From Synoicihabitans lomoniglobus (GTDB lineage Bacteria > Verrucomicrobiota > Verrucomicrobiia > Opitutales > Opitutaceae): DNA of 64,000 nucleotides. Numbering within the stretch: position 1 is the first letter of the stretch; every line of letters starts with the position of its first letter. The notes beneath the pieces are model-generated. The model was not told the origin of the DNA. It worked only from the letters and a program-made list of their open reading frames with translations, and made no database searches. The translations under genes were made by a program, and so were the position numbers. This document shows, in pieces, positions 1-64,000 of the stretch. The DNA lies in the NCBI RefSeq assembly GCF_029023725.1, contig NZ_CP119075.1, positions 3,405,501-3,469,500 on the forward strand, in the 5' to 3' direction.

Positions 1-183
1 AGCCTCCAATTCAACCGGCGCGGTGGTCGGCATGATGCCGCCGATGACCGTGCGATCCACGTCCCAATAGTTGAAGCTCTGTTGACCGGGTCGGAACAGA
101 CGAGGGAGGTGAAAACGCTGGCGCAGTTCCGCCGAGGAAAGCCGGTCGAAGTCCGCCGGATGCACGTCGTGGTAATGTTGCAT
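1..183 (-). CDS. kduI: 5-keto-4-deoxyuronate isomerase, N-terminal part
   Basis: The gene runs off the left edge; only the first 61 codons are present. KduI (4-deoxy-L-threo-5-hexosulose-uronate ketol-isomerase) acts in the cytoplasm after polysaccharide lyases have produced unsaturated uronates and makes 3-deoxy-D-glycero-2,5-hexodiulosonate. The visible part matches the family N-terminus: a HPADFDRL segment, then LRQRFHLPRLF, and the characteristic DRTVIGGIMPTTAPVEL stretch (E. coli KduI has DRIIVGGIMPITKTV here). It lies 89 bp downstream of the TonB-dependent receptor on the same strand and probably shares its transcript. The metal-binding cupin part is outside the window, so activity cannot be judged. 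Confidence 0.85.
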   Translation of the reverse strand, partial: MQHYHDVHPADFDRLSSAELRQRFHLPRLFRPGQQSFNYWDVDRTVIGGIMPTTAPVELEA

Positions 184-272
184 GAGAAAAAAATCGGCGT
201 GGGACGGGACGATTGACGCAAGCATCAATCGCCCCGCCGCAACCGCCGGGCTACCGGGTGAACCGAGACGGA

Positions 273-3200
273 TTAGAACGTGCCCTTGATGCCGAACGCA
301 TATTGCACGGCGAACTCCTCCTGTTGGTAGTTGTGGGCGTAACCCGGCATTTCGTCACCATAGCGCTGCAACACCTGCGGTTGGTTGGTGACGTTGCGGG
401 CGTTGAGGAACACGGCGAAGCGTTTGCTGAACTTGTAGCCAAAGTTGAGATCGAGATACAACCGGTCCTCGTAATATTCCGCACCGTTGGTGCCCAGGCC
501 GGAGCGGAAAGAGCGGAACTGTTGGCCGCGGTAGTTCCAGTTGACCTTGGCGGTGAAGCGCTGGCCGCTGTAGGAAATGCCCCAGTTGGCCAGCTCCTCG
601 ATGAAGCCGTTCCAGTCGGCCGTGACGCCGCCGTCGAGGTCGAGTTTGGTGGCGTTGGCAAAGATCGACAGGTTGCTCCAGATGCCCGGCAGTTTGGTGA
701 GCTGCTGCACGTAGTTGAACTCCACTCCGGAAATCTTGGCATCCCCGGAATTGACCTTGGTCGACAGGTTATACCCGAGCAGCGACGGATCGAGGTTGTA
801 GGTGTCCAAGTCGTCCTCATCGACGAACTTGGCAATACTGCCGAAGAAGTCGCTCACATCCTTGTGAAACACGCCCACGGAAAACACGCCGGCGGGACGG
901 AAGTAGTATTCCAACGACAGGTCGAAGTTGTTCGCGGTATACGGCTTCAAGGCCGGATTGCGCACCGTGATGTCGCCCCCCGGATCGCCGGCCGCCGGAG
1001 CATCGTCGTGATTGATCTCCGTGCCCGGCAGCACGTTGCTGAAGTTGGGCCGACCAATGGTCTTGGCATACCCCAGACGCACGAGGAAGTTCTCGTTCAC
1101 GTCATAGATGAAGTGCGCACTGGGATAGACGCCGTCGTAGCTGCTCGAGTGTGACTGCGCCCGGGGCAACCATTTGAGTCGCTCGCGCGTGTAAGGATCG
1201 TTCGAGAGGAAGTTGCCGTTGGCATCCTTGTCACCGTCGGGCAGATACAGATAACCCAGACCGTCGAGGCTGGTTTTCTCGTAGCGCAGACCGGTGATGA
1301 ACCGGGCCTGACCTTCCATCAGCTTGACCTCGCCCTGCACGTAGGCGGAGTCGACGCGTTCCTCCAGATTGTAGTCCGCCTTGACCCGATCGGACCAGTT
1401 GGCCGTTTGGGCCACGAAATGATCGGGGTTGGCCAGGAAGTAGGCGTAGACCTTGCGGGGATCGACATAAACCGGGGCGTCGAAACCGAAGAAGGGATCC
1501 TGATCCGTGTAGATTTCATCGGCGAACTGGGCGGGCGAGTCGTTGCCCTGCACCCCGTCGGCCCCGACGAATTCGTAGTCGTTGTTGCGACGCAAAATGT
1601 CGCGCTCCTGATTGCGAGTGGCGACGCCGACCTGAAGTTTGAACCGGTCGAAGCTCTTGGTCACATCGAGATTGCCTCCGACAAATTCGTCCCACGAATC
1701 ACGCGGGTTGGAACGCACTTCATCGATGTAGTAATTGTCGAGGTTCTGCCAATCGAACGCGTTGCCGTTGGCATCGTAAACCGCCATGGTCGGAGCCTGA
1801 TCCGGCGCGACGCCAACGTTCCCAAAGTCGATGTCGAGGTTTTTGGCGCGAATGGTGACCCCGGAGAAATGACCTTCCGTGATATCGTCGTATTCGTTGG
1901 TGGCGTGGGAATAGTAGGCCCCGGCTTTGATCTCCAGATCGTCCCGGTAGAACTTGTAGTCGAGGTTCAGGTGATTGGTGGTGCCGAACTTGTGACGGTG
2001 CGACATGCCGTGGGAGATCTCTCCCCGCCCCGGGATGCCGTTGGTGTGGTTGGGCGAAAAATCGGTGAGATTCGAACCGGCCCCGAAGTTGTAGTTACGG
2101 TTGCCGAAGAAGGAGCGGTAGTCGTTCCACTGATACCCGAAACTGAGCACGCCGTTTTCGGAAACCTTCCAGTCGGCGTTTACACCGATGGACTGCCGTT
2201 TGGTTTCTTTCGGGCCGTCCTGGATGGTGTAGGTGCGCAGATAGGGATTGGCGGTGGAGGCCCCGCCCCCACTCGTCTGCCAGGCCGTGCGAGACCGGTG
2301 CTGCTCATTGAATTGGTTGGAATACAAACCATTGATGATGAAACCGAAGTTCGCGGACAACGGGTTGGAATAGGAGAAATCAAAGCCGGGACGAATCTTG
2401 CGGGAGTTTTCCACGCCCGGTCCCGGGGATTCACCCAAGGAAAGATTTTCCGAGCTGACGCTGGTGTAGACGCGGTATTTGAACTCGGGGGCATCGCGTT
2501 CGAAGGCGTTTTTGGACACCATGTTGACCGACCCACCCAATGAGTCCGCGGGCATGGAGGGCGTGGGGACCTTCACCACTTCAATGCGCGACACGTTGTT
2601 CATCGACACTTGCTCGAGCTCGAAATTCCGGCCGTCGCCCGAGGAGGCGGCACTGGCCATGCGGTTGCCGTCGACGCTCACGGAGGTGAAGGAGGAACCA
2701 AAGCCCCGCACGTTCACCGAACGCACATCCGCCGCCACGTAATCCACCGCGATGCCGGGGAGAAACTTGAGAAACTCACCCGGGTTTCCCTCCGTGACGT
2801 CACCGAAGGCATCCGCCGAAACTACATTTTTAAAACTGGAAGCAAAACGCTGTTCATTGATCGCGATGGCGTCGTTGGCTTGTTCGGTCGCCTGCACCGT
2901 GAAGGCATCCAACAGCACCGTATCGTCATCGGCTTCGCCATATTGCGCGGCATTCGTCAGCGCAAAATTACGGGAAACCTTGCCGCCCGACGTCGAAACC
3001 GTCGCGGACTGACGATCCAGACCGGTATAGAAAACCTCTAGGTTCACTTCACCTTCGGGCAGGCCGGAAATGCGGTATTCACCGTAGGAGTTCGTGAATA
3101 CCGACTTCCCGGAATCAACGACGGTCACACGTGCATTGGTCAGATAATTTCCCGTGATCGCATTACTCACACGACCTTCGATGGTGGCGCTTCCCGATTG

Positions 3201-3317
3201 CGCGGAAAGCAAGGTGGAGAACAGGCCAAACAATAAAACGGTGATCAGGCACCGGCTGGGGACGGACCATTGGGGCAAAGCAGTGGCCTTCCCTAGTGAG
3301 GGGGTGGTTACAAACAT
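273..3317 (-). CDS. TonB-dependent receptor, probable oligouronate transporter
   Basis: A 1014-residue outer-membrane receptor. In order: a signal peptide ending near LLSAQS (about residue 39), a carboxypeptidase-regulatory-like beta-sandwich (SGSATIEGRV to about residue 125), a plug domain (FLKFLPGIAVDY, VNVRGFGSSFTSVSVDGNR) and a beta-barrel ending in the terminal aromatic residue of GIKGTF. This is the layout of TonB-Xanth-Caul-type receptors for oligosaccharides. I start at the ATG at 3317, because the 18 codons upstream would put a proline-rich stretch before the signal peptide. The substrate is inferred from the neighbours: kduI downstream and a divergent IclR regulator point to unsaturated oligouronides (pectin- or alginate-derived). 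No SusD partner is visible. Confidence 0.85.
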   Translation of the reverse strand: MFVTTPSLGKATALPQWSVPSRCLITVLLFGLFSTLLSAQSGSATIEGRVSNAITGNYLTNARVTVVDSGKSVFTNSYGEYRISGLPEGEVNLEVFYTGLDRQSATVSTSGGKVSRNFALTNAAQYGEADDDTVLLDAFTVQATEQANDAIAINEQRFASSFKNVVSADAFGDVTEGNPGEFLKFLPGIAVDYVAADVRSVNVRGFGSSFTSVSVDGNRMASAASSGDGRNFELEQVSMNNVSRIEVVKVPTPSMPADSLGGSVNMVSKNAFERDAPEFKYRVYTSVSSENLSLGESPGPGVENSRKIRPGFDFSYSNPLSANFGFIINGLYSNQFNEQHRSRTAWQTSGGGASTANPYLRTYTIQDGPKETKRQSIGVNADWKVSENGVLSFGYQWNDYRSFFGNRNYNFGAGSNLTDFSPNHTNGIPGRGEISHGMSHRHKFGTTNHLNLDYKFYRDDLEIKAGAYYSHATNEYDDITEGHFSGVTIRAKNLDIDFGNVGVAPDQAPTMAVYDANGNAFDWQNLDNYYIDEVRSNPRDSWDEFVGGNLDVTKSFDRFKLQVGVATRNQERDILRRNNDYEFVGADGVQGNDSPAQFADEIYTDQDPFFGFDAPVYVDPRKVYAYFLANPDHFVAQTANWSDRVKADYNLEERVDSAYVQGEVKLMEGQARFITGLRYEKTSLDGLGYLYLPDGDKDANGNFLSNDPYTRERLKWLPRAQSHSSSYDGVYPSAHFIYDVNENFLVRLGYAKTIGRPNFSNVLPGTEINHDDAPAAGDPGGDITVRNPALKPYTANNFDLSLEYYFRPAGVFSVGVFHKDVSDFFGSIAKFVDEDDLDTYNLDPSLLGYNLSTKVNSGDAKISGVEFNYVQQLTKLPGIWSNLSIFANATKLDLDGGVTADWNGFIEELANWGISYSGQRFTAKVNWNYRGQQFRSFRSGLGTNGAEYYEDRLYLDLNFGYKFSKRFAVFLNARNVTNQPQVLQRYGDEMPGYAHNYQQEEFAVQYAFGIKGTF

Positions 3318-3393
3318 GACAGGGTAAACGTGAGGTTGGGGTTGGGGCTCGGTGCTCCGCCGCCCACACACGCAGGCAGCAGCACGCTATTAA

Positions 3394-3516
3394 GTTCATT
3401 AATGAACTATCTATCCATTAATGAACTGATTTAACGTCGGTCAACCCCTTTTGGTTCATTTCTGACGTTCCAGTTCATAGTTGAATTTTTTAACCTATTT
3501 CCGGCAGAATGTTCAT
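3394..3516. promoter_or_regulatory. Operator region with GTTCATTAATGAAC palindrome and half-sites
   Basis: This AT-rich stretch sits between the divergent receptor and IclR genes. It holds a perfect 14-bp palindrome, GTTCATTAATGAAC, at 3394-3407 and a second copy matching 12 of 14 positions at 3413-3426, centres 19 bp apart. Direct GTTCAT half-sites follow at 3454, 3473 (again 19 bp apart) and 3511. IclR-family regulators such as KdgR bind short palindromes of the TGAA/TTCA type upstream of their own and their target genes, so this is the likely operator for the adjacent regulator. The binding itself is inference. Confidence 0.6.
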
Positions 3517-3518
3517 AA

Positions 3519-4277
3519 GTGGACGAAAAATACATCATACCGAACCTCCGTAATGCCTGCCGGGTGCTGAAACTCATGGGTCAAAACAACCGGGGTTACA
3601 AAATCACCGAGCTCGCCAAACCGCTGGGTATCCCCTCCACCTCCGCTCTGCGGATCGCCAGCACCTTGATGGCGGAAGGGTTGCTGCGAAAAGAGAGCGG
3701 TTTATTTTATCTGGGTCCCGTCCTTATCCACCTGGGATCGTGCACGTTAGCAGCAACGGAACTCCGGGATCTGGCTCAGCCCATTTTGCAACGTCTGAGC
3801 AAAACCACCGACGAAACCGCCCACTTGGCCCTACCCTGCGACGATCGGTCACTGATTGTCGCCGTGTGCGACAGCCCCCATCCTTTGCGAGCCGCCTCCA
3901 GTCCAGGCACACTCACCGATCTCTATACCGCATCAACGGGTAAGGTTTTTCTGGGCTACCTGCACCGCGCGCGTATCGGCGAGATTCTCGCCCGCCATGC
4001 ACCACCGCAACGCACCGCCAACTCCTTGACCACCTTGGAGGCCTTGGAACAGGAAGCGGACCGCGTGCTCGCCACGGGTTTTGGGGTTGATGACGAGGAA
4101 TTTACGCTCGGCGTGCGCTGTCTCGCCGCTCCTGTCACCGGTCCCGACGGTCGGGTCGTGGCCGCCATGGGTATCACCGCCGCCGCCGTGCGATTCACGT
4201 CCGATCGGATTCCGGAAATCGCTCGCCACGTCAAAGACGCCGCCGGTTCACTTTCCCGTCTGATCGGCCACCATTGA
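3519..4277 (+). CDS. IclR-family transcriptional regulator (KdgR-like by context)
   Basis: A 252-residue cytoplasmic regulator of normal IclR length. Residues 5-65 form the winged helix-turn-helix (ITELAKPLGIPSTSALRIASTLMAEGLL). Residues 75-250 form the effector-binding IclR domain (TDLYTASTGKVFLGYL; GVDDEEFTLGVRCLAAPV; VAAMGITAAA), which usually senses a small sugar acid or aromatic acid. The start is a GTG at 3519, directly behind a GTTCAT half-site; no convincing ribosome binding site is visible. Its divergent position to the receptor-kduI pair and the shared operator suggest it controls uronate uptake and breakdown and its own gene. KdgR function is inferred from the neighbourhood. Confidence 0.85.
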   Translation: MDEKYIIPNLRNACRVLKLMGQNNRGYKITELAKPLGIPSTSALRIASTLMAEGLLRKESGLFYLGPVLIHLGSCTLAATELRDLAQPILQRLSKTTDETAHLALPCDDRSLIVAVCDSPHPLRAASSPGTLTDLYTASTGKVFLGYLHRARIGEILARHAPPQRTANSLTTLEALEQEADRVLATGFGVDDEEFTLGVRCLAAPVTGPDGRVVAAMGITAAAVRFTSDRIPEIARHVKDAAGSLSRLIGHH

Positions 4278-4278
4278 C

Positions 4279-4302
4279 CGCCCGGGCCGGCTGTCCCGGG
4301 CG
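4279..4302. terminator. Possible bidirectional terminator hairpin
   Basis: A perfect 8-bp inverted repeat, CGCCCGGG and CCCGGGCG with an 8-nt loop, lies in the 30-bp gap between the convergent IclR and PIN/TRAM genes. It has no T tract, so factor-independent termination would be weak. Confidence 0.4.
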
Positions 4303-4307
4303 AGGCG

Positions 4308-5312
4308 TCAAGCAGCGGGACCAATCAATTTCGCGAAAATGATTTTCCCGCCGGCCGAGGGTAGGATGCTGCTGATGTGAGCCGACACCCGCGTCCCCAC
4401 CAAGGTCCGCGCCTGCTCGACGACCACCATCGAGCCGTCGTCCAGATAGCCCACGCCTTGGTGCTCTTCCCGCCCGGTCTTCACCAAGTCGATGTCGATC
4501 GATTCGCCCACCAAGTGCTCCTGTCGCATCGATTTGACCAAGGAACTCAGGTTGAGCCATGGCACTCCGTGAAACTCCGCCATCTTCGCGAGATTGTAGT
4601 CCGTGGTGAGTAACTTGGCCTTCATCGACTGAGCCAAAAACACGAGTTTGGCGTCCACTTCACCGGACCGTGCCTCACTTTCATGGATGCGCAGGTCCAA
4701 CTGTTTGAGTCGACGCAACGCCCCTAAAACTTCGAGACCGCGTCGGCCGCGGGCTTGTTTACCCGGTTCCGTGGAATCGGCCACGCGTTGCAGTTCCTCC
4801 AGCACAAAGCGCGGGATCACCAACGCTCCACTCAAAAATCCCGTCTCACAAATCCGAGCGACCCGACCGTCGATCAACGCACTCGTATCGACCACCACCA
4901 ATGGCACATCGACCTCGTGCGGCACAAAACGCACATACGGAATCACGAGATTGAACTCATCCTTCCCGCGCAGCGCGATCACCGTGCACATGTAGGTCAC
5001 GATCAGAAACAACGCCAACCGACTCAGATAAATGATCTGTTCGTCTCCCTCGATGAACAGGGGCGACGTCCCGATCAGGTAGGAGATGACCGACCCCACC
5101 GCCAATCCAAACGACAATGCGGATAAGCCGCGCAGGGAAAACCCCTTGAGCATCACATCGACCAATACGACCAGCACACCGATCGACATGCCAATGAAAG
5201 TCGCCACCACCCGAAAATCATCCCACTCCCGGATGGTGTAGCACACCAGCCAGCCCGTCCCGGCACATAGCGCGATAAACATCACTCGGATGGGTAGAAG
5301 CGTCTTGTTCAT
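4308..5312 (-). CDS. Membrane-anchored PIN/TRAM-domain protein (YacL type)
   Basis: A 334-residue protein with about four N-terminal membrane helices (first starting LLPIRVMFIALCAG, last LFLIVTYMCTVIAL). A cytoplasmic PIN nuclease-like domain follows from about residue 137 (VVVDTSALIDGRVARICETG, later LTTDYNLAK) and then a C-terminal TRAM RNA-binding domain (HQGVGYLDDGSMVVVEQARTLVG). The acidic PIN residues D in VVVDTS, E in LEELQ and D in TTDYN are visible. This matches the YacL/PilT-like family, widely conserved but of unclear cellular role; an RNA-directed role is inferred from the domains. I prefer the ATG at 5312; a GTG at 5348 would add 12 residues before the first helix. Confidence 0.8.
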   Translation of the reverse strand: MNKTLLPIRVMFIALCAGTGWLVCYTIREWDDFRVVATFIGMSIGVLVVLVDVMLKGFSLRGLSALSFGLAVGSVISYLIGTSPLFIEGDEQIIYLSRLALFLIVTYMCTVIALRGKDEFNLVIPYVRFVPHEVDVPLVVVDTSALIDGRVARICETGFLSGALVIPRFVLEELQRVADSTEPGKQARGRRGLEVLGALRRLKQLDLRIHESEARSGEVDAKLVFLAQSMKAKLLTTDYNLAKMAEFHGVPWLNLSSLVKSMRQEHLVGESIDIDLVKTGREEHQGVGYLDDGSMVVVEQARTLVGTRVSAHISSILPSAGGKIIFAKLIGPAA

Positions 5313-5425
5313 GATGGCGGAGAGATCGGGCTGGGCAAATGATCGCACGCGAGATTCTGCGGAAGTTTTGACCTTCGCGAGCGGCCGTTACCTAGTGGGG
5401 CGAAGCTCATTGTGCCCACCAAACC

Positions 5426-5851
5426 ATGACAACCCAATACTGGCTCGTTAAACAAGAACCCGAGAAATACTCTTGGGAGGACTTCGTGAAGGATCGTCGC
5501 ACCGACTGGGACGGCGTTCGCAACTATCAGGCGCGTAACAACCTGAAATCCATGGCCGCGGGAGACCGCGTGCTGTTTTACGCCAGTGTCACCGGCAAAG
5601 TGGTGCGCGGCGTCGCCACCGTGTCCAAAACCGCCTACCCGGACCCGACCACGGATGATGACCGCTGGGTTGCCGTCCAACTAAAGCCCCAAGTCGAGCT
5701 GCCCCATCCGGTGTCGCTTGAGCAGATCAAAGGGACGCCGGCCCTCGCCGAGATCGCTTTGCTCAAACAAAGCCGACTTTCGGTGATGCCACTGCGCAAG
5801 CCCGAGTTCGACCGCATCCTCAAAATGGGCGGCCTCGCCCCAGGCAGCTGA
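5426..5851 (+). CDS. EVE domain-containing protein
   Basis: A 141-residue single-domain EVE (PUA/YTH-like) protein. The family start WLVKQEPEKYSWEDF, the DWDGVRNYQARNNLKSM block and GDRVLFYAS are all present and the length is typical. EVE domains bind modified bases in RNA or DNA, and stand-alone versions are widespread in Gram-negative bacteria with no settled role. It is a single gene with its own upstream space, convergent with the FGE-like gene; the two stops are 29 bp apart. Confidence 0.85.
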   Translation: MTTQYWLVKQEPEKYSWEDFVKDRRTDWDGVRNYQARNNLKSMAAGDRVLFYASVTGKVVRGVATVSKTAYPDPTTDDDRWVAVQLKPQVELPHPVSLEQIKGTPALAEIALLKQSRLSVMPLRKPEFDRILKMGGLAPGS

Positions 5852-5879
5852 TCCCCTCGCCTTCCCCGGTCCCGGCGTT

Positions 5880-7619
5880 TTAAGCGCCCGGCTCCACCAC
5901 CACCCGAAATCCAATGTGTCGCGCCCGCTCGGACCGGGGCACCTCCCGCGGGCGCTCAGGGCCCGGCGTGGCCGGATCATCCAGATAACTTCCCCCGGCG
6001 ACGGGAGCGGTTTCCGCTCCCTGTTCGCTGGCCGGAGCATGCAGCCACTCGGCCAGGTTTCCGAGCAGATCGAAAAAGCCCGCCGCATTGGCCTCCCCCG
6101 CCGCCATGGCTTGGCTGACGTCCCCCCCGGCCGCCGCCTTCGTCGTTTCCGAGGTGACCTCCCCCAACGCGTCGGCGCCCACCGCGACGCGAAATTCATC
6201 CTTGGTCGGCAATCGGACCGGCAGCCCCAGAATCCACCCCAATCGCTCACAACATTCCACGGCATCGAACCAACTCACCGAGTCCACCGGAAACGCCCGT
6301 CCGGCATGCCGACTGGGGTTCACTTTCATGATTTGCAAATACAGCGATTGGGGGAACTCCGTCCGCAGCATTCGTAGCTCCGCCGCTCCCGGCAACGGCC
6401 GCAACCGCTCGAACACCACGTCCTGGATCTCCCGCAGTCGCTCGCGCTGCGTATCCAAATAACTCAACCGCAGTCGCAACGCCGGGTCGAGCTGGTCGCT
6501 TTTGGACAATTGCTCAAACAACACCGTCACGCGCCGGGCCGCATCCGCGATGCGTTCCCCCGCCTTTTCCGTTTCCCGACGCCGCAACAAAAAGGCAATG
6601 GCCTCACTGTCTGCCCGCAAGGTTTCCAACAACGGCATACTTTCCGCCGTTTGTCGTTTCACCTCCAACTGCTCGACGCGCGGCGAGGAGAGAAACCGAC
6701 TGCGCGAGAACTCCCGATTGATCCGCACCTGCAATTGCCGCGCGTCTTCAAAGGCCGCCGCCGCCTGCGAAAATGCGGCCGCCGCCATGGCGGCATCACC
6801 GGCCGCCTCCGCTTCATCCACACTCGCCGCCGAGCCCGCCGCGTCGAGCGACTGGATTTCGCGCTCGATTTGATCGATCACGGCCAAATCGGCAAAACGC
6901 GTGCGGCCATACTCCCCGTTGAGGCGCACCTGCAACTCCCGCGCCGTCGCATACGCCGCCAAAGCATCCGCCCAGTTTTCCGCCGCCGCCGCCTCTCTCG
7001 CTTTGCGCAGCGCAATGCTCACTTCCTCGGCCAGCGGCGTCGCCTCCTGCTCCTGCAAGAGTCGCTCCATGCGCGCTTCGCGCACAAAGTCTTTCACCGC
7101 CGTCGGTGCCGCCGAGCGGTTCACCGCCTGCTGCAACTCCAGCGCCGCTCCCCAGGCCACCGTCGCCTCCCGGGCCCGTCCCGCATCGTGATGCGCCTGG
7201 GCCTCGACTTCCCATTCCGCGATGCGTTCGTTGCTGCGAAGACCGCGCGCCCCGGCCAGTTTTTGCTCCAATTCCTGGAGGCGCCGCTGCTCCGCTTGCC
7301 CCGCGCCCCCGCCTTGGGCGACCAACTTTTCCTGCTCCGCCACCGCCGCCACCAGTAAGGCGATATCGGCGTCTTCGCCCCCGGCCTCAAAAGTGTTCAC
7401 CAATTTTTCCACCTCATCACGCACCGATGCATTCCGGGAAGCGGTCGCGACCGAGGTTGGGGATGCGGTCGCTGCCTCGGACTCGATTTTACGGGGACCG
7501 AGGTGAGCCAACCACCACCAAAATCCCGCCATCAACGCCATCCCCATCGCGATCAGGATCACCGGACCGGCCTTGCGAGCGTGGCGGCGGCGGGAGCGTC
7601 GGCGGCGTTGGTGAGACAT
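5880..7619 (-). CDS. Membrane-anchored coiled-coil protein with degenerate sulfatase-modifying (FGE-like) domain
   Basis: A 579-residue protein. An Arg-rich N-terminus (MSHQRRRRSRRRHARK) precedes one membrane helix (about 18-40), so most of it is probably periplasmic. Alanine/glutamate-rich helices follow with three diverged copies of an A..ELQ..VN motif (around residues 139-193, 206-262 and 273-327). The end (about 415-575) is FGE/SUMF1-like: VDSVSWFDAVECCERLG, LPVRLPTKDEFRVAVG, GFFDLLGNLAEWLHAP, GGSYLDD, ARHIGFRVV. The paired catalytic cysteines of true formylglycine-generating enzymes are not found at the C-terminal end, so a structural or ligand-binding role is more likely. Start ATG at 7619; open frame continues upstream but over the tyrA promoter side. 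Confidence 0.65.
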   Translation of the reverse strand: MSHQRRRRSRRRHARKAGPVILIAMGMALMAGFWWWLAHLGPRKIESEAATASPTSVATASRNASVRDEVEKLVNTFEAGGEDADIALLVAAVAEQEKLVAQGGGAGQAEQRRLQELEQKLAGARGLRSNERIAEWEVEAQAHHDAGRAREATVAWGAALELQQAVNRSAAPTAVKDFVREARMERLLQEQEATPLAEEVSIALRKAREAAAAENWADALAAYATARELQVRLNGEYGRTRFADLAVIDQIEREIQSLDAAGSAASVDEAEAAGDAAMAAAAFSQAAAAFEDARQLQVRINREFSRSRFLSSPRVEQLEVKRQTAESMPLLETLRADSEAIAFLLRRRETEKAGERIADAARRVTVLFEQLSKSDQLDPALRLRLSYLDTQRERLREIQDVVFERLRPLPGAAELRMLRTEFPQSLYLQIMKVNPSRHAGRAFPVDSVSWFDAVECCERLGWILGLPVRLPTKDEFRVAVGADALGEVTSETTKAAAGGDVSQAMAAGEANAAGFFDLLGNLAEWLHAPASEQGAETAPVAGGSYLDDPATPGPERPREVPRSERARHIGFRVVVEPGA

Positions 7620-7728
7620 GACGGTCAGCAACCAAGGGGGCGTTGAGCCAAAAATCAACGCGCCATCACCGCGACGTCCCCACAGCCGATGCTCGACAAC
7701 CCCCGGCCCATGCCGTTTCACCAAACCC

Positions 7729-8586
7729 GTGGTGGACACCCTGACCATTCTCGCCCCGGGCTTGCTCGGCGGATCAGTCGCGCAGGCCGCTCGCGCTCGC
7801 GGCGCGGCGCGGCGCATCGTCATCTGGGCCCGCCGCCCCGAGGTCCGTCTCGCTCTGACCGAACAACCGTGGTGCGACGACATCGCCGACACGCCGGAAA
7901 CCGCCGTGGCCGAGGCTTCCTTGGTCGTGATCGCCGCCCCCGTCACGCGGATCAATGAGCTCGTTGATCGGATCGCGCCCCACCTTCCCGCCACCGCCAT
8001 CGTCACCGATGTGGGCAGCGTGAAGGCCGAGATTTGCCGCCACGCCTGCAGCCAGTTGGCCGCGCACAACCCGGCCGCCACGTTTATCGGCTCCCACCCC
8101 ATGGCCGGCAGCGCCCTCACCGGCTGGGCCCACGGCGACCCGGAACTCTTTGCCGGACGCACTTGCTTCGTGACGCCCCACAATTCGCCCCCCGAGGACC
8201 GACTCACCACCGTGGTGCGATTTTGGCGCGATCTCGGCAGCGACGTGGTCACCATCGATCCCGATCAACACGACGAGATTGTCGCTCACATCAGTCACTT
8301 GCCCCAAGTCGTCGCCACCGCGCTCGGTGAAACGCTCGCCGGTCAACCGACCCATTGGAGCCAACTCGCGGGCAACGGCCTGCGCGATACCACCCGGATC
8401 GCCGCCAGCGACGCCACCATGTGGGTGGATATCCTCGAGCAGAACCGGGACGAAGTCTTGCGCGCCCTCGATCGCTTCGAAACCGACCTTCATCACTTTC
8501 GCGCCGCCCTCGCCAATCGCGATTGGCCCGCCATCCGCGCCCACCTCGAACGCGGCAAAGCCTGGCGCGATACCCTGCATCCTTGA
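7729..8586 (+). CDS. tyrA: Prephenate dehydrogenase
   Basis: A 285-residue cytoplasmic NAD(P)-dependent enzyme converting prephenate to 4-hydroxyphenylpyruvate for tyrosine. The Rossmann motif is at the start (TILAPGLLGGSVAQAA; the first Gly of the usual GxGxxG is Ala), followed by VVIAAPVTRI, VTDVGSVK and the substrate-binding GSHPMAGS signature, then LPQVVATALGETL and GNGLRDTTRIAASDATMW. The start is uncertain: tandem GTG codons at 7729 and 7732 place the nucleotide fold at the usual distance, whereas an ATG at 7618 would add 37 proline-rich residues. It is the first gene of a tyrA-aroA-cmk-plsC run. Confidence 0.85.
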   Translation: MVDTLTILAPGLLGGSVAQAARARGAARRIVIWARRPEVRLALTEQPWCDDIADTPETAVAEASLVVIAAPVTRINELVDRIAPHLPATAIVTDVGSVKAEICRHACSQLAAHNPAATFIGSHPMAGSALTGWAHGDPELFAGRTCFVTPHNSPPEDRLTTVVRFWRDLGSDVVTIDPDQHDEIVAHISHLPQVVATALGETLAGQPTHWSQLAGNGLRDTTRIAASDATMWVDILEQNRDEVLRALDRFETDLHHFRAALANRDWPAIRAHLERGKAWRDTLHP

Positions 8587-8638
8587 TGCAGAATCTTTCT
8601 CGTTCTCTTTCTCGTCCTCGTTCTTTTTCTTCAGGCGC
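8587..8638 (+). other. Polypyrimidine tract between tyrA and aroA
   Basis: About 45 bases are almost purely C and T on the + strand (from TCTTTCTCG near 8595 to TTTTTCTTC near 8632). No ATG or purine-rich ribosome binding site is present in front of aroA, which appears to start at a TTG right after the tract. Confidence 0.5.
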
Positions 8639-9934
8639 TTGAGTCCCTTACCCGAAGTTCTACCCATCGTTCCCTTCCCGGCACCGGCCCGTGGTGAAGT
8701 CGTGCTGCCGGGGTCGAAAAGCCTGACCAACCGCGCTTTGTTGCTCGCCGCGCTCGGTCGCGAACCCGTCACGCTCAGCGGCGCCCTGTTCAGCGAAGAC
8801 ACCCATTTGATGGCCACCGCCCTGCGCGCCCTCGGATGCACCGTCGAGGCCGACGAGGCGGCGCTGACCTTGCGCGTGGCCGACCAAGCCAAGCTGTTCA
8901 CGGCGACCGCGCCCGTTGATGTGTTCGTCGGACTGGCGGGCACCGCCGCCCGGTTTTTGACTGCCCTGTGCGCCGCCGCCCCCCGGGGCGTCTATCGTAT
9001 CGATGGTGTTGAACAGATGCGCAAACGCCCGATGTCCGGGTTGATCGATGCGCTGCGTCAGCTCGGCGCCGAGATCATTTGCCCGGGCGAAGAGGGGTTT
9101 TTCCCACTCGAAATTCACGCGCGGGGTCTTCGCGGGGGGGCGATCGAACTCGATGCCTCCGCCAGCAGCCAACTCCTCTCCGCGTTGCTCATGGTGGCTC
9201 CCACTGCGACCGCCCCGATCGATATTCAGCTCGTGGGGCAGGTGCGGTGGACGTTCGTCGAAATGACGCGCCGACTCATGGCCGAGTTTGGGGTTCACGT
9301 TCCCGCCGCGTCGGACGGTCGTTTCCACCTCGCACCGACGGCCTACGCTCCACCCACCGACCACGTGATCGAGCCCGACGCCACGGCGGCATCTTACTGG
9401 CAAACGCTTCCGCTCGTCGTCGGCGGCGAGCTCACCCTCCCCGGGCTGCGCGCCCCGGGCACGGGTCTGCAGGGCGACGCGGCCTACGCTGAAGTATTGG
9501 CGCGGGTGCAGGCACGGGCAACGGGAACGTTACTCGACGAAGACTTTCGCGAGATCTCCGATACTTTTCTTAGCCTGGCGGCCATCTCACCGCTACTTGA
9601 CGGCCCGACCCGCATCACGGGGCTCACGCACACGCGGCATCAGGAGACCGACCGTGTCGCCGGCATGGCAACCGAGTTGCGCCGGCTCGGGCAGGACGTG
9701 ATCGAGGAGGAGGACAGCCTGACCATCACGCCGCGACCGCTCGTTCCCGACCAAACCATCGAAACCTACGGGGATCATCGTTTTGCCATGAGTTTCGGCA
9801 TCCTGGGGTGCCACGACCTGCGCGGAGACGGTTCGCCCTGGCTCTCGATCCACCACCCGGCGGTTTGCGCCAAAACCTTTCCCCACTTTTTTAGTTTGCT
9901 GGACCACGTCCGCCAAAAATCCTCTGACCGGTGA
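8639..9934 (+). CDS. aroA: 3-phosphoshikimate 1-carboxyvinyltransferase (EPSP synthase)
   Basis: A 431-residue cytoplasmic enzyme that joins PEP to shikimate-3-phosphate. Family motifs: LPGSKSLTNRALLLAAL near the N-terminus, VGLAGTAARFLTAL (PEP site), DASASSQLLSALLM, THTRHQETDRVAGM, and TYGDHRFAMSF near the C-terminus. The frame is open far upstream through tyrA in another frame; I place the start at the TTG at 8639 because the protein then begins about 20 residues before the first motif, as in homologues. The stop overlaps the cmk GTG start (GTGA, 9931-9934), indicating translational coupling. Confidence 0.85.
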   Translation: MSPLPEVLPIVPFPAPARGEVVLPGSKSLTNRALLLAALGREPVTLSGALFSEDTHLMATALRALGCTVEADEAALTLRVADQAKLFTATAPVDVFVGLAGTAARFLTALCAAAPRGVYRIDGVEQMRKRPMSGLIDALRQLGAEIICPGEEGFFPLEIHARGLRGGAIELDASASSQLLSALLMVAPTATAPIDIQLVGQVRWTFVEMTRRLMAEFGVHVPAASDGRFHLAPTAYAPPTDHVIEPDATAASYWQTLPLVVGGELTLPGLRAPGTGLQGDAAYAEVLARVQARATGTLLDEDFREISDTFLSLAAISPLLDGPTRITGLTHTRHQETDRVAGMATELRRLGQDVIEEEDSLTITPRPLVPDQTIETYGDHRFAMSFGILGCHDLRGDGSPWLSIHHPAVCAKTFPHFFSLLDHVRQKSSDR

Positions 9935-10608
9935 CTGAAGCTTCGTTCATTATTGTCGCCATTGACGGCGGCGCCGCCTCCGGCAAGTCCTCCACCTCTC
10001 GCGCCCTGAGCGCCCGGTTCAATCTACTGCACGTCGATACCGGGTCGTTCTACCGGACGATGACGGCCGAATTATTGCGGGTCGGCGTCAGCGCCGATGA
10101 CGCGGATGGCATCGGCCAGGCGGCCGCGGCCCTGCCCCTCGACACGGCCATCGAAGGCCGGCGCGCCTCGATGTGCATCAATGGACGCATCGTGCCCGAT
10201 GCCGAAATCCGCACGTCCGAGGTCAATGCCAACGTCTCGATCTTCGCCGCCGTGCCCGAGCTGCGGCGCGCCCTGCTCGACTACCAACGCAATCTGGCCG
10301 CCGTCGCCCGGGAGCACGGTTTTCCCGGCCTCGTCATGGAAGGACGCGACATCGGCTCGGTCATTTTCCCCGACGCTGATTTCCGCTTTTTCCTGCACGC
10401 CGACCCCGCCGAACGCGCCCGCCGTCGCGCCGCGGAAGGTCAGACCGATTCCATCGCCGAACGCGACCGCCTCGACACCTCCCGGAAGACGGCTCCGCTC
10501 GCTTGTCCCGAGGGCGCCACCGACATCGACAGCACGTTTATGACGCTTGAAGAAGTCGTCGAGCGGATCTCCGGCGACCTCGCCACCCGACTTTCTCCGG
10601 TATCATGA
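9931..10608 (+). CDS. cmk: Cytidylate kinase
   Basis: A 225-residue cytoplasmic kinase phosphorylating CMP and dCMP. The P-loop AIDGGAASGKSSTSRAL is at residues 10-26, HVDTGSFYR follows, then MEGRDIGSVIFPDADFRFFLHAD and ARRRAAEG (lid region). The length is that of type I bacterial CMP kinases. GTG start, overlapping the aroA stop by 4 bp, while its own stop overlaps the plsC ATG by 4 bp. The aroA-cmk linkage is common in bacteria. Confidence 0.93.
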   Translation: MTEASFIIVAIDGGAASGKSSTSRALSARFNLLHVDTGSFYRTMTAELLRVGVSADDADGIGQAAAALPLDTAIEGRRASMCINGRIVPDAEIRTSEVNANVSIFAAVPELRRALLDYQRNLAAVAREHGFPGLVMEGRDIGSVIFPDADFRFFLHADPAERARRRAAEGQTDSIAERDRLDTSRKTAPLACPEGATDIDSTFMTLEEVVERISGDLATRLSPVS

Positions 10609-11267
10609 GCCAAAGCTTCCCGCAGGTTCTCATGACGCCGGTGTATGGGGTCTCTCATTACATCTTTGCGACCGCCCACGGCATGTTCTTTCGCGGCGAG
10701 GTCGCCGGGATTGAGAACATCCCGACCACGGGTGGCTTTTTGATCGCGGCCAACCACGCCAGCCACCTCGACCCGCCCGCCATTGGTAGCCAGGTGCCGC
10801 GGCAGATCGCGTTCTTCGCCCGCAAAACCTTGTGGAAAGGCGGTCGCTTGAGCTGGTGGATGGATCAAGCCGGCTGCATCCCGGTTGACCGCGATGGCGC
10901 CGGTTCCGATGTCTCGGCCATCAAACGCGTTCTGCGCACTTTGCAGGACGGTCGCCCGCTTATTCTTTTTCCGGAAGGCACCCGCTCTCATGATGGCGAG
11001 CTGCAAACCGCCAAATCCGGCGTGGGCATGATCGCGTGCCGCGCCCGGGTGCCGGTGGTGCCGGTGCGTATTTTTGATTCGCATCTCGCATGGGGGCGAG
11101 GCCGGACGATCAAACCCGGCGTGCCGGTCTCCATCGTCTTTGGCCAACCCATGCCGATCACCGAGATTGAGGACAAGTCCGCCGGCAAAGAGCGCTATCA
11201 AATCGCCAGCGAGCGCATCATGGCCCGCATCGCGTCCTTGCCGCGACCACCGGTCACCGTGGTTTAA
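10605..11267 (+). CDS. plsC: 1-acyl-sn-glycerol-3-phosphate acyltransferase
   Basis: A 220-residue membrane-associated acyltransferase making phosphatidic acid. The catalytic HX4D motif is visible as NHASHLDPP (about residue 47-55), followed by FFARKTLWKGG, GCIPVDRDG and the substrate-binding LFPEGTRSHDG motif, then VPVVPVRIF. It is the last gene of the operon; starting ATG overlaps the cmk stop. It could also acylate a lyso-lipid other than lysophosphatidate, as PlsC-family members vary. Confidence 0.88.
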   Translation: MSQSFPQVLMTPVYGVSHYIFATAHGMFFRGEVAGIENIPTTGGFLIAANHASHLDPPAIGSQVPRQIAFFARKTLWKGGRLSWWMDQAGCIPVDRDGAGSDVSAIKRVLRTLQDGRPLILFPEGTRSHDGELQTAKSGVGMIACRARVPVVPVRIFDSHLAWGRGRTIKPGVPVSIVFGQPMPITEIEDKSAGKERYQIASERIMARIASLPRPPVTVV

Positions 11268-11301
11268 GTGCACCGCGCATCCGCCCGATTCCCGGGATCG
11301 T

Positions 11302-12189
11302 TCAGGGCTGACTCGCGGTTTCCTCCACGACGACGGATTCCCCGATTTTCACTTCGGTTTTGCGTCCCTTGATCACGGACTTCACGCGCGTCAAACCATC
11401 TTGTTGCGTGCCAAACAGCGCCGATGCCTGCTCGACCATGGCATGAGTCGCTTCGTCAAAACGATTGCCCGCCGACCGCACGCTCATCCGCGTCACCCAC
11501 CGGAGCCGGGGAGCCTCCTTCGCCCGCAAACTCGCGTAGTCCCACGCCATCAAAGCCACGAAGTAACGGTTTTCCGACAATTCAAACTTCATCGTGCGTT
11601 CCTCTTCCCGCGGGAAGTAACGCCGTTCCTCGAGTTCAATCGAACGTCGATACCCGAGCAATTCAGCGTTGGTTCGGGTCGCATTCAATACGGACTCATT
11701 CGCCATGCGATCCATGTTCTTGAGCTCATTCAATCGGCCCGGATCGGCATTACCCGCTGCGTCGGCGGAGGCCATGTATTCGCTCAGCGCCGCGTTGTAG
11801 GATTCCGCCATAAAGTCAGCCATGGGATCCTCGTAGGTTTCGGTTTCGCCCCAATGCACGATGATCAACAAGTCGGCTGACCCGACATCGACGGCCGGCC
11901 AATATTCCTGCTTCGCCAGGGCTGGGGCCAAAGCCTGCAGCACTTGACTGAACTGACTGTCGGCGGTCGAGGCGTCGCGCGTGTGACCAAAGTGTTTGCC
12001 CTTGGACATGACATAGGACTCCGGCCGCAACGCCCCCGCCGCCGTCTCCCGAGCATACCCCGGCGAAGCCGTGGCCGACACCACCACATAGTCGCTGCGG
12101 GCTCCCACGGCGGGGGTGCTCAGCAGCGTGAACAGACCGCCGCAAACAAAACTCACAAAGCGACCTGAACGCGCGAGAAGGTGGGGCAT
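11302..12189 (-). CDS. Secreted protein of unknown function
   Basis: A 295-residue protein with a clear signal peptide (hydrophobic FVSFVCGGLFTLL, cleavage near VGA at residue 30), so it is periplasmic or exported. I do not recognise the family. The middle contains an acidic, charged segment and LELEERRYFPREEE-like sequence, then a mixed region (YFVALMAWDYASLRAKE; LRWVTRMSVRSAGN) that looks like a small alpha/beta domain. The motif VGSADLLIIVHWGETE suggests a lipoprotein-like or DUF4136-like fold, but this is weak. It lies downstream of trpS on the same strand, 70 bp from its stop. Confidence 0.6.
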   Translation of the reverse strand: MPHLLARSGRFVSFVCGGLFTLLSTPAVGARSDYVVVSATASPGYARETAAGALRPESYVMSKGKHFGHTRDASTADSQFSQVLQALAPALAKQEYWPAVDVGSADLLIIVHWGETETYEDPMADFMAESYNAALSEYMASADAAGNADPGRLNELKNMDRMANESVLNATRTNAELLGYRRSIELEERRYFPREEERTMKFELSENRYFVALMAWDYASLRAKEAPRLRWVTRMSVRSAGNRFDEATHAMVEQASALFGTQQDGLTRVKSVIKGRKTEVKIGESVVVEETASQP

Positions 12190-12259
12190 GAGAGGCGTGT
12201 GCCTCGCCCGGGCTCCAACTTCAAGCCAGCCGGTATTCGGTTCGTCAGATTTCGCGAGA

Positions 12260-13231
12260 TCAGACCAAACCGCAGGCCCGGCGCGCGCGGTCCATCACAT
12301 CGGTCGCCACCGTGCGTGCCCGATCGGCGCCGTCGCGCAACACCGCGTTGACGTGATCCAGGTTGCCCGCGAGATCCGCGCGCCGTTCGCGGGCTTCGCG
12401 GTAGAACTCCCAATAGTGTTCGAAGAGCGCCTTCTTCAGGTCGCCGTAGCCGAAACCACCCGCCTGCAATTGAGCGAGCACGTCGTCGTAGACGTCGTTC
12501 GGAGCAAAAAACTTGAGCAACTTGGTTGCGGGCAGGTCCGCCGCGTCGGGTTTCGGCTCCTCCCGCGTGCGGCTGTCCATCACGATCGACATGATCTTCT
12601 TCTTGAGCACCTTTTCTTCGCCGAAAATGGGCAGCGTATTGTTGTAGCTCTTGCTCATTTTCTGGCCATCCAGCCCCGGAATCACCGCCACTTCCTCGGC
12701 GATCGAGGGCTCGGGCACCACGAAGGTTTCGCCGTAGGTTTGGTTGAACTTGATCGCGATGTCGCGGGTCATTTCCAAGTGCTGCTTCTGATCCTTGCCG
12801 ACCGGCACCACCGTCGTGTCGTAGAGCAAAATGTCCGCCGCCATGAGCACGGGATAGGCAAAGAGCCCAAAGTTCGGCGCGATGCCCTTCGCGGTCTTGT
12901 CCTTGTAACTGTGCGCCCGCTCGAGGAGGCCCATGGGCGTGAGGGTGCCGAGCAACCACGTCAATTCGCACACCTCCGGCACGTCACTTTGCCGCCAGAA
13001 AACGCTCTTCGCCGGATCGAGCCCACAGGCCAGCCAATCGAGCGCGATGCCGAGGGTATGGGCGCGACGCACTTCCGGATCAAAGACCGAGGTCAACGAA
13101 TGGTAATCCGCGATGAAATAATAACATTCGCCGAGATCCTGTGCCGCGATAGCCGGGCGCATGGCGCCGAAGTAGTTGCCGACATGCAACGTGCCGGAAG
13201 GAGTGATGCCTGTGAGAGTGCGAGTAGCCAT
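12260..13231 (-). CDS. trpS: Tryptophanyl-tRNA synthetase
   Basis: A 323-residue class I aminoacyl-tRNA synthetase charging tRNA-Trp. The HIGH-type motif is seen in TGITPSGTLHVGNYFGA at residues 7-23 and the KMSKS motif in GQKMSKSYNN; YFIADYHSLT and VPVGKDQKQHLEMTRDIA are family blocks. Start at the ATG at 13231 gives the normal bacterial length; an in-frame ATG at 13252 would add seven residues. It is divergent from the large secreted gene at 13413. Confidence 0.95.
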   Translation of the reverse strand: MATRTLTGITPSGTLHVGNYFGAMRPAIAAQDLGECYYFIADYHSLTSVFDPEVRRAHTLGIALDWLACGLDPAKSVFWRQSDVPEVCELTWLLGTLTPMGLLERAHSYKDKTAKGIAPNFGLFAYPVLMAADILLYDTTVVPVGKDQKQHLEMTRDIAIKFNQTYGETFVVPEPSIAEEVAVIPGLDGQKMSKSYNNTLPIFGEEKVLKKKIMSIVMDSRTREEPKPDAADLPATKLLKFFAPNDVYDDVLAQLQAGGFGYGDLKKALFEHYWEFYREARERRADLAGNLDHVNAVLRDGADRARTVATDVMDRARRACGLV

Positions 13232-13412
13232 GGTGCTTGCGAAAACCCCCATTAGAGCACCACCACCGCCGGAAGAACCAGCCCCTTTTCGCACGAGAGC
13301 ATGGTCTCCGATACTACCCCCGACCTTCATGGGGTGTCTGGGAAGAAATTTCGGACGGCGGTTCGTTTGCGGTCTTGGCAGACAAAATATTTCATGGTAA
13401 TAATTATTAACA

Positions 13413-16094
13413 ATGCGTCCTCTACCCCCGCGCTTCAGCACGTTGGTGCTCCTGGCCCTTGGTGGTGCCATTCATGGTGCCAACATTCCGGAACACTTGG
13501 CCCGCGAAGACACCCCTTACTATCAAGACTACCGGCAGCCCGACTTCCCCTTCGTCGAGGCCACCCTCGACCTTCGTGGATTGGCACCGGCGGGAAATAC
13601 GACCAATCTCGTGCCCCGGGCACTGGTGCTGCCGCTGGGCGACGACGTCTACGTCGGCTTCGACACCGAACTCCTGCGGGTCGCCGCCATTTGGCATGGC
13701 GATTTCATCACGCCGCACGGCATGGCCATGCTGTCCTACGCGGTGCCGCTGCGGAAACTTTCCGGGGGACAATCCCGTCTGCCCCAGCCGCAGGGCCGGA
13801 TCGTCGCCGCCACGGGTTTGTATCCAGGTTGGCAACCCGCGGCGGATGTGTCGTTCGACGATCCTCGTCCCCGCGGTCCCGATCCGGAGGAATTGGGCCG
13901 GGGCCCCCTTCCCACGACCGATGGACGCTGGCGCGCGATCGATGACCACGGCTCGGCCGCGACCCTGCATTACACCTTGGGACCCGTGGCCGTGACGGAA
14001 CAATTCTCCGCGCACCACCACGAAACTCGCCCGTTTGTCGTGCGCCGAATCGAGCTCGCGCCGCACGATCAACCGTTGGTCTGCATCGCCGCCGAGCTCG
14101 ACGAAAACGTGGATACCGTGCCCACCCGTTTCGCCGCCCACGGAGCCGCGCTCACCGTGGCCGACGGTCGCCATATCATCGCCTCCATCGCGCCTTCCGC
14201 CGACCCACAGATCATCAACATCATCTACGCCTTGGACGGGCAAGACGTGCCTCACGACCTCCCGCTCTCCGACACTTTCGTCTCCACCTCCGTCAACCGG
14301 GCCGAGTTGACTGCGACCACGCACATGGTGGAGGGAGTGCCCCAGGGGTCCTACGCGGTGGACGAACTCGCGATTCCCTACCCCAATCCCTGGCAACGAC
14401 GTATCCGTCCCATGGATATCGATTTTTATCCTTCGGGCGAAGCCGTCATGGTCACCTACGATGGCGACGTCTTTCGTATGGCGGGCCTCAATGCCAACAG
14501 TGATGAGCCCGTTACCATGCGCCGCATCGCGACCGGGCTCTGCGAGCCTCAATCGATCACGCTTCGCGGCGATGAAATATTCGTCTTCACCCGCTTGGGC
14601 CTCATTCGGCTCCTCGATCTCGACGGCGACGACGATACCGACCGCTACGAAATGTTCTCCAACGACTTCGTGCAAAGCGCGGAGACTCGCGCGTTTCCGT
14701 TGAGCATGGTGCCGCGCGCGGACGGCGGCTTTTTACTCTCCATCGGCGGCCAACAGGAGGCCCACGCCGCCCCTCACGCTGGTCGGGTGCTGGAAATCGA
14801 CGCGACCGGCAAATTCGTTCGAGTTTACGCCGAAGGCCTGCGCAACGGCTACCTGAGCGAGTTCGGCGAGTCCGGTCGCATCATTGCCACTGATCAACAA
14901 GGCAACTGGGTGCCGGCCACCCCGATGCTCGAGATCCTTCCGGGCAATTTTTATGGATTCGAACCCGGCACGACCCACTCGCGCAACACCCCACCCGTGC
15001 CATTGTGGATTCCGCATCGTTTCGCTCAAAGCGGCATTGATCTGGTCACGGTCCCGACCGACAACCGGAGCCTGGGCGATTTGGCGGGCAGTGTGCTGAT
15101 GTTGGATTTCTACAAACCCAGCGTCGTTAAAATTCTGACCGGCCCGGCCGACCCCATCCGTCAGGCGGTCGCCGTTCCGCTTCCCGTGAATTTCGAAGTG
15201 CCGTTGATCAAGGGAGAGATCAGTCCGCTTGATGGCATGGCCTATTTCGGTGGCATGCAAATCTGGAGCTGCATCGCCCCGCGCATCGAGGGACTCTGTC
15301 GCCTGCGCGCGGTCGAGTCGCACGATGCCCTCCCCGTCGCAGCCGAAGCCCATGCCGAGGGTCTCCGGCTGCAGTTTTCCCGACCGCTCGATCCCGCTCA
15401 TGCGTTGGAGCCGAGCCACTACCAAGTCACGAGTTGGTCTTACCGTCGCACCGCGCAATACGGTTCGGGCTACTATCGCGCCGACGGCGAACCCGGGGTC
15501 GATGCCGCGTTGGTCCACTCCGTATTCCTGTCCTCGGATCGCACCACCGTTTTTCTCGCGATCGATGGCATGGTGCCGGTGGAACAACTCGAGCTGATTT
15601 ACGATCAACCCGACGGATCCAGCCAAAAGGTCTTTTTCACCATCAACGCGCTCGCCCCGCTCGACGCTTCCACGCGCGCGTCCCTTGGAGTGGAGGATTT
15701 TACCGCCTTGTTTGCCTCCGCCCCCGCGCCCCGGGAAACAATCCATCGCACCGTGTCGTTGTCCGTCGAACGCGGTCGCGAAATCTACACCCAGTTCGCC
15801 TGCGCCGGCTGCCACTCCCTCGACGGCACCACGGAAGGATTCTCGGGACCATCGTGGAAAAACATCTACCAAACCCGCCGCCCTTTGACCAACGGACGCC
15901 GCCGCATGGCCAACTCCAACTACCTGCGCGATGCGATCATGGATCCCACCCGAGATATCGTCGCTGGTTACGATCAGTCCGATGTGGCCATGCCCTCCTA
16001 TCGCGGAATTTTAAACGCCGACGACGTCGACTCTTTGATCATGTTCCTCGAAACCCTCCGCGATACGCCGCCCGAGCCTGCCGATCCCCGGTGA
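13413..16094 (+). CDS. Secreted DUF6797-like propeller protein with C-terminal cytochrome c domain
   Basis: An 893-residue exported protein. A signal peptide (VLLALGGAIHGA, to about residue 23) is followed by a DUF6797-like N-terminal half (ATLDLRGL, LGDDVYVGFDTELLRVAAIW), then a beta-propeller-like region (MDIDFYPSGEAVMVTYDGDVFRMAGL in two parts, EILPGNFYGFEPG) and a cytochrome c domain: C797-A-G-C800-H801 binds haem and M860 in VAMPSYRGIL is the likely axial ligand. Such proteins are numerous in Planctomycetes and Verrucomicrobia and are thought to be periplasmic oxidoreductases acting on sugars, but the substrate is unknown. A perfect palindrome TAATAATTATTA sits at 13398-13409, just before the start. 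Confidence 0.75.
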   Translation: MRPLPPRFSTLVLLALGGAIHGANIPEHLAREDTPYYQDYRQPDFPFVEATLDLRGLAPAGNTTNLVPRALVLPLGDDVYVGFDTELLRVAAIWHGDFITPHGMAMLSYAVPLRKLSGGQSRLPQPQGRIVAATGLYPGWQPAADVSFDDPRPRGPDPEELGRGPLPTTDGRWRAIDDHGSAATLHYTLGPVAVTEQFSAHHHETRPFVVRRIELAPHDQPLVCIAAELDENVDTVPTRFAAHGAALTVADGRHIIASIAPSADPQIINIIYALDGQDVPHDLPLSDTFVSTSVNRAELTATTHMVEGVPQGSYAVDELAIPYPNPWQRRIRPMDIDFYPSGEAVMVTYDGDVFRMAGLNANSDEPVTMRRIATGLCEPQSITLRGDEIFVFTRLGLIRLLDLDGDDDTDRYEMFSNDFVQSAETRAFPLSMVPRADGGFLLSIGGQQEAHAAPHAGRVLEIDATGKFVRVYAEGLRNGYLSEFGESGRIIATDQQGNWVPATPMLEILPGNFYGFEPGTTHSRNTPPVPLWIPHRFAQSGIDLVTVPTDNRSLGDLAGSVLMLDFYKPSVVKILTGPADPIRQAVAVPLPVNFEVPLIKGEISPLDGMAYFGGMQIWSCIAPRIEGLCRLRAVESHDALPVAAEAHAEGLRLQFSRPLDPAHALEPSHYQVTSWSYRRTAQYGSGYYRADGEPGVDAALVHSVFLSSDRTTVFLAIDGMVPVEQLELIYDQPDGSSQKVFFTINALAPLDASTRASLGVEDFTALFASAPAPRETIHRTVSLSVERGREIYTQFACAGCHSLDGTTEGFSGPSWKNIYQTRRPLTNGRRRMANSNYLRDAIMDPTRDIVAGYDQSDVAMPSYRGILNADDVDSLIMFLETLRDTPPEPADPR

Positions 16095-16127
16095 CCGCCC
16101 GCGATCACTCGCGCCGCGGAAGCTGAA

Positions 16128-17288
16128 TCAATCGCCGGATTTCAACTGTCCCCGCATCCACTCCGACGCGGTGTTCTGCGCGGCGGCGCTCAACAACTCC
16201 CGAAGCTGCCCGGACTGAACTTGAGTGCGGGCCACGCGCTCCGGATTTTCCAACGCCTGCTGCAGTTCATGCCCCAGGGTGCGCGCCGTGGCCGCTCCCT
16301 GGATGAATTCAGGATACATCTCTTCCTTGAGCAACAGATTCGCGATGCCGATGAACTTCACTTTGACCAGCATACGACCCAGCCAATACGTCAGCGGGTC
16401 CGTCTTGTAGGTCACCACCCCGGGTATGCCGGCCAACGCGCAGTGCATCGACATCGTCCCGCTGGTGGTGAGCACCGCGGAAGCACCGACCGGACCATCG
16501 GTTTCCCCGGTTCGCAAAAACTGCAACGTTTTCGGCGGCCGGGCTGCCTTTAGTGTATCCAGTATTCCATCACTCGGATACAGGGTCATGGCCTGCCGGG
16601 TTCCGGCCATACCCGCGAACGCCTCCAGCATGACCGGAAACAACCGCTTCACCACCCCGTGCCGACTTCCCGGCAACAACAGCACCGGTCCTGCCGGATC
16701 ATACGTCACGGGTGGTTGATAGTCGGCCGCCACAAAGGGATGTCCCACAAACTCCACCGCCAACGAAGTGTCGGCGTAGACCTCGCGCTCAAACGGGAAA
16801 ATCGAGGCCAGCCCGTCCAGGTGCTCCGCCATCTGAAAACGCCGCTTCGCCCGCGACGCCCAGATCTGGGGCGAGATGTAGTAGAGCGCCTTGGTGGGAC
16901 CGCCTGCCTTGGCGGAAAACCCCGCGTCGAAAAGGCCTTTCGCAATACGCAGATTCAGCCCGGAGGAATCCACAAAGCATACCGCCTTGGGCCGATGCGC
17001 CCCCACCCACCGCACGACCTCGGCGATCAGCGTCCGGTAGAACGATAATTTGCCGAACACCGCGAATCCCATGGTCGACTGCGCCGTTAAATCCTCCAGC
17101 AGTTGCGCGCCCGCCGCCGCCAACGCCGGGCCACCCAAAGCCGCCACCCGACGCTCCGGTTCCGCCGCCAACACCCCCCGCACCATGCGCCCGGCGTGTT
17201 GGTCCCCCGAATGCTCCGCCGCCACGACCAACAAGTCGACGTCTCCGTCAACCGGCCCCGGCAACCGAAATGGCAACGCCTTAGTCAT
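16128..17288 (-). CDS. lpxB: Lipid-A-disaccharide synthase
   Basis: A 386-residue peripheral membrane glycosyltransferase joining UDP-2,3-diacylglucosamine and lipid X in lipid A synthesis. Family blocks are clear: VVAAEHSGDQHAGRMV (normally AGExSGD), TMGFAVFGKLS, FVDSSGLNLRIAKG (usual form IDxPDFN), YYISPQIWASR and VEFVGHPFV, ending with STSGTMSMHCALAGIPGV split as TTSGTMSMHCAL. The genome therefore makes a Raetz-pathway lipid A. The upstream gene on the same strand is a Gfo/Idh/MocA dehydrogenase, separated by an inverted repeat. Confidence 0.93.
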   Translation of the reverse strand: MTKALPFRLPGPVDGDVDLLVVAAEHSGDQHAGRMVRGVLAAEPERRVAALGGPALAAAGAQLLEDLTAQSTMGFAVFGKLSFYRTLIAEVVRWVGAHRPKAVCFVDSSGLNLRIAKGLFDAGFSAKAGGPTKALYYISPQIWASRAKRRFQMAEHLDGLASIFPFEREVYADTSLAVEFVGHPFVAADYQPPVTYDPAGPVLLLPGSRHGVVKRLFPVMLEAFAGMAGTRQAMTLYPSDGILDTLKAARPPKTLQFLRTGETDGPVGASAVLTTSGTMSMHCALAGIPGVVTYKTDPLTYWLGRMLVKVKFIGIANLLLKEEMYPEFIQGAATARTLGHELQQALENPERVARTQVQSGQLRELLSAAAQNTASEWMRGQLKSGD

Positions 17289-17292
17289 CAGA

Positions 17293-17424
17293 TTTTTTTA
17301 ACCACAGATGGACACAGATGAACACGGATCCAATCCACCCTATACCAGGAGCAATCGCGCATTCCCCGGATCCAAATCTGTGTTTATCTGTGTCCATCTG
17401 TGGTTAAAAAGCAGCCGGCTGACC
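17293..17424. repeat. Long inverted repeat, AACCACAGATGG family (copy A)
   Basis: The left arm (17293-17329) starts TTTTTTAACCACAGATGGAC and continues with CACAGATGAACACGGAT; the right arm (17376-17406) is its near-perfect reverse complement ending CATCTGTGGTTA. A tail AAAAAGCAGCCGGCTGACCG follows at 17406-17425. The family recurs at 42953, 43981 and 49888 in this window. The transcript could fold into a long hairpin between the dehydrogenase and lpxB. No protein is encoded. Confidence 0.8.
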
Positions 17425-17429
17425 GCGCG

Positions 17430-18428
17430 CTACGCCTGCTTCGCGGCGCGGATTTGTTCGGTGATCGTGATGGCGACTTCGAGCGCTTGCCGTCCCAGCG
17501 CGCCGCCCACCTTGGGCTGCGAGGCCGCCGCTACACTCGCCGTGAAATGCGCCAATTCCAACGCGAGCGGTTCGCCCTTCTCGATCGGCACCGGCTCCAG
17601 CGGCACCGCCGTCGGATCTTGGGGATCCACCGTTCCCGTGCGCAGCTTGCCCGCATAGTCGAGCAAACCCGTCGTCCGCACGAGGTGTCCGCTCTGCCGC
17701 ATGAAATCGAAGGAAAAGTATCCACTTTCCTGGAACACCCGCATCTCGCGCACCTTTTTCAAACTCATGCGCGAGGTGCTGAGATTGGCCACACATCCAT
17801 TTTCAAATTCAATGCGGGCATTGGCGATGTCCTCCGTCTTCGACACCAGACTCACGCCGACACTTTCGATCTTCTTGACCGGCGACTGCACCAGTTGGAG
17901 CACGATGCCGATGTCGTGGATCATGAGATCGAGCACGACCCCGACTTCCGTGCCGCGCGGCGTAAACGGTGCCAGGCGTTCCGCCGTGATGAACTTCGGC
18001 GCCACGACTTCCTTTTCCAGAAAACTCATCACCGGATTGAAGTGCTCGATATGCCCCACCTGCACGATGCGGTCATGTTCACGCGCCGCCGCCAGCACCC
18101 GTTCTGCTTCCGCCAGCGACGCGCAGATCGGCTTCTCAATCAACAAATGACATCCCGCCGCCAGCAGCGGCAATGCCACCCGTTCGTGCAAGTCCGTCGG
18201 CACCACCACCGACACCGCATCGCACGCCGCTCCGAGCGCTTCGAGGGTATCGAACCGCACGCAATTATGCTTGGCACAAATCTCGGCGGCCCGGACGTCA
18301 TCGGTCTCGAAAATCCCCACAAACTCCACCTTGGGCAGACTCGCGTAAATGCGCGCATGATGTTGTCCGAGAGATCCCACCCCCGCCACCCCACATCGCA
18401 CAGAGGCATTTGCATCGATTTCAGCCAT
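17430..18428 (-). CDS. Gfo/Idh/MocA-family dehydrogenase, possibly UDP-sugar
   Basis: A 332-residue NAD(P)-binding oxidoreductase. The Rossmann motif VAGVGSLGQHHARIYASLP is followed by AVSVVVPTDLHERVALPLL, the EKP motif (LLIEKPICASLAEA) and GHIEHFNPV, VVLDLMIHDIGIVLQLV (metal-free active-site region with His). Its neighbour lpxB on the same strand suggests an envelope-sugar substrate, such as the UDP-GlcNAc 3-dehydrogenase GnnA that provides 3-amino lipid A precursors; the aminotransferase partner GnnB is not in view, so this is only a hypothesis. ATGs at 18428 and 18437 both fit. Confidence 0.8.
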   Translation of the reverse strand: MAEIDANASVRCGVAGVGSLGQHHARIYASLPKVEFVGIFETDDVRAAEICAKHNCVRFDTLEALGAACDAVSVVVPTDLHERVALPLLAAGCHLLIEKPICASLAEAERVLAAAREHDRIVQVGHIEHFNPVMSFLEKEVVAPKFITAERLAPFTPRGTEVGVVLDLMIHDIGIVLQLVQSPVKKIESVGVSLVSKTEDIANARIEFENGCVANLSTSRMSLKKVREMRVFQESGYFSFDFMRQSGHLVRTTGLLDYAGKLRTGTVDPQDPTAVPLEPVPIEKGEPLALELAHFTASVAAASQPKVGGALGRQALEVAITITEQIRAAKQA

Positions 18429-18633
18429 GCGGTCCATGCCACCGACGCCGCTACCCGCTGGCAACTCACGAGTTTGAATTCCACCGACGCTCGACGGTGG
18501 TTTTCTTAACCTTCACCATCCGGACGCTTCCCCGCCACAAGCCCGACGTTGACAGCTCCCCCGCTCACCCTATTCGCTTGCTCTTTGCGTCTATGGATGA
18601 CGCGCCCGTTTTCTCACAAACCTGATCCAAAAC

Positions 18634-21444
18634 ATGGCAGCTAAAACCCAAGCCAAGAAGACCGCTAAAAAAGCGGTTAAAACCACCGCCAAGGCCGTTA
18701 AGAAGGCCCCGGCGAAGAAGAAAACCGCCGCCAAGGCTCCTAAATACGTCTACTCGTGGGGCGCCGGCAAAGCCGACGGCAACGGCAAGATGAAGCCGCT
18801 CCTCGGCGGCAAGGGCGCCAATCTCGCCGAGATGAGCCGCATCGGCCTCCCGGTTCCCGCGGGCTTCACCGTCACGACCGAGGTCTGCACGCACTACTAC
18901 GCCAACGGCCGCAAGTATCCGGCCGATCTCCAACGCCAGATGGAACTTGGCATCGCCAAGGTTGAGAAAGTGATGGGCGTGAAATTCGGTGACGCCAAGG
19001 GCTTCCCGCTCCTCGTCGCCGTGCGTTCCGGCGCCCGCGACTCCATGCCGGGCATGATGGACACCATCTTGAACCTCGGCCTCAACGACGAGACCGTCGT
19101 GGCTCTCGAAACGGCCACCGGCAACGCCCGCTTCGCCTGGGACTGCTACCGCCGCTTCGTCCAGATGTATGGCGACGTCGTTCTCGGTGTGCAAAAGCGC
19201 GCCGGCGAAGACCACGAGCCTTTCGAGGTCGTGATCGAGGAAGCCAAGGCCGAGTTCCTCGGCAACGCTCACGCCGAAGACACCGATCTCTCCGCCGATC
19301 ACCTCAAAGAGGTCATCGCTCGCTTCAAGACGCTCGTCAAAGACCGCACCGGTCACGACTTCCCGTCCAACCCCTGGGACCAACTCCAAGGCGCCATGTC
19401 GGCCGTCTTCGGTTCCTGGATGAACGACCGCGCCAACGTCTACCGTCGCAAGTATGGCATCCCCGCCGAGTGGGGCACCGCCGTCAACGTGCAGGCCATG
19501 GTCTTCGGCAACACCGGCTCCGAGTCCGGTTCCGGCGTCGCCTTCACCCGCGACCCCGCCACCGGCGAGAAGGTCTTCTACGGTGAGTTCCTCATGAACG
19601 CCCAGGGCGAGGACGTCGTCGCCGGCGTGCGCACCCCTTACCCGGTTGCCGACCTCAAGAAGCAACAGCCCGCCTCCCTCAAGGAGTTGGAGCGCATCCG
19701 TGGCGTGCTCGAAAAGCACTTCACCGACATGCAGGACTTCGAGTTCACCATCCAGGACCACAAGGTCTTCATGCTCCAGACCCGCAACGGTAAGCGCACC
19801 GGCGTCGCCGCGGTGCGCATCGCCTGCGAAATGGTGAAAGAGAAGCTCATCGACTGGAAGACCGCCGTCTCCCGTGTCCCCGCCGACCAGCTCGAACAGG
19901 TCCTCGCGCCCATCTTCGACGCCAAAGCCGTCAAGGCCGCCGACAAGATCGCCACGGGCCTGCCCGCCGGTCCGGGTGCCGCCACCGGCAAGATCTACTT
20001 CAACGCCGATCGCGCCGTGGAAGCCAACGAGAAGGGCCAGAAGGTTCTCCTCGTTCGCGTTGAAACGTCCCCGGAAGATCTCCGCGGTATGATCGCGGCC
20101 GAGGGCATCCTCACTGCTCGCGGTGGTGTTTCCTCCCACGCCGCTCTCGTCGCCCGCCAAATGGGCAAGGTCTGCGTGTGTGGCGCCGCCGCCCTGCACG
20201 TCGACTACGACAAGCGCACCCTCAAGGTCGGAAAGACCACCTACAAGGAAGGTGACTTCCTCTCCATCGATGGCACCGCCGGCACCGTCTACGCCGGTGA
20301 AGTCCCCACCGCCCCTTCCGAGGTCGTGCAGGGTCTCATCCAAGGCAACAAGAAGGCCCAGAAGAGCGGCACCTACCAAAACTTCGTGCAGCTCATGGCC
20401 TGGTGCAAAAAGGCCACCAAGATGGTCGTCCGCACCAATGCCGACACCCCCGAGCAAACCGCCCAAGCGGTGGCGTTCGGTGCCGTCGGTATCGGCCTCA
20501 CCCGCACGGAGCACATGTTCTTCGAAGGCGAGCGTATCGACGCCATGCGTGAGATGATCCTCTCGGACAGCACCGAAGCTCGTGAGGCCGCCCTCGCGAA
20601 GCTCCTGCCGTTCCAACGCAAAGACTTCCTCGGCATCTTCAAGGCGCTGAACGGCTTCCCCGCGACCATCCGCTTCCTCGATCCGCCTCTGCACGAGTTC
20701 CTGCCTCACACCAAGGAGCAGCAGCTCGATCTGGCCAAGAAGCTCGGCATCAAGGTTGAGGTCATCATGAACCGCGTGGCCGAACTCCATGAGTTCAACC
20801 CCATGCTCGGTTTCCGTGGCTGCCGTCTCGGTATCTGCTACCCGGAGATCACCCGCATGCAGGCCCGCGCCGTCATCGAGGCCGCCGTTGAAGCCAAGAA
20901 GAAGGGCATCAAGGCCAAGCCCGAGATCATGATCCCGCTCGTCGGTTTCGCCAAGGAACTCGAGATCCAGGTCGCCGCCGTTCACGCGGAGGCCAAGGCC
21001 GTCATGAAGGAAACCAAGACCCGCGTTTCCTACTCCGTCGGCACCATGATCGAGATCCCCCGCGGTGCGCTCACGGCCGACGAAGTCGCCGAGACCGCGG
21101 AGTTCTTCTCCTTCGGCACCAACGACCTCACCCAGACCACCCTTGGCATGTCGCGCGACGACTCCGGCTCCTTCCTCGCTCCGTATGCGGAGAACGAGAT
21201 TCTGCCGAAGAACCCGTTCGCGTCCATCGACCAGACCGGCGTGGGCCAACTCATGGAAATCGCCATCACCAAGGGCCGTCAGACCCGTCCGAACATCAAG
21301 CTCGGCATCTGCGGCGAACACGGTGGTGATCCGGATTCGGTGAAGTTCTGCCACAAGCTCGGTTTGGCCTACGTGTCCTGCTCGCCTTACCGCGTGCCGG
21401 TCGCCCGCCTCGCCGCCGCTCAGGCCGCGCTCGCGGACGCCTAA
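18634..21444 (+). CDS. ppdK: Pyruvate, phosphate dikinase with Lys/Ala-rich N-terminal tail
   Basis: A 936-residue cytoplasmic enzyme interconverting pyruvate + ATP + Pi and PEP + AMP + PPi. After the tail come the ATP-grasp domain ([43 protein letters not shown]), the swivelling phosphohistidine domain with H502 in [16 protein letters not shown], and the PEP/pyruvate barrel ([54 protein letters not shown]). All active-site blocks are intact. The first 37 residues are not part of the fold: they consist mostly of Lys, Ala and Thr and resemble histone-H1-like tails. A strong terminator follows the stop. Confidence 0.95.
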
Positions 21445-21484
21445 GCATCGGCCGCCTGCTCGCTGGCGCTCCCGCCCCTTCCTC

Positions 21485-21516
21485 GCCCCGCGCCCTCACC
21501 GGCGCGGGGCTTTTTT
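21485..21516 (+). terminator. Rho-independent terminator after ppdK
   Basis: The 10-bp perfect stem GCCCCGCGCC / GGCGCGGGGC (21485-21494 and 21501-21510) with loop CTCACC is followed directly by six T residues. Confidence 0.9.
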
Positions 21517-21566
21517 GTGGGGTTGAAACGCCGGTCTTCGCTCCACCCATTCGCTCGCACCGACCA

Positions 21567-21590
21567 GTAGGGGCGTCGCTTGCGACCACC
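21567..21590 (+). repeat. GTAG-footed REP element
   Basis: GTAGGGGCGTCGCTTGCGAC and four more bases: a GTAG foot followed by the hairpin GTCGC-TT-GCGAC, the same form as the REPs around the RAYT gene near 60 kb. Confidence 0.75.
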
Positions 21591-21780
21591 GCGCTCCCCC
21601 GCGGAAGACCTCCACCTCAGCACGTCGTTGCCCCACCGCCGCCTTCAGGGCGTTGCGTTCGTCCCGCGATCCGAGGCGATCGTCACATGCGGCTCGCATT
21701 TGTGGCCGTGGTGGGGCTCATACTGCGGTGTTCTGCTTCCGCCGGTTCTGAGTCTTAGTTCCTCCTCGCTGCATCGCTTG

Positions 21781-24700
21781 ATGGCCGTGCTGAGCTTGTG
21801 CGGAGCCGTATGCCTGGGTTGGGGCCAGCCCCGCCCCGCCGTCGCCTTCGAACCCGAAGCCGGACTGCCCCTGCTCGATGTGTTTTCGCCCCGGGACTAT
21901 CGGGGACACTTCCAAGTTTGGGATATCACCGAAGATAGCGCGGGGCTGCTCTATTTTGGCAATCTCAACAAGGTGCTCATCTACGACGGCGCCCGCTGGT
22001 CACATCTCGCGGTGCCTGAAGCCGCCTTTGTGCGCGCCCTCGCCATCGACGAAACGGATACGCTGTGGATCGGGGGCGTCGACGAAATGGGTTACGCCCC
22101 AGCCGACGAATCCGGCGAGCGCACGTTTGTTTCGCTCAAGCCCCACCTGCCCGCCGCGGCGGACAGATTCGGCAATATCTGGGCCGTGGGGCTGACTCCG
22201 GACGGCGTGATCTTTCAGAGTTCGAGTTGGCTCATGTGCTGGAATGGCCGCGAGTTCTCCACCCTGCGCCTGCCCGACTCCCGCCGCTGGCGAATGACTC
22301 AAGTCGGTCGGGAAACATGGTTGACCGACTTCACCCACGGCTGGTTCCGACTGCGCTTCGACGGCGGGGTGATGCTCTTGGAAGCCCTGCCGATTCCACC
22401 CGATCTGCAAGGGCAACGGGCCGTCGGAGCGCACACGAGCGGCGACACCGGGTCGACGATCATCGCGACCGATCGCGAGGGACTGTGGCGCTGGGACGGC
22501 ACCGCTTTCCACCGTTTTGAGACCAGCGTGGACGAGCAGTTGCGGGCCAACCGTATTTACACCATGATCGGTTTGTCCGACGGCCGACTGGTGCTGGGGT
22601 CGATCCACGCCGGCATGCGAATCCTCGATGCCAACGGCCACCAGATCGCCCACTTCCTTGAGGACAATGGACTGCCCGACAACTCCGCCGTTTCCCTCTA
22701 CGCCACCCGCGACGGACTCGCCGTGTGGAGCGGAGCAATGCTGGGCACCATTCGGCTCGATGCGCGGTCCTGGGTGACGTGGTTTCATCCCGCCAACGGA
22801 GCCCCGCGCAGCAAACTCTACACGCCCCTGCGCCATCGCGGTGAGTTACTCGTGCCCGGTGAACGCGGCGGGTTGTTGCATGTGATCCCGGCGAGCCCCG
22901 ACCGCGCCGCCCATTTGCAGTCCGACGGGATCTCGGCCAACAGCCCCAATAACTTGACCGCCGCGCAAGGCAAACTGCTGGGGACAACGGCCTACGGCAT
23001 ACTCGACTTTGACGAGAATTTTCACGGCACCCCGCTGCCCGACAGTCCGGTCAACGCCACCAACATATTCCCCCTGCCCCGCCAACCCGGCATTTGGGCC
23101 GCGTTCAACAGCGACCGGGTGCGGCGCTACCGACTCGACGCCGACGGATGGCACTCGCTCGGTGACGTTCCCGGCATCGAGCGCGTGCGTAGTTTATCCG
23201 TCGATACGGATGGTTCCTGGTGGCTGGGCGGTCCGGTGATCGGCGTGCTTCACGCCACGTTCCCGCAAGGCTACGATGAACCTCCCGTGATTCGCACCTA
23301 CAACACCGCCAACGGCCGCCTGCCCGCCGGTCACGGCTGGACCCGTTTCAACACCGATCAACACGGCCCCCTGCTGACGTGCAACCTCGGCCTGATGCGC
23401 TATGATCCCGCGACCGATCGCTTCGAGCCCACGGCCGCCTACGGGACCGAACTGGCCGACGGCTCCACCCACGTCAATGGCTCCACCCCCGACGATCGCG
23501 GTGGATTGTGGATGATTTTGCGCCCGGCGGATGAGGATGAGGCCAGCAACAACCTTCGCCTCGGCTACGGCCACGCCGGCCGGTTGACCACGCTGCGCCT
23601 CCCGCGGCTCACGCTCATCGACGACCCCACCCACCTCCTCCACGAGCCGGCCGCCGCGGGTCGCCCCGAAACCCTTTGGATCGTGGGCCACGCGGCCATG
23701 GTGCGGCTCAACCTCGATCAGTGGCGGCAGATGCCGGCGGAACCCGATCCCATCCTGCGTATCCGCACAGTCACGACGGGCAACGGCCGCCGTCTCGCGG
23801 GCACCGACCGGGTGCAACTACCGGACCACGATCATTCGCTGCACGTCACCTTTGCCTCCGTGCAACTCGCGGCTCATCCCGGCGCGACCTACGAATCCAC
23901 GTTCCGCAGTGGTTCCACCGCCGAGGTTCGCACCGACCAGTCCTCCGAACGCAATTTTTCCGCCCTCGGTCCGGGCCACCATTCCCTGCAACTGCGCGCC
24001 CACTACCCGGGGGGGCAATGGAGCGAACCCGTTTCGCTGCAGATCGACGTGCCACACCCGTGGTGGATGCGCCCCCTCGCCTTGACGGCCTATGTCACCA
24101 CCTTGGGTTTGTTGATCGTGGCAGCCTGGCGGTGGCGCGTGCATCGTCTGATGCACCGGCAACACGAACTGGAGGCCGCTGTCCGGGATCGCACCGCCGC
24201 GCTCGCCGCACAAAACGAGGAGCTGGAGCGGCTTCGCCAGATTGAGTTCGATGAAAAGCTCTCCGCCCGCCTCGCCGCCGAGAAGGCGCGGCTCGAGGTG
24301 TTGCGTTATCAACTCAATCCCCACTTTCTGTTCAACACGCTCAACGCGATCTGCGCGCAGATTATTCAGACGCCTCGGGCCGCCCGTGATACCGTGATTC
24401 GGCTGGCCGAATTCTGCCGCCTCACGCTGCACCGCCCGGACGGCGACGGAGCTCCGCGCCTGCGCGAGGAAATCGAGATGCTCCGCGCCTATCTGGCCAT
24501 CGAGCAAACGCGACTCGGTGAGTTGATCGAGTATAAGATCGAGCAAGATGACTCCATCGGGGATATGCGCCTCCCGCCTTTCCTGCTGCTGCCCTTGGTC
24601 GAAAATGCGGTCAAATACGGGGCGGCCACGAGTCATGACAAGGTTCGCATTTGCCTCTCGGTGCAGCGCGCCGCGGACCACGAGGTCGTGATCGAGGTGA

Positions 24701-24903
24701 TCAACAGTGGCGAGTGGATCGAACCGGCTGTCAGCGATTCGCGCATCCGCTCCCTCGGGATCGGACTCGACAATGTGCGGCAACGTCTCACCCGCTATTA
24801 CCCTCAACGCCACGAGTTCACCACTCACGGCCGCGACGGCCAGGTCACCGTTCGCCTCATCCTGCGCGATACCCTTACCGCGCCTTTTCAACCACCGCTC
24901 TGA
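21781..24903 (+). CDS. Propeller-type sensor histidine kinase (LytS-type kinase core)
   Basis: A 1040-residue sensor. A signal peptide (VLSLCGAVCLGWG, to about residue 22) exports a large beta-propeller of the two-component-regulator type (repeats such as DITEDSAGLLYFGN, DETDTLWIGGVDE, DTDGSWWLGGPV, DDRGGLWMIL), then a Y_Y_Y-like domain (DHDHSLHVTFASVQLA), one membrane helix (ALTAYVTTLGLLIVAAW), a coiled coil (ELEAAVRDRTAALAAQNEEL) and a HisKA_3/LytS-like kinase: YQLNPHFLFNTLNAIC with the phospho-accepting His near residue 848, LPLVENAVKYGA and the G box SLGIGLDNVRQRL. The stop lies 2 bp before the LytTR regulator, its obvious partner. The start is uncertain; the frame is open to 21580. Confidence 0.85.
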   Translation: MAVLSLCGAVCLGWGQPRPAVAFEPEAGLPLLDVFSPRDYRGHFQVWDITEDSAGLLYFGNLNKVLIYDGARWSHLAVPEAAFVRALAIDETDTLWIGGVDEMGYAPADESGERTFVSLKPHLPAAADRFGNIWAVGLTPDGVIFQSSSWLMCWNGREFSTLRLPDSRRWRMTQVGRETWLTDFTHGWFRLRFDGGVMLLEALPIPPDLQGQRAVGAHTSGDTGSTIIATDREGLWRWDGTAFHRFETSVDEQLRANRIYTMIGLSDGRLVLGSIHAGMRILDANGHQIAHFLEDNGLPDNSAVSLYATRDGLAVWSGAMLGTIRLDARSWVTWFHPANGAPRSKLYTPLRHRGELLVPGERGGLLHVIPASPDRAAHLQSDGISANSPNNLTAAQGKLLGTTAYGILDFDENFHGTPLPDSPVNATNIFPLPRQPGIWAAFNSDRVRRYRLDADGWHSLGDVPGIERVRSLSVDTDGSWWLGGPVIGVLHATFPQGYDEPPVIRTYNTANGRLPAGHGWTRFNTDQHGPLLTCNLGLMRYDPATDRFEPTAAYGTELADGSTHVNGSTPDDRGGLWMILRPADEDEASNNLRLGYGHAGRLTTLRLPRLTLIDDPTHLLHEPAAAGRPETLWIVGHAAMVRLNLDQWRQMPAEPDPILRIRTVTTGNGRRLAGTDRVQLPDHDHSLHVTFASVQLAAHPGATYESTFRSGSTAEVRTDQSSERNFSALGPGHHSLQLRAHYPGGQWSEPVSLQIDVPHPWWMRPLALTAYVTTLGLLIVAAWRWRVHRLMHRQHELEAAVRDRTAALAAQNEELERLRQIEFDEKLSARLAAEKARLEVLRYQLNPHFLFNTLNAICAQIIQTPRAARDTVIRLAEFCRLTLHRPDGDGAPRLREEIEMLRAYLAIEQTRLGELIEYKIEQDDSIGDMRLPPFLLLPLVENAVKYGAATSHDKVRICLSVQRAADHEVVIEVINSGEWIEPAVSDSRIRSLGIGLDNVRQRLTRYYPQRHEFTTHGRDGQVTVRLILRDTLTAPFQPPL

Positions 24904-24905
24904 TC

Positions 24906-25649
24906 ATGTGGCGCACCTTGCTCATCGACGACGAATCGGCCGCCCGGGCCGAACTGCACTGGCTGCTTGAGGATCACCCGGAATTCAAAGTGGTGGGCGA
25001 AGCCGCGACGTTTGCGCAGGCACGCACCCGGCTCGGGACGGCCGACTACGACGTGGTGCTGCTCGACATCCAGCTCGTGGGCGGCGTGGGTTTCGATCTG
25101 GTGCCATTCGTCCGCCCCGGTGCCCGCGTGATTTTCATCACCGCCTTCGACCAGCACGCGCTCCGGGCGTTTGAAGTCAATGCCCTCGACTACCTGCTCA
25201 AACCCGTGTCGGCCGCGCGCTTCGCCGATGCCTTGACCCGCTTGGGATCTCCGCCGGATTCATCGTCCGATGCCGCGGCGTCGAGTCCGGCAAATCTCGA
25301 CGACCGCATCCTGCTCAAGCTCGACAGTTCGACCGAGCGGTTCGTGCGCCTGGCAGATATTTCCTCCATCTCCGCCTCCCAAAACTACACCGAAGTCATC
25401 CTCGCCTCCGGCGAAAAACTCTTCGTGCGCCGCACCATGAAGTCATGGGAGGAACAACTCCCCGACCACGCCTTCGGCCGGGTGCATCGCACGGTGATCG
25501 TCGCCCTGGCTCAGATCGATCGCATCGTGCGACAGAGTCGGGTGAGTTTCGAAATCTACCTGCGCGGTCAGGCGGACCCCCTGCCCGTCAGCTATCGACT
25601 CGTGAACGACCTGCGCGCCCGCATCGGCGAGCGGTGGCCCGAGTCGTAG
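24906..25649 (+). CDS. LytTR-family response regulator
   Basis: A 247-residue two-component regulator, partner of the kinase just upstream. Receiver domain 1-120 with acidic pair DDE, phospho-acceptor D in YDVVLLDIQLVGGVGFDLV, T in IFITAFD and K in DYLLKPVS; then a LytTR DNA-binding domain (RFVRLADISSISASQNYTEV, LFVRRTMKSWEEQLPDHAFGRVHRT). LytTR regulators bind short direct repeats; no candidate sites are obvious in the adjacent intergenic DNA, so its targets may lie elsewhere. Confidence 0.92.
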   Translation: MWRTLLIDDESAARAELHWLLEDHPEFKVVGEAATFAQARTRLGTADYDVVLLDIQLVGGVGFDLVPFVRPGARVIFITAFDQHALRAFEVNALDYLLKPVSAARFADALTRLGSPPDSSSDAAASSPANLDDRILLKLDSSTERFVRLADISSISASQNYTEVILASGEKLFVRRTMKSWEEQLPDHAFGRVHRTVIVALAQIDRIVRQSRVSFEIYLRGQADPLPVSYRLVNDLRARIGERWPES

Positions 25650-25772
25650 CGGGCGGGGTCGCAGGGAGTTGCGCCCATCCCGTGCAGCGTTCGTCACGGA
25701 GAAAGCAGCGTTCGTCACCGCAGACGTGTGACCCGACCGCAGAACCGGCTCCATGGATCGAAATCTCGCCCC

Positions 25773-26144
25773 ATGGAAACCTTTCGCAGTCTGTATTGTG
25801 CCCAGCACCACCTTCCTTCGAAGGCCTATCCCCACGCGGCCCTGCGAGCCTGCCTGCGTTGGCCCGGACGCTTGATGTATTGGCCGCTGCGCGTGTTGGC
25901 CTCGGATTTTTTCGCGTCGGATCTCGATTTGATTCACAACGTCGGTCGGCTCACGACGCCCTACGATCTTTCCCTGGATATCACGGAATACCGTTATCAC
26001 CCCTTCAACCAAAGCCGACTGCGCCGCACGTTCGGACTTTGTATCTCGACCTCGACGTTGCGCCGGATCGTGTTCCACACCTTCAACCGCGAGAGCACGG
26101 CGGCCGACGCCGCGCGCCCGGTGAATCGTCCTTCCACCACTTAG
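25773..26144 (+). CDS. Conserved hypothetical protein
   Basis: A 123-residue basic protein with no signal peptide or membrane helix (METFRSLYCAQ start; ITEYRYHPFNQSRLRRTFGLCIST in the middle, rich in Arg). I do not recognise it. The ATG at 25773 is chosen over an upstream GTG-type extension because the upstream residues are of random composition. It is convergent with the membrane protein next to it and their stops overlap by 4 bp. Confidence 0.55.
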   Translation: METFRSLYCAQHHLPSKAYPHAALRACLRWPGRLMYWPLRVLASDFFASDLDLIHNVGRLTTPYDLSLDITEYRYHPFNQSRLRRTFGLCISTSTLRRIVFHTFNRESTAADAARPVNRPSTT

Positions 26145-26803
26145 CCTCCGTCCGCCCTCCGGCCTTCTCCGGGTTTGGGCAACACCGCATCCGGGATCGC
26201 AACCGCCTCGAACGAGCGCTGCCGGTTGCGGCGTAACCAACGCCAGGCCAGGGGAAGATAAATCACGATCAGCACGGCTTTGACCAGCAACAGCCACCAC
26301 AGACCGCTGATCAAAAGAAACGCCGCCACCACGATCACGGCGCCGATCGCCACCACCATGCCCACCACGCCCGCCCCATAATTGGCGGGATGCGTGCCCG
26401 CCAGAAATCGGCATGCCGGAGACCGCTGCGCCAACGCCTCGGTCAATCCCATCACAAACACCCGGTAAGCCCCGCTCGAATCGGTAAACGTGGCAAAGCT
26501 CACATACGACCGGTTGTAGAAAATGATCGTCCGTCCGCTTCGAAACTCCAATCGACATCGAAATCGATTCGGCTCCACCCGCGTGGGCGCAAACTCCAGG
26601 CGAATCGAACGAGCCGTCCGCAGGGAGTGGAAGAGCTCCTTCGCCCCGGTCGAGCACGCCACGTTCTGGCCAGTCAACGTCAGCGTCATCGGAGAAGAAA
26701 AAGCGTCGTTCCGCGTGGTATAAAACAACGACGACGACGCCCACTCGGGCAACGGCGGCACGACGATGCCATCGGCGGAAGGCAATGGAGGCGGCTCTCT
26801 CAC
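26141..26803 (-). CDS. Membrane protein of unknown function
   Basis: A 220-residue protein. The N-terminal 130 residues are soluble and beta-rich (SSLFYTTRNDAFSSPMTLTLTG; RTIIFYNRSYVSFATFTD), then two adjacent membrane helices (VVGMVVAIGAVIVVAAFLLI and LWWLLLVKAVLIVIYLPLAW) and a basic tail. The start is a GTG; no ribosome binding site is clear. Family not recognised. Confidence 0.6.
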   Translation of the reverse strand: MREPPPLPSADGIVVPPLPEWASSSLFYTTRNDAFSSPMTLTLTGQNVACSTGAKELFHSLRTARSIRLEFAPTRVEPNRFRCRLEFRSGRTIIFYNRSYVSFATFTDSSGAYRVFVMGLTEALAQRSPACRFLAGTHPANYGAGVVGMVVAIGAVIVVAAFLLISGLWWLLLVKAVLIVIYLPLAWRWLRRNRQRSFEAVAIPDAVLPKPGEGRRADGG

Positions 26804-26919
26804 GACCTCCCACTATAACCCCTTGGCCGCCGATCAAAATACGCATCCTTGCGCAGATCCGGCTGCAAAACCTCGAAAACCATTTGCCACTTCGAAGCAT
26901 CTCCATGCGCTGATAACCC

Positions 26920-27843
26920 ATGCATCGCCTGCCACGCCTCTTCGCGTTTCTTTTCACCATGGTGTTCACCACCGCTGCCCTGCCCGCTCAGGATGAGACC
27001 CCGGCGGAGCCCTCGCCGATCGAAACCGAGTTTCTCGTCATCGACACGCGCATCCGCGAAAAAATCGCCGCCGGCAGCGAAGACTTCGCCGCCGAAGCGG
27101 CGGACTTCTCCGCCCTACTCGCCAAATACGCCGATGACTCCTCCGAGGATGTGGCCCGACTCAACCTCATGCACGCCATGTTCCTGCTCCAGGTCATGAA
27201 CGACGAGAAAGCCGCGTTCACCGCCTTGCGCGGCATCGCCACCAAGTATGCCGACACCGATATTGGCAACTACGCCACCGACCTCATCCAACGCGTTGAA
27301 CGCGCCATGGAAAAGCAGGCGCTGTCCGAACAACTCACCGGCCAACCCGCTCCGGAGATCGACTTCACCTGGTCAACCCAGGACGGCCTGACGCACCTCT
27401 CCGATCTCAAAGGCAAAGTCGTCGTGCTCGATTTTTGGGCCACCTGGTGCGGACCATGTGTCGCCACCTTTCCCCAGATCGCCGAACTACGGGCGCACTA
27501 CGACGCCGCCAACGTGGCCATCGTCGGTGTCACCAGTTTGCAAGGACGCGTTCACGGCCTGGAAGCCGCACCCATCATGACCCGCGACGATCCCGAACGT
27601 GAATACGCCCTCACCGCGGATTTCATGACCGCCAAGGACATGACCTGGACGGTCGCCTTCAGCGCCCAGAAAGTCTTCAACCCCGACTACGGTGTGTCCG
27701 GCATTCCGCACATGGTGATCATCGCCCCCGACGGCACCGTCCGTCATCCCGCGCTGCACCCCGCCATGCCGCACGCGGAAAAACTCGCCATGATCGACGC
27801 CATCCTGACCGAGTTCGACCTCCCCGTGCCCGCTCACAACTGA
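26920..27843 (+). CDS. TlpA-like periplasmic thioredoxin-fold protein
   Basis: A 307-residue exported thiol-disulfide protein. A signal peptide (LFAFLFTMVFTTAALPA, to about residue 24) is followed by a helical domain of about 110 residues and a thioredoxin/AhpC-TSA domain starting at QPAPEIDFTW, with the active site WCGPC near residue 178 and the cis-proline loop GVSGIPHMVIIAPDG. It probably reduces disulfides in the periplasm or helps cytochrome maturation; the extra N-terminal helical part is unassigned. It stands alone; the downstream region is repetitive. Confidence 0.82.
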   Translation: MHRLPRLFAFLFTMVFTTAALPAQDETPAEPSPIETEFLVIDTRIREKIAAGSEDFAAEAADFSALLAKYADDSSEDVARLNLMHAMFLLQVMNDEKAAFTALRGIATKYADTDIGNYATDLIQRVERAMEKQALSEQLTGQPAPEIDFTWSTQDGLTHLSDLKGKVVVLDFWATWCGPCVATFPQIAELRAHYDAANVAIVGVTSLQGRVHGLEAAPIMTRDDPEREYALTADFMTAKDMTWTVAFSAQKVFNPDYGVSGIPHMVIIAPDGTVRHPALHPAMPHAEKLAMIDAILTEFDLPVPAHN

Positions 27844-27989
27844 GCCGCCACTCCCTCGGACAATCGCACCACGACAGCGCGCGGAAAAATCACCCCACAA
27901 CCGCGCCACGACGACGCTACGATCGCACCAAGATCGCACCGCCTCCGGGCACCATCAAACCGCAACCCGCCCCGTCCTCAGCTCCGGAA

Positions 27990-28010
27990 GTGTAACCATA
28001 ATGGTTACAC
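27990..28010. repeat. 21-bp palindrome, copy 1
   Basis: Arms GTGTAACCAT and ATGGTTACAC around a central A. Flanking bases extend the symmetry to 29 bp (27986-28014). Confidence 0.85.
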
Positions 28011-28113
28011 TTCCGCCCCACACGTGACGCCACGCCCGCGACCGCGAACCACTCGCACCCCACCACCAGACATCGGTAAACGGGAGACTCTCTCCGACTC
28101 TTCGCCCGCGCCA

Positions 28114-28134
28114 GTGTAACCATTATGGTTACAC
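28114..28134. repeat. 21-bp palindrome, copy 2
   Basis: Arms GTGTAACCAT and ATGGTTACAC around a central T, inside the tandem array. Confidence 0.85.
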
Positions 28135-28237
28135 TTCCGCCCCACACGTGACCCCACGCCCGCGACCGCGAACCACTCGCAACCCACCACCGAACATCGG
28201 TAAACGGGGGACTCTCTCCGACTCTTCGCCCGCGCCA

Positions 28238-28258
28238 GTGTAACCATTATGGTTACAC
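28238..28258. repeat. 21-bp palindrome, copy 3
   Basis: Same palindrome with central T; it closes the tandem array 50 bp before the lysA stop codon. Confidence 0.85.
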
Positions 28259-28308
28259 TTTTGTGCGCTCGGAGGCGGGGGTGAGCTCGAGTGCGGACTG
28301 GGCTCGAT

Positions 28309-29568
28309 TCAGCTCAGTCCGGGGTAGTCCAAAGTGGCAAAATGGTCGGCCAGCGTCTCGGCCCGTCGGATGACGCGCCACTTGCCTTCGCGTTGCCACA
28401 GCACTTCGGCCGAACGCAGCTTCGCGTTGTAGTTGAATCCCATCGAGTGACCGTGCGCCCCACTGTCGTGAATCACCACGAGGTCGCCGATTTCCGGGTC
28501 CGGGATCTCCCGGTCGATGGCGAACTTGTCGTTGTTTTCGCACAAAGAGCCGGTGATGTCGTAAACCTTGCGCGGGGCGTCTTCGCGACCCGGCACCGTG
28601 ATGTGGTGATACGAGCCATACATGCCGGGGCGCATGAGGTTGGCCATGGAGGCATCCAACCCCAAGTAGTCCTTGTAGATCGCCTTTTTGTGCAGCACCC
28701 GGCCCACCAGATAGCCGTAGGGTCCGGTGATCATGCGGCCACACTCCATCGTGATTTTGATCGGTCCGAGCCCCTCCGCGACAATCGTCGCTTCGTAGGC
28801 CTCGCGAATCTTCCGCCCCACATAAGCCAGATCCACCGCGGTCTGTTCGGGGCGATAGGGGATGCCGATGCCGCCGCCGAGATTCAAGAACTCGCAACGG
28901 ACGCCCAGCGTGCGGTCCAACTCGACCACCAGGTCGAAGAGCATCTGCGCCGTCTCGACAAAGTAGTCCGGGTTGAGCTCGTTGGATGCCACCATCGTGT
29001 GCAACCCAAAGCGCTTCACTCCCTTGTCGCGCAGGATTCGATAACCCTCGAACAGTTGCTCCCGCGTAAAACCATACTTCGCCTCCTCGGGTTTGCCGAT
29101 GATGGCATTGCCCGCCTTGAGGGGACCGGGATTGTAGCGAAAACACAGGAGCTCCGGCAGCTTTCCGCCGAGCGCCTTTTCCAGATAGTCGATGTGGCTG
29201 ATGTCATCGAGATTGATGATCGCGCCCAACTCGGCCGCCTTTTGGAACTCGTAGGCCGGGGTGTCGTTGGAGGTGAAGACAATGTCCTCGCCCGTGATGC
29301 CCACCGCCTCGCACAACACCAACTCACCGTAGGACGAACAATCCCCCCCGAGCCCTTCTGCCTTGAGAGCCTGCATGACGTGCGGGTTGGGCAGCGCCTT
29401 CACCGCGAAGAAATTTTTGAAACCGCCCGGCACCCACGAGAACGCGTCGTAGAATGCCCGGGCATTGGCTCGCATCGCGCCCTCGTCATACACGTGGAAA
29501 GGCGTCGGCACCTCGGCGGCGATGGCTTCCAGTTGTTCTTTGGTGAAGGGGGAGCTCTTCTCAGTCAT
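28309..29568 (-). CDS. lysA: Diaminopimelate decarboxylase
   Basis: A 419-residue PLP enzyme of fold type III converting meso-diaminopimelate to lysine. The PLP lysine is in NFFAVKALPNPHV, followed by GGDCSSYGELVL, LNLGGGIGIPYRPEQ (PLP phosphate loop) and the C-terminal DITGSLCENNDKFA and HSMGFNYNAKLR. The sequence is a somewhat unusual LysA subgroup; carboxynorspermidine decarboxylase is an alternative in the same fold. ATG at 29568 is preferred to an upstream start that adds nine residues. The LysR regulator lies 121 bp upstream on the same strand and could control it. Confidence 0.82.
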   Translation of the reverse strand: MTEKSSPFTKEQLEAIAAEVPTPFHVYDEGAMRANARAFYDAFSWVPGGFKNFFAVKALPNPHVMQALKAEGLGGDCSSYGELVLCEAVGITGEDIVFTSNDTPAYEFQKAAELGAIINLDDISHIDYLEKALGGKLPELLCFRYNPGPLKAGNAIIGKPEEAKYGFTREQLFEGYRILRDKGVKRFGLHTMVASNELNPDYFVETAQMLFDLVVELDRTLGVRCEFLNLGGGIGIPYRPEQTAVDLAYVGRKIREAYEATIVAEGLGPIKITMECGRMITGPYGYLVGRVLHKKAIYKDYLGLDASMANLMRPGMYGSYHHITVPGREDAPRKVYDITGSLCENNDKFAIDREIPDPEIGDLVVIHDSGAHGHSMGFNYNAKLRSAEVLWQREGKWRVIRRAETLADHFATLDYPGLS

Positions 29569-29688
29569 GATAAGTGATAACGGTAAACGCTCCAACGCAG
29601 CGACCCGTTACCCGCTGTCAATGACGGAACGCGTTCGCCCGGCCCGGTCCCACGATCCGCCCCCACCATCAGGCTGCTTCCACGACTC

Positions 29689-30615
29689 TCAAGCGGCGGC
29701 CGTGCCGGTCGTCGCTTTCTGGCCGCACACCACGCGCAGCACCTCGACAAAGTTCAGGGCCAACGGCGATACATCCTGCCGTTTCCAGATCGCATACAAT
29801 TCCAACCGCAGGTCATCGCCGCGTTCTTTGATCGGCCGATACACGACCCCTTCAGTGCGTCGACGGCGCGCACTGGCCGCAGCCAAAAACGAGATGCCTT
29901 GATCACCTTCGATCATCGCGTGAATGGACTCGATACTGCTCACGCCCTTGAATCGTCCCGGTTTTACGCCACGATCCGTGCAGATTCTGCGAATCAGATC
30001 CCGGTGCATGGGGTGCGTGCCCGGATCAAAACACAGCAACCGTTCGCCCTCGAGGTCGTGCAACGAAACCCGGGAACGGTTCGCCATCGCATGGTTCTCG
30101 CCCATGGCCACGCAAATCTCGGTTTCCAACACCTTGAAACGCTCAAACTGATCGGGCAACGGCGTGCCGCTCTCGATGCTGAAGCCCACTTGGATTTTCC
30201 CCGTCTCCAACGCGCTGATCTGCTCCGGAAACAACATCTCTTCCAACGACACATCTACTTCCGGATAACGCGCATGGAAGGTCGACAATGCGGCCGGCAT
30301 GAAACTCGCCGAGATCGCGCTCACGTTGGCCACGGTCAGACTACCCCGCCAACCCGAGTGCGCTTCGCGCGCCATCACCGTCGCCCGCTCGGCGTGGGCG
30401 AGGATCTCCTGCGCTTCCGGTAAAAACACCGCCCCCGCATCGGTCAGCGCCACCCCGGCCGTGTTGCGCGCCAACAACTTCGCCCCGACATCGTGCTCGA
30501 GATCCTTGATCTGCTTGCTCAACGCCGGCTGCGCCACCCGCACCCGCTCCGCGGCTCGCCGGAAATTCAATTCCTCGGCGACGGCCACGAAGTATCGGAG
30601 ATGTCTGAGTTCCAT
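29689..30615 (-). CDS. LysR-family transcriptional regulator
   Basis: A 308-residue regulator with the N-terminal winged helix (LRHLRYFVAVAEELNFRRAAERVRVAQPALSK in parts) and the periplasmic-binding-like effector domain (LTVANVSAISASFMPAALSTF; VGFSIESGTPLP; DQGISFLAAASARR). It resembles CbbR/HcaR-like members but the effector is unknown. It is divergent from the MarR gene; the inverted repeat at 30623-30645 just upstream of the start is the likely self-operator. Confidence 0.88.
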   Translation of the reverse strand: MELRHLRYFVAVAEELNFRRAAERVRVAQPALSKQIKDLEHDVGAKLLARNTAGVALTDAGAVFLPEAQEILAHAERATVMAREAHSGWRGSLTVANVSAISASFMPAALSTFHARYPEVDVSLEEMLFPEQISALETGKIQVGFSIESGTPLPDQFERFKVLETEICVAMGENHAMANRSRVSLHDLEGERLLCFDPGTHPMHRDLIRRICTDRGVKPGRFKGVSSIESIHAMIEGDQGISFLAAASARRRRTEGVVYRPIKERGDDLRLELYAIWKRQDVSPLALNFVEVLRVVCGQKATTGTAAA

Positions 30616-30622
30616 CCCGCCT

Positions 30623-30645
30623 CTTGATACTCAATTGTTATCAAG
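30623..30645. promoter_or_regulatory. Inverted repeat between LysR and MarR genes
   Basis: CTTGATA (30623-30629) and TATCAAG (30639-30645) form perfect 7-bp arms with a 9-bp spacer, 8 bp from the LysR start. The size and position fit a LysR autoregulatory site or a MarR operator. Confidence 0.5.
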
Positions 30646-30697
30646 CCGCAAACGACAAAGTCATTCCGCAATGGGCCCGGTTGGATTAATGTAGGAC

Positions 30698-31201
30698 GTG
30701 TCCTCCTCATTCAGCATCTCCGTCGCCGAAGCGCCCCTCCTGGCTCTGGCCCGCGACTCCGGCCCCTGCCATGCGGCGGGTTGTGGCGCCATGTTTGAGC
30801 TGTTGAACACCAGCGAAAAAATCGGCGCGGCACTGCGGCGCGAGCTGGCCCGTCTCGAATTGAGCGCCACCGGTTTCAGCATTCTCGCCCTCGTTCATCG
30901 TCGGCCCACGACCCCTCTGGGTAACCGCGAACTGGCCGACAAACTCAACATCACGCCGCAAACGGTTTCCGAGACCCTCGCCCGCTTGGAGTTGACCCAT
31001 CTCATCACGCGTGTCCGCCGACCGGACCATCGTCGCAAGATCGCCATCGCACTCACGGCGCAGGGCCAGAAGACGATCATCGACGCCCTTCACAGCTTCG
31101 AGCGCACCATTCATCGGCTCATGAGCGCACTCTCTCCCCCCGAGCTCACCAGTTTGCGCGAACTTTGCGCCCGTCTCAATCCCGACCGCTCCCTTTCATG
31201 A
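30698..31201 (+). CDS. MarR-family transcriptional regulator of the RND pump
   Basis: A 167-residue winged-helix protein (LNTSEKIGAALRRELARLELS; NRELADKLNITPQTVSETLARLE; RRPDHRRKIAIALTAQGQ). The GTG at 30698 is chosen. Its stop overlaps the ATG of the adaptor protein gene by 4 bp, so it is the first gene of the efflux operon and probably its repressor. MarR proteins are usually released by aromatic compounds. Confidence 0.88.
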   Translation: MSSSFSISVAEAPLLALARDSGPCHAAGCGAMFELLNTSEKIGAALRRELARLELSATGFSILALVHRRPTTPLGNRELADKLNITPQTVSETLARLELTHLITRVRRPDHRRKIAIALTAQGQKTIIDALHSFERTIHRLMSALSPPELTSLRELCARLNPDRSLS

Positions 31202-32394
31202 AATCCACGTTTCGCTCCTCGCTTCTCACCGTATCGCGCCGCGCTACGCTTCTCACCGCCGCGTTGGTGACTTCGCTGATCTGGGTCGGCTGTTCGGGCG
31301 AGAAATCCGCCGCCGGCTCCCCGGCCGTCACCGCCGCCGCCGCACTGCCGGTCCACGTGCATGTCGTCGCCCCGCAAGCCGTGACCCTCACCCGCGAGTT
31401 GCCCGGCCGCGTCTCCGCCTCGCGGGTGGCTCAGGTCCGCGCCCGTATCAGCGGCATCGTGCAAAAGCGGTTGTTCACCGAGGGGACACAGGTCGAAGCC
31501 GGGCAGGTGTTGTTCGAAATCGATCCCGCGCCGTATCAGGCCGCGTTCGACAGCGCGCAGGCCAATCTCGCCCGCGCCGAGGCCGGACTCGCCTCCGCCA
31601 AACTGCAGGCCGATCGATTCTCCGGCTTGGTCGCCACCAACGCGGTCTCCCAACAAAACTACGACGACGCGGTCGCCCTGCATCTCACCCGCCAGGCCGA
31701 GGTCGCCGCCGCCAAGGCCGCGTTGAGCTCCGCCGAAATCAACCTCGGCTACACCCGCGTCACCGCGCCGATCTCCGGTCGCATCGGCCGGGCCGAGGTC
31801 ACGGAAGGTGCCTACGTGCAGCAAGCCACCGCCACGCTGCTCGCCGTGGTGCAACAACTCGATCCCCTCTACGTCGACCTCACGCAATCCGCCGATGACG
31901 TGCTCAACCTCCAAGCCGCCCTCGCCGCCGGCGAATTGAAGCCCACCGGCGACGGGGAACTCAGCTTTCAGATCGTCCTCGGCAACGGCAAAACTCACGC
32001 CGCCACCGGCTCGCTCCAATTCTCCGACGTCACCGTCGATCCCACCACCGGCACCGTCGGCTTGCGCGGCACGATTCCCAATCCCGACGCCACCCTGCTG
32101 CCCGGCATGTATGTGCGCGCCGTGCTCGATGAAGGCATCGCCCCCGCCGCGATTCTGGTGCCGCAATCGCTCGTGAGCCGCAACGCCCAAGGCCAGGCCA
32201 CCACCCTCGTGGTCAGCGGCGAAAACACCGTCGAACCGCGCGTGCTCACCACCGCGCGCACCGTCGGCAACCAATGGCTCGTCACCGCCGGTCTCACCCC
32301 CGGCGACCGCATCATCACCGATCAGTTGCAAAAGATTCGTCCGGGCATGCCGGTGCAACCGCAAGCCGCCGCCACCGCTTCCACCGAGGGTTAA
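31198..32394 (+). CDS. RND efflux periplasmic adaptor (AcrA/MexA-like)
   Basis: A 398-residue lipoprotein. The signal peptide ends in the lipobox region SLIWVGCSGE, so the Cys is lipidated and anchors it in the inner membrane. Barrel-sandwich and hairpin parts follow: VSASRVAQVRARISGIVQKR, coiled-coil hairpin (ANLARAEAGLASAKLQADRF), then LGYTRVTAPISGRIGRAEVTEGA and VDPTTGTVGLRGTIPNP. It bridges the pump and the outer-membrane channel encoded by the next two genes. ATG at 31198 overlaps the marR stop (ATGA). Confidence 0.9.
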   Translation: MKSTFRSSLLTVSRRATLLTAALVTSLIWVGCSGEKSAAGSPAVTAAAALPVHVHVVAPQAVTLTRELPGRVSASRVAQVRARISGIVQKRLFTEGTQVEAGQVLFEIDPAPYQAAFDSAQANLARAEAGLASAKLQADRFSGLVATNAVSQQNYDDAVALHLTRQAEVAAAKAALSSAEINLGYTRVTAPISGRIGRAEVTEGAYVQQATATLLAVVQQLDPLYVDLTQSADDVLNLQAALAAGELKPTGDGELSFQIVLGNGKTHAATGSLQFSDVTVDPTTGTVGLRGTIPNPDATLLPGMYVRAVLDEGIAPAAILVPQSLVSRNAQGQATTLVVSGENTVEPRVLTTARTVGNQWLVTAGLTPGDRIITDQLQKIRPGMPVQPQAAATASTEG

Positions 32395-32429
32395 TACCTT
32401 CATCAACGTATTAACTGAGGTCTCCCGTC

Positions 32430-35400
32430 ATGGCCCGTTTCTTTATCGATCGACCCGTCTTCGCCTGGGTCATTGCCATCGTCATCATGGTCGCCGGCGC
32501 ACTTGCCATTCGCACGCTGCCCGTCGCCCAGTATCCCAGCATCGCGCCGCCGCAGATCGCAATCGCAACCGCCTATCCCGGCGCCTCCGCCAAGACCATC
32601 GAGGACACCGTCACGCAGGTCATCGAGCAGCGCATGACCGGCCTCGATCATCTCCGTTACATGGAGTCCGGCAGCGATTCGTCCGGCGCCGTCACGGTCA
32701 CGCTGACCTTTGAGCCGGAAGCCGATCCCGACATCGCCCAGGTGCAGGTGCAGAACAAACTCGCCACCGCCACTGCCTTGCTGCCGCAGGAGGTGCAGCA
32801 GATCGGCGTGCGCGTTTCCAAATCCGTGCGCAACTTTCTGCTCGTGATCGGCTTTCGCTCGGTCGACGGGAGCATGTCCGACAAGGACATTGGCGACTTC
32901 GTGGTGAGCCAGATTCAGGAGCCGCTGAGTCGCGTCCCCGGCGTCGGCGACATCCAGAGTTTCGGCACGCAATACGCGATGCGCATCTGGCTCGATCCCG
33001 ATAAACTCGCCAACTACCACCTCATGCCGTCCGACGTGGCTGCCGCCATCCGCACCCAAAACGTGCAGGTTGCCGCCGGTCAGCTCGGCGGCAATCCCTC
33101 CGTCGCAGGGCAGTTGCTCAACGCCACCATGACGGTGCAGACCCGGCTCGAAACGCCGGAGCAATTCGAGGCCATTCTGCTGCGCGTCAACCCCGACGGT
33201 TCTCAAATCCTGCTCGGCGATGTCGCCCGCGTCGAACTCGGCGGCGAGAACTACGACCGCGAGGCCCGCTTCAATGGTCAACCCGCCGCGGGCATGGCGA
33301 TTCGCCCCGCCACCGGCGCCAACGCCCTCGACACCGTCGCCGGCATTCGCGCCAAGATCGACGAGTTGAAGCCCTTTTTTCCCGCCGGCATGGAGGTGGT
33401 GTATCCCCTCGATACCACGCCGTTTGTGCGGCTTTCCGTCGAGGAGGTCGTCAAGACCCTCGCCGAGGCCGTGGTGCTCGTTTTCCTCGTGATGCTGCTG
33501 TTCCTGCAAAACCTGCGGGCCACGCTCATCCCCACCATCGCCGTGCCCATCGTGCTGCTCGGCACGTTCGCCATCATGGCGGCGTTTGGGTTCAGCATCA
33601 ACACGCTCACGCTCTTCGGCGTGGTGCTCGCCATCGGACTGCTGGTGGACGACGCCATCGTCGTGGTGGAAAACGTGGAGCGGGTGATGACCGAGGAAGG
33701 ACTTTCGCCGAAGGAGGCCACGCGCAAATCGATGGATCAGATCACCGGGGCTCTAGTGGGTATTGCCCTGGTGCTCTCCGCCGTGTTTGTGCCGATGGCC
33801 TTCTTCGGTGGATCCACTGGCGTGATCTATCGCCAGTTTTCCATCACCATCGTATCGGCCATGGCGTTGTCCGTGCTCGTCGCGATCGTGCTCACGCCGG
33901 CGCTGTGCGCCACGATTCTCAAACCCGTCCGCAAGGGCCACCATTACCACGACAAGGGGTTCTTCGGCTGGTTCAACCGGGTCTTCGATCGCGGCACCAA
34001 TCGCTACGTCGCCGGGGTCGGCGGCATGATCAAACGACGCCTGCGCACGCTGGTCGTGTTCGCCGCTGTCATCGTCGGTATTGCCTGGTTGTTCGGCCGC
34101 CTGCCCACGGGCTTTCTGCCGAGCGAGGACCAAGGATTCCTCTTCGCCCAAGCTCAGTTGCCTCCGGGTGCCACCAGCGAGCAAACGCTCAAGGTGCTGG
34201 AGCGCATGGAACATCATTTCCTCGTCGACGAAGCTGAAAACGTGGAAGGCATGTTTGGCGTGACCGGATTCAGTTTCTCCGGCGTCGGACAAAACCAGGC
34301 CTTCGCCTTCGTGCGCCTCAAGGACTGGAGCGAACGCCAGCGCGACGACCAGTCCGTGACCGCGATCCAGAACCGCGCGCTCGGCAAGTTCATGCAGTTT
34401 CCCGACGCCCTCTCCTTTGCCTTCGCGCCGCCCGCCGTGCTCGAACTCGGCACCGCCGACGGCTTCGACCTGCGCCTGACCGACAACGGCGCGCTCGGCC
34501 ACGACGCCCTCATGGCCGCCCGCATGCAACTGCTCGGGCTCGCCGCCCAGGACCCGCGTCTGGTATCCGTGCGACCCAACGGTCTCGCCGACACCCCGCA
34601 ATACAAACTCGATATTGATCAACCGAAAGCCGCCGCGCTCGGCCTCTCGTTGGTCGACGTCAACAGCACGCTCGCCGCCGCGTGGGGGTCCTCCTACGTC
34701 AACGATTTCATCGACCGCGGTCGCGTGAAAAAAGTCTACCTGCAGGGCGACGCCCCATTCCGCATGACCCCCGAGGACGTCGATCGCTGGTTCGTGCGCA
34801 ACCACCAGGGCGAGATGGTGCCGTTCTCCAGTTTCTCGTCCGGTCGCTGGACCCTCGGCTCACCGAAACTCGAACGTTTCAACGGCATTCCCGCCGCCGC
34901 CATCGCCGGCGCCCCGGCTCCCGGCGTGAGCTCCGGCGAAGCCATGCAAATCATGACCGATCTCGCCGCGCAATTGCCCGACGGCATCGGACTCGAGTGG
35001 GCCGGTCTGTCCTACGAGGAACGGCTCTCCGGTTCGCAGGGGCCCGCGCTGTATGCGATCTCACTGCTCATCGTGTTCCTGTGTCTGGCCGCCCTCTACG
35101 AAAGTTGGTCGATCCCCGCCGCGGTGATTCTGATCGTGCCGCTCGGCGTCATTGGCACGTTGCTCGCCGCCTTCTGGCGCGACTTGCCCAACGACGTCTA
35201 CTTTCAGGTCGGACTGCTCACCATCGTCGGTCTGTCGGCCAAGAACGCCATCCTCATCGTGGAGTTCGCCAAGGTCGGTTACGACAAGGGGCTCAGTCTC
35301 GTCGACGCCGCCATGCAGGCCGCCCGCCAGCGCCTGCGGCCCATCCTCATGACGTCGCTCGCGTTCGGTCTCGGCGTGTTGCCGCTCGCGCTCAGTTCGG

Positions 35401-35567
35401 GCGCCGGTTCCGGCAGCCAAAACGCCATCGGCACGGGCGTCGTGGGCGGCACACTCACCGCCACCGTGCTCGGCGTGTTCTTCGTTCCTGTCTTCTTCGT
35501 GGTCGTGCTCCGGCTGTTCCGCGTCAAGCCCGCTCCCCTCAAAGCGGAGGGCTCCCACCATGCTTAA
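32430..35567 (+). CDS. RND multidrug efflux transporter (AcrB/MexB-like)
   Basis: A 1045-residue inner-membrane proton antiporter of the HAE1 type, with the usual two halves of six membrane helices around large periplasmic loops. Visible blocks: [20 protein letters not shown], the [16 protein letters not shown] loop, the TM4 Asp pair in [18 protein letters not shown] and [15 protein letters not shown] in TM10. It pumps amphiphilic compounds out through a tripartite complex; the spectrum cannot be read from sequence. The gap to the adaptor gene is 35 bp and the stop overlaps the channel gene. Confidence 0.93.
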
Positions 35568-36945
35568 ATCCATCACTCCTTTTCTCGCCACGGCTTTGTT
35601 GACCGGCTGCTCGCTCGCTCCCCGCTATGAGCAACCCATCGCCCCGGTGGCAGCCACTTACCCGACCGGGTCGGACCGCGTCGACGGCCCGTCCATCGAC
35701 ACCCTGACCTGGTCGGAATTCTTCGGCGACGCCCGCCTGCGCGCCGTGATCCAACTCGCCCTGGACCACAACACCGACTTGCAGGTCGCCGCATTGCGGG
35801 TCGAGCGCGTCCGTGCGCTCTACAACATCCAGCGCACCGCCCTCATCCCCACGCTCAATGCCACCGGTGACGCCGTGCGCCAACGCACGCCCGGCGATCT
35901 CAACTCCACCGGCGCCCCCGTCACCACGAGTTCCTATCAGGTCGGTCTCGAAATCCCCTCCTACGAACTCGATTTCTTCGGTCGCGTCGCGAGTCTGCGC
36001 GATCAGGTGTTGCAACAATACCTCGCTTCCGAGGAAGCCGCTCGCAGCGCCCGAATCAGTCTCGTATCCGCGGTAGCCCGACAATATCTCGCCGCCCTCG
36101 CACTCGACGAACAATTCGCCCTCGCTCGCCAAACCTTTGCCAGCGCCGATCGCGCTTACGACTTGAACCGACAGTCCTTCGAAGCCGGCGTCGCTTCCGA
36201 ACTCGACCTCGCCACCGCCGAGGCCCAACGCGAGGCCGTGCGCGCCACCCTCGCCGCGATCGAGGCCCAACGCGATCAGGCGCACAACGCCTTGACCCTG
36301 CTCGTCGGCACGACGTTGCCAACCGACCTCCCGCCGGGCGGTTCGCTCGCCACCCAAAATCTCATCGCGGATCTGCCGGTGGGACTGCCGGCCGACCTGC
36401 TCACGCACCGGCCCGACATCCTCGCCGCCGAACACGTGCTGCAGGCCGCCAACGCCAACATCGGCGTGGCTCGCGCCGCGTTCTTCCCGTCGATCAAGCT
36501 CACCGCCAGTGGCGGCACGGCCAGCGCCGATCTGAGCGGGTTGTTCGAATCCGGTTCCGGCGCGTGGCGTTTCGCGCCGTCGATCACCGTGCCCATCTTC
36601 GCCGCCGGCGCGAACAAGGCGCGCCTCGAGGTCGCCGAAATCGAGACCCGTATCGAAGTGGCCAATTACCAACGCGCCATCCAGACCGCCTTCCGCGAGG
36701 TCGCCGACACGCTCGCCGTGCGCCGTTCCATCGCCGTGCAGATCGCCGCGCAGTCCGCCCGCGTGGCCGCCGCCCAACGTCGTTTCGATCTCTCCACCCA
36801 ACGGTTCGACGCCGGGGTCGACAGCTACCTCACGGTGTTGCTCGCCCAACAGGAACTCTTCGGTGCGCAACAGGCCCTCATTCAGGCCCGGCTCACCGAA
36901 TCGACCAATCTCACCGCGCTCTACGCCGCTCTCGGCGGCGGCTGA
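35560..36945 (+). CDS. Outer-membrane efflux channel lipoprotein (OprM/TolC-like)
   Basis: A 461-residue outer-membrane factor, NodT family. Lipobox [12 protein letters not shown] with Cys17 marks an OprM-type lipoprotein. Two TolC-like repeats are visible ([19 protein letters not shown] and [20 protein letters not shown] with [16 protein letters not shown]). The start overlaps the pump stop by 8 bp and a good GGAGG sits within the pump's last codons. It completes the tripartite pump with the two preceding genes. Confidence 0.92.
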
Positions 36946-37052
36946 ATCGACGGTCGACCGCCCCGCAGTTCGGTATCGCCCCGCCCTCGGTTCCGGGTCG
37001 TAGTGGGCCAATTGGTATCCCCGTTGCGGTGATACGATCTGCGCCTCGTCCC

Positions 37053-38297
37053 ATGAACACGCTCCTTTTCCGCTCCCTGCGGTGGCTCCTAGCCGCCGCG
37101 GCCTTCTCCTCCGTCACCGCCGCCGAGGCCACCCTCACCCTCGCTCCCGTCGACACGGTCAACCGCCCCGGCGTGCTGGCCGTCGATGTCATCGCGATCA
37201 ACCGCTCCGATGTCGCCGTGCCTTCCGGTCTGCCTGACGATGGTTTGATCCCGGTCAGTATCCACGAACGCGACCGCTCCTGGCACGCCACGATGACCGC
37301 GATCGAACCGGGCCGGCCCATGGTCGCGCCGGGTGGATTCGTGGCCGTGCGCTACACGGTCGCGTTGCCCACCGACGCCACCGGTCGCCTCGTCATCGAA
37401 GCCCGGCCGCAAGGCCACGCGCCCATCGCCGCGGTCATCAAACCCGCCCCCGTCCGGCCCGATGCCGACATCGAACTCGCCCGCCCCCTCGTCGACGATG
37501 TTCCCCCGGCCCGGATCGCAGCGTCCGATCCACGTTACCAACCCGCCCCCCAACCCGCGACCGACCTCATCAATCGCGGCTTCCTCAAAAACTTCACCGC
37601 GCACGAACCGATCTACTTCATCTACGGTCCCGACGCCCCCGCCGCCAAATTCCAGTTCAGCTTCAAATACCGCATGGCCGCCCTGTCGGCGGATTCCCCG
37701 GCCGAACTCCCCACCACGCTCCAATTCGGGTTTACCCAGCGTTCCCTGTGGGACATCGACGCCACCTCCAGCCCGTTCTATGATACGAGCTACATGCCCG
37801 AGATCATGATCGAGAAGATCGCCGCGCTGCCGGAGGAGCCCGACCATTGGTTCAACTGGCTCGGAATGCAGGGCGGTTTCCGCCACGAATCCAACGGTCG
37901 CGACGGAGACGTTTCGCGCAGCCTCAACGTCATCTTTGCCCGCGCCGCCCTCGCCCTCGGCGACCCCGCTTCACTGCACCTCGTGATCGCCCCCGAGGTG
38001 TTCACCTACGTCGGCGGACTTTCCAACAACCGGGACCTCACCGATTTCCGCGGCTACGGCCAACTGCGGCTCCACCTGTCCTACGGAGACGGACCGTCAC
38101 TCACCGCCAAGTTTCACACCGGCGATGATCTCGATCATTTCACCACCGAACTGGATCTGCACATCCCGGTTTCGGTGCCGCTCATCGATGCCGAATCGTT
38201 TTTCCTCCTGCAATACTACGAGGGTTATGGGGAGAGCCTCCTCAACTACGGCTCCCGCGACGAATCACTGCGGGCCGGCCTTTCGCTGGTGCGTTAA
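37053..38297 (+). CDS. pldA: Outer-membrane phospholipase A1
   Basis: A 414-residue protein. After a signal peptide (LAAAAFSSVTA) comes an extra domain of about 130 residues, then an OMPLA barrel. The catalytic triad pattern is present: H278 and S280 in FRHESNG and N292 in SRSLN, with the H-to-N distance of 14 residues found in E. coli OMPLA (H142, S144, N156). GFTQRSLWDI and the final aromatic-containing strands fit. It hydrolyses mislocalised phospholipids in the outer leaflet, which agrees with neighbouring envelope-stress efflux genes. It sits between two RND operons with its own 107-bp upstream gap. Confidence 0.85.
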   Translation: MNTLLFRSLRWLLAAAAFSSVTAAEATLTLAPVDTVNRPGVLAVDVIAINRSDVAVPSGLPDDGLIPVSIHERDRSWHATMTAIEPGRPMVAPGGFVAVRYTVALPTDATGRLVIEARPQGHAPIAAVIKPAPVRPDADIELARPLVDDVPPARIAASDPRYQPAPQPATDLINRGFLKNFTAHEPIYFIYGPDAPAAKFQFSFKYRMAALSADSPAELPTTLQFGFTQRSLWDIDATSSPFYDTSYMPEIMIEKIAALPEEPDHWFNWLGMQGGFRHESNGRDGDVSRSLNVIFARAALALGDPASLHLVIAPEVFTYVGGLSNNRDLTDFRGYGQLRLHLSYGDGPSLTAKFHTGDDLDHFTTELDLHIPVSVPLIDAESFFLLQYYEGYGESLLNYGSRDESLRAGLSLVR

Positions 38298-38394
38298 AGT
38301 GGGCCGGGAGACTTCTCCGTCTCTCGCTTCAGTCGGACTGTCCGCTCAACGGGTCAGCAATCGTTCCCATTTTCCGGCCTCCCGCGATTGAGGA

Positions 38395-39735
38395 TTGCTC
38401 GTTTTATGCAACGTTGGGCACGTGCACGCGCCGTCCCGTCCCCCTCTCGCCGGTCCCCCTCCTCTGCCCTGGGCTCGTTTGGCCACGCTGGCGTGCCTGA
38501 TGGCGCTCACGTGGACCGGGTGCTCGAGCCCCGAAGAAGCCGTCATCACCGACACCACCGCACCACCGGTTGAGGCCGTGCAAGCCCGTCGCGGCGGCCT
38601 GCCTCTGTCCGAACGACTCAGCGGCACCATCCGCGCCGACAACCAGGTCGTGCTCTACCCGGAAATCACCGGCCGCATCGCCGAGGTCTTCGCCGAGGAC
38701 GGCGATACCGTCAAAACCGGTGAACCGCTCGTGCGCGTCAACGACGATCAAGTGCGCGAACAGGTCCGCCAGTCCGAGGCCGGTCACCGCATCAGCGCCG
38801 CCCGCCTCCGTCAGGCCCAGGCGCGTCTCGCCGAAGCCGAGGCCCAGGCGCGCCGCTCGGCCGAGCTCAATGCCCGCAACCTCGTCTCCGATCTCGAATA
38901 CGAAACCCTCGCCGCCCAGCGCGAATCCGCCGCCGCCGATGTCGAACTCGCCGAGGCCGAGCTCGAACAAGCCGCCGCCGGCCTGGCCGAACGACGCGAC
39001 TTGCTGTCCAAGGCCATCGTTCGCGCCCCCGTGAATGGCATCGTCGGCAGCCGCCGCGCCGAGGTCGGCATGCAAGCCTCGCCCGCCGCCCCGCTCTTCA
39101 CCCTCGGCGATCTCTCCAACCTTCATGTGCGCGTCAATCTTACCGACGCCATGATCGGTTACATCGAAGTCGGTCAATCCGCCAATCTCATCGTGGAGGA
39201 CTTCCTCGGTGACACCGAACCTCTGGCCGGGCGCGTAGCCCGCATTTCCCCGTTTCTCAACGAGGTCACCCGTAGCACCGAAGCCGAGATCACCATCACC
39301 GCCTCCGACTCCCGCCTGCGGCCCGGCATGTTCCTGCCGGTCGACATCCTCTACGGCGAAAGCCAGCAGGCGACCCTCGTGCCCACCAGCGCCCTCTTCA
39401 CCGATCCCAACACCGGCCGCGAGGGCGTGTTCGTGCTCACGGGTGAGCCCCTCGACCCGGCCGCCGTGCAACAACGCCCCGACGCGTTGTCCGCCCCACG
39501 CGACGTCGAGTTTCGCCCCATCTCTGTCATCGCCCGCGGCGCTCAGGAAGTCGCCGTCGCCGAGGTCAACGCCACCGACTGGATCGTCACGCTCGGCCAA
39601 GATCTGCTCTCCGCCAACGCTCGCACTCAAGCCCGCGCCCGTCCGGTCACGTGGAGCCACGTGATGGAGCTGCAGGGACTCAACCGCGAAGACCTCCTGC
39701 TCGAGGTCCTCGAAGCCACCGGCCGCGACTCGTAA
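38395..39735 (+). CDS. RND efflux periplasmic adaptor lipoprotein, second system
   Basis: An adaptor of about 440 residues with lipobox LTWTGCSS. Barrel-sandwich domain (LYPEITGRIAEVFAEDGDTVKTGE in parts), coiled-coil hairpin, SKAIVRAPVNGIVGSRRAEVG and the beta-barrel VEDFLGDTEPLAGRVARI are visible. The start is uncertain: TTG at 38395 or GTG at 38422; the region before the hydrophobic stretch is proline-rich. It pairs with the transporter that starts 69 bp downstream. Confidence 0.85.
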   Translation: MLVLCNVGHVHAPSRPPLAGPPPLPWARLATLACLMALTWTGCSSPEEAVITDTTAPPVEAVQARRGGLPLSERLSGTIRADNQVVLYPEITGRIAEVFAEDGDTVKTGEPLVRVNDDQVREQVRQSEAGHRISAARLRQAQARLAEAEAQARRSAELNARNLVSDLEYETLAAQRESAAADVELAEAELEQAAAGLAERRDLLSKAIVRAPVNGIVGSRRAEVGMQASPAAPLFTLGDLSNLHVRVNLTDAMIGYIEVGQSANLIVEDFLGDTEPLAGRVARISPFLNEVTRSTEAEITITASDSRLRPGMFLPVDILYGESQQATLVPTSALFTDPNTGREGVFVLTGEPLDPAAVQQRPDALSAPRDVEFRPISVIARGAQEVAVAEVNATDWIVTLGQDLLSANARTQARARPVTWSHVMELQGLNREDLLLEVLEATGRDS

Positions 39736-39804
39736 CCCTCTGCTCCGCGTCGGCTTCGCGCCTCCTCTCGTCTTTCCGTTTTCAGCGCTTCCGCTTTCCC
39801 TCCC

Positions 39805-42800
39805 ATGCCTCTGACCGAAACTTCCGTTAAGCGGCCCGTCGCCACCGCGATGGTCTTCTTGATCATCATCACGCTGGGTATCTCGGGTCTGCGTCACCTG
39901 CCGATCGATCTGCTGCCCCCGATCGAATTTCCCCAACTCACCGTCGCCATCGACTACCCGGGAGTCGGCCCGCAGGAGATCGAGGAAATCATCACCCGCG
40001 AAGTCGAAAACGCCGTCTCCGGCGTGCCCGGCGTCGAACAGGTGCGCTCGCGTTCCGAGGAGGGTGAATCCCGCGTCACCCTCGACTTCACCCGCGGCAC
40101 CAATCTCGACGAGGCCGCCAACGATCTGCGCGCCGCCCTCGAACCCATCCGCGACGACCTGCCGCCCGACATCGAGCCGCCCCGCGTGTGGAAGTTCAAC
40201 CCCAACGACTTTCCGGTCGTCATCGTCGGCGTCACCTCGTCCACGTGGGACCTGCAGGAACTCACCCTGATCCTCGATCGCGAGATCACCAAACGCTTCG
40301 AGCAACTGCCCGGCGTCGGTCGCGTCGATGTCTGGGGCGGCGTCGAACGCCAGGTGCGCGTTGATCTCAAACGCGATCGGCTCAACGCCAGCCAACTCTC
40401 CTCCGCCGATGTGCGCGCCGCCCTCACCGCCGGCAACGTCAACCTGCCCGGCGGCAACGTCGTCTCCGGCGTGCAGCAGCTCTACGTGCGCACCCTCGGC
40501 GAATACACCGATCTCGAGCAGGTGCGTTCCACCGTCGTCAGTCGCCGCGATGGCAAACCCATCCGCGTGGGCGACGTGGCCGACGTCTCCTTCGGTTACG
40601 CCGACTTCGAGCGTCTCGTCATGATCGACGGCAAACCCATGCTCCGCATTCCCGTGCGCAAGCAAAACGGGGCCAATACCGTCGCGGTCTCCGCCGCCGT
40701 GCGCGCCGAAGTCGATCGCATCAATACCGAGCGGCCCGATCTGCACATGTTGATCGCCACCGACCAGTCGACTTTCATCGAGGGCTCGATCAGCAACGTC
40801 GCCAACTCCGCCGGCTGGGGCGCCCTCTTCGCCGTGGGAATCCTCTACGCGTTCCTCCGCCGCGGTTCTTCGACCTTCATCATCGCGGCCGCCATACCCA
40901 TCTCGATCATCGCGACGTTCGGCCTGCTCTACTTCAATGGGCTCACGCTCAACCAAATGAGCTTCGGCGGACTCGCCCTCGGCATCGGCCTCGTCGTCGA
41001 CAACGCGGTCGTCGTGCTCGAAAACATCACCCGCCTCCGCGAGGAGGGCAAAGACCGCCAGACCGCCGCGCTCATCGGCACCAAGGAGGTCGCCGGCGCC
41101 ATCGTCGCTTCCACCCTCACCACCACGGTCATCTTCCTGCCGGTCGTTTTCATGCGCACCGTCACGGGCGTCATCTTCCAACAGCTCGCCCTCGTCGTCG
41201 TGTTCGCGCTGTTCTGCTCTCTGCTGGTCGGCCTCACCCTCGTGCCCATGCTCGCCAGCAAACTGCTCGACCGCTCCGGCAAAGCCGCTCGCGCCAAACA
41301 ATCCGCCGCCGCCAAATCCGCCGCGCCCTCCGGTTTCAGCGCTGTCGAACATCGCTACGCCCGCGTGCTCGGCTGGGCTATCCACCACAAACCCCGCGTC
41401 ATCGGCGGTTCGTTGCTCGCTGTCGCCATTGCTGCCCTCGCCTTTCCCCTCATCCCCGTCGAACTCGCTCCGCAGACCGAAGCCGACGAGATCGATGTCG
41501 ATATCCGCATGGCCGACGGCACCAACATCGCCGTGCTGCGCCGCTACCTCGCCGAACTCGAAGCCATCGTCGCCGTCAATGTGCCCGCCGAGGCCATTCG
41601 CCACTTCTCCCAAGAGATCCGCGACGGCCGCGCCGAGGTCGAGATTGCCATGGCGCCCGACAGTCCCATCTCCGCCGCCGACCTCGCCGATCAACTCCGC
41701 GCCGCCACCGACGGACGCATTCCCGGTGCCGACATCCGCGTCGACGCCCAGTCCGGTCTCTGGATCCTGCGCATGATCTTCCGCGGCAGCGGCGGCAACG
41801 AGGACGTCTCGCTCCAACTCCGGGGCTACGATCTCGATCAAGCCCAGCGCGTCGGCCGCGAAATTCAAAAAGCCATCGAAACGCTCTCCGGCATTGAGGG
41901 CGTGCGCGTCGGCCGCGAGGAGGGCCGGCCCGAGCAAAACCTCATCTTTAATCGCGAAAAACTGGCCGAACTCGGCCTCAACATCCGCGAAGTCGCCTCC
42001 ATTCTCCAGACCAACGTCGGCGGCAGTCGGGCCGGTGCGTATCGGATTGGTGGAGACGAGTTCCCCATTCTCGTGCGCCTGCGGGCCCAGGATCGGCAAA
42101 GCGTGCAGAGTCTCGACAACATTCCCGTCCGTCTGCCGTCCGGTGAGACCATTCCGCTCTCGGCCGTCGTCGACAAGGAGGCCAGCCGCGGCCCGCCCGA
42201 GATCGACCGCATCAATGGCCAACGCATCACCTATGTCACCGCCAACCTCGCCAAAGGTGTCGCCCTCGGCGACGCCGTGGATCGCATTCGCGCCCGCCTG
42301 AGCGACGTCACCATCCCGCCCGGCCTATCGCTCTACTTTGGGGGCGCCTACGAGGAGCAGGCCAAGTCCGCCGCCGACTTCCGCCTGTCCATCATGATTG
42401 CGATTTTGTTGATTTACATGGTCATGGCGGCGCAGTTCGAACGCTTCCTCGATCCCATGGTCGTCCTGTGTTCCGTGCCACTCGCCCTCATCGGCGTCGT
42501 GCCCACGCTACTGATCACCGGCACCACCATCAACATGCAGAGCTTGATGGGACTGATCATGCTCACCGGCATCGTGGTCAACAACGCCATCGTGCTGGTC
42601 GACTATATCAACCTGCTACGACGCGACGAAGGTCTGGCCATGGCCGATGCCGTGCAAAAAGCCGGTGCCCGCCGCCTGCGTCCGATCCTGATGACCACGA
42701 TGACCACCGTGCTCGGCCTGCTGCCGCTCGCCATCGGCTGGGGCACGGGAGCCGAGATCCAAGCCTCGCTCGCCCGCGTCGTGCTCGGCGGACTGGTCGC

Positions 42801-42936
42801 GTCGACCCTTGTCACCCTGATCTTCATCCCCGTCCTCTACGTCGGCAGCCACGACCTCCTCGCCCGCTGGAAAGCCCGCAAGAGCGATCAAAGTTCAGCG
42901 CTCAGCGGTCGCCCCGCCCCCGCCACCGGCCGGTAG
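39805..42936 (+). CDS. RND efflux transporter, second system
   Basis: A 1043-residue HAE1-like transporter (SVKRPVATAMVFLIIITLG; LPPIEFPQLTVAIDYPGVGP; GLVVDNAVVVLENITRLRE with a D-N pair in TM4; TGIVVNNAIVLVDYINLLRR in TM10). TM4 has only one Asp of the AcrB Asp pair, as in many CusA/MdtBC-like and Planctomycete-type RND proteins; substrate uncertain (drugs, lipids or hopanoids). It has no outer-membrane channel gene of its own here, so it may borrow the channel at 35560. Confidence 0.9.
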   Translation: MPLTETSVKRPVATAMVFLIIITLGISGLRHLPIDLLPPIEFPQLTVAIDYPGVGPQEIEEIITREVENAVSGVPGVEQVRSRSEEGESRVTLDFTRGTNLDEAANDLRAALEPIRDDLPPDIEPPRVWKFNPNDFPVVIVGVTSSTWDLQELTLILDREITKRFEQLPGVGRVDVWGGVERQVRVDLKRDRLNASQLSSADVRAALTAGNVNLPGGNVVSGVQQLYVRTLGEYTDLEQVRSTVVSRRDGKPIRVGDVADVSFGYADFERLVMIDGKPMLRIPVRKQNGANTVAVSAAVRAEVDRINTERPDLHMLIATDQSTFIEGSISNVANSAGWGALFAVGILYAFLRRGSSTFIIAAAIPISIIATFGLLYFNGLTLNQMSFGGLALGIGLVVDNAVVVLENITRLREEGKDRQTAALIGTKEVAGAIVASTLTTTVIFLPVVFMRTVTGVIFQQLALVVVFALFCSLLVGLTLVPMLASKLLDRSGKAARAKQSAAAKSAAPSGFSAVEHRYARVLGWAIHHKPRVIGGSLLAVAIAALAFPLIPVELAPQTEADEIDVDIRMADGTNIAVLRRYLAELEAIVAVNVPAEAIRHFSQEIRDGRAEVEIAMAPDSPISAADLADQLRAATDGRIPGADIRVDAQSGLWILRMIFRGSGGNEDVSLQLRGYDLDQAQRVGREIQKAIETLSGIEGVRVGREEGRPEQNLIFNREKLAELGLNIREVASILQTNVGGSRAGAYRIGGDEFPILVRLRAQDRQSVQSLDNIPVRLPSGETIPLSAVVDKEASRGPPEIDRINGQRITYVTANLAKGVALGDAVDRIRARLSDVTIPPGLSLYFGGAYEEQAKSAADFRLSIMIAILLIYMVMAAQFERFLDPMVVLCSVPLALIGVVPTLLITGTTINMQSLMGLIMLTGIVVNNAIVLVDYINLLRRDEGLAMADAVQKAGARRLRPILMTTMTTVLGLLPLAIGWGTGAEIQASLARVVLGGLVASTLVTLIFIPVLYVGSHDLLARWKARKSDQSSALSGRPAPATGR

Positions 42937-42952
42937 ACCACGCCTCCGTTAG

Positions 42953-43166
42953 TTTTTTAACCACAGATGGCTTCACTACCGTTACGCACTGCTCTCTATT
43001 AAAATTCAGTTGAGCCGCCAACACCGTCCCACGGAATTTCAGATCTGTCCCGCCCTGCGGGATCTGGGTTTATCTGTGTTCATCTGTGGTAAAAAAAACA
43101 GCAGGCTGACCGCCTCTGCTCTCTCTGTTTCCTCCTGTTAAACCAGCAGCCTAATTGAGCTGACGG
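42953..43166. repeat. AACCACAGATGG-family inverted repeat (copy B) with tail
   Basis: The left arm TTTTTTAACCACAGATGG (42955-42970) is cut by a CTTCACTACCGTTACGC insert that also occurs in copy D. The right arm TTTATCTGTGTTCATCTGTGG ends at 43089 and is followed by AACAGCAGGCTGACCG and, after a CTGTTTCCTCCTGTTAAACC block, by a second GAGCTGACGG motif. No gene is present. Confidence 0.75.
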
Positions 43167-43169
43167 CCT

Positions 43170-43886
43170 TCACTCGCCGAGTGCTTCGCGCAGCCGCGCG
43201 AGCTCGGCTTTCAGTTCCGCGACCTGCGTCTCCAAAGTTGCGATACGCGCCTCCGCTTCCGGCGGCAACGTCAGCGCCACCTTCACCGTCGAGGATCGAC
43301 CTCCTTCGGCACTGCCTCCCGTAGACTGCTCGCTGGCGAGCGCTCCCGCCACCGGGTCCTCGGCGATGAGCTGCCCCCAGCGCGCCTCCTTCTGTCCCGG
43401 CTGACGCTCCAGCTTGCGCACCAGAGCCCCCGAGCCCCGCGTTGTGAGATCGTTTAACACGGCCTCAAACTCCGCCAAGTCGGGGATCGCCACCAAGCGC
43501 TCGCAATTGCCGCGCAAGCCCGCCGCTGTTTGTGGCCCCCGCAACATCAGTTCGGCGAGCAACGCCACCGCCACCGGCTCCACCGGCCAGGCTTCGGTGA
43601 ACTTGTGCCGATACTTCACGGAGCGTGCGCCCGCGCCCGAGAACAACGTGACGAGATGTTTCGCCCGCAGCAGCTCGATGGCCGCCGCGACCTCCTCCTC
43701 GCCCACACTCATGAGCGGCGCCCGATTGTTCTTCTGATTGCAGGCATTGATCAACGAGTTGAGCGACAACGGATACACATCCGGCGTCGTCGCCTCCTTC
43801 TCGATCAAACACCCCAACACCCGCGCCTCCAACGGCGAGAGCACGACGTCATTCGTTTCGGGAGCAGCAGCCGCATTCGATTCCAT
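43170..43886 (-). CDS. YceH-family (DUF480) protein
   Basis: A 238-residue protein with the two winged-helix domains of the YceH family (LSPLEARVLGCLIEKEATTP; YPLSLNSLINACNQKNNR; VTLFSGAGARSVKYRHKF; VALLAELMLRGPQTAAGLR) and a C-terminal coiled coil (IATLETQVAELKAELARLRE). Role unknown; a DNA-binding protein is likely from the fold. The ATG at 43886 is chosen. A stretch at 43321-43347 within the linker reads GTAGACTGCTCGCTGGCGAG and looks like a captured REP hairpin. Confidence 0.88.
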   Translation of the reverse strand: MESNAAAAPETNDVVLSPLEARVLGCLIEKEATTPDVYPLSLNSLINACNQKNNRAPLMSVGEEEVAAAIELLRAKHLVTLFSGAGARSVKYRHKFTEAWPVEPVAVALLAELMLRGPQTAAGLRGNCERLVAIPDLAEFEAVLNDLTTRGSGALVRKLERQPGQKEARWGQLIAEDPVAGALASEQSTGGSAEGGRSSTVKVALTLPPEAEARIATLETQVAELKAELARLREALGE

Positions 43887-44221
43887 GCTTCGAGTGAAAC
43901 GATTTCCCTTCTCGCAATGCAATCGCCGTCGCCAATGCCATGGCGATCAGGACCGTGACAACCTGACCATTCTGACGCATTTTAACCACAGATTGACACA
44001 GATTAACACGGATTCGGATTTCTGAATATACTTGGTCACAAGCGCGATTCTTAACGGTAGTGCCTCGTGCCGCCGAAGCCTGGGCGAAAGAGGATCTGTG
44101 GTTAGAAACAAACGGGCTGACCGTTGCTCTGGGATGCCAGCGAATTCGTAGTCGGCTTGTCAGGCTTGAGGCGAAAAAGTCGGGTCGTTGACTTACCCAA
44201 ACAATCGCTCACGTTTACGAC
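43887..44221. repeat. Intergenic region with inverted repeat copy C
   Basis: A 335-bp gap. From 43981 it holds a diverged copy of the AACCACAGATGG family: TTTAACCACAGATTGACACA at the left, a nested insert including GCCGAAGCCTGGGCGAAAGAG, and GGATCTGTGGTTAGAAAC followed by GGGCTGACCG at the right (to about 44123). The first 90 bp hold nothing recognisable; it may include the antitoxin promoter. Confidence 0.65.
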
Positions 44222-44440
44222 ATGCCCAACGTGATGGAGCGCTACCCGGATCTCGCCAACGCCACTCCCAACGAGAAACTCGCTCTGATCGACGAGCTGT
44301 GGCTTTCGATTCGAGAATCAGCGACGGAAATCATCACTTCCGAGCATCAGGCTGAACTCGACCAGCGCATAGCAAAAATTGACGCCGACCCGACTCTGGC
44401 GATGGATCCCGGCACGGCTCGCGGCTTGCTGAAACCCTGA
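44222..44440 (+). CDS. Addiction-module antitoxin (PF09720 type)
   Basis: A 72-residue acidic protein matching the unstable-antitoxin family: TPNEKLALIDELWLSIRES, then EHQAELDQRIAKIDADP. It belongs to a ParE/RelE module whose toxin reading frame follows immediately (TGATG overlap). Because that toxin is interrupted, the antitoxin is probably a relic or now acts on other toxins. Confidence 0.8.
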   Translation: MPNVMERYPDLANATPNEKLALIDELWLSIRESATEIITSEHQAELDQRIAKIDADPTLAMDPGTARGLLKP

Positions 44441-44760
44441 TGAAACCCCTCCGGGTTGCTCCGTGGGTCGTCATCGAGGATCTGCAATCAATCTACGATT
44501 TTCACAAGGCGCACTCGATTTCCAAAGCGCTTCGCATCGTCGAAGAGTAGGATCAAACCATCGCATCGCTGGTCGAAAATCCCCGGATATTTCGGCAGCG
44601 TGAAAACGGCTGGCGCGTGTATCCCTTCAAGTCCGGCCCCTACCTGCTCTTCTATCGTGAACTCCCCACCATGTGGATTGTAGCCGGGCTGTTTCACGCC
44701 ATGCGCTCACCACGCTGGCTCCATGAGGAACTCGACAAACTTTCGAGTCGCCTGCAGTAG
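44440..44760 (+). pseudogene. ParE/RelE-type toxin interrupted by an in-frame amber stop
   Basis: The frame overlaps the antitoxin stop by one base and would code for about 106 residues: MKPLRVAPWVVIEDLQSIYD, then SISKALRIVEE, TAG at 44548-44550, then DQTIASLVENPRIFRQRENG, WRVYPFKSGPYLLFYRE, MWIVAGLFHAMRSPRWL. The part after the stop has the typical RelE/ParE core (PYLLFYRE, and a GLFHAMRSP end strand), so only one substitution has broken it. Without suppression no toxin is made. Confidence 0.8.
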
Positions 44761-44942
44761 CACCTCCGCTCCCCGAACGATCACCTATTCGTCCGCCTTG
44801 CAAAGGTAGGCCGCCAGCTCGCTGGCGCTCTCAAAGCCCAAAATTCGCGCCATCCCCAACATTCTTCGTGCCGCCTTCGAGCCCACCCGATGGCTTACTT
44901 TTGGTAAATGTCTTATTTTATTAGCAGGCCATCCTTCTTTCC
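44761..44942. repeat. Intergenic region with one REP element
   Basis: A REP of the form GTAGGCCGCCAGCTCGCTGG plus CGC lies at 44806-44828 on the + strand. An AT-rich segment near 44895-44925 (TTTTGGTAAATGTCTTATTTTATTAGCAG in pieces) may carry the promoter of the next module. Confidence 0.55.
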
Positions 44943-45245
44943 ATGCCCGGAAAACGCGCCAAACAGACGGTTTGTTTCACGACCAAAGGTCAGATCGTGA
45001 TTCCCGCCGCGCTGCGAAAATACTTCCAGATCGAGAACGGTTCCGAAGCCATCGTCGAAGAAACCGCCGACGGTATTCTGCTGAGACCTGTCACCGCTTG
45101 GTCGATCAAACGGGCGCGCGGCGTCGCCAAGAAAGCCACGGCGACCGGCTCGGATTTTGCGACTGAGTGGGCCAAGCAAAAAGCCGAGGAACGCGACTTG
45201 GAAGACGCGAAAAATGCCCGCCTCTCCTCACGTCGTTCTCGATAG
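44943..45245 (+). CDS. AbrB/MazE-type antitoxin (VapB)
   Basis: A 100-residue protein with an N-terminal SpoVT-AbrB swapped-hairpin domain (TVCFTTKGQIVIPAALRKYF; SEAIVEETADGILLRPV) and a basic/acidic tail that would bind the toxin. It overlaps the PIN-domain toxin by 32 bp, a tight toxin-antitoxin arrangement. It would bind its own promoter and neutralise the toxin. Confidence 0.85.
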   Translation: MPGKRAKQTVCFTTKGQIVIPAALRKYFQIENGSEAIVEETADGILLRPVTAWSIKRARGVAKKATATGSDFATEWAKQKAEERDLEDAKNARLSSRRSR

Positions 45246-45624
45246 TTTCGCGCTCATCACCTACCTGCGCGACCAGCCCGGAGCGGATCATGTCGAGCAG
45301 CTCATGCAGGAGGCGGCGACCCAGCAACGGACGCTATGGATGACCAAGGTCAACTACGCTGAAGTGCACGACATGCTCGTGCGCGAAGAAGGCGCGAAGA
45401 TATGGACCGACTGCGAAGCTGCGATCGACGGCCTGCCCATCCGATTCGTCTCCGCCGACCGATCACTCGCCAACCGCGCCGCCCAATTCAAAGCCGCCCA
45501 CAAACTCAGTCTCGCCGACGCCTTCTCCGCCGCACTGGCCCAAACATTGGACGCTCTCCTCGTCACCGGCGACCCAGAGTTTACGCCACTCGCGGAGGAG
45601 ATCAAAATCGACTGGCTCAACTGA
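45214..45624 (+). CDS. PIN-domain toxin (VapC)
   Basis: A 136-residue PIN nuclease. The acidic active-site residues are visible: D in VVLDSFALITYL, E in VNYAEVHDM, D in SLADAFSAALAQ and D in VTGDPEF. VapC toxins cut initiator tRNA or rRNA loops. The start is the ATG at 45214, inside the antitoxin gene; the longer TTG-started frame from 45157 has no support. The module seems intact. Confidence 0.88.
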   Translation: MPASPHVVLDSFALITYLRDQPGADHVEQLMQEAATQQRTLWMTKVNYAEVHDMLVREEGAKIWTDCEAAIDGLPIRFVSADRSLANRAAQFKAAHKLSLADAFSAALAQTLDALLVTGDPEFTPLAEEIKIDWLN

Positions 45625-45842
45625 AACCGACCCAACCTTCGTGGTCTCAAACGGTAAGCCGCCAGCTTGCTGGCGCTCATCACCGGACCGGCAAACCTCT
45701 GCCCGTTCGTTCCCCAACCACGCCGCCCACGCGCTCGGTGAGAATCTCAGCGTTTTGGGTTTCAGCATTTCGACACGAGTTGCCCATGAAATGCTACTTA
45801 TAGTCCGTGGTCTGATAGTCTGCATTCGGATACTCTGAGCCC
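45625..45842. other. Intergenic region with REP-like hairpin
   Basis: At 45654-45678 a REP-like hairpin, GTAAGCCGCCAGCTTGCTGG followed by CGCTC, has GTAA instead of the GTAG foot. The remaining bases hold nothing recognisable. Confidence 0.5.
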
Positions 45843-45998
45843 ATGCCACCACGGGAGCCCGTCCTTCAGAAATTTGGACACAACGTTAGGGAAAAACGCG
45901 AAGCACTAGGCCTCTCTCAAGAAGCCTTGGCCCATGCCGCCGAACTCGACCGCACCTACATCGGCGGCATCGAACGCGGTGATCCCCATCAACTTTGA
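45843..45998 (+). pseudogene. Truncated XRE-family HTH regulator
   Basis: A 51-residue frame, MPPREPVLQKFGHNVREKRE then ALGLSQEALAHAAELDRTYI and GGIERG, matches the helix-turn-helix of restriction-modification controller-like XRE proteins. Homologues continue with a fifth helix (ERN..SL..L..IA.AL). Here the similarity stops at GGIERG (about 45980) and the frame runs into DPHQL and a stop. The break coincides with the 3' end of the oppositely oriented HNH gene (stop at 45989), whose insertion or recombination probably removed the rest. Confidence 0.7.
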
Positions 45999-46792
45999 AA
46001 AATACTCTCTCGGTGATGCTTGAGCCCATCGAGCGAGGGCTCTGCTAACTGGTGCGGCATCTGAACTGTGCTTCCTTCGAATGCTCCAAAGTTTTGTTCG
46101 AGTAACTTGTGAGGAAAGTGCGCTTTGAGCTTCGGGCTCAATACAACTCGAAGTTTTTCGTCCAAAGTGATGAGGCCCGAATCGAAAGCTGAATCATGTA
46201 AAGTGGACAAGCAGAGACCGTTGCTGGGGTCGAGGCGATGCTGCGGAAATTGACTCCAAGGTCGAATGTGACTCGCCACTAACAATCGCGGTATTTCGAT
46301 GCCCGAGATGCAGCATCGAATCCCATAAGCATTGAGGAGCGTTTGCCGGAAATACTGCTGACCTCGACGCTGTTTCGTTACCGCGAGTGTCTCGGTTTCG
46401 CCGCTTGAAGTGCGATCGACCACAAGGCGGACTGCACGCCTCTCCAGCAAATCGACCTCTCGTGATATATCCGTGGTGAACAGATCATGCAAAAGGGACT
46501 CACTTTCCGGAGCCAAAGTATCGAGATCGTCGAAAAACTCAGCCCACGCCTCCCGATCTTTTCGAGATGCACCACTCAGGCCCTTGATTCCGCGCTTCTG
46601 CAACAAAGGGTCAAGCGACGCGAAATTCCCCAACTTCATGGCAAGACTGCTGGCCGAACGTCCCATTTTCGAGGCGATCTCGGCAATGAGCGGAGTGCGT
46701 TGGTCCAGTTTCGAAAACGGGAGCTTTCCGTAAACATTCAGCGCGATGAGACGATGCTCGCGCGTCCAAGGAACCGTGACTGCTCGTGCCAT
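45989..46792 (-). CDS. HNH endonuclease-domain protein
   Basis: A 267-residue protein. The N-terminal half is helical (WTREHRLIALNVYGKLPFSK; IASKMGRSASSLAMKLGNFA), a nucleic-acid-binding-like part. The C-terminal half holds an HNH_2-like nuclease core: RQTLLNAYGIRCCISGIEIP, VASHIRPWSQFPQHRLDPSN, GLCLSTLHDSAFD. The H in ASHIRPW, N in DPSNGLCL and H in STLHDSAF are the expected active-site residues. Such proteins occur as stand-alone restriction-like nucleases. Base composition is lower in GC than the flanking genes, so it is probably transferred. ATG at 46792 is used. Confidence 0.8.
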   Translation of the reverse strand: MARAVTVPWTREHRLIALNVYGKLPFSKLDQRTPLIAEIASKMGRSASSLAMKLGNFASLDPLLQKRGIKGLSGASRKDREAWAEFFDDLDTLAPESESLLHDLFTTDISREVDLLERRAVRLVVDRTSSGETETLAVTKQRRGQQYFRQTLLNAYGIRCCISGIEIPRLLVASHIRPWSQFPQHRLDPSNGLCLSTLHDSAFDSGLITLDEKLRVVLSPKLKAHFPHKLLEQNFGAFEGSTVQMPHQLAEPSLDGLKHHRESIFQS

Positions 46793-46884
46793 TTTGGGAA
46801 TGCTGGTGAATTCCAACGCAAAAGCGAAGACAGGTATTTAGCAATTTTACTTTCCTCGGGCCGACTACCTGGCCAGGTGAACTA

Positions 46885-46897
46885 ACCCATTATGGGT
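46885..46897. promoter_or_regulatory. Palindrome across the start codon of the 186-residue gene
   Basis: ACCCAT-T-ATGGGT forms a perfect 13-bp palindrome whose right arm includes the ATG at 46892. Its layout (arms around a single T) resembles the core of the 21-bp palindrome family but the sequence differs. Confidence 0.4.
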
Positions 46898-47452
46898 AAA
46901 ACCTACACGATTCGTTTGGAGTCGAACGACCTCGGCCAAGTCTTGGATGGACTGCGTTGCCGCGCTGAAGCTTGGCGAGGAACTTTGCAGTATCACGAGA
47001 CTGGAACCACTCCCCACAAAACATTCGCAATCGAGGAATCCCGCGACGCCAACGAAGCACGCGGTCTCACCGATTGCTATGACCGACTGGTTACCGAGAT
47101 CGAACGGCAAATCAGAGCACAGCAAAAACAAGATCATACGCCCGCATCTGACTTAGTGAAGAATTTGCCCCCTCCATCAGTCTCCGACGGGTTTTGCATA
47201 TTTATCGACACGATTTTTGAGGGTAAAACTGTCGCGGTGACCGACGAATCGGATCGTCCGTGCATCTTCAACTCTGAGCACGAAGGGCATATTGAAATCG
47301 TCGAAGGTTTGATGACTCGGCTTCAACAGTTTCTGGACGGAGAACGCGAATTTGATGACGCCACCACGATCGACGAATATGTGGAGCAAGTTCACAAACG
47401 GTCCGACGGCACACTGGTCGACAAAAAAGGAAATTCGCTCTTCGGAGGATGA
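46892..47452 (+). CDS. Unknown protein, partner candidate of the HNH nuclease
   Basis: A 186-residue acidic soluble protein. Residues 1-75 (LDGLRCRAEAWRGTLQYHET; FAIEESRDANEARGLTDCYD; RLVTEIERQIRAQ) resemble a small family of helical proteins known only as hypothetical. The C-terminal part (FCIFIDTIFEGKTVAVTDES; IFNSEHEGHIEIVEGL) is not recognised. It is divergent from the HNH gene with 99 bp between starts, so the two could share a control region. No known immunity domain is visible. Confidence 0.6.
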   Translation: MGKTYTIRLESNDLGQVLDGLRCRAEAWRGTLQYHETGTTPHKTFAIEESRDANEARGLTDCYDRLVTEIERQIRAQQKQDHTPASDLVKNLPPPSVSDGFCIFIDTIFEGKTVAVTDESDRPCIFNSEHEGHIEIVEGLMTRLQQFLDGEREFDDATTIDEYVEQVHKRSDGTLVDKKGNSLFGG

Positions 47453-47870
47453 CCGGACATGACCGATGCTCTCCCTCCCCGATTTCTGTGCCCTTTTGTG
47501 TGATTTGCTTCCTCCGCCGCCCGAGGTGCACCCGCTTCGTTGCCTCCCGCACGCGGGAGGCGCGTCCTTCTATCCAAGTCCGCACCCTCTTCGCGCTCTC
47601 GCGCTAGGTGATGGGCAAAAACCAACAGGCTGACCGCTCAGACGGTGCCGCCTCCTCTACCGCTTCAGACGCATTGGACTTTTACCAACCTCAACCTCCT
47701 GATTTTCGTGCTCTTTCGTGTATTTAGTGGGCAAAACAGCGGGCTGACGGCTCTGTTCCCCTCCGTTTCCTCCTGTAAAACAAAACCAGCAAGCTGACTT
47801 ATCGCGACATGCTTGAATTACATTTGATTTCCCCCATTGACAATCAATTCATAGCGACCACGTTTTTCGT
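47453..47870. repeat. Intergenic region with remnants of dispersed repeats
   Basis: Two decayed copies of the tail motif occur: CAAAAACCAACAGGCTGACC near 47617-47636, and GGGCAAAACAGCGGGCTGAC near 47731 followed by CTCCGTTTCCTCCTGTAAAA and CCAGCAAGCTGAC. Fragments of a CTCTTTCGTGTATTT-type arm lie at 47711. The last 60 bp hold a TTGACA hexamer (47837-47842) that may belong to the brnT promoter. No gene is seen. Confidence 0.6.
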
Positions 47871-48149
47871 GTGCTGTTTGAGTGGGATGAGCGAAAAGCG
47901 ACTGCCAATCTCGCCAAGCATCATATCGCATTCGACCAAGCCATCACTGTTTTTAAAGATCCCAACCGGCTCACCTACGCGGACCACCGCACCGACTATG
48001 GAGAACCTCGCCACAACACCGTCGGTATCATGGATGAAGTCGTTGTGCTCTGCGTTACGCACACGAATCGCGCCGACGTCACACGCCTGATTTCCGCCCG
48101 TCCTGCCAGTCGCCGAGAAAGGAAACTCTATCATGCCCACTGTCCGTAA
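47871..48149 (+). CDS. brnT: BrnT-family ribonuclease toxin
   Basis: A 92-residue RelE-like toxin: LFEWDERKATANLAKHHIAF and the signature end LISARPASRRERKLY. BrnT cuts RNA and is neutralised by BrnA. The GTG at 47871 gives the standard family start (x-F-E-W-D-E). Its stop lies 17 bp inside the antitoxin gene. Confidence 0.88.
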   Translation: MLFEWDERKATANLAKHHIAFDQAITVFKDPNRLTYADHRTDYGEPRHNTVGIMDEVVVLCVTHTNRADVTRLISARPASRRERKLYHAHCP

Positions 48150-48447
48150 ATCTCTCGATCAAGCCCGTCCTCTCTCCGCAAAACAGCGGACCCGGTTGAG
48201 TCGTATCGCCGACAAGGACATCGATTTTTCGGATACCCCCGAAATCACCGCTGCGGCCATCCAACTGGGCAGAATCAAATTGGTCGGTCGCGGCGGTGTT
48301 CGTCCCGGCGCGGGCCGCAAGCCCTCCGGACGCAAACCCGTGAGTTTACGTCTCAAGCCTTCCACCATCGAGGGACTCCATAGACAGGCCAAAAAAGAGG
48401 GTAAAACGATTTCAGAAGTCGCCGAAAACAGACTCCTCGCCCGGTAG
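48133..48447 (+). CDS. brnA: BrnA-family antitoxin
   Basis: A 104-residue protein at the position expected for BrnA. The middle is GKPSGRKP-like and very basic (RGGVRPGAGRKPSGRKP), and the C-terminal SLRLKPSTIEGLHRQAKKEG resembles the ribbon-helix-helix DNA-binding part. BrnA normally represses the operon together with BrnT. Overlap with brnT 17 bp; the module appears intact. Confidence 0.8.
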   Translation: MPTVRKSLDQARPLSAKQRTRLSRIADKDIDFSDTPEITAAAIQLGRIKLVGRGGVRPGAGRKPSGRKPVSLRLKPSTIEGLHRQAKKEGKTISEVAENRLLAR

Positions 48448-48929
48448 AGTGCGTAACACCTCCCGCTTCGTCTACTCGTGGGTCATTGCTAGCGAAGACC
48501 GCATCCACCACACTGCGGCATTCGCAAGCGAACGCCCTACCCAAGAACATGTATTTGACACGGACGTCGCTCGCGTATCCCAGCGACTGGCGAGCCACGA
48601 GGAAAACCCATCTTCCGCCATTTAACGCACCGAAATGAACGCACGTTTGCGGTCACGAACCTGATTCCAATCGTTCGGACCGGTTGATTTTACACCGAGA
48701 GTGCAATGCTCGCAGAGCCGCGGTCGTCTGATTCTCGGCGGACTTCTCGGCCTTCGTGTAAAGCCCGAGAACAGATCCAATGGCTGTGGTTTGGAGTGTA
48801 GGATTTATCACTCCCAGTTTCCGGGTTTTTCCGTGTGGTTCCGGGGGCAAAACAACGAGCTGACGGCTCTGTTACCCTCGGTTTCCTCCTGTAAAACGAT
48901 ACCGCCAGACTGACCGGCACCGACCCTGG
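48448..48929. repeat. Intergenic region with REP and dispersed-repeat tail
   Basis: A REP in minus orientation (GGCATTCGCAAGCGAACGCC then CTAC) lies at 48517-48540, followed by a GACGTCGCTCGCG remnant. Near 48845-48915 a copy of the tail motif appears: GGGCAAAACAACGAGCTGAC, then GGTTTCCTCCTGTAAAAC and CCGCCAGACTGACC. The middle, 48610-48840, holds nothing recognisable. Confidence 0.6.
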
Positions 48930-49556
48930 CTAGCCCATCTTGCCGTGCTTGTTGCTGGCGTCGCGCGTGGGGAGTTCCAGGGTGCTGCCGGTGATCAGGC
49001 TCGCGATGATCGGCAGACCACAGACCACAACGGCCGGGACGAGCCAAAGCGGGCGTTCTCCCAACAACAATCCGAGACCGGCCACACCCACCAGGGCCGT
49101 GACGAAAAACGCGGCAAAACTGCGAAAGGCGAACAGACCCGTCACCCCCGCGATCAGGCCCACCAGCGCCACCGGCCACGTGAGCAGGGCAAACAGCATG
49201 CCCGCCACAAACCCGATGGGCGCGAGCAGCACGTGCTCTTCGCGACGGGTGTAAAGCTGGCTGATAATGCCGAGCCCGAGCACCACCATCAGCAGCGCGT
49301 AGTCGGGCTTGGGCACGTAGGCCCAGAGGTCGGAGGTCAGCGTGAGACTGATCTTCACCAGCAGGGCCCCGAGGTAGCCGCGCGCCGGATCAAGCCAGAG
49401 TGAAGGCACCCACCACCACGGGCGGTGGTGTCGACGGCTGTCGAGATTGTTGAAACTGTCGAACGTGCGCAGCTGCACCACCGTCGACAGAAAACTGTTG
49501 GCCGGAATCAGGAGCAACAGCGCTCCCGGCACCAACAGTGACCACGCAATGGTCAT
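48930..49556 (-). CDS. Polytopic membrane protein of unknown function
   Basis: A 208-residue protein with about five membrane segments (LLVPGALLLLIPANSFLS; ALLMVVLGLGIISQL; IGFVAGMLFALLTWPVALVG; LVGVAGLGLLLGER; LVPAVVVCGLPIIASL). The ATG at 49556 shares one base with the rpoZ stop (TGATG), so it is translationally coupled to rpoZ. Function not recognised. Confidence 0.7.
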   Translation of the reverse strand: MTIAWSLLVPGALLLLIPANSFLSTVVQLRTFDSFNNLDSRRHHRPWWWVPSLWLDPARGYLGALLVKISLTLTSDLWAYVPKPDYALLMVVLGLGIISQLYTRREEHVLLAPIGFVAGMLFALLTWPVALVGLIAGVTGLFAFRSFAAFFVTALVGVAGLGLLLGERPLWLVPAVVVCGLPIIASLITGSTLELPTRDASNKHGKMG

Positions 49557-49771
49557 CAAGTCCCGCTGCGCTCGTCGGGGGCCAACTCGTAGTTGATTTT
49601 GCCCTCCACGATCTCGCGCAAAGCCATGTCTTCCAGAGAGAGTTTCTCCAACGACTCGATCAGCGGACGGCTGCCGCGACGGAGTTGTTTCACGCGACGG
49701 GAAACCAAGTTCACCAACAGGTTGGGATCGTCAATAACGCGGCAGGCGGCATCCAAGTAGTCTTGTCTCAT
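49556..49771 (-). CDS. rpoZ: RNA polymerase omega subunit
   Basis: A 71-residue protein matching RpoZ: NLLVNLVSRRVKQLRRGSRP, then LIESLEKLSLEDMALREIVE and GKINYEL. Omega helps assemble and stabilise core RNA polymerase. The C-terminal KINYEL segment and short length are typical. It is the first gene of a two-gene unit with the membrane protein. Confidence 0.85.
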   Translation of the reverse strand: MRQDYLDAACRVIDDPNLLVNLVSRRVKQLRRGSRPLIESLEKLSLEDMALREIVEGKINYELAPDERSGT

Positions 49772-50066
49772 AGTGGAATTAAGAACGCTAAATACCTGCC
49801 GCGCCCGACACGATCACTAACTGCAAAGAGCACCGTCTGCGTTGCGCCAACAAACACTTAGGAAAGAAATAAACCACGGCGACGCTGTTTTTTTAACCAC
49901 AGATGGACACAGATGGCTTCGCTACCGCTACGCATTGGAACCAGAAATCGTGGCTTAATATCACGTGGATTCGGATCTGTGTTAATCTGTGTCCATCTTG
50001 TCTACCGAAGCCTTGGCGAAGGAGAATCTGTGGTTAAAAAACCAGCAGGCTGATAGGTTCTGTGGT
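49772..50066. repeat. AACCACAGATGG-family inverted repeat, copy D with nested insert
   Basis: From 49888: TTTTTTTTAACCACAGATGG and ACACAGATG form the left arm. A GCTTCGCTACCGCTACGC insert and the outer repeat come next, then CCGAAGCCTTGGCGAAGGAG and the right arm AATCTGTGGTTAAAAAACC with CAGCAGGCTGATAGG (to 50056). The insert pair GCTTCGCTACCG / CCGAAGCC is a second, inner inverted repeat. Confidence 0.7.
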
Positions 50067-51896
50067 TCAGCTCCCTTTTTCGAAGGCGGCTTGCAGGGCT
50101 TCGAGTTCTTCCCAGCGGGTGAAGGCGGCGGCGGACTCGGATTCGATCGCTTCAAGACGCGCTTTCAGGGCCGGGACTTCCGTGGCGCGTTCGGTGTAGA
50201 GCGTGGGGTCGCCGAGTTGCGCGGTGAGTTTGGCCTGCTCGGCATCGAGCGCTTCGATCTTCGTCGGCAGCTCCTCCAGCTCGCGCTTTTCGTTGCTGTT
50301 CAACTTGCGCGGCTTGGGCGCGCTTTTGATGCCGCCGGCGACTTGCGACTTGGCCGATGAGGACGAGGCCGTCGCCGCCGGGGCGGGCGCGTTGCGGGCG
50401 CGCTCGGCCACGTAGTCGGAGTAGCCGCCGACGTATTCGGACCACCGACCATTGCCTTCGGTGACAAGCGTCGTCGTCACGACGTTGTCCAGAAAATCAC
50501 GATCGTGGCTCACCAGCAGCAGGGTGCCGGTGAATTCGACGAGCAGGTTCTCCAACAGGTCGAGCGTCTCGGCGTCGAGGTCATTGGTGGGTTCGTCGAG
50601 CACCAGCACGTTGGCGGGCTTGGTAAAGAGGCGCGCCAGCAGCAGGCGGTTGCGCTCGCCCCCACTCAGCACTTTGGCGGGCGTGCGCGAGCGGTCGGGC
50701 TCGAACAGGAAATCCTCGAGGTAACTGATGACGTGCTTGCGCTTGCCATCAATGGTCACGAAGTCGCTGCCCTCGCTGACGTTTTCGGCCACCGTCTTGT
50801 TGTCGTCGATCTGGGCGCGGAGTTGGTCGAGATACACGACCTCCTGTTTGGTGCCCTGCTTGAGCTCGCCACCCGTGGGCATGAGTTGACCCAGCAGCAA
50901 TTTGATCAACGTGGTCTTGCCCGCCCCGTTCGGGCCGATGAGGCCAATCTTGTCGCCACGGCTCACCAAAAGGTCGAGGCCGCGCACGAGCGGCGCGCTG
51001 TTCGGATAAGCGAAGTCGATCCCGATGGCCTCGACTACGCGTTGACCGCTGCGCTCGGCCTCGCTGAGCGTGATGGTCGCCTTGCCCGCGACGTCACGAC
51101 GCGCGCGACGCTCGGCGCGCAAACTCTTCAAACGCGTGACGCGACCCTGATCGCGGGTGCGGCGGGCTTTCACGCCGCGGCGGATCCAGGCTTCCTCCTG
51201 CGCCAGCACCTTGTCCTTGAGGGCGCGTTCGCGTTCCTCGACTTCGAGGCGCGCAGCGCGACGCACCAGATAGGTGTCGAAGTCGCAGTCCCAATTGGTA
51301 AGCTCGCCGCGATCGAGTTCGACGATGCGCGTGGCGAGGCGTTTGAGAAACGTGCGATCGTGGGTGACGAAGAACAGCGAGAGTTTCGATTCCAACAGAA
51401 ACGATTCGATCCACTCGATGCTCTCGATATCGAGGTGATTGGTCGGCTCATCCAGGAGCAACAGATCCGGACCGCTGGCCAGCGCCCGTGCCAACAGCAC
51501 GCGGCGTTTCAAGCCACCCGAGAGCGCCGCGAAGTCGGCACCTTGCTCCAGGCGCATGCGGTCGAACAAATCGTCGAGCCGCACATCCTGTTCCCACTCC
51601 TCTTCGTGATCGTGCAATGGTTTGAGCCCGCCGGAAACGACGTCGAAGACCGAGCCGGTGACATCGGTGGGAATCTCCTGCAGCAGGCGCGCCACCCGCA
51701 TGCCCGATTGTTTGGAGATGGAGCCTTGGTCGGGTTTCATCTCGCCCGCGAGCAGCCGCATGAGGGTGGATTTACCCGAGCCATTCCGGCCGACCAAACA
51801 CACACGTTCGCCAGCATCGACTTGGAAATTCACTCCATCGAGCACCGGCGGACCACCGAAGGCATGATGTAGGTCGAGAAGGGTGAGCAATGGCAT
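50067..51896 (-). CDS. uup: ABC-F family ATPase Uup
   Basis: A 609-residue protein with two ATPase domains and no membrane part. First: Walker A VGRNGSGKSTLMRLL, signature LSGGLKRRVLLARAL, Walker B LLLLDEPTNHLD. Linker with EEAWIRRGVKARRTRDQGRV. Second: IGPNGAGKTTLIKLL, LSGGERNRLLLARLF, VLVLDEPTNDLD. The C-terminal coiled coil (LNSNEKRELEELPTKIEALD; AEQAKLTAQLGDPTLY) is characteristic of Uup, which binds DNA or ribosomes and guards against transposon precise excision and ribosome stalling. Confidence 0.92.
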   Translation of the reverse strand: MPLLTLLDLHHAFGGPPVLDGVNFQVDAGERVCLVGRNGSGKSTLMRLLAGEMKPDQGSISKQSGMRVARLLQEIPTDVTGSVFDVVSGGLKPLHDHEEEWEQDVRLDDLFDRMRLEQGADFAALSGGLKRRVLLARALASGPDLLLLDEPTNHLDIESIEWIESFLLESKLSLFFVTHDRTFLKRLATRIVELDRGELTNWDCDFDTYLVRRAARLEVEERERALKDKVLAQEEAWIRRGVKARRTRDQGRVTRLKSLRAERRARRDVAGKATITLSEAERSGQRVVEAIGIDFAYPNSAPLVRGLDLLVSRGDKIGLIGPNGAGKTTLIKLLLGQLMPTGGELKQGTKQEVVYLDQLRAQIDDNKTVAENVSEGSDFVTIDGKRKHVISYLEDFLFEPDRSRTPAKVLSGGERNRLLLARLFTKPANVLVLDEPTNDLDAETLDLLENLLVEFTGTLLLVSHDRDFLDNVVTTTLVTEGNGRWSEYVGGYSDYVAERARNAPAPAATASSSSAKSQVAGGIKSAPKPRKLNSNEKRELEELPTKIEALDAEQAKLTAQLGDPTLYTERATEVPALKARLEAIESESAAAFTRWEELEALQAAFEKGS

Positions 51897-52459
51897 GGTC
51901 GGAGAAGAAAAGGAGCCAACTTGTCAGGTCCAACGCCACCGAGGGAAGCGCAAAGATGTGCGCCCGCTCGATCGCAGAACATCAAAGCCCGCCCCCGACC
52001 ACGCCGCCGCGTTCCGGCATTCGCAAGCGAACGCCCTACCCCAGCACAACGCTCCATCCTAAGGTAGGGGCGTCGCTCGCGACGACCGCACGCGTTCCCC
52101 CCACCACGCTGCCGTGTCCCGGCATTCGCAAGCGAACGCCCTACCCCAGCACAACGCTCCATCCCCACAATCGTTCCCATCCCCACCCGAGCCCCGCCAC
52201 ACGATGCCCCGCCCCATCCGAAGGTAGGGCGGTTTTGCCAAAACCGCCGCTCACATCCAGCCGGAAAACCCCACACCACCCAAATCCCCACGCTCGGGGA
52301 GCCCGCCCTACCAATAACCCCACCCTGCGCCGCGCGCCTCACCGCCAGTGTAACCATTATGGTTACACTTTCACTCCAACGTAGGCCGTCCGCTCGCGGA
52401 CGCTCCCCCGCTCCAACCCCACGGGCTAACTCAACCTGAGCCCCGACATCGGCTCGATA
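51897..52459. repeat. REP cluster and 21-bp palindrome upstream of uup
   Basis: A 563-bp gap. REPs: minus at 52016-52039, plus at 52064-52087 (24 bp between them), minus at 52121-52144, plus at 52224-52248 (GTAGGGCGGTTTTGCCAAAA then CCGCC), minus at 52292-52311 (reads GTAGGGCGGGCTCCCCGAGC on the minus strand), plus at 52381-52403 (GTAGGCCGTCCGCTCGCGGA then CGC). The palindrome copy is at 52348-52368. No gene is seen. Confidence 0.85.
52348..52368. repeat. 21-bp palindrome, copy 4
   Basis: Arms GTGTAACCAT and ATGGTTACAC around a central T, between two REP elements. Confidence 0.85.
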
Positions 52460-54748
52460 TTACGGGGTGCTCCGCCAATACAACTGGCCCGCCACGACGT
52501 CACGCACTTGCCAGGTTCCGGCGTCCACGCGTTCACGCAATGGCGTTTCATCCACTTCACTCGCCTGCCGCCATTCGGGCGTGACCAGCATCGCGAAGGG
52601 TTGATCGCGCTCCAACAACGCCGCGACGCTCAAGTCCGGAGCCGAATCTCCGGACACCGCGTTGACCGGCTCCACCCCACGACAACGTGCATGACCGAGA
52701 TAATTCGCATAAGAAGTCGCACCGTAACCCACCAGAGTGTGCTCGCCTTCCGTCGGCCAAACGTCGCGCAACACCGCCAAGGTATCCCGCACCGGCAACG
52801 GACGACTGCCGGGCTCGAAAACGGACCCGCTCCCAATCCACGCCCCCGCAGTCACAACGCTCACCGTCAATCCCAGCACCGCCAAGCCAGTTCGCCCCCG
52901 CTCCGGCAACCGCGCCCCGCCCCACCGCAACACCGCAGCCCCGATCGCCAGCACCAACGGCACAATCGCCAGCATATACGGGCCTTTCGCGAGCACGACC
53001 AAACCGGGGCCGATCACCACCACCGCGCCCAACGCCGTCACTTCACTCACCCGCCACCACGGCACGTTCGCGTTCGGCGGAGCCCGGCGCCCGGCGGCCA
53101 GCAGCGCCAACGCGCCCGTCGCCCACAGCCCCCAACTCAACGCACGGCGCTCGGGTGCGGGGCGCCACAAATCACGCAGCTCAATCACCGCCCGCCCAAG
53201 ATTCCACTGCACGTGATCGACGATCGCACCGGGATTGCTTTGCCACGCTTCACGCAAGGAGGTCGCGCCCGGAAAGTCCCGGGCCATGATCCGCGGATAT
53301 TCCGCCAATGGATTAAAATTCGGGATATTTTCCACCACCATCGCCCGGACCGCGTAATGTTGTTGAAAGGCAAACCAACCCCGTTTGCCCACCCCGCCGA
53401 GCGAGACATTCGTCGCCACCGTGCCAATACCCATGAGCAGAACCACGCCGATCGCCACCGCGACCATTCGCTCCCTTCGACTTCCGCTCCACGACAACCA
53501 CTCCCTCGCTCGGCCGCCTCGCCGCCGCCACATCACGACGACGCCCACGATGAGAAACGGCACCACGAACTGGTAGTCCTGACGCATCCCGACCGCCCAC
53601 GCCAACGGCGCCAGCGCCACCACCGGCCACCGATCCACCAACCACAACGCGACCAAAAACCACATCCACGCCGCCTGATAAACCAACAACGGATACTCGG
53701 TGTGAAACCACGATCCGCCCCACGCCAATGCCACCGCCGCCGCCGCCGGCCAGCACTGCCACCACCGCGCCAACAAGAGATACAACATCAGCACACCCCC
53801 GATTTTGATGAAATAGTGATGACGATAAATCGCACGCTCCACTGAGCCTCCCATTCCGACCAAACCGTATTGCACCGCGTAGCTCGGCCCCGTGTGCAGA
53901 TCCCCCAACGGACCGCCTACCGGCAGCCACTCGATGCCGCGCGCTGCGTAGTTGGTTTCATCCCACATCGGCAAATCGAGGGTCTCGCTCAAACCGCGCA
54001 TGGCCCACCATTGCCCCGCCCCCACCACCACCGCGCCCAACAAAACCGCCCGCGGCGTCGCGCTGCGATAAACCGTCATAGCGACCGCCCCCGTCCGTCC
54101 TCCGACACGTCCGACCCGTCGAGTCCAACCCACCAGGTCCACGCGCGGATGCCACGCCGCCGGCTGGCGGCGCACCCAGCCCCAGAACACAATCACCCCC
54201 AACACCACCACGCCTTCCGGCCACGGCCAGCGCGGCTGCCCCACCCGCAGCGGCGCGCCGAGTTCGAGCATCACCTGTGCGTCATCGGCATCGGCCAAGG
54301 TCTCTGCCACGAAGGCGTCACCTTCGATCCGCCACGCCGCGATCTGATGACGCGGCGTGACCGCACTCAGCGGGAATCTCGCGATCGTGCGTCCCGTCGC
54401 CGATTCCAACCATGGCGCTTTCAGTGCGAACGTGCCGGGCGTGAGCAAGGGATCAAAACGCAACACCTGCACCGGCACGCGAGGTAACGGAAATCCCACT
54501 ACACGCCAGTCCGGCGAACCCTCCAACTGCCGCACCGCCTGGTCGCCGTGCCACAAGCCGCGCCCGATATCGTAGTAAACGTGGGCCTCCGCCGCCCGTT
54601 CGATCCGCACCGGAATCATCAGACGGTTCGGTCCCGCTTGATCGCGCTGCGCCCGCACCGTCGACCAGCCCGTCCACGCGACCACCGCCACCACGGCGAA
54701 CGGCAGCAAGACGGACAACCCGCGAAGGACGCGATCGGGGAGCAACAT
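52460..54748 (-). CDS. Large polytopic membrane protein, possible GT-C glycosyltransferase
   Basis: A 762-residue protein with an N-terminal helix (LSVLLPFAVVAVVAWTGW), a periplasmic beta-rich domain of about 150 residues, then about ten membrane helices (GVVVLGVIVFWGW; VLLGAVVVGAGQWWA; AVALAWGGSW; WFLVALWLVDRW; VALAPLAWAVG; VVPFLIVGVVVMW; ATGALALLAA) and a final soluble part (LVGYGATSYANYLGHAR). An acidic pair in a loop after the first helices (LDLPMWDETNYAARGIEWLP) resembles the GT-C catalytic loop. The lipid-linked sugar substrate is unknown. Confidence 0.65.
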   Translation of the reverse strand: MLLPDRVLRGLSVLLPFAVVAVVAWTGWSTVRAQRDQAGPNRLMIPVRIERAAEAHVYYDIGRGLWHGDQAVRQLEGSPDWRVVGFPLPRVPVQVLRFDPLLTPGTFALKAPWLESATGRTIARFPLSAVTPRHQIAAWRIEGDAFVAETLADADDAQVMLELGAPLRVGQPRWPWPEGVVVLGVIVFWGWVRRQPAAWHPRVDLVGWTRRVGRVGGRTGAVAMTVYRSATPRAVLLGAVVVGAGQWWAMRGLSETLDLPMWDETNYAARGIEWLPVGGPLGDLHTGPSYAVQYGLVGMGGSVERAIYRHHYFIKIGGVLMLYLLLARWWQCWPAAAAVALAWGGSWFHTEYPLLVYQAAWMWFLVALWLVDRWPVVALAPLAWAVGMRQDYQFVVPFLIVGVVVMWRRRGGRAREWLSWSGSRRERMVAVAIGVVLLMGIGTVATNVSLGGVGKRGWFAFQQHYAVRAMVVENIPNFNPLAEYPRIMARDFPGATSLREAWQSNPGAIVDHVQWNLGRAVIELRDLWRPAPERRALSWGLWATGALALLAAGRRAPPNANVPWWRVSEVTALGAVVVIGPGLVVLAKGPYMLAIVPLVLAIGAAVLRWGGARLPERGRTGLAVLGLTVSVVTAGAWIGSGSVFEPGSRPLPVRDTLAVLRDVWPTEGEHTLVGYGATSYANYLGHARCRGVEPVNAVSGDSAPDLSVAALLERDQPFAMLVTPEWRQASEVDETPLRERVDAGTWQVRDVVAGQLYWRSTP

Positions 54749-54873
54749 GGGCCGGCACGTTGCCGCCCCGCCCCAGCGGCGTCAAACCCGACAAACGCCC
54801 TCCCATGGAGTCCTCACAAACCGAGCCCCCATCGCCCGTCCGGATCGAATCCCGCCACCCCGTCCCGCTGGAA

Positions 54874-54894
54874 GTGTAACCATTATGGTTACAC
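54874..54894. repeat. 21-bp palindrome, copy 5
   Basis: Arms GTGTAACCAT and ATGGTTACAC around a central T. Confidence 0.85.
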
Positions 54895-55139
54895 TCTCCC
54901 ACCACCATGGGCCCTCCGATCGCGGGCGCCAGCCATGTAAGCACACGATCTCGGTCTGCGACACGCCCCCCGCACCTTTACCCGTATCTGCCCAGGTAGG
55001 GCTGCTTCGCCGAAGCCGACGAACCCTTCCACCTGGAAAACCCCACGCTCCACCACCCCGCCGCCGCGCGCTCGGCGAGCACGCCCTACCCTTCCCGACC
55101 GACTTTTCACTGCGCCTTAGCACCGCGCTCCGGCCGGAA

Positions 55140-55160
55140 GTGTAACCATTATGGTTACAC
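55140..55160. repeat. 21-bp palindrome, copy 6
   Basis: Same sequence, central T, 110 bp before the ThuA-like start. Confidence 0.85.
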
Positions 55161-55269
55161 CCTCCGGGCGGCAACTCGCTGGCCCGGTCGGTCACTTAAC
55201 GAAAAACAAGGGTTGGACCGGGCGGGCGATTGCCGGATGCGGGCAGGTGTGCTCAGTTCATCGTTCTAC

Positions 55270-55911
55270 ATGAAACGAGCTCTCTTTATCAGCGGTGGCT
55301 GGGCTGGCCACATCCCCGAAGCATTTACGGCACGCTACGTCGCCGAACTGTCGAAACACGGCTTTGAGTGCCAGTGCGAGACCGAGACCGCCTGCCTCAC
55401 CCGGCTCGATCTCTCCGCGTTCGACCTGATTGTGCCCAACTGGACCATGGGCGAGTGGACCAAGGAAGAATCCAAAGCCCTGCGCGACGCCGTCCACGGC
55501 GGCGTGAACCTTGGTGGTTTCCACGGGGGTCTGGGCGACGCCTTCCGCGGCGACGTGGAATTCAAGTGGATGGTTGGTGGCATGTTCGTCGCCCACCCCT
55601 ACATCGGTGACTACGACATCACCGTGACCGATCCCGAACACGTGATCATGCAGGGTATCCCGACCGAGTTTCCCTACACCTCCGAACAATACTACATGCT
55701 GATGGATCCAGGCGTGCACGTCCTCGCCGAGACCCTCTACGTGTATGAAGGTAAATCCGTCCCCATGCCGATCGCATGGGTAAAACAATGGGGCAAGGGC
55801 CGCGTCTTCTACGCCGCCCTCGGCCACGAACTCGCCGAATTCGACCGTTGCCCCGCCGCCCTCGACCTCACCGTCCGCGGCCTCCGCTGGGCCGCCGGCG
55901 ACCTGGCCTGA
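55270..55911 (+). CDS. ThuA-like domain protein
   Basis: A 213-residue protein with a class I glutamine-amidotransferase-like fold (RALFISGGWAGHIPEAF; DLIVPNWTMGEW; GGVNLGGFHGGLGDAF; MVGGMFVAHPY; GKGRVFYAALGHE). ThuA proteins act in sugar metabolism, often beside Gfo/Idh/MocA dehydrogenases, as here (next gene 167 bp away). The ATG at 55270 is chosen. Catalytic role uncertain. Confidence 0.85.
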   Translation: MKRALFISGGWAGHIPEAFTARYVAELSKHGFECQCETETACLTRLDLSAFDLIVPNWTMGEWTKEESKALRDAVHGGVNLGGFHGGLGDAFRGDVEFKWMVGGMFVAHPYIGDYDITVTDPEHVIMQGIPTEFPYTSEQYYMLMDPGVHVLAETLYVYEGKSVPMPIAWVKQWGKGRVFYAALGHELAEFDRCPAALDLTVRGLRWAAGDLA

Positions 55912-55914
55912 AAA

Positions 55915-56055
55915 TTAACCACGAAATACACTAAAAACACGAAAGGGCCTCGCCGCTCGAACCATGTGAACCCAACGGCGATACGGCGCGGCCAAACCAG
56001 GATACAAGCCGACGCAATCTCCCGAAACTTTCGTGTGTTTCGTGTATTTCGTGGT
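55915..56055. repeat. Inverted repeat of the AACCACGAAATACAC family
   Basis: Left arm TTAACCACGAAATACACTAA and AAACACGAAAG (55915-55945), right arm CTTTCGTGTGTTTCGTGTAT and TTCGTGGT (56028-56055). The pair spans the gap between the ThuA and dehydrogenase genes and could fold into a long hairpin. Confidence 0.75.
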
Positions 56056-56078
56056 CTCTCCCTTTCATCCCTATTCCC

Positions 56079-57182
56079 ATGTCTGATACCCTTAAAGTCG
56101 GCCTCATTGGCTGCGGTAAAATCTCCGGCGCCTACTTTGAAGGCTGCCAAAATTATCCCATCATCGAGCTCACCGCCTGCGCCGATCTCAATGTCGACCT
56201 GGCGCGCAAAACCGCCACCGACCACGGGCTCGCATTCGGCGGTTCGACCGAGGACCTGATCGCCCGCGACGACGTCGACTTGATCGTCAACCTCACCATC
56301 CCGGCCGCGCACACCGCGATCAACCACGCCGCCCTCGCCGCCGGTAAACACGTCTACTGCGAGAAACCCTTCGCACTCACGGCGTCGGAGACCGCCGCCC
56401 TCGTCAGCCAAGCGGCCACTGCGAACCTCCGCCTCGGCAGCGCTCCCGACACGTTTCTCGGCGCGGGCCTGCAGACCGCCCGCAAGCTCATCGACGACGG
56501 GGTCATCGGCACCCCTGTTGCCGCCACGGCCTTCATGCTTTGCCCCGGTCACGAGACGTGGCATCCGAATCCGGATTTCTACTACAAGTTTGGCGGCGGT
56601 CCGATGTTCGACATGGGCCCGTATTACCTCACCGCCCTCGTCAACCTGCTCGGCCCGGTCGCCCGCGTGACCGGCTCCGCCCGCAAGACCTTTGCCGAAC
56701 GCACGATCACGAGCGAGCCGCGCGCGGGTGAAAAAGTGACCGTCGATATTCCAACGCACTTTTCCACCACGCTCGAGTTTTCCGGCGGCCCGATCGGCAC
56801 GATGGTCATGAGCTTCGACACGCCCAAAACCAACCTGCCCAACATCGTCATTCACGGCACGGCCGGCACCCTACGCGTGTGCGATCCGAATCGCTTCGAC
56901 GACCCCTGTTTCTTCAGCCCGGCGGGTTCCGACAAATTTGATCCCGTGCCGATGACGCACGCCGAGGGACGCGGTCGCGGCAGCGGCGTCGCCGACATCG
57001 GTCATGCCCTGCGCAGCGGTCGTCCGCACCGCACCGATGGCCGGCTCGCGCACCACGTGGTCGAGCTCATGGAAGCCGCCACGCGTTCCAGCGACGAAGG
57101 TCGTCACATCACGATCGAATCCACCTGCGACCGCCCCGCCCCCGTCCCCGCCAACATCGCCTCCAGCGTCTTCGAGGACTAG
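56079..57182 (+). CDS. Gfo/Idh/MocA-family oxidoreductase
   Basis: A 367-residue NAD(P)-dependent dehydrogenase: VGLIGCGKISGAYFEGCQN in the Rossmann region, AGKHVYCEKPFALTASE (EKP motif with catalytic Lys), GGGPMFDMGPYYLTALVNLL and a C-terminal beta-sheet. With ThuA upstream it probably acts on a sugar or inositol-like compound, oxidising it at one carbon; the substrate is not readable from sequence. Confidence 0.88.
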   Translation: MSDTLKVGLIGCGKISGAYFEGCQNYPIIELTACADLNVDLARKTATDHGLAFGGSTEDLIARDDVDLIVNLTIPAAHTAINHAALAAGKHVYCEKPFALTASETAALVSQAATANLRLGSAPDTFLGAGLQTARKLIDDGVIGTPVAATAFMLCPGHETWHPNPDFYYKFGGGPMFDMGPYYLTALVNLLGPVARVTGSARKTFAERTITSEPRAGEKVTVDIPTHFSTTLEFSGGPIGTMVMSFDTPKTNLPNIVIHGTAGTLRVCDPNRFDDPCFFSPAGSDKFDPVPMTHAEGRGRGSGVADIGHALRSGRPHRTDGRLAHHVVELMEAATRSSDEGRHITIESTCDRPAPVPANIASSVFED

Positions 57183-57290
57183 GATCTAACGCCAACGCGC
57201 AAAGGCAGCAGAGCTTCACCAAGTATCGGATGGGTTTCCGGCTTGGCGTCTCTCTGCGCTCTTCGTGTCTTCGCGTTAAAATTTCTCCGC
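57183..57290. repeat. Inverted repeat of the AACGCGAAGACACGAAG family
   Basis: Left GATCTAACGCCAACGCGCAA and right CTTCGTGTCTTCGCGTTAAA form loose complementary arms; the motif is a commonly dispersed repeat in bacterial genomes. Confidence 0.45.
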
Positions 57291-57764
57291 TCAGCTCCGG
57301 CCGATGCCGAGTTTGCGGTCGAGCGAGTATTTGCCGGGGCCGGCCAGGAACAACGTGAGGTAGGCGAACGCGAACAGGAAGGCCGTCTCGCCACCGTGCG
57401 GGGCACGGAAGCCCATGTGGTGATGGAAAATCCACGCCACCATCATCACGGAAAACAAGACCAACGACTGCAGCCGCGTGACCAGACCGAGCGCAATCAG
57501 GATGCAGCCAAATGTCTCCGACCACGCAACGATAACGTAACTCAACTCGCTCGAAATCCCGAGGTAGTTGGGGAACGTGTGAAACTCCGCCTTGGCCCCC
57601 GCGAGGGAAAACCAGTTGGGCAATCCAGCGGAATCATCCTGCCAGCCGGTGAGCTTTCCCCAGCCGTGGTAACGGATCATCACAAAGGAAAAAGCGACGC
57701 GGTATAGCAGCAGACCGAGGTCGGCGTTGAGCGGGATGAGATTCAGGCCGAGGTATTTTTTCAT
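57291..57764 (-). CDS. DoxX-family membrane protein
   Basis: A 157-residue inner-membrane protein with four helices (GLLLYRVAFSFVMIRYHGWG; LSYVIVAWSETFGCILIALG; LVLFSVMMVAWIFHH; AFLFAFAYLTLFLAG), as in DoxX/SURF4-like proteins thought to help thiosulfate or redox homeostasis. The ATG at 57764 is chosen over an upstream frame. Function in this organism unknown. Confidence 0.85.
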   Translation of the reverse strand: MKKYLGLNLIPLNADLGLLLYRVAFSFVMIRYHGWGKLTGWQDDSAGLPNWFSLAGAKAEFHTFPNYLGISSELSYVIVAWSETFGCILIALGLVTRLQSLVLFSVMMVAWIFHHHMGFRAPHGGETAFLFAFAYLTLFLAGPGKYSLDRKLGIGRS

Positions 57765-57854
57765 GGGGTAAAGATGACCGATCGTGCCGCGACGAAACGG
57801 GGAAGCAATTCCGCCAGTTTCGTCCGTTGAGCATGAAAACCGACCGCACCGCGC

Positions 57855-57878
57855 GGACGTCGCAGGCAACGCCCCTAC
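57855..57878 (-). repeat. GTAG-footed REP element
   Basis: On the minus strand GTAGGGGCGTTGCCTGCGAC and four more bases: the REP form with a variant loop. Confidence 0.6.
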
Positions 57879-57965
57879 CTGCGGAGCCCGCGTCTGACGG
57901 AGAATCCCGGCGGCATCCGCTCGCCATGTCGCGAAACCTATGCGTTGGTTTTCGCTCCTGTCACC

Positions 57966-58901
57966 ATGCCTCCGATCGTTCTACTCATCATTGGTCTCGC
58001 TATTCTCACCCTCGGTGCGGAGTTGCTCGTGCGTGGGGCATCGGCGCTCGCGCTCAAACTCGGTCTCACGCCGTTGGTCATCGGTCTGACGGTCGTCGCG
58101 TTTGGCACCAGCGCGCCGGAATTGGTCGTCAGTCTGCAAGCCGCCCAACGCGGGGCCGCGGCCATCGCGGTCGGCAACGTCATCGGCTCCAACTTGTGCA
58201 ATCTCGCGCTGATCATGGGCCTGTGCGCCTTGGTCAAACCGCTCACCGCCAGCCATGCGGTGATCCGCCGCGAGGTGCCGTTGCTCATCGGCGCGACCCT
58301 GCTGGGGGGCGCGTTTTTGTGGAACGACCATCTCGGCGTGGGCGAGGCTGCGTTGCTGTTCATCGGATTGCTCTTTTACACCGGACTCACGTTGCGGTCG
58401 GCCAAGCAGGATCCCGATCAATCACTCGGCGCCGACGTGCCCAAACCCATCTCCCTCCCACTCGCCGTCGTGGGCGCGCTCGGTGGTCTCGGTCTGTTGC
58501 TCTACGGCTCGGATCTCTTCGTCGACGGGGCCGTGACGCTCGCCCGCGAGTGGGGTTGGAGTGAAACCGTGATCGGCCTCACGATCGTGGCGATCGGCAC
58601 GAGTCTGCCGGAACTGGCGATCTCAGTCGTCGCGGTCTCGAAGGGCGAACACGATGTGGCGGTCGGTAATCTGGTGGGTTCGAGTTTGTTCAACATCCTC
58701 GGTATCCTCGGCGCCGCCGGCTTGGCCAGCGGCGGCACCGCGGCGGCGTTGCAACACGTCGATCTCCTCGTGCTTGTCGTCATCACCGTCGCCATTCTAC
58801 CACTCGTGCGCACGGGCGGACGCGTCGACCGCTGGGAAGGCGCCGCCCTCGTCGTCGCCTACCTCGGCTACACCATCTGGCTGGTGCGCGGCGCGGGCTG
58901 A
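57966..58901 (+). CDS. Calcium/sodium antiporter (CaCA family)
   Basis: A 311-residue membrane protein with the two alpha-repeats of Na+/Ca2+ exchangers: VAFGTSAPELVVSLQAAQRG with GNVIGSNLCNLALIMGL in the first half, and VAIGTSLPELAISVVAVSKG with VGNLVGSSLFNILGILG in the second. The two-half symmetry and about ten helices are complete. It likely exports Ca2+ with Na+ or H+. The ATG at 57966 is chosen. Confidence 0.9.
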   Translation: MPPIVLLIIGLAILTLGAELLVRGASALALKLGLTPLVIGLTVVAFGTSAPELVVSLQAAQRGAAAIAVGNVIGSNLCNLALIMGLCALVKPLTASHAVIRREVPLLIGATLLGGAFLWNDHLGVGEAALLFIGLLFYTGLTLRSAKQDPDQSLGADVPKPISLPLAVVGALGGLGLLLYGSDLFVDGAVTLAREWGWSETVIGLTIVAIGTSLPELAISVVAVSKGEHDVAVGNLVGSSLFNILGILGAAGLASGGTAAALQHVDLLVLVVITVAILPLVRTGGRVDRWEGAALVVAYLGYTIWLVRGAG

Positions 58902-59010
58902 CGCCCATGCCCTCAGGTAAAGCCCCACATCGGCCGCCCGCTCGCGGGCGCATTTACGCATGACCGCCGCCGGGCTGGCTTTTCGGTCCGGGAGTTGCTG
59001 AAATTTGATC

Positions 59011-59793
59011 ATGCAGGTGTTACCTCCCCAAGAAGACCCGGAAGATCTGGGCCCGTTTCAATTCGGTGTATTGGTGCTTTCGCTCGTGTTGCTGGCCGGA
59101 TTGGGCGCGGAGTTGGCCTTCCAGGTTCCGGAGGAAATCCAACGCCTCGTCTTCTACATTGATACGACAATCTGTGGTCTGCTCTTCATCGATTTCGCCA
59201 TCCGCTTCGCCAAGGCCGATTCCAAGTGGCGGTTCATGAAGTGGGGCTGGTTTGATCTGTTGGCGGCGGTGCCGGCGATCGAGGCCTTTCGCATTCTGCG
59301 CGTGGTGCGCGTCGTGCGCCTGCTCATCGCCATCCGGTCCGTGCGCCGCCTCTACAAGATCCTGTGGGAGAGCAAAACCAGCGCCGGCCTGACCGGCATC
59401 CTCGTGTTCACCTTCCTCGTGATTTCGTTTGGCTCCACCGGCATCCTCATCGCCGAGCTCGACGAACCCGAAGCCAACATCCAGACCGCCAACGACGCGC
59501 TGTGGTGGAGCATCACCACCACCACGACCGTGGGTTACGGCGACAAATATCCCGTCACCACCTCCGGCCGTATCATCGCAACCTTCGTGATGATCGCGGG
59601 CATCGGACTCTTCGGCACCCTCAGCGGTGTCGCCGCCAGTATTTTTCTCGGCGACGACAAGGATGAACCCGCCTCACGCGAAGCCCAACGGTTGATGTTG
59701 GAACAGCTGAAAGCCATGCAGGGGGAGATTCGTGAACTACGGGAGCAGCAGCCGGCACCAGCTTCGACGCACAAGCCGCCCGCCCAAACCTGA
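59011..59793 (+). CDS. Voltage-gated potassium channel-like protein
   Basis: A 260-residue six-helix channel. S4 has regularly spaced Arg (RILRVVRVVRLLIAIRSVRR), the pore carries the selectivity filter in TTTTTVGYGDKYPV, and the last helix is GIGLFGTLSGVAASIFL. A cytoplasmic coiled coil (LMLEQLKAMQGEIRELREQQ) ends it. It conducts K+ and probably senses voltage. The ATG at 59011 is preferred over a TTG 6 bp upstream. Confidence 0.9.
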   Translation: MQVLPPQEDPEDLGPFQFGVLVLSLVLLAGLGAELAFQVPEEIQRLVFYIDTTICGLLFIDFAIRFAKADSKWRFMKWGWFDLLAAVPAIEAFRILRVVRVVRLLIAIRSVRRLYKILWESKTSAGLTGILVFTFLVISFGSTGILIAELDEPEANIQTANDALWWSITTTTTVGYGDKYPVTTSGRIIATFVMIAGIGLFGTLSGVAASIFLGDDKDEPASREAQRLMLEQLKAMQGEIRELREQQPAPASTHKPPAQT

Positions 59794-59849
59794 TCGATTT
59801 CGTGTGCCAGCCAGCCGCGCGTGTTCCATCCACCACGCCGACGCGTTCC

Positions 59850-60025
59850 GGTCTTCGCGAGCGAAGCCCTACGCCAGCAGCACGCTCCATCCTGACGTAG
59901 GGGCGTCGCTCGCGACGACCGCACGCGTCCCCCCCACCACGCCGACGCGTTCCGGGCTTCGCGAGCGAAGCCCCTACCCCAGCAGGACGCTCCATCCTGA
60001 CGTAGGGGCGTCGCTTGCGACGACC
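59850..60025. repeat. REP cluster upstream of the RAYT gene (two head-to-head pairs)
   Basis: Pairs: minus 59850-59872 with plus 59897-59920, and minus 59954-59977 with plus 60002-60025. Both pairs have a 24-bp spacer. The whole unit (pair plus flanks) is itself tandemly repeated with a period of 104 bp. Plus members read GTAGGGGCGTCGCTCGCGAC or with TT in the loop. Confidence 0.9.
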
Positions 60026-60066
60026 GCGAACTTGCCCAGACGATTCGCCTCATCACAATCCTGACC

Positions 60067-60618
60067 ATGCCGACCGGTCCTCAGCGGCAAACTGCCCGCC
60101 TTTTGCTCGGCCGTGTTTCGGCTCCGGGCGCGGTGTATTTTGTGACCATGTGCACCAGCAAGCGCGCTCAGGTGCTCACCCTCGCCCATAACCTCTCCTC
60201 CGTGCGTTCCACATTGGCCGATACGTTCAGCCACGACAACTCATTGCACGCCGCCTGTGTGATGCCCGACCACGTTCATCTCCTGTTCACTTTGGGCAAG
60301 CGCCTCACTGTCGGCCAGGTGATGGGCAAATTTAAGGCATCCGTCCGCCGCCGCTCCGACAAACTGTGGACGTGGCAACGCAACGGTTTCGAACACCGAC
60401 TGAGAGAAACCGAAAGCGAAGCGGACTACGCGTTCTACATTTTCATGAATCCTTACCGAGCGCACCTCGTTCCTATTACTACTGCGTGGTCTGGATGGTT
60501 ATGCGAGGACCCCCTGCGCTATCGATTCCTCGCCGGTTTGAAACCAGACGGCACGCCCCCGCCGGAATGGCTCAACTACGATAAATCAATCGCCGCCAAA
60601 ATCGACCGCTCTTCGTAG
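60067..60618 (+). CDS. REP-associated tyrosine transposase (RAYT)
   Basis: A 183-residue HUH single-strand transposase of the Y1_Tnp/RAYT family. The HUH motif is H69-V70-H71 in CVMPDHVHLLF, and the conserved Tyr124 lies in FYIFMNPYRAHL. Such enzymes cut single-stranded DNA at REP hairpins with a GTAG or related tetranucleotide foot and can move or maintain REP elements without mobilising themselves. Here REP clusters lie on both sides, and its stop codon is part of a REP foot. The protein looks intact. Confidence 0.9.
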   Translation: MPTGPQRQTARLLLGRVSAPGAVYFVTMCTSKRAQVLTLAHNLSSVRSTLADTFSHDNSLHAACVMPDHVHLLFTLGKRLTVGQVMGKFKASVRRRSDKLWTWQRNGFEHRLRETESEADYAFYIFMNPYRAHLVPITTAWSGWLCEDPLRYRFLAGLKPDGTPPPEWLNYDKSIAAKIDRSS

Positions 60619-60920
60619 GGGCGTCGCTCGCGACGACCGCTCGCGTTCCCCCCACCACGCCGACGCGTTCCGGTCTTCGCGAGCGAAGCCCCTACCCCAG
60701 CAAGACGCTCCATCCTCCCGTAGGGGCGTCGCTTGCGACGACCGCGCTTCATCCTGCTTAGCCACGCCCACCGCAGCGGCGCTTTCGGCGAAAGCGCCCT
60801 ACCTTCAACCGCGCTCCAGCCCATCACGACACCACGCCGCCGCGTTCCGGGCTTCGCGAGCGAAGCCCCTACCCCAGCAGGACGCTCCATCATGACGTAG
60901 GGGCGTCGCTCGCGACGACC
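60615..60920. repeat. REP cluster downstream of and overlapping the RAYT stop codon
   Basis: Members: plus 60615-60638 (its GTAG contains the RAYT stop TAG, 60616-60618), minus 60672-60695, plus 60720-60743, minus 60778-60802 (GGCGCTTTCGGCGAAAGCGC then CCTAC), minus 60849-60872, plus 60897-60920. The pairs 60672/60720 and 60849/60897 each have a 24-bp spacer. Confidence 0.9.
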
Positions 60921-61170
60921 GCGCTTCATCCACCAGCACCCCCGCGTTCACTCCACACACCCTGAGTAAAACCGTTGGGCGTCCCCACCCCACGATGATC
61001 TCGGTTTCAGATTCTCAAAATTTTCTGTAACCCGACGCCGGCTCCGCGGGTATCTCTCCTTGACATTCTACAGGAAGAAGGTCGTTCATGTAGACAATCT
61101 AGGAAAGTCCCATTGGACCCGATTTCCGACCTGCCCCTTATTTCCCACTTCAAACTTCTTACTTACCAGA
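60921..61170. other. Region upstream of the PadR gene
   Basis: No further REPs. Beyond the promoter and operator annotated at 61060-61094, nothing is recognised. Confidence 0.5.
61060..61094 (+). promoter_or_regulatory. Candidate PadR promoter with TCTACA/TGTAGA inverted repeat
   Basis: A TTGACA hexamer (61060-61065) overlaps an inverted repeat TCTACA (61067-61072) and TGTAGA (61089-61094) with a 16-bp spacer. TAGACAAT at 61091-61098 is a possible extended -10. PadR proteins bind such dyads near their own promoters, so this may be the autoregulatory site. Confidence 0.5.
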
Positions 61171-61512
61171 ATGGCCAAAACTGACCTCCTGCAAGGCACG
61201 CTCGACATGCTCATCCTCAAATCGCTCCAGCTGGAGCCGATGCACGGGTTCGGCATCAGCGTGCGCATTCGCCAAATTTCTTCCGAGGTGCTCCGTGTCG
61301 AGCAGGGGTCGCTCTACCCGGCTTTGTATAGGCTGGAGGAGCAAGGTTGGATCACGTCCGACTGGGGCATCTCGGAAAACAATCGCAAGGCCAAGTTCTA
61401 CGAGATCACGAAGCTTGGCCGCAAACAACTCGAGCGCGAAACCGCCAACTGGGCTCGCCTCTCCCTCGCCATCAATACCGTCCTTGGTGCCAAGTTGGAG
61501 GACCTCGGATGA
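61171..61512 (+). CDS. PadR-family transcriptional regulator
   Basis: A 113-residue winged-helix repressor ([70 protein letters not shown]). It overlaps the permease ATG by 4 bp (ATGA). PadR genes next to ADOP-type permeases are usual in Acidobacteria and Verrucomicrobia, where they regulate the permease operon. Confidence 0.92.
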
Positions 61513-64000
61513 GTCGCGGAACGGGGTTCGGGCAGCGCATCAAACGCGCCCTTTTCCGCCGACGCTTTGAACGCGACATGGCGGCGGAAATGCAGGCTCA
61601 TATCGAACTCGAAACCGCCCGCCGCATCGCCGCCGGCGAAGCCCCCGTCACCGCCCAGCGTCGCGCCGCCGCCGACTTCGGCTCCGTCGACGCGCACCAG
61701 GAGCACGTTCGCGACGGCCGTTTCGCAGCGTGGTTCGATGAAACTTTTCGCCAAACCCGCCACGCGTGGCGGGGGCTGCGCAAGTCACCCGTGTTTACGC
61801 TTATCGCGGTGGGCACCATCGCCATCGCCATTGGTGCGGGAACGGCCGTGTTCTCTCTCGTCAACGCCATCCTGCTGCGGCCTCTTCCCGTGCCGGCACC
61901 GTCCGAATTACGGGTGTTGCACTGGAGCGGCACCGACGTGCGCATGCGCTCCATCAATCGCACGTTCTCGCGCACCGTTGGCGATGTCACCGAACTCGAA
62001 TCGGTCAATCATCCCACTTTCGCCGCCTTGCGTGAAGGTGCGTCCGGAGTCGCCGAGGTATTGGGCTATTTCCCTTTGCGCGAACTCACCGCTCAATCCG
62101 ACCACAACGCCTTCGCGTCCACCGGCATGATGGTGTCGGATAATTTTTTCACCGGCTTGGAGGTGCAATCCCTGCTCGGTCGCACGCTGCTCCCCGGCGA
62201 CGAGGCCACCGGCGCTCCGCTCGCCGTCATCAGTCATGGCGTGTGGCAGACCCAATTTGATGGCGATCCGAACGTCTTGGGAAAAGTGCTCCGCATGCAC
62301 GGCGTCCCTCACGAAATTGTCGGGGTGCTGCCGCCGGAGTTTGAAGGCATTCGTCCGGGTCAATCCACCGGCGTTTATATCCCGCTGATCGAAGGCTCCC
62401 CTTTCCTGTATGTAGGATTTGGTGACGACTGGCACTGGTTCATCCGCCTGCTCGCCCGGGTGCGACCCGGGGTGAGCGACGCCGAGTTGACGAGCCGTCT
62501 CGGCCCCGTCTTCGCGTCGTTCACGGACGGCTACATGACCGACCCGCGCATCGTGGCCCACGACGGCACGAGCGGACTCGGGTTTGACCGCGAGACCTAC
62601 CGGACGCCATTGCAACTCATGCTCGGCATCACCGCTCTGGTCATGGTGGTGGCCTGCGCCAACCTCGCCGGGCTTTCGCTCGCTCGCGGTGCGGCCCGCC
62701 AACACGAGCTCGCCGTCCGTCATGCCTTGGGCGCCGGACGACGACGACTGATGGGGCAAGCTTTCTGCGAGAGCGCGGTTTTGGCTGGAACCGGCGGGGC
62801 TGGAGGCGTGCTGCTCGCATGGTGGATGCAGGGCGCCTTGTCGAAGTTGTTGGCGGGAACGGGAGAGGGTTTACACTATGCCCTCCCGCTCGACGGACGC
62901 GTGCTCGCCTTCGCTCTCGCGTCGGCCGGGCTCACTGCCTTGCTCGCCGGCATCCTGCCCGCCTGGCGCGCCGGCGGCACCGATCCCTTGCACAGTCTGC
63001 GCTCCCGCGGAGCCATCGGTGAGCCGCGCTTGCGCCTCGGTCGCGCTTTGATTGTCGCTCAGATCTGCCTGTCCCTTGTCGTTCTTGCCGGCGCCGGCCT
63101 GGGCCTACGCAGTCTGCTCAACCTGCAACGCATCGATCCGGGCTTCGCCACCGATGGCACGCTGCTCTTCCGTCTCAATCCGGCCAGCGCCGGCTACGAC
63201 GACTCCGCCCGGATGGCTTACTACGATCGTGTGCAGGTGGCGCTTGATGCTCTGCCCGGCGTGCAGCACGCGGGTCTTATGCAGTTCCGCCCGCTGACCG
63301 ATGAGGTCTCGGTCGGCGGAGTTGAACTCACATCCTTGGCCGATCCTCCCATCGCGGGCGGTTATACTTATCGGCAGATGGTCAACGCCCGCTACTTCGA
63401 CGTGATGGACATCCCCGTGGTGGCCGGTCGCGCCATCGCGGCGAGCGACACCGCCGACGCGCCCAAGGTTGTGGTAGTGAACGAGACCTTTGTTCGCCGC
63501 TACCTCGCGGGGCGCGATCCGCTCGGCCATACCCTCGCTATGTGGGACGCCGAGTGGCGTATCGTCGGGGTCTGCGCCGACACGGTTTTCGACGACGTCA
63601 AAGCCGAGCCGCCGCCCGCCTCCTACTATCCGGCCGCCCAACGGTTTTATGGCCGCTTCGCCGCGACCGCCGTCGCATCCGCCTCCTTTGCGGTGCGGTC
63701 CCATTCGTCGGCGGATGCGCTCGCGCCGCTGATTCGTCGCACCGTCGCCGCCATCGATCCCGCCGTGCCCGTTATGGACGTTACGACCCAAGCCGCGCTG
63801 CTTGCACAGAACCTCGGTCGTGAACGCATGATTGCGGTCCTCGGCTCGGCGCTCGCCGCCCTCGCCCTCGTGCTCTGCGGCATTGGTCTCTACGGTCTCA
63901 TCGCCTACGACGTCACCCGGCGTCGTGGGGAGATCGCCATTCGTATGGCCATCGGTGCCCAACGCGCCGACGTCGCCCGCCCCATCGTGGGGCAGGCGCT
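61509..64000 (+). CDS. ADOP-family ABC permease (MacB-like), truncated by window end
   Basis: At least 830 codons, open at the right edge. N-terminal permease-prefix domain ([20 protein letters not shown]), first helix [20 protein letters not shown], a MacB-like periplasmic domain ([40 protein letters not shown]), FtsX helices and a second permease half starting near [20 protein letters not shown] with [15 protein letters not shown]. This duplicated layout is that of ADOP permeases that pair with a separate ABC ATPase; the ATPase is not in view. The cargo is unknown. PadR probably represses the operon. Confidence 0.9.

Follow-up and report, generated by a model that had tools for sequence, protein, structure and literature searches.

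The window analysed here is a stretch of 64,000 nucleotides from the Opitutaceae bacterium Synoicihabitans lomoniglobus, which carries near its end an intact RAYT (TnpA-REP) ORF set between arrays of GTAG-footed hairpins (REPs). The REP clusters cover 59849-60026 and 60615-60921, within 1 nt of the bounds given in the initial annotation, and the gene that it had placed between them is present at 60067-60618. The features are as follows:

59849-59872, minus strand: reversed type-A REP with one C fewer beside its foot (by eye, repeat comparison)
59896-60028, plus strand: upstream copy of the BIME module (family D1), 95% identical to 60614-60746
59897-59921, plus strand: forward type-A REP, opens the upstream forward-reversed-forward (f-r-f) module 59897-60026 (pattern match, repeat comparison)
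59953-59977, minus strand: reversed type-A REP (pattern match)
60002-60026, plus strand: forward type-A REP, the closest upstream of the RAYT start at 40 nt (pattern match)
60067-60618, plus strand: RAYT gene, ATG to TAG, 183 aa, stop TAG at 60616-60618
60614-60746, plus strand: downstream copy of the BIME module (family D1), starting at the RAYT stop (repeat comparison)
60615-60639, plus strand: forward type-A REP whose GTAG foot contains the RAYT stop (GTAGGGGCGTCGCTCGCGACGACCG, 0 mismatches; fold)
60671-60695, minus strand: reversed type-A REP, T/A stem variant (pattern match; fold)
60720-60744, plus strand: forward type-A REP, closes the downstream f-r-f BIME module 60615-60744 (pattern match, repeat comparison)
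60778-60802, minus strand: reversed REP-like hairpin of a second type, GTAGGGCGCTTTCGCCGAAAGCGCC, an apparent hybrid BIME component inside the type-A array (by eye, unscored)
60848-60872, minus strand: reversed type-A REP (pattern match)
60897-60921, plus strand: forward type-A REP (pattern match)

The folds show that type-A REPs are built from GTAG, GG, an imperfect stem and a CTYG loop. Between forward and reversed copies both arms of the stem change in concert (GTCGC/GCGAC versus TTCGC/GCGAA), and GTAG is found directly 5' of a hairpin with compensatory stem variation. Allowing up to 3 mismatches, the REP pattern is matched 11 times in the window and never in 100 shuffles, and the REP at 59849-59872 is outside this list because it is one base shorter. 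Shuffle z-scores for six REP folds are only -0.4 to -1.6, as GC-rich 28-mers fold regardless. Since GTAGGGGCGTCGCTCGCGACGACCG is matched without mismatch at 60615-60639, the RAYT stop is the TAG of the GTAG foot. The nearest REPs on either flank of the gene are both forward (60002 and 60615) and the inverted ones lie next out (59953 and 60671). An f-r-f module stands on both sides, the two being 95% identical and the downstream copy beginning exactly at the stop. An inverted REP flanked by two direct ones is described as the basic BIME module (Nunvar 2010, PMC2817692).

The RAYT protein passes the NCBIfam model NF047646 (REP_Tyr_transpos) narrowly, with 80.5 bits at a cut-off of 80; this model is matched at E<=0.001 by all 26 of the 26 aligned Opitutaceae members. 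The Pfam Y1_Tnp match scores 34 bits. Identity as an IS200 transposase was rejected, with NF033573 at 26.3 bits under a cut-off of 55. The HUH motif is H69-V-H71 and Y124 is the candidate nucleophile, together with N128. In the alignment of the 26 Opitutaceae sequences H69 and N128 are invariant and H71 and Y124 are conserved at 90% or more. The best PDB match by sequence profile is the E. coli RAYT 4er8 (E 1.2e-13), in which the profile alignment pairs Y124 and N128 with a Tyr and an Asn that are likewise four residues apart; the names Y115 and N119 are those used in the RAYT literature (PMC8266576, PMC6006769). An AlphaFold (AF2) model with a mean pLDDT of 89.9 also has 4er8 as its top Foldseek match (E 5.1e-9, TM 0.62/0.68). 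Its final helix extends to residue 182, and the TAG of the REP would thus terminate the protein at the end of its last helix. Family model, motif, fold and 36 genomic REP copies support the view of the initial annotation that the gene encodes a putative HUH-type RAYT with cognate GTAG REPs, the NCBIfam pass being marginal.

The genome is a single contig of 5,926,369 bases, in which copies were counted by pattern searches. Type-A REPs number 36 at up to 3 mismatches versus none for a backwards-read control pattern, which bears out the genome-wide enrichment that the initial annotation expected; more than 100 REPs per genome are given as usual elsewhere (Nunvar 2010, PMC2817692). Of these 36 copies, 25 are no more than 39 kb from the RAYT. 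Such crowding is what a source unit would be expected to show, while the autonomy proposed in the initial annotation is putative, as is mobility. Some 35 kb downstream of the RAYT, 14 of these type-A REPs form one array (L041, 3501112-3503466), mostly as r-f pairs with a spacing of about 290 bp. The array surrounds a pair of small ORFs on the minus strand, with no RAYT seen inside it, and this ORF pair resembles a DUF5615/DUF433 toxin-antitoxin pair.

Further RAYT copies, a search for which was proposed in the initial annotation, are present as five RAYT-like loci of 31-34% identity, located next to other hairpin types, and as four weaker matches (L007-L010, 24-32% identity). Three of the hairpin types beside the five loci were counted at 75 copies, 85 copies (at up to 2 mismatches) and 64 copies, in lists that may overlap. 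The pattern fits one REP type per RAYT, as is reported for other hosts (PMC6006769). Among these loci, two tandem RAYT copies sit together in an array of REPs of the 85-copy type GTAGGCCGCGAGC (L003/L005, 5878078-5879258). A degraded RAYT with two internal stops sits beside the 75-copy type GTAGGAGCG (L002, 3751890-3752420), and in the one frame that was followed its end is also the TAG of a REP foot. Two closely similar Y1 transposase genes are found about 2 kb apart among short repeats with GGGGTCAGACTTTGCACATTGCACTCGC (L009/L010, 2621471-2627046).

The search for RAYT genes covered 200 Opitutaceae genomes, sampled evenly from a larger set, and 84 of these gave matches at E<=1e-10. Of the 150 matches listed, 135 loci were analysed, two of them without a stop in the stretch, which leaves 133; L003 and L005 overlap as the same gene copy, so that one row is double, and there are 131 clusters at 90% identity. 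The stop in the foot of the first downstream REP, exact at the window locus as initially described, recurs by strict count in 25 of these 133 RAYTs. The commonest state among them is a reversed REP just after the stop (62/133). A forward REP just after the stop and outside the foot is found in 13 of the 133, a reversed hairpin within the ORF end in 9 and a forward hairpin within the ORF end (class Fi) in 6. By automatic detection 17 of the 133 listed have no REP at the 3' end and one lies at a contig edge. RAYTs without end REPs, to which the initial annotation had given weight, are represented by these 17, at least three of which (L191, L193 and L208) look like detector misses.

Dinucleotide shuffling of the downstream sequence gave means of 6.3 for the stop in a foot, 3.4 for a forward REP after the stop and 8.45 for a reversed one. 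Taken together, 100 of the 133 listed RAYTs have a REP of either orientation over the stop or right behind it, versus a shuffled mean of about 18. Among control genes, with the query excluded, any adjacent REP was found in 3 of 29 gluQ-like and 4 of 20 lnt-like genes, and among the window ORFs of at least 150 codons other than the RAYT in 6 of 42, several of these being weak hairpins by eye. Measured against shuffles and control genes, the presence of REPs at the stop is therefore a genuine property of these RAYT genes. RAYT-like genes from other taxa comprise 74 loci, of which several look distant from the Opitutaceae subgroup; among the 71 that have a stop, it lies within a REP in 6, before a forward REP in 7, before a reversed REP in 11 and without a REP in 47.

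The frequency of REPs at the stop in either orientation might suggest that the hairpin acts on the RAYT mRNA, by 3' protection, by coupling of ribosome and hairpin or by binding of the RAYT to its own transcript, and REPs are described as raising mRNA stability (PMC6006769). However, orientation and exact spacing differ among RAYTs, Rfam returns nothing at gathering scores in 59700-61100, and the scan for promoters and terminators finds 1 and 2 sites, where shuffles average 0.5 and 1.0, with none terminator-like at the REPs. A regulatory role is accordingly regarded as quite unlikely.

The position of the overlap is regular. In 25 of the 133 listed RAYTs a forward hairpin with a GTAG foot starts at -1, and across the final 60 nt of the ORFs no other start position occurs. 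With the broader foot GT[AG]G, 19 of the 133 listed rows have ORF-end hairpin matches in other phases; as some of these matches sit on a conserved Trp codon (GTGG), the phase statement is made for the GTAG foot only. Six of the 19 rows are those of class Fi. For the tree and for the comparison of protein tails L191, L193, L208 and L050 were added by eye, which brings the stop-in-REP state to 29 rows. In this set 11 of 29 proteins end 1-2 residues past the last W[LIV] and 12 of 29 end 11-17 residues past it, and the corresponding figures for rows with a reversed REP are 18 and 24 of 62. RAYT proteins thus terminate within a few residues of one place whichever REP adjoins. The end is not exactly constant, since the short-tailed RAYTs are more often one residue longer when the stop lies in a REP (5 of 11) than when a reversed REP follows (1 of 18).

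Genes of the same genome other than RAYTs end in REP feet as well. In the surveyed stretches there are about 150 distinct copies of four REP types out of 260 matches listed, and among 35 forward feet near called gene ends, seven are located exactly at -1 and none at -2 to -29. One of the seven is the window RAYT; the other six belong to gluQ-like, mutT-like, lnt-like, periplasmic binding-protein-like and two paralogous PEP-CTERM-like genes, names that were read from the sequences. A separate test of coding ORFs that run into a foot found 8 of 11 in phase and 3 of 11 out of phase, so an in-phase filter would not be absolute; in both tests genes were called by a crude codon score. In the nearest gluQ-like relative (70% by tblastn) a native TAA stands two codons earlier, and at the gluQ-like gene the REP therefore seems to have supplied its own TAG. 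Other gluQ-like relatives stop at other places, with G-TAG in 4 of 29. Behind the periplasmic binding-protein-like gene its 3' end is repeated within the REP array (L329, 1808804-1811828), as is described for rayt genes (Nunvar 2010, PMC2817692).

The same data bear on the possibility that REPs choose their target, inserting beside a pre-existing G-TAG stop which then turns into the foot. The position -1 is a sharp mode in RAYTs and ordinary genes alike, a peak that might also be explained by a targeting preference. Suitable targets do exist, since some gluQ-like relatives have native G-TAG ends with no scored forward REP (L350, L358, L362 and L369 of the 29, L362 being maybe a missed REP). 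However, among the few informative relatives the nearest gluQ-like one, with its TAA two codons upstream, speaks against this explanation, and TnpA-REP is reported to cleave at CT or CA, GTAG being treated as a guide-like foot that belongs to the REP (PMC8266576). Insertion next to existing stops is hence considered very improbable.

In the initial annotation the overlap was taken as a sign that gene end and element are maintained together. As foot and stop are the same bases, selection on the protein would guard the element and the unit would stay together. In its favour, the RAYT stops among the matches listed that come after G and directly before a hairpin are 25 TAG and 6 TGA, and in five of the six TGA cases the REP is reversed, with CTAC behind the hairpin. 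This excess of TAG can be explained without reference to the stop, because GTAG feet are reported to be conserved in more than 90% of members for most REP families (Di Nocera 2013, PMC3733652). Distant RAYT lineages whose REPs differ in sequence show the stop-in-REP state repeatedly, and it requires about 20 changes on the RAYT tree, at least 9 of which are forced by well-supported branches; the tree is a quick one in which 53 of 128 inner branches have support under 80. With shuffled tree labels the mean is 25.5 changes, and a value as low as 20 is reached in 3 of 500. The state is somewhat clustered on the tree, which together with its recurrence alongside differing REPs counts in favour of a lock between gene and element, yet it comes and goes. 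This turnover speaks against co-maintenance, as does the commonest arrangement, which has no overlap (62 reversed and 13 forward REPs after the stop among the 133 listed). The inference is further weakened by the ordinary genes with the same trait, six in number and including two paralogues. The notion of a special lock is judged unlikely.

The REPs on both sides of the gene may be considered together. At 77 loci scored on both sides, the nearest REPs form 58 inverted and 19 direct pairs. A reversed downstream REP is paired with a forward upstream REP in 37 cases versus 4, and a stop-in-REP with a reversed upstream REP in 17 versus 7. The association has a Fisher p of 6e-7 over 65 loci, a test that ignores kinship and includes three rows scored by eye; on the tree just 6 independent pairs remain on starred branches (14 on all branches), 3.3 of which go the same way versus 0.3, with a median sign-test p of 0.25. 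It is tentatively suggested, as a rather doubtful proposition, that Opitutaceae RAYTs have two opposite REP-pair polarities, with the feet pointing outward (37/77) or inward with the downstream foot on the stop (17/77). The window RAYT, whose upstream REP is forward, belongs to the 7 deviating stop-in-REP rows and falls outside both. Should selection act on these polarities, a single functional site would serve as recognition foot and as translation stop, and RAYT evolution would repeatedly involve a switch between a gene inside a REPIN and a gene between REPINs.

Comparison with congeners gives a partial view of the history of the locus. The ion channel gene is found in seven of them. In one (G159, L405) the exchanger-like gene, the ion channel, padR and the ABC gene are in the same order as in the window and no RAYT is present, with a single hairpin-like match between ion channel and padR. 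In another (G020, L399) ion channel and exchanger-like gene are both present, with no padR match in the stretch covered. The short stretches available from the remaining five yield no padR and no exchanger-like gene, which is partly due to their shortness. From gene order, this fits either insertion of the RAYT in the window lineage or its loss in G159.

The explanation that is favoured, and is held to be probable, is that the locus is a REPtron, an intact RAYT within a BIME array of its cognate REPs, in which the overlap results from compact packing and an in-phase filter. By analogy, the RAYT would be expected to bind single-stranded REP hairpins by their GTAG foot, to cut next to REPs and to spread REP and BIME modules, activities that are established for E. 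coli and other RAYTs. The most likely history would be that REP modules grew up to the coding end or were deleted down to it; neither an ancestor lacking the downstream module nor an insertion event was observed. Where a forward REP runs into the reading frame, it would be retained only if its own TAG is in phase, so that the protein stops close to its normal terminus. The stop overlap would then be a by-product of packing and filter, with no dedicated lock between gene and element.

The locus is highly reminiscent of the RAYT/TnpA-REP REPtrons (Nunvar 2010; E. coli RAYT 4er8), with which it shares the HUH plus Tyr fold, GTAG hairpins on both sides, BIME modules, REPs crowded near the gene and a REP adjoining the stop. 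Unlike in these systems, the nearest REPs are direct (f-gene-f) and not inverted, and the stop lies within the foot. The host also differs, being a member of the Opitutaceae, whereas the RAYTs that satisfied the criteria of the 2010 article were restricted to gammaproteobacteria (Nunvar 2010, PMC2817692). The same article describes REPs as often very near or immediately downstream of the rayt stop. GTAG REP ends are known often to supply a TAG stop (termed opal in the paper) to flanking ORFs, which is exactly the geometry of the window, and the legend of Fig. 8 marks REPs and other inverted repeats that overlap the 3' ends of tyrosine transposases; O. terrae is there called highly enriched in GTAG repeats (Di Nocera 2013, PMC3733652). 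No phase count, family-wide count for RAYTs or orientation classes were found in the main text of that paper. IS200/IS605 elements (IS608, ISDra2) share the Y1 HUH fold (matches to 2xma and 2vjv) and a tetranucleotide 5' of the terminal hairpin. Unlike them, the window RAYT is under the NCBIfam IS200 cut-off and there is no sign of transposition as a unit. Phase counts and the two polarities were not found in open-licence papers on RAYTs and REPs (PMC2817692, PMC3733652, PMC8266576, PMC6006769, PMC3686654 and Bertels 2011, PMC3116915). The RAYT-REP system and the sharing of the stop are already known, and what the analysis adds is a count across the family together with the in-phase rule.

Taken by itself, the locus is a typical one of its kind, and its value is as an entry to a rule that can be counted. 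The shared stop is weak evidence of co-selection, and the data argue that REPs hug gene ends under an in-phase filter, special co-maintenance being disfavoured. The rule is that a REP lies at the stop in 100 of 133 sampled RAYTs and that GTAG-footed forward REPs which overlap the gene do so in phase, and it constrains models of how REP modules spread.
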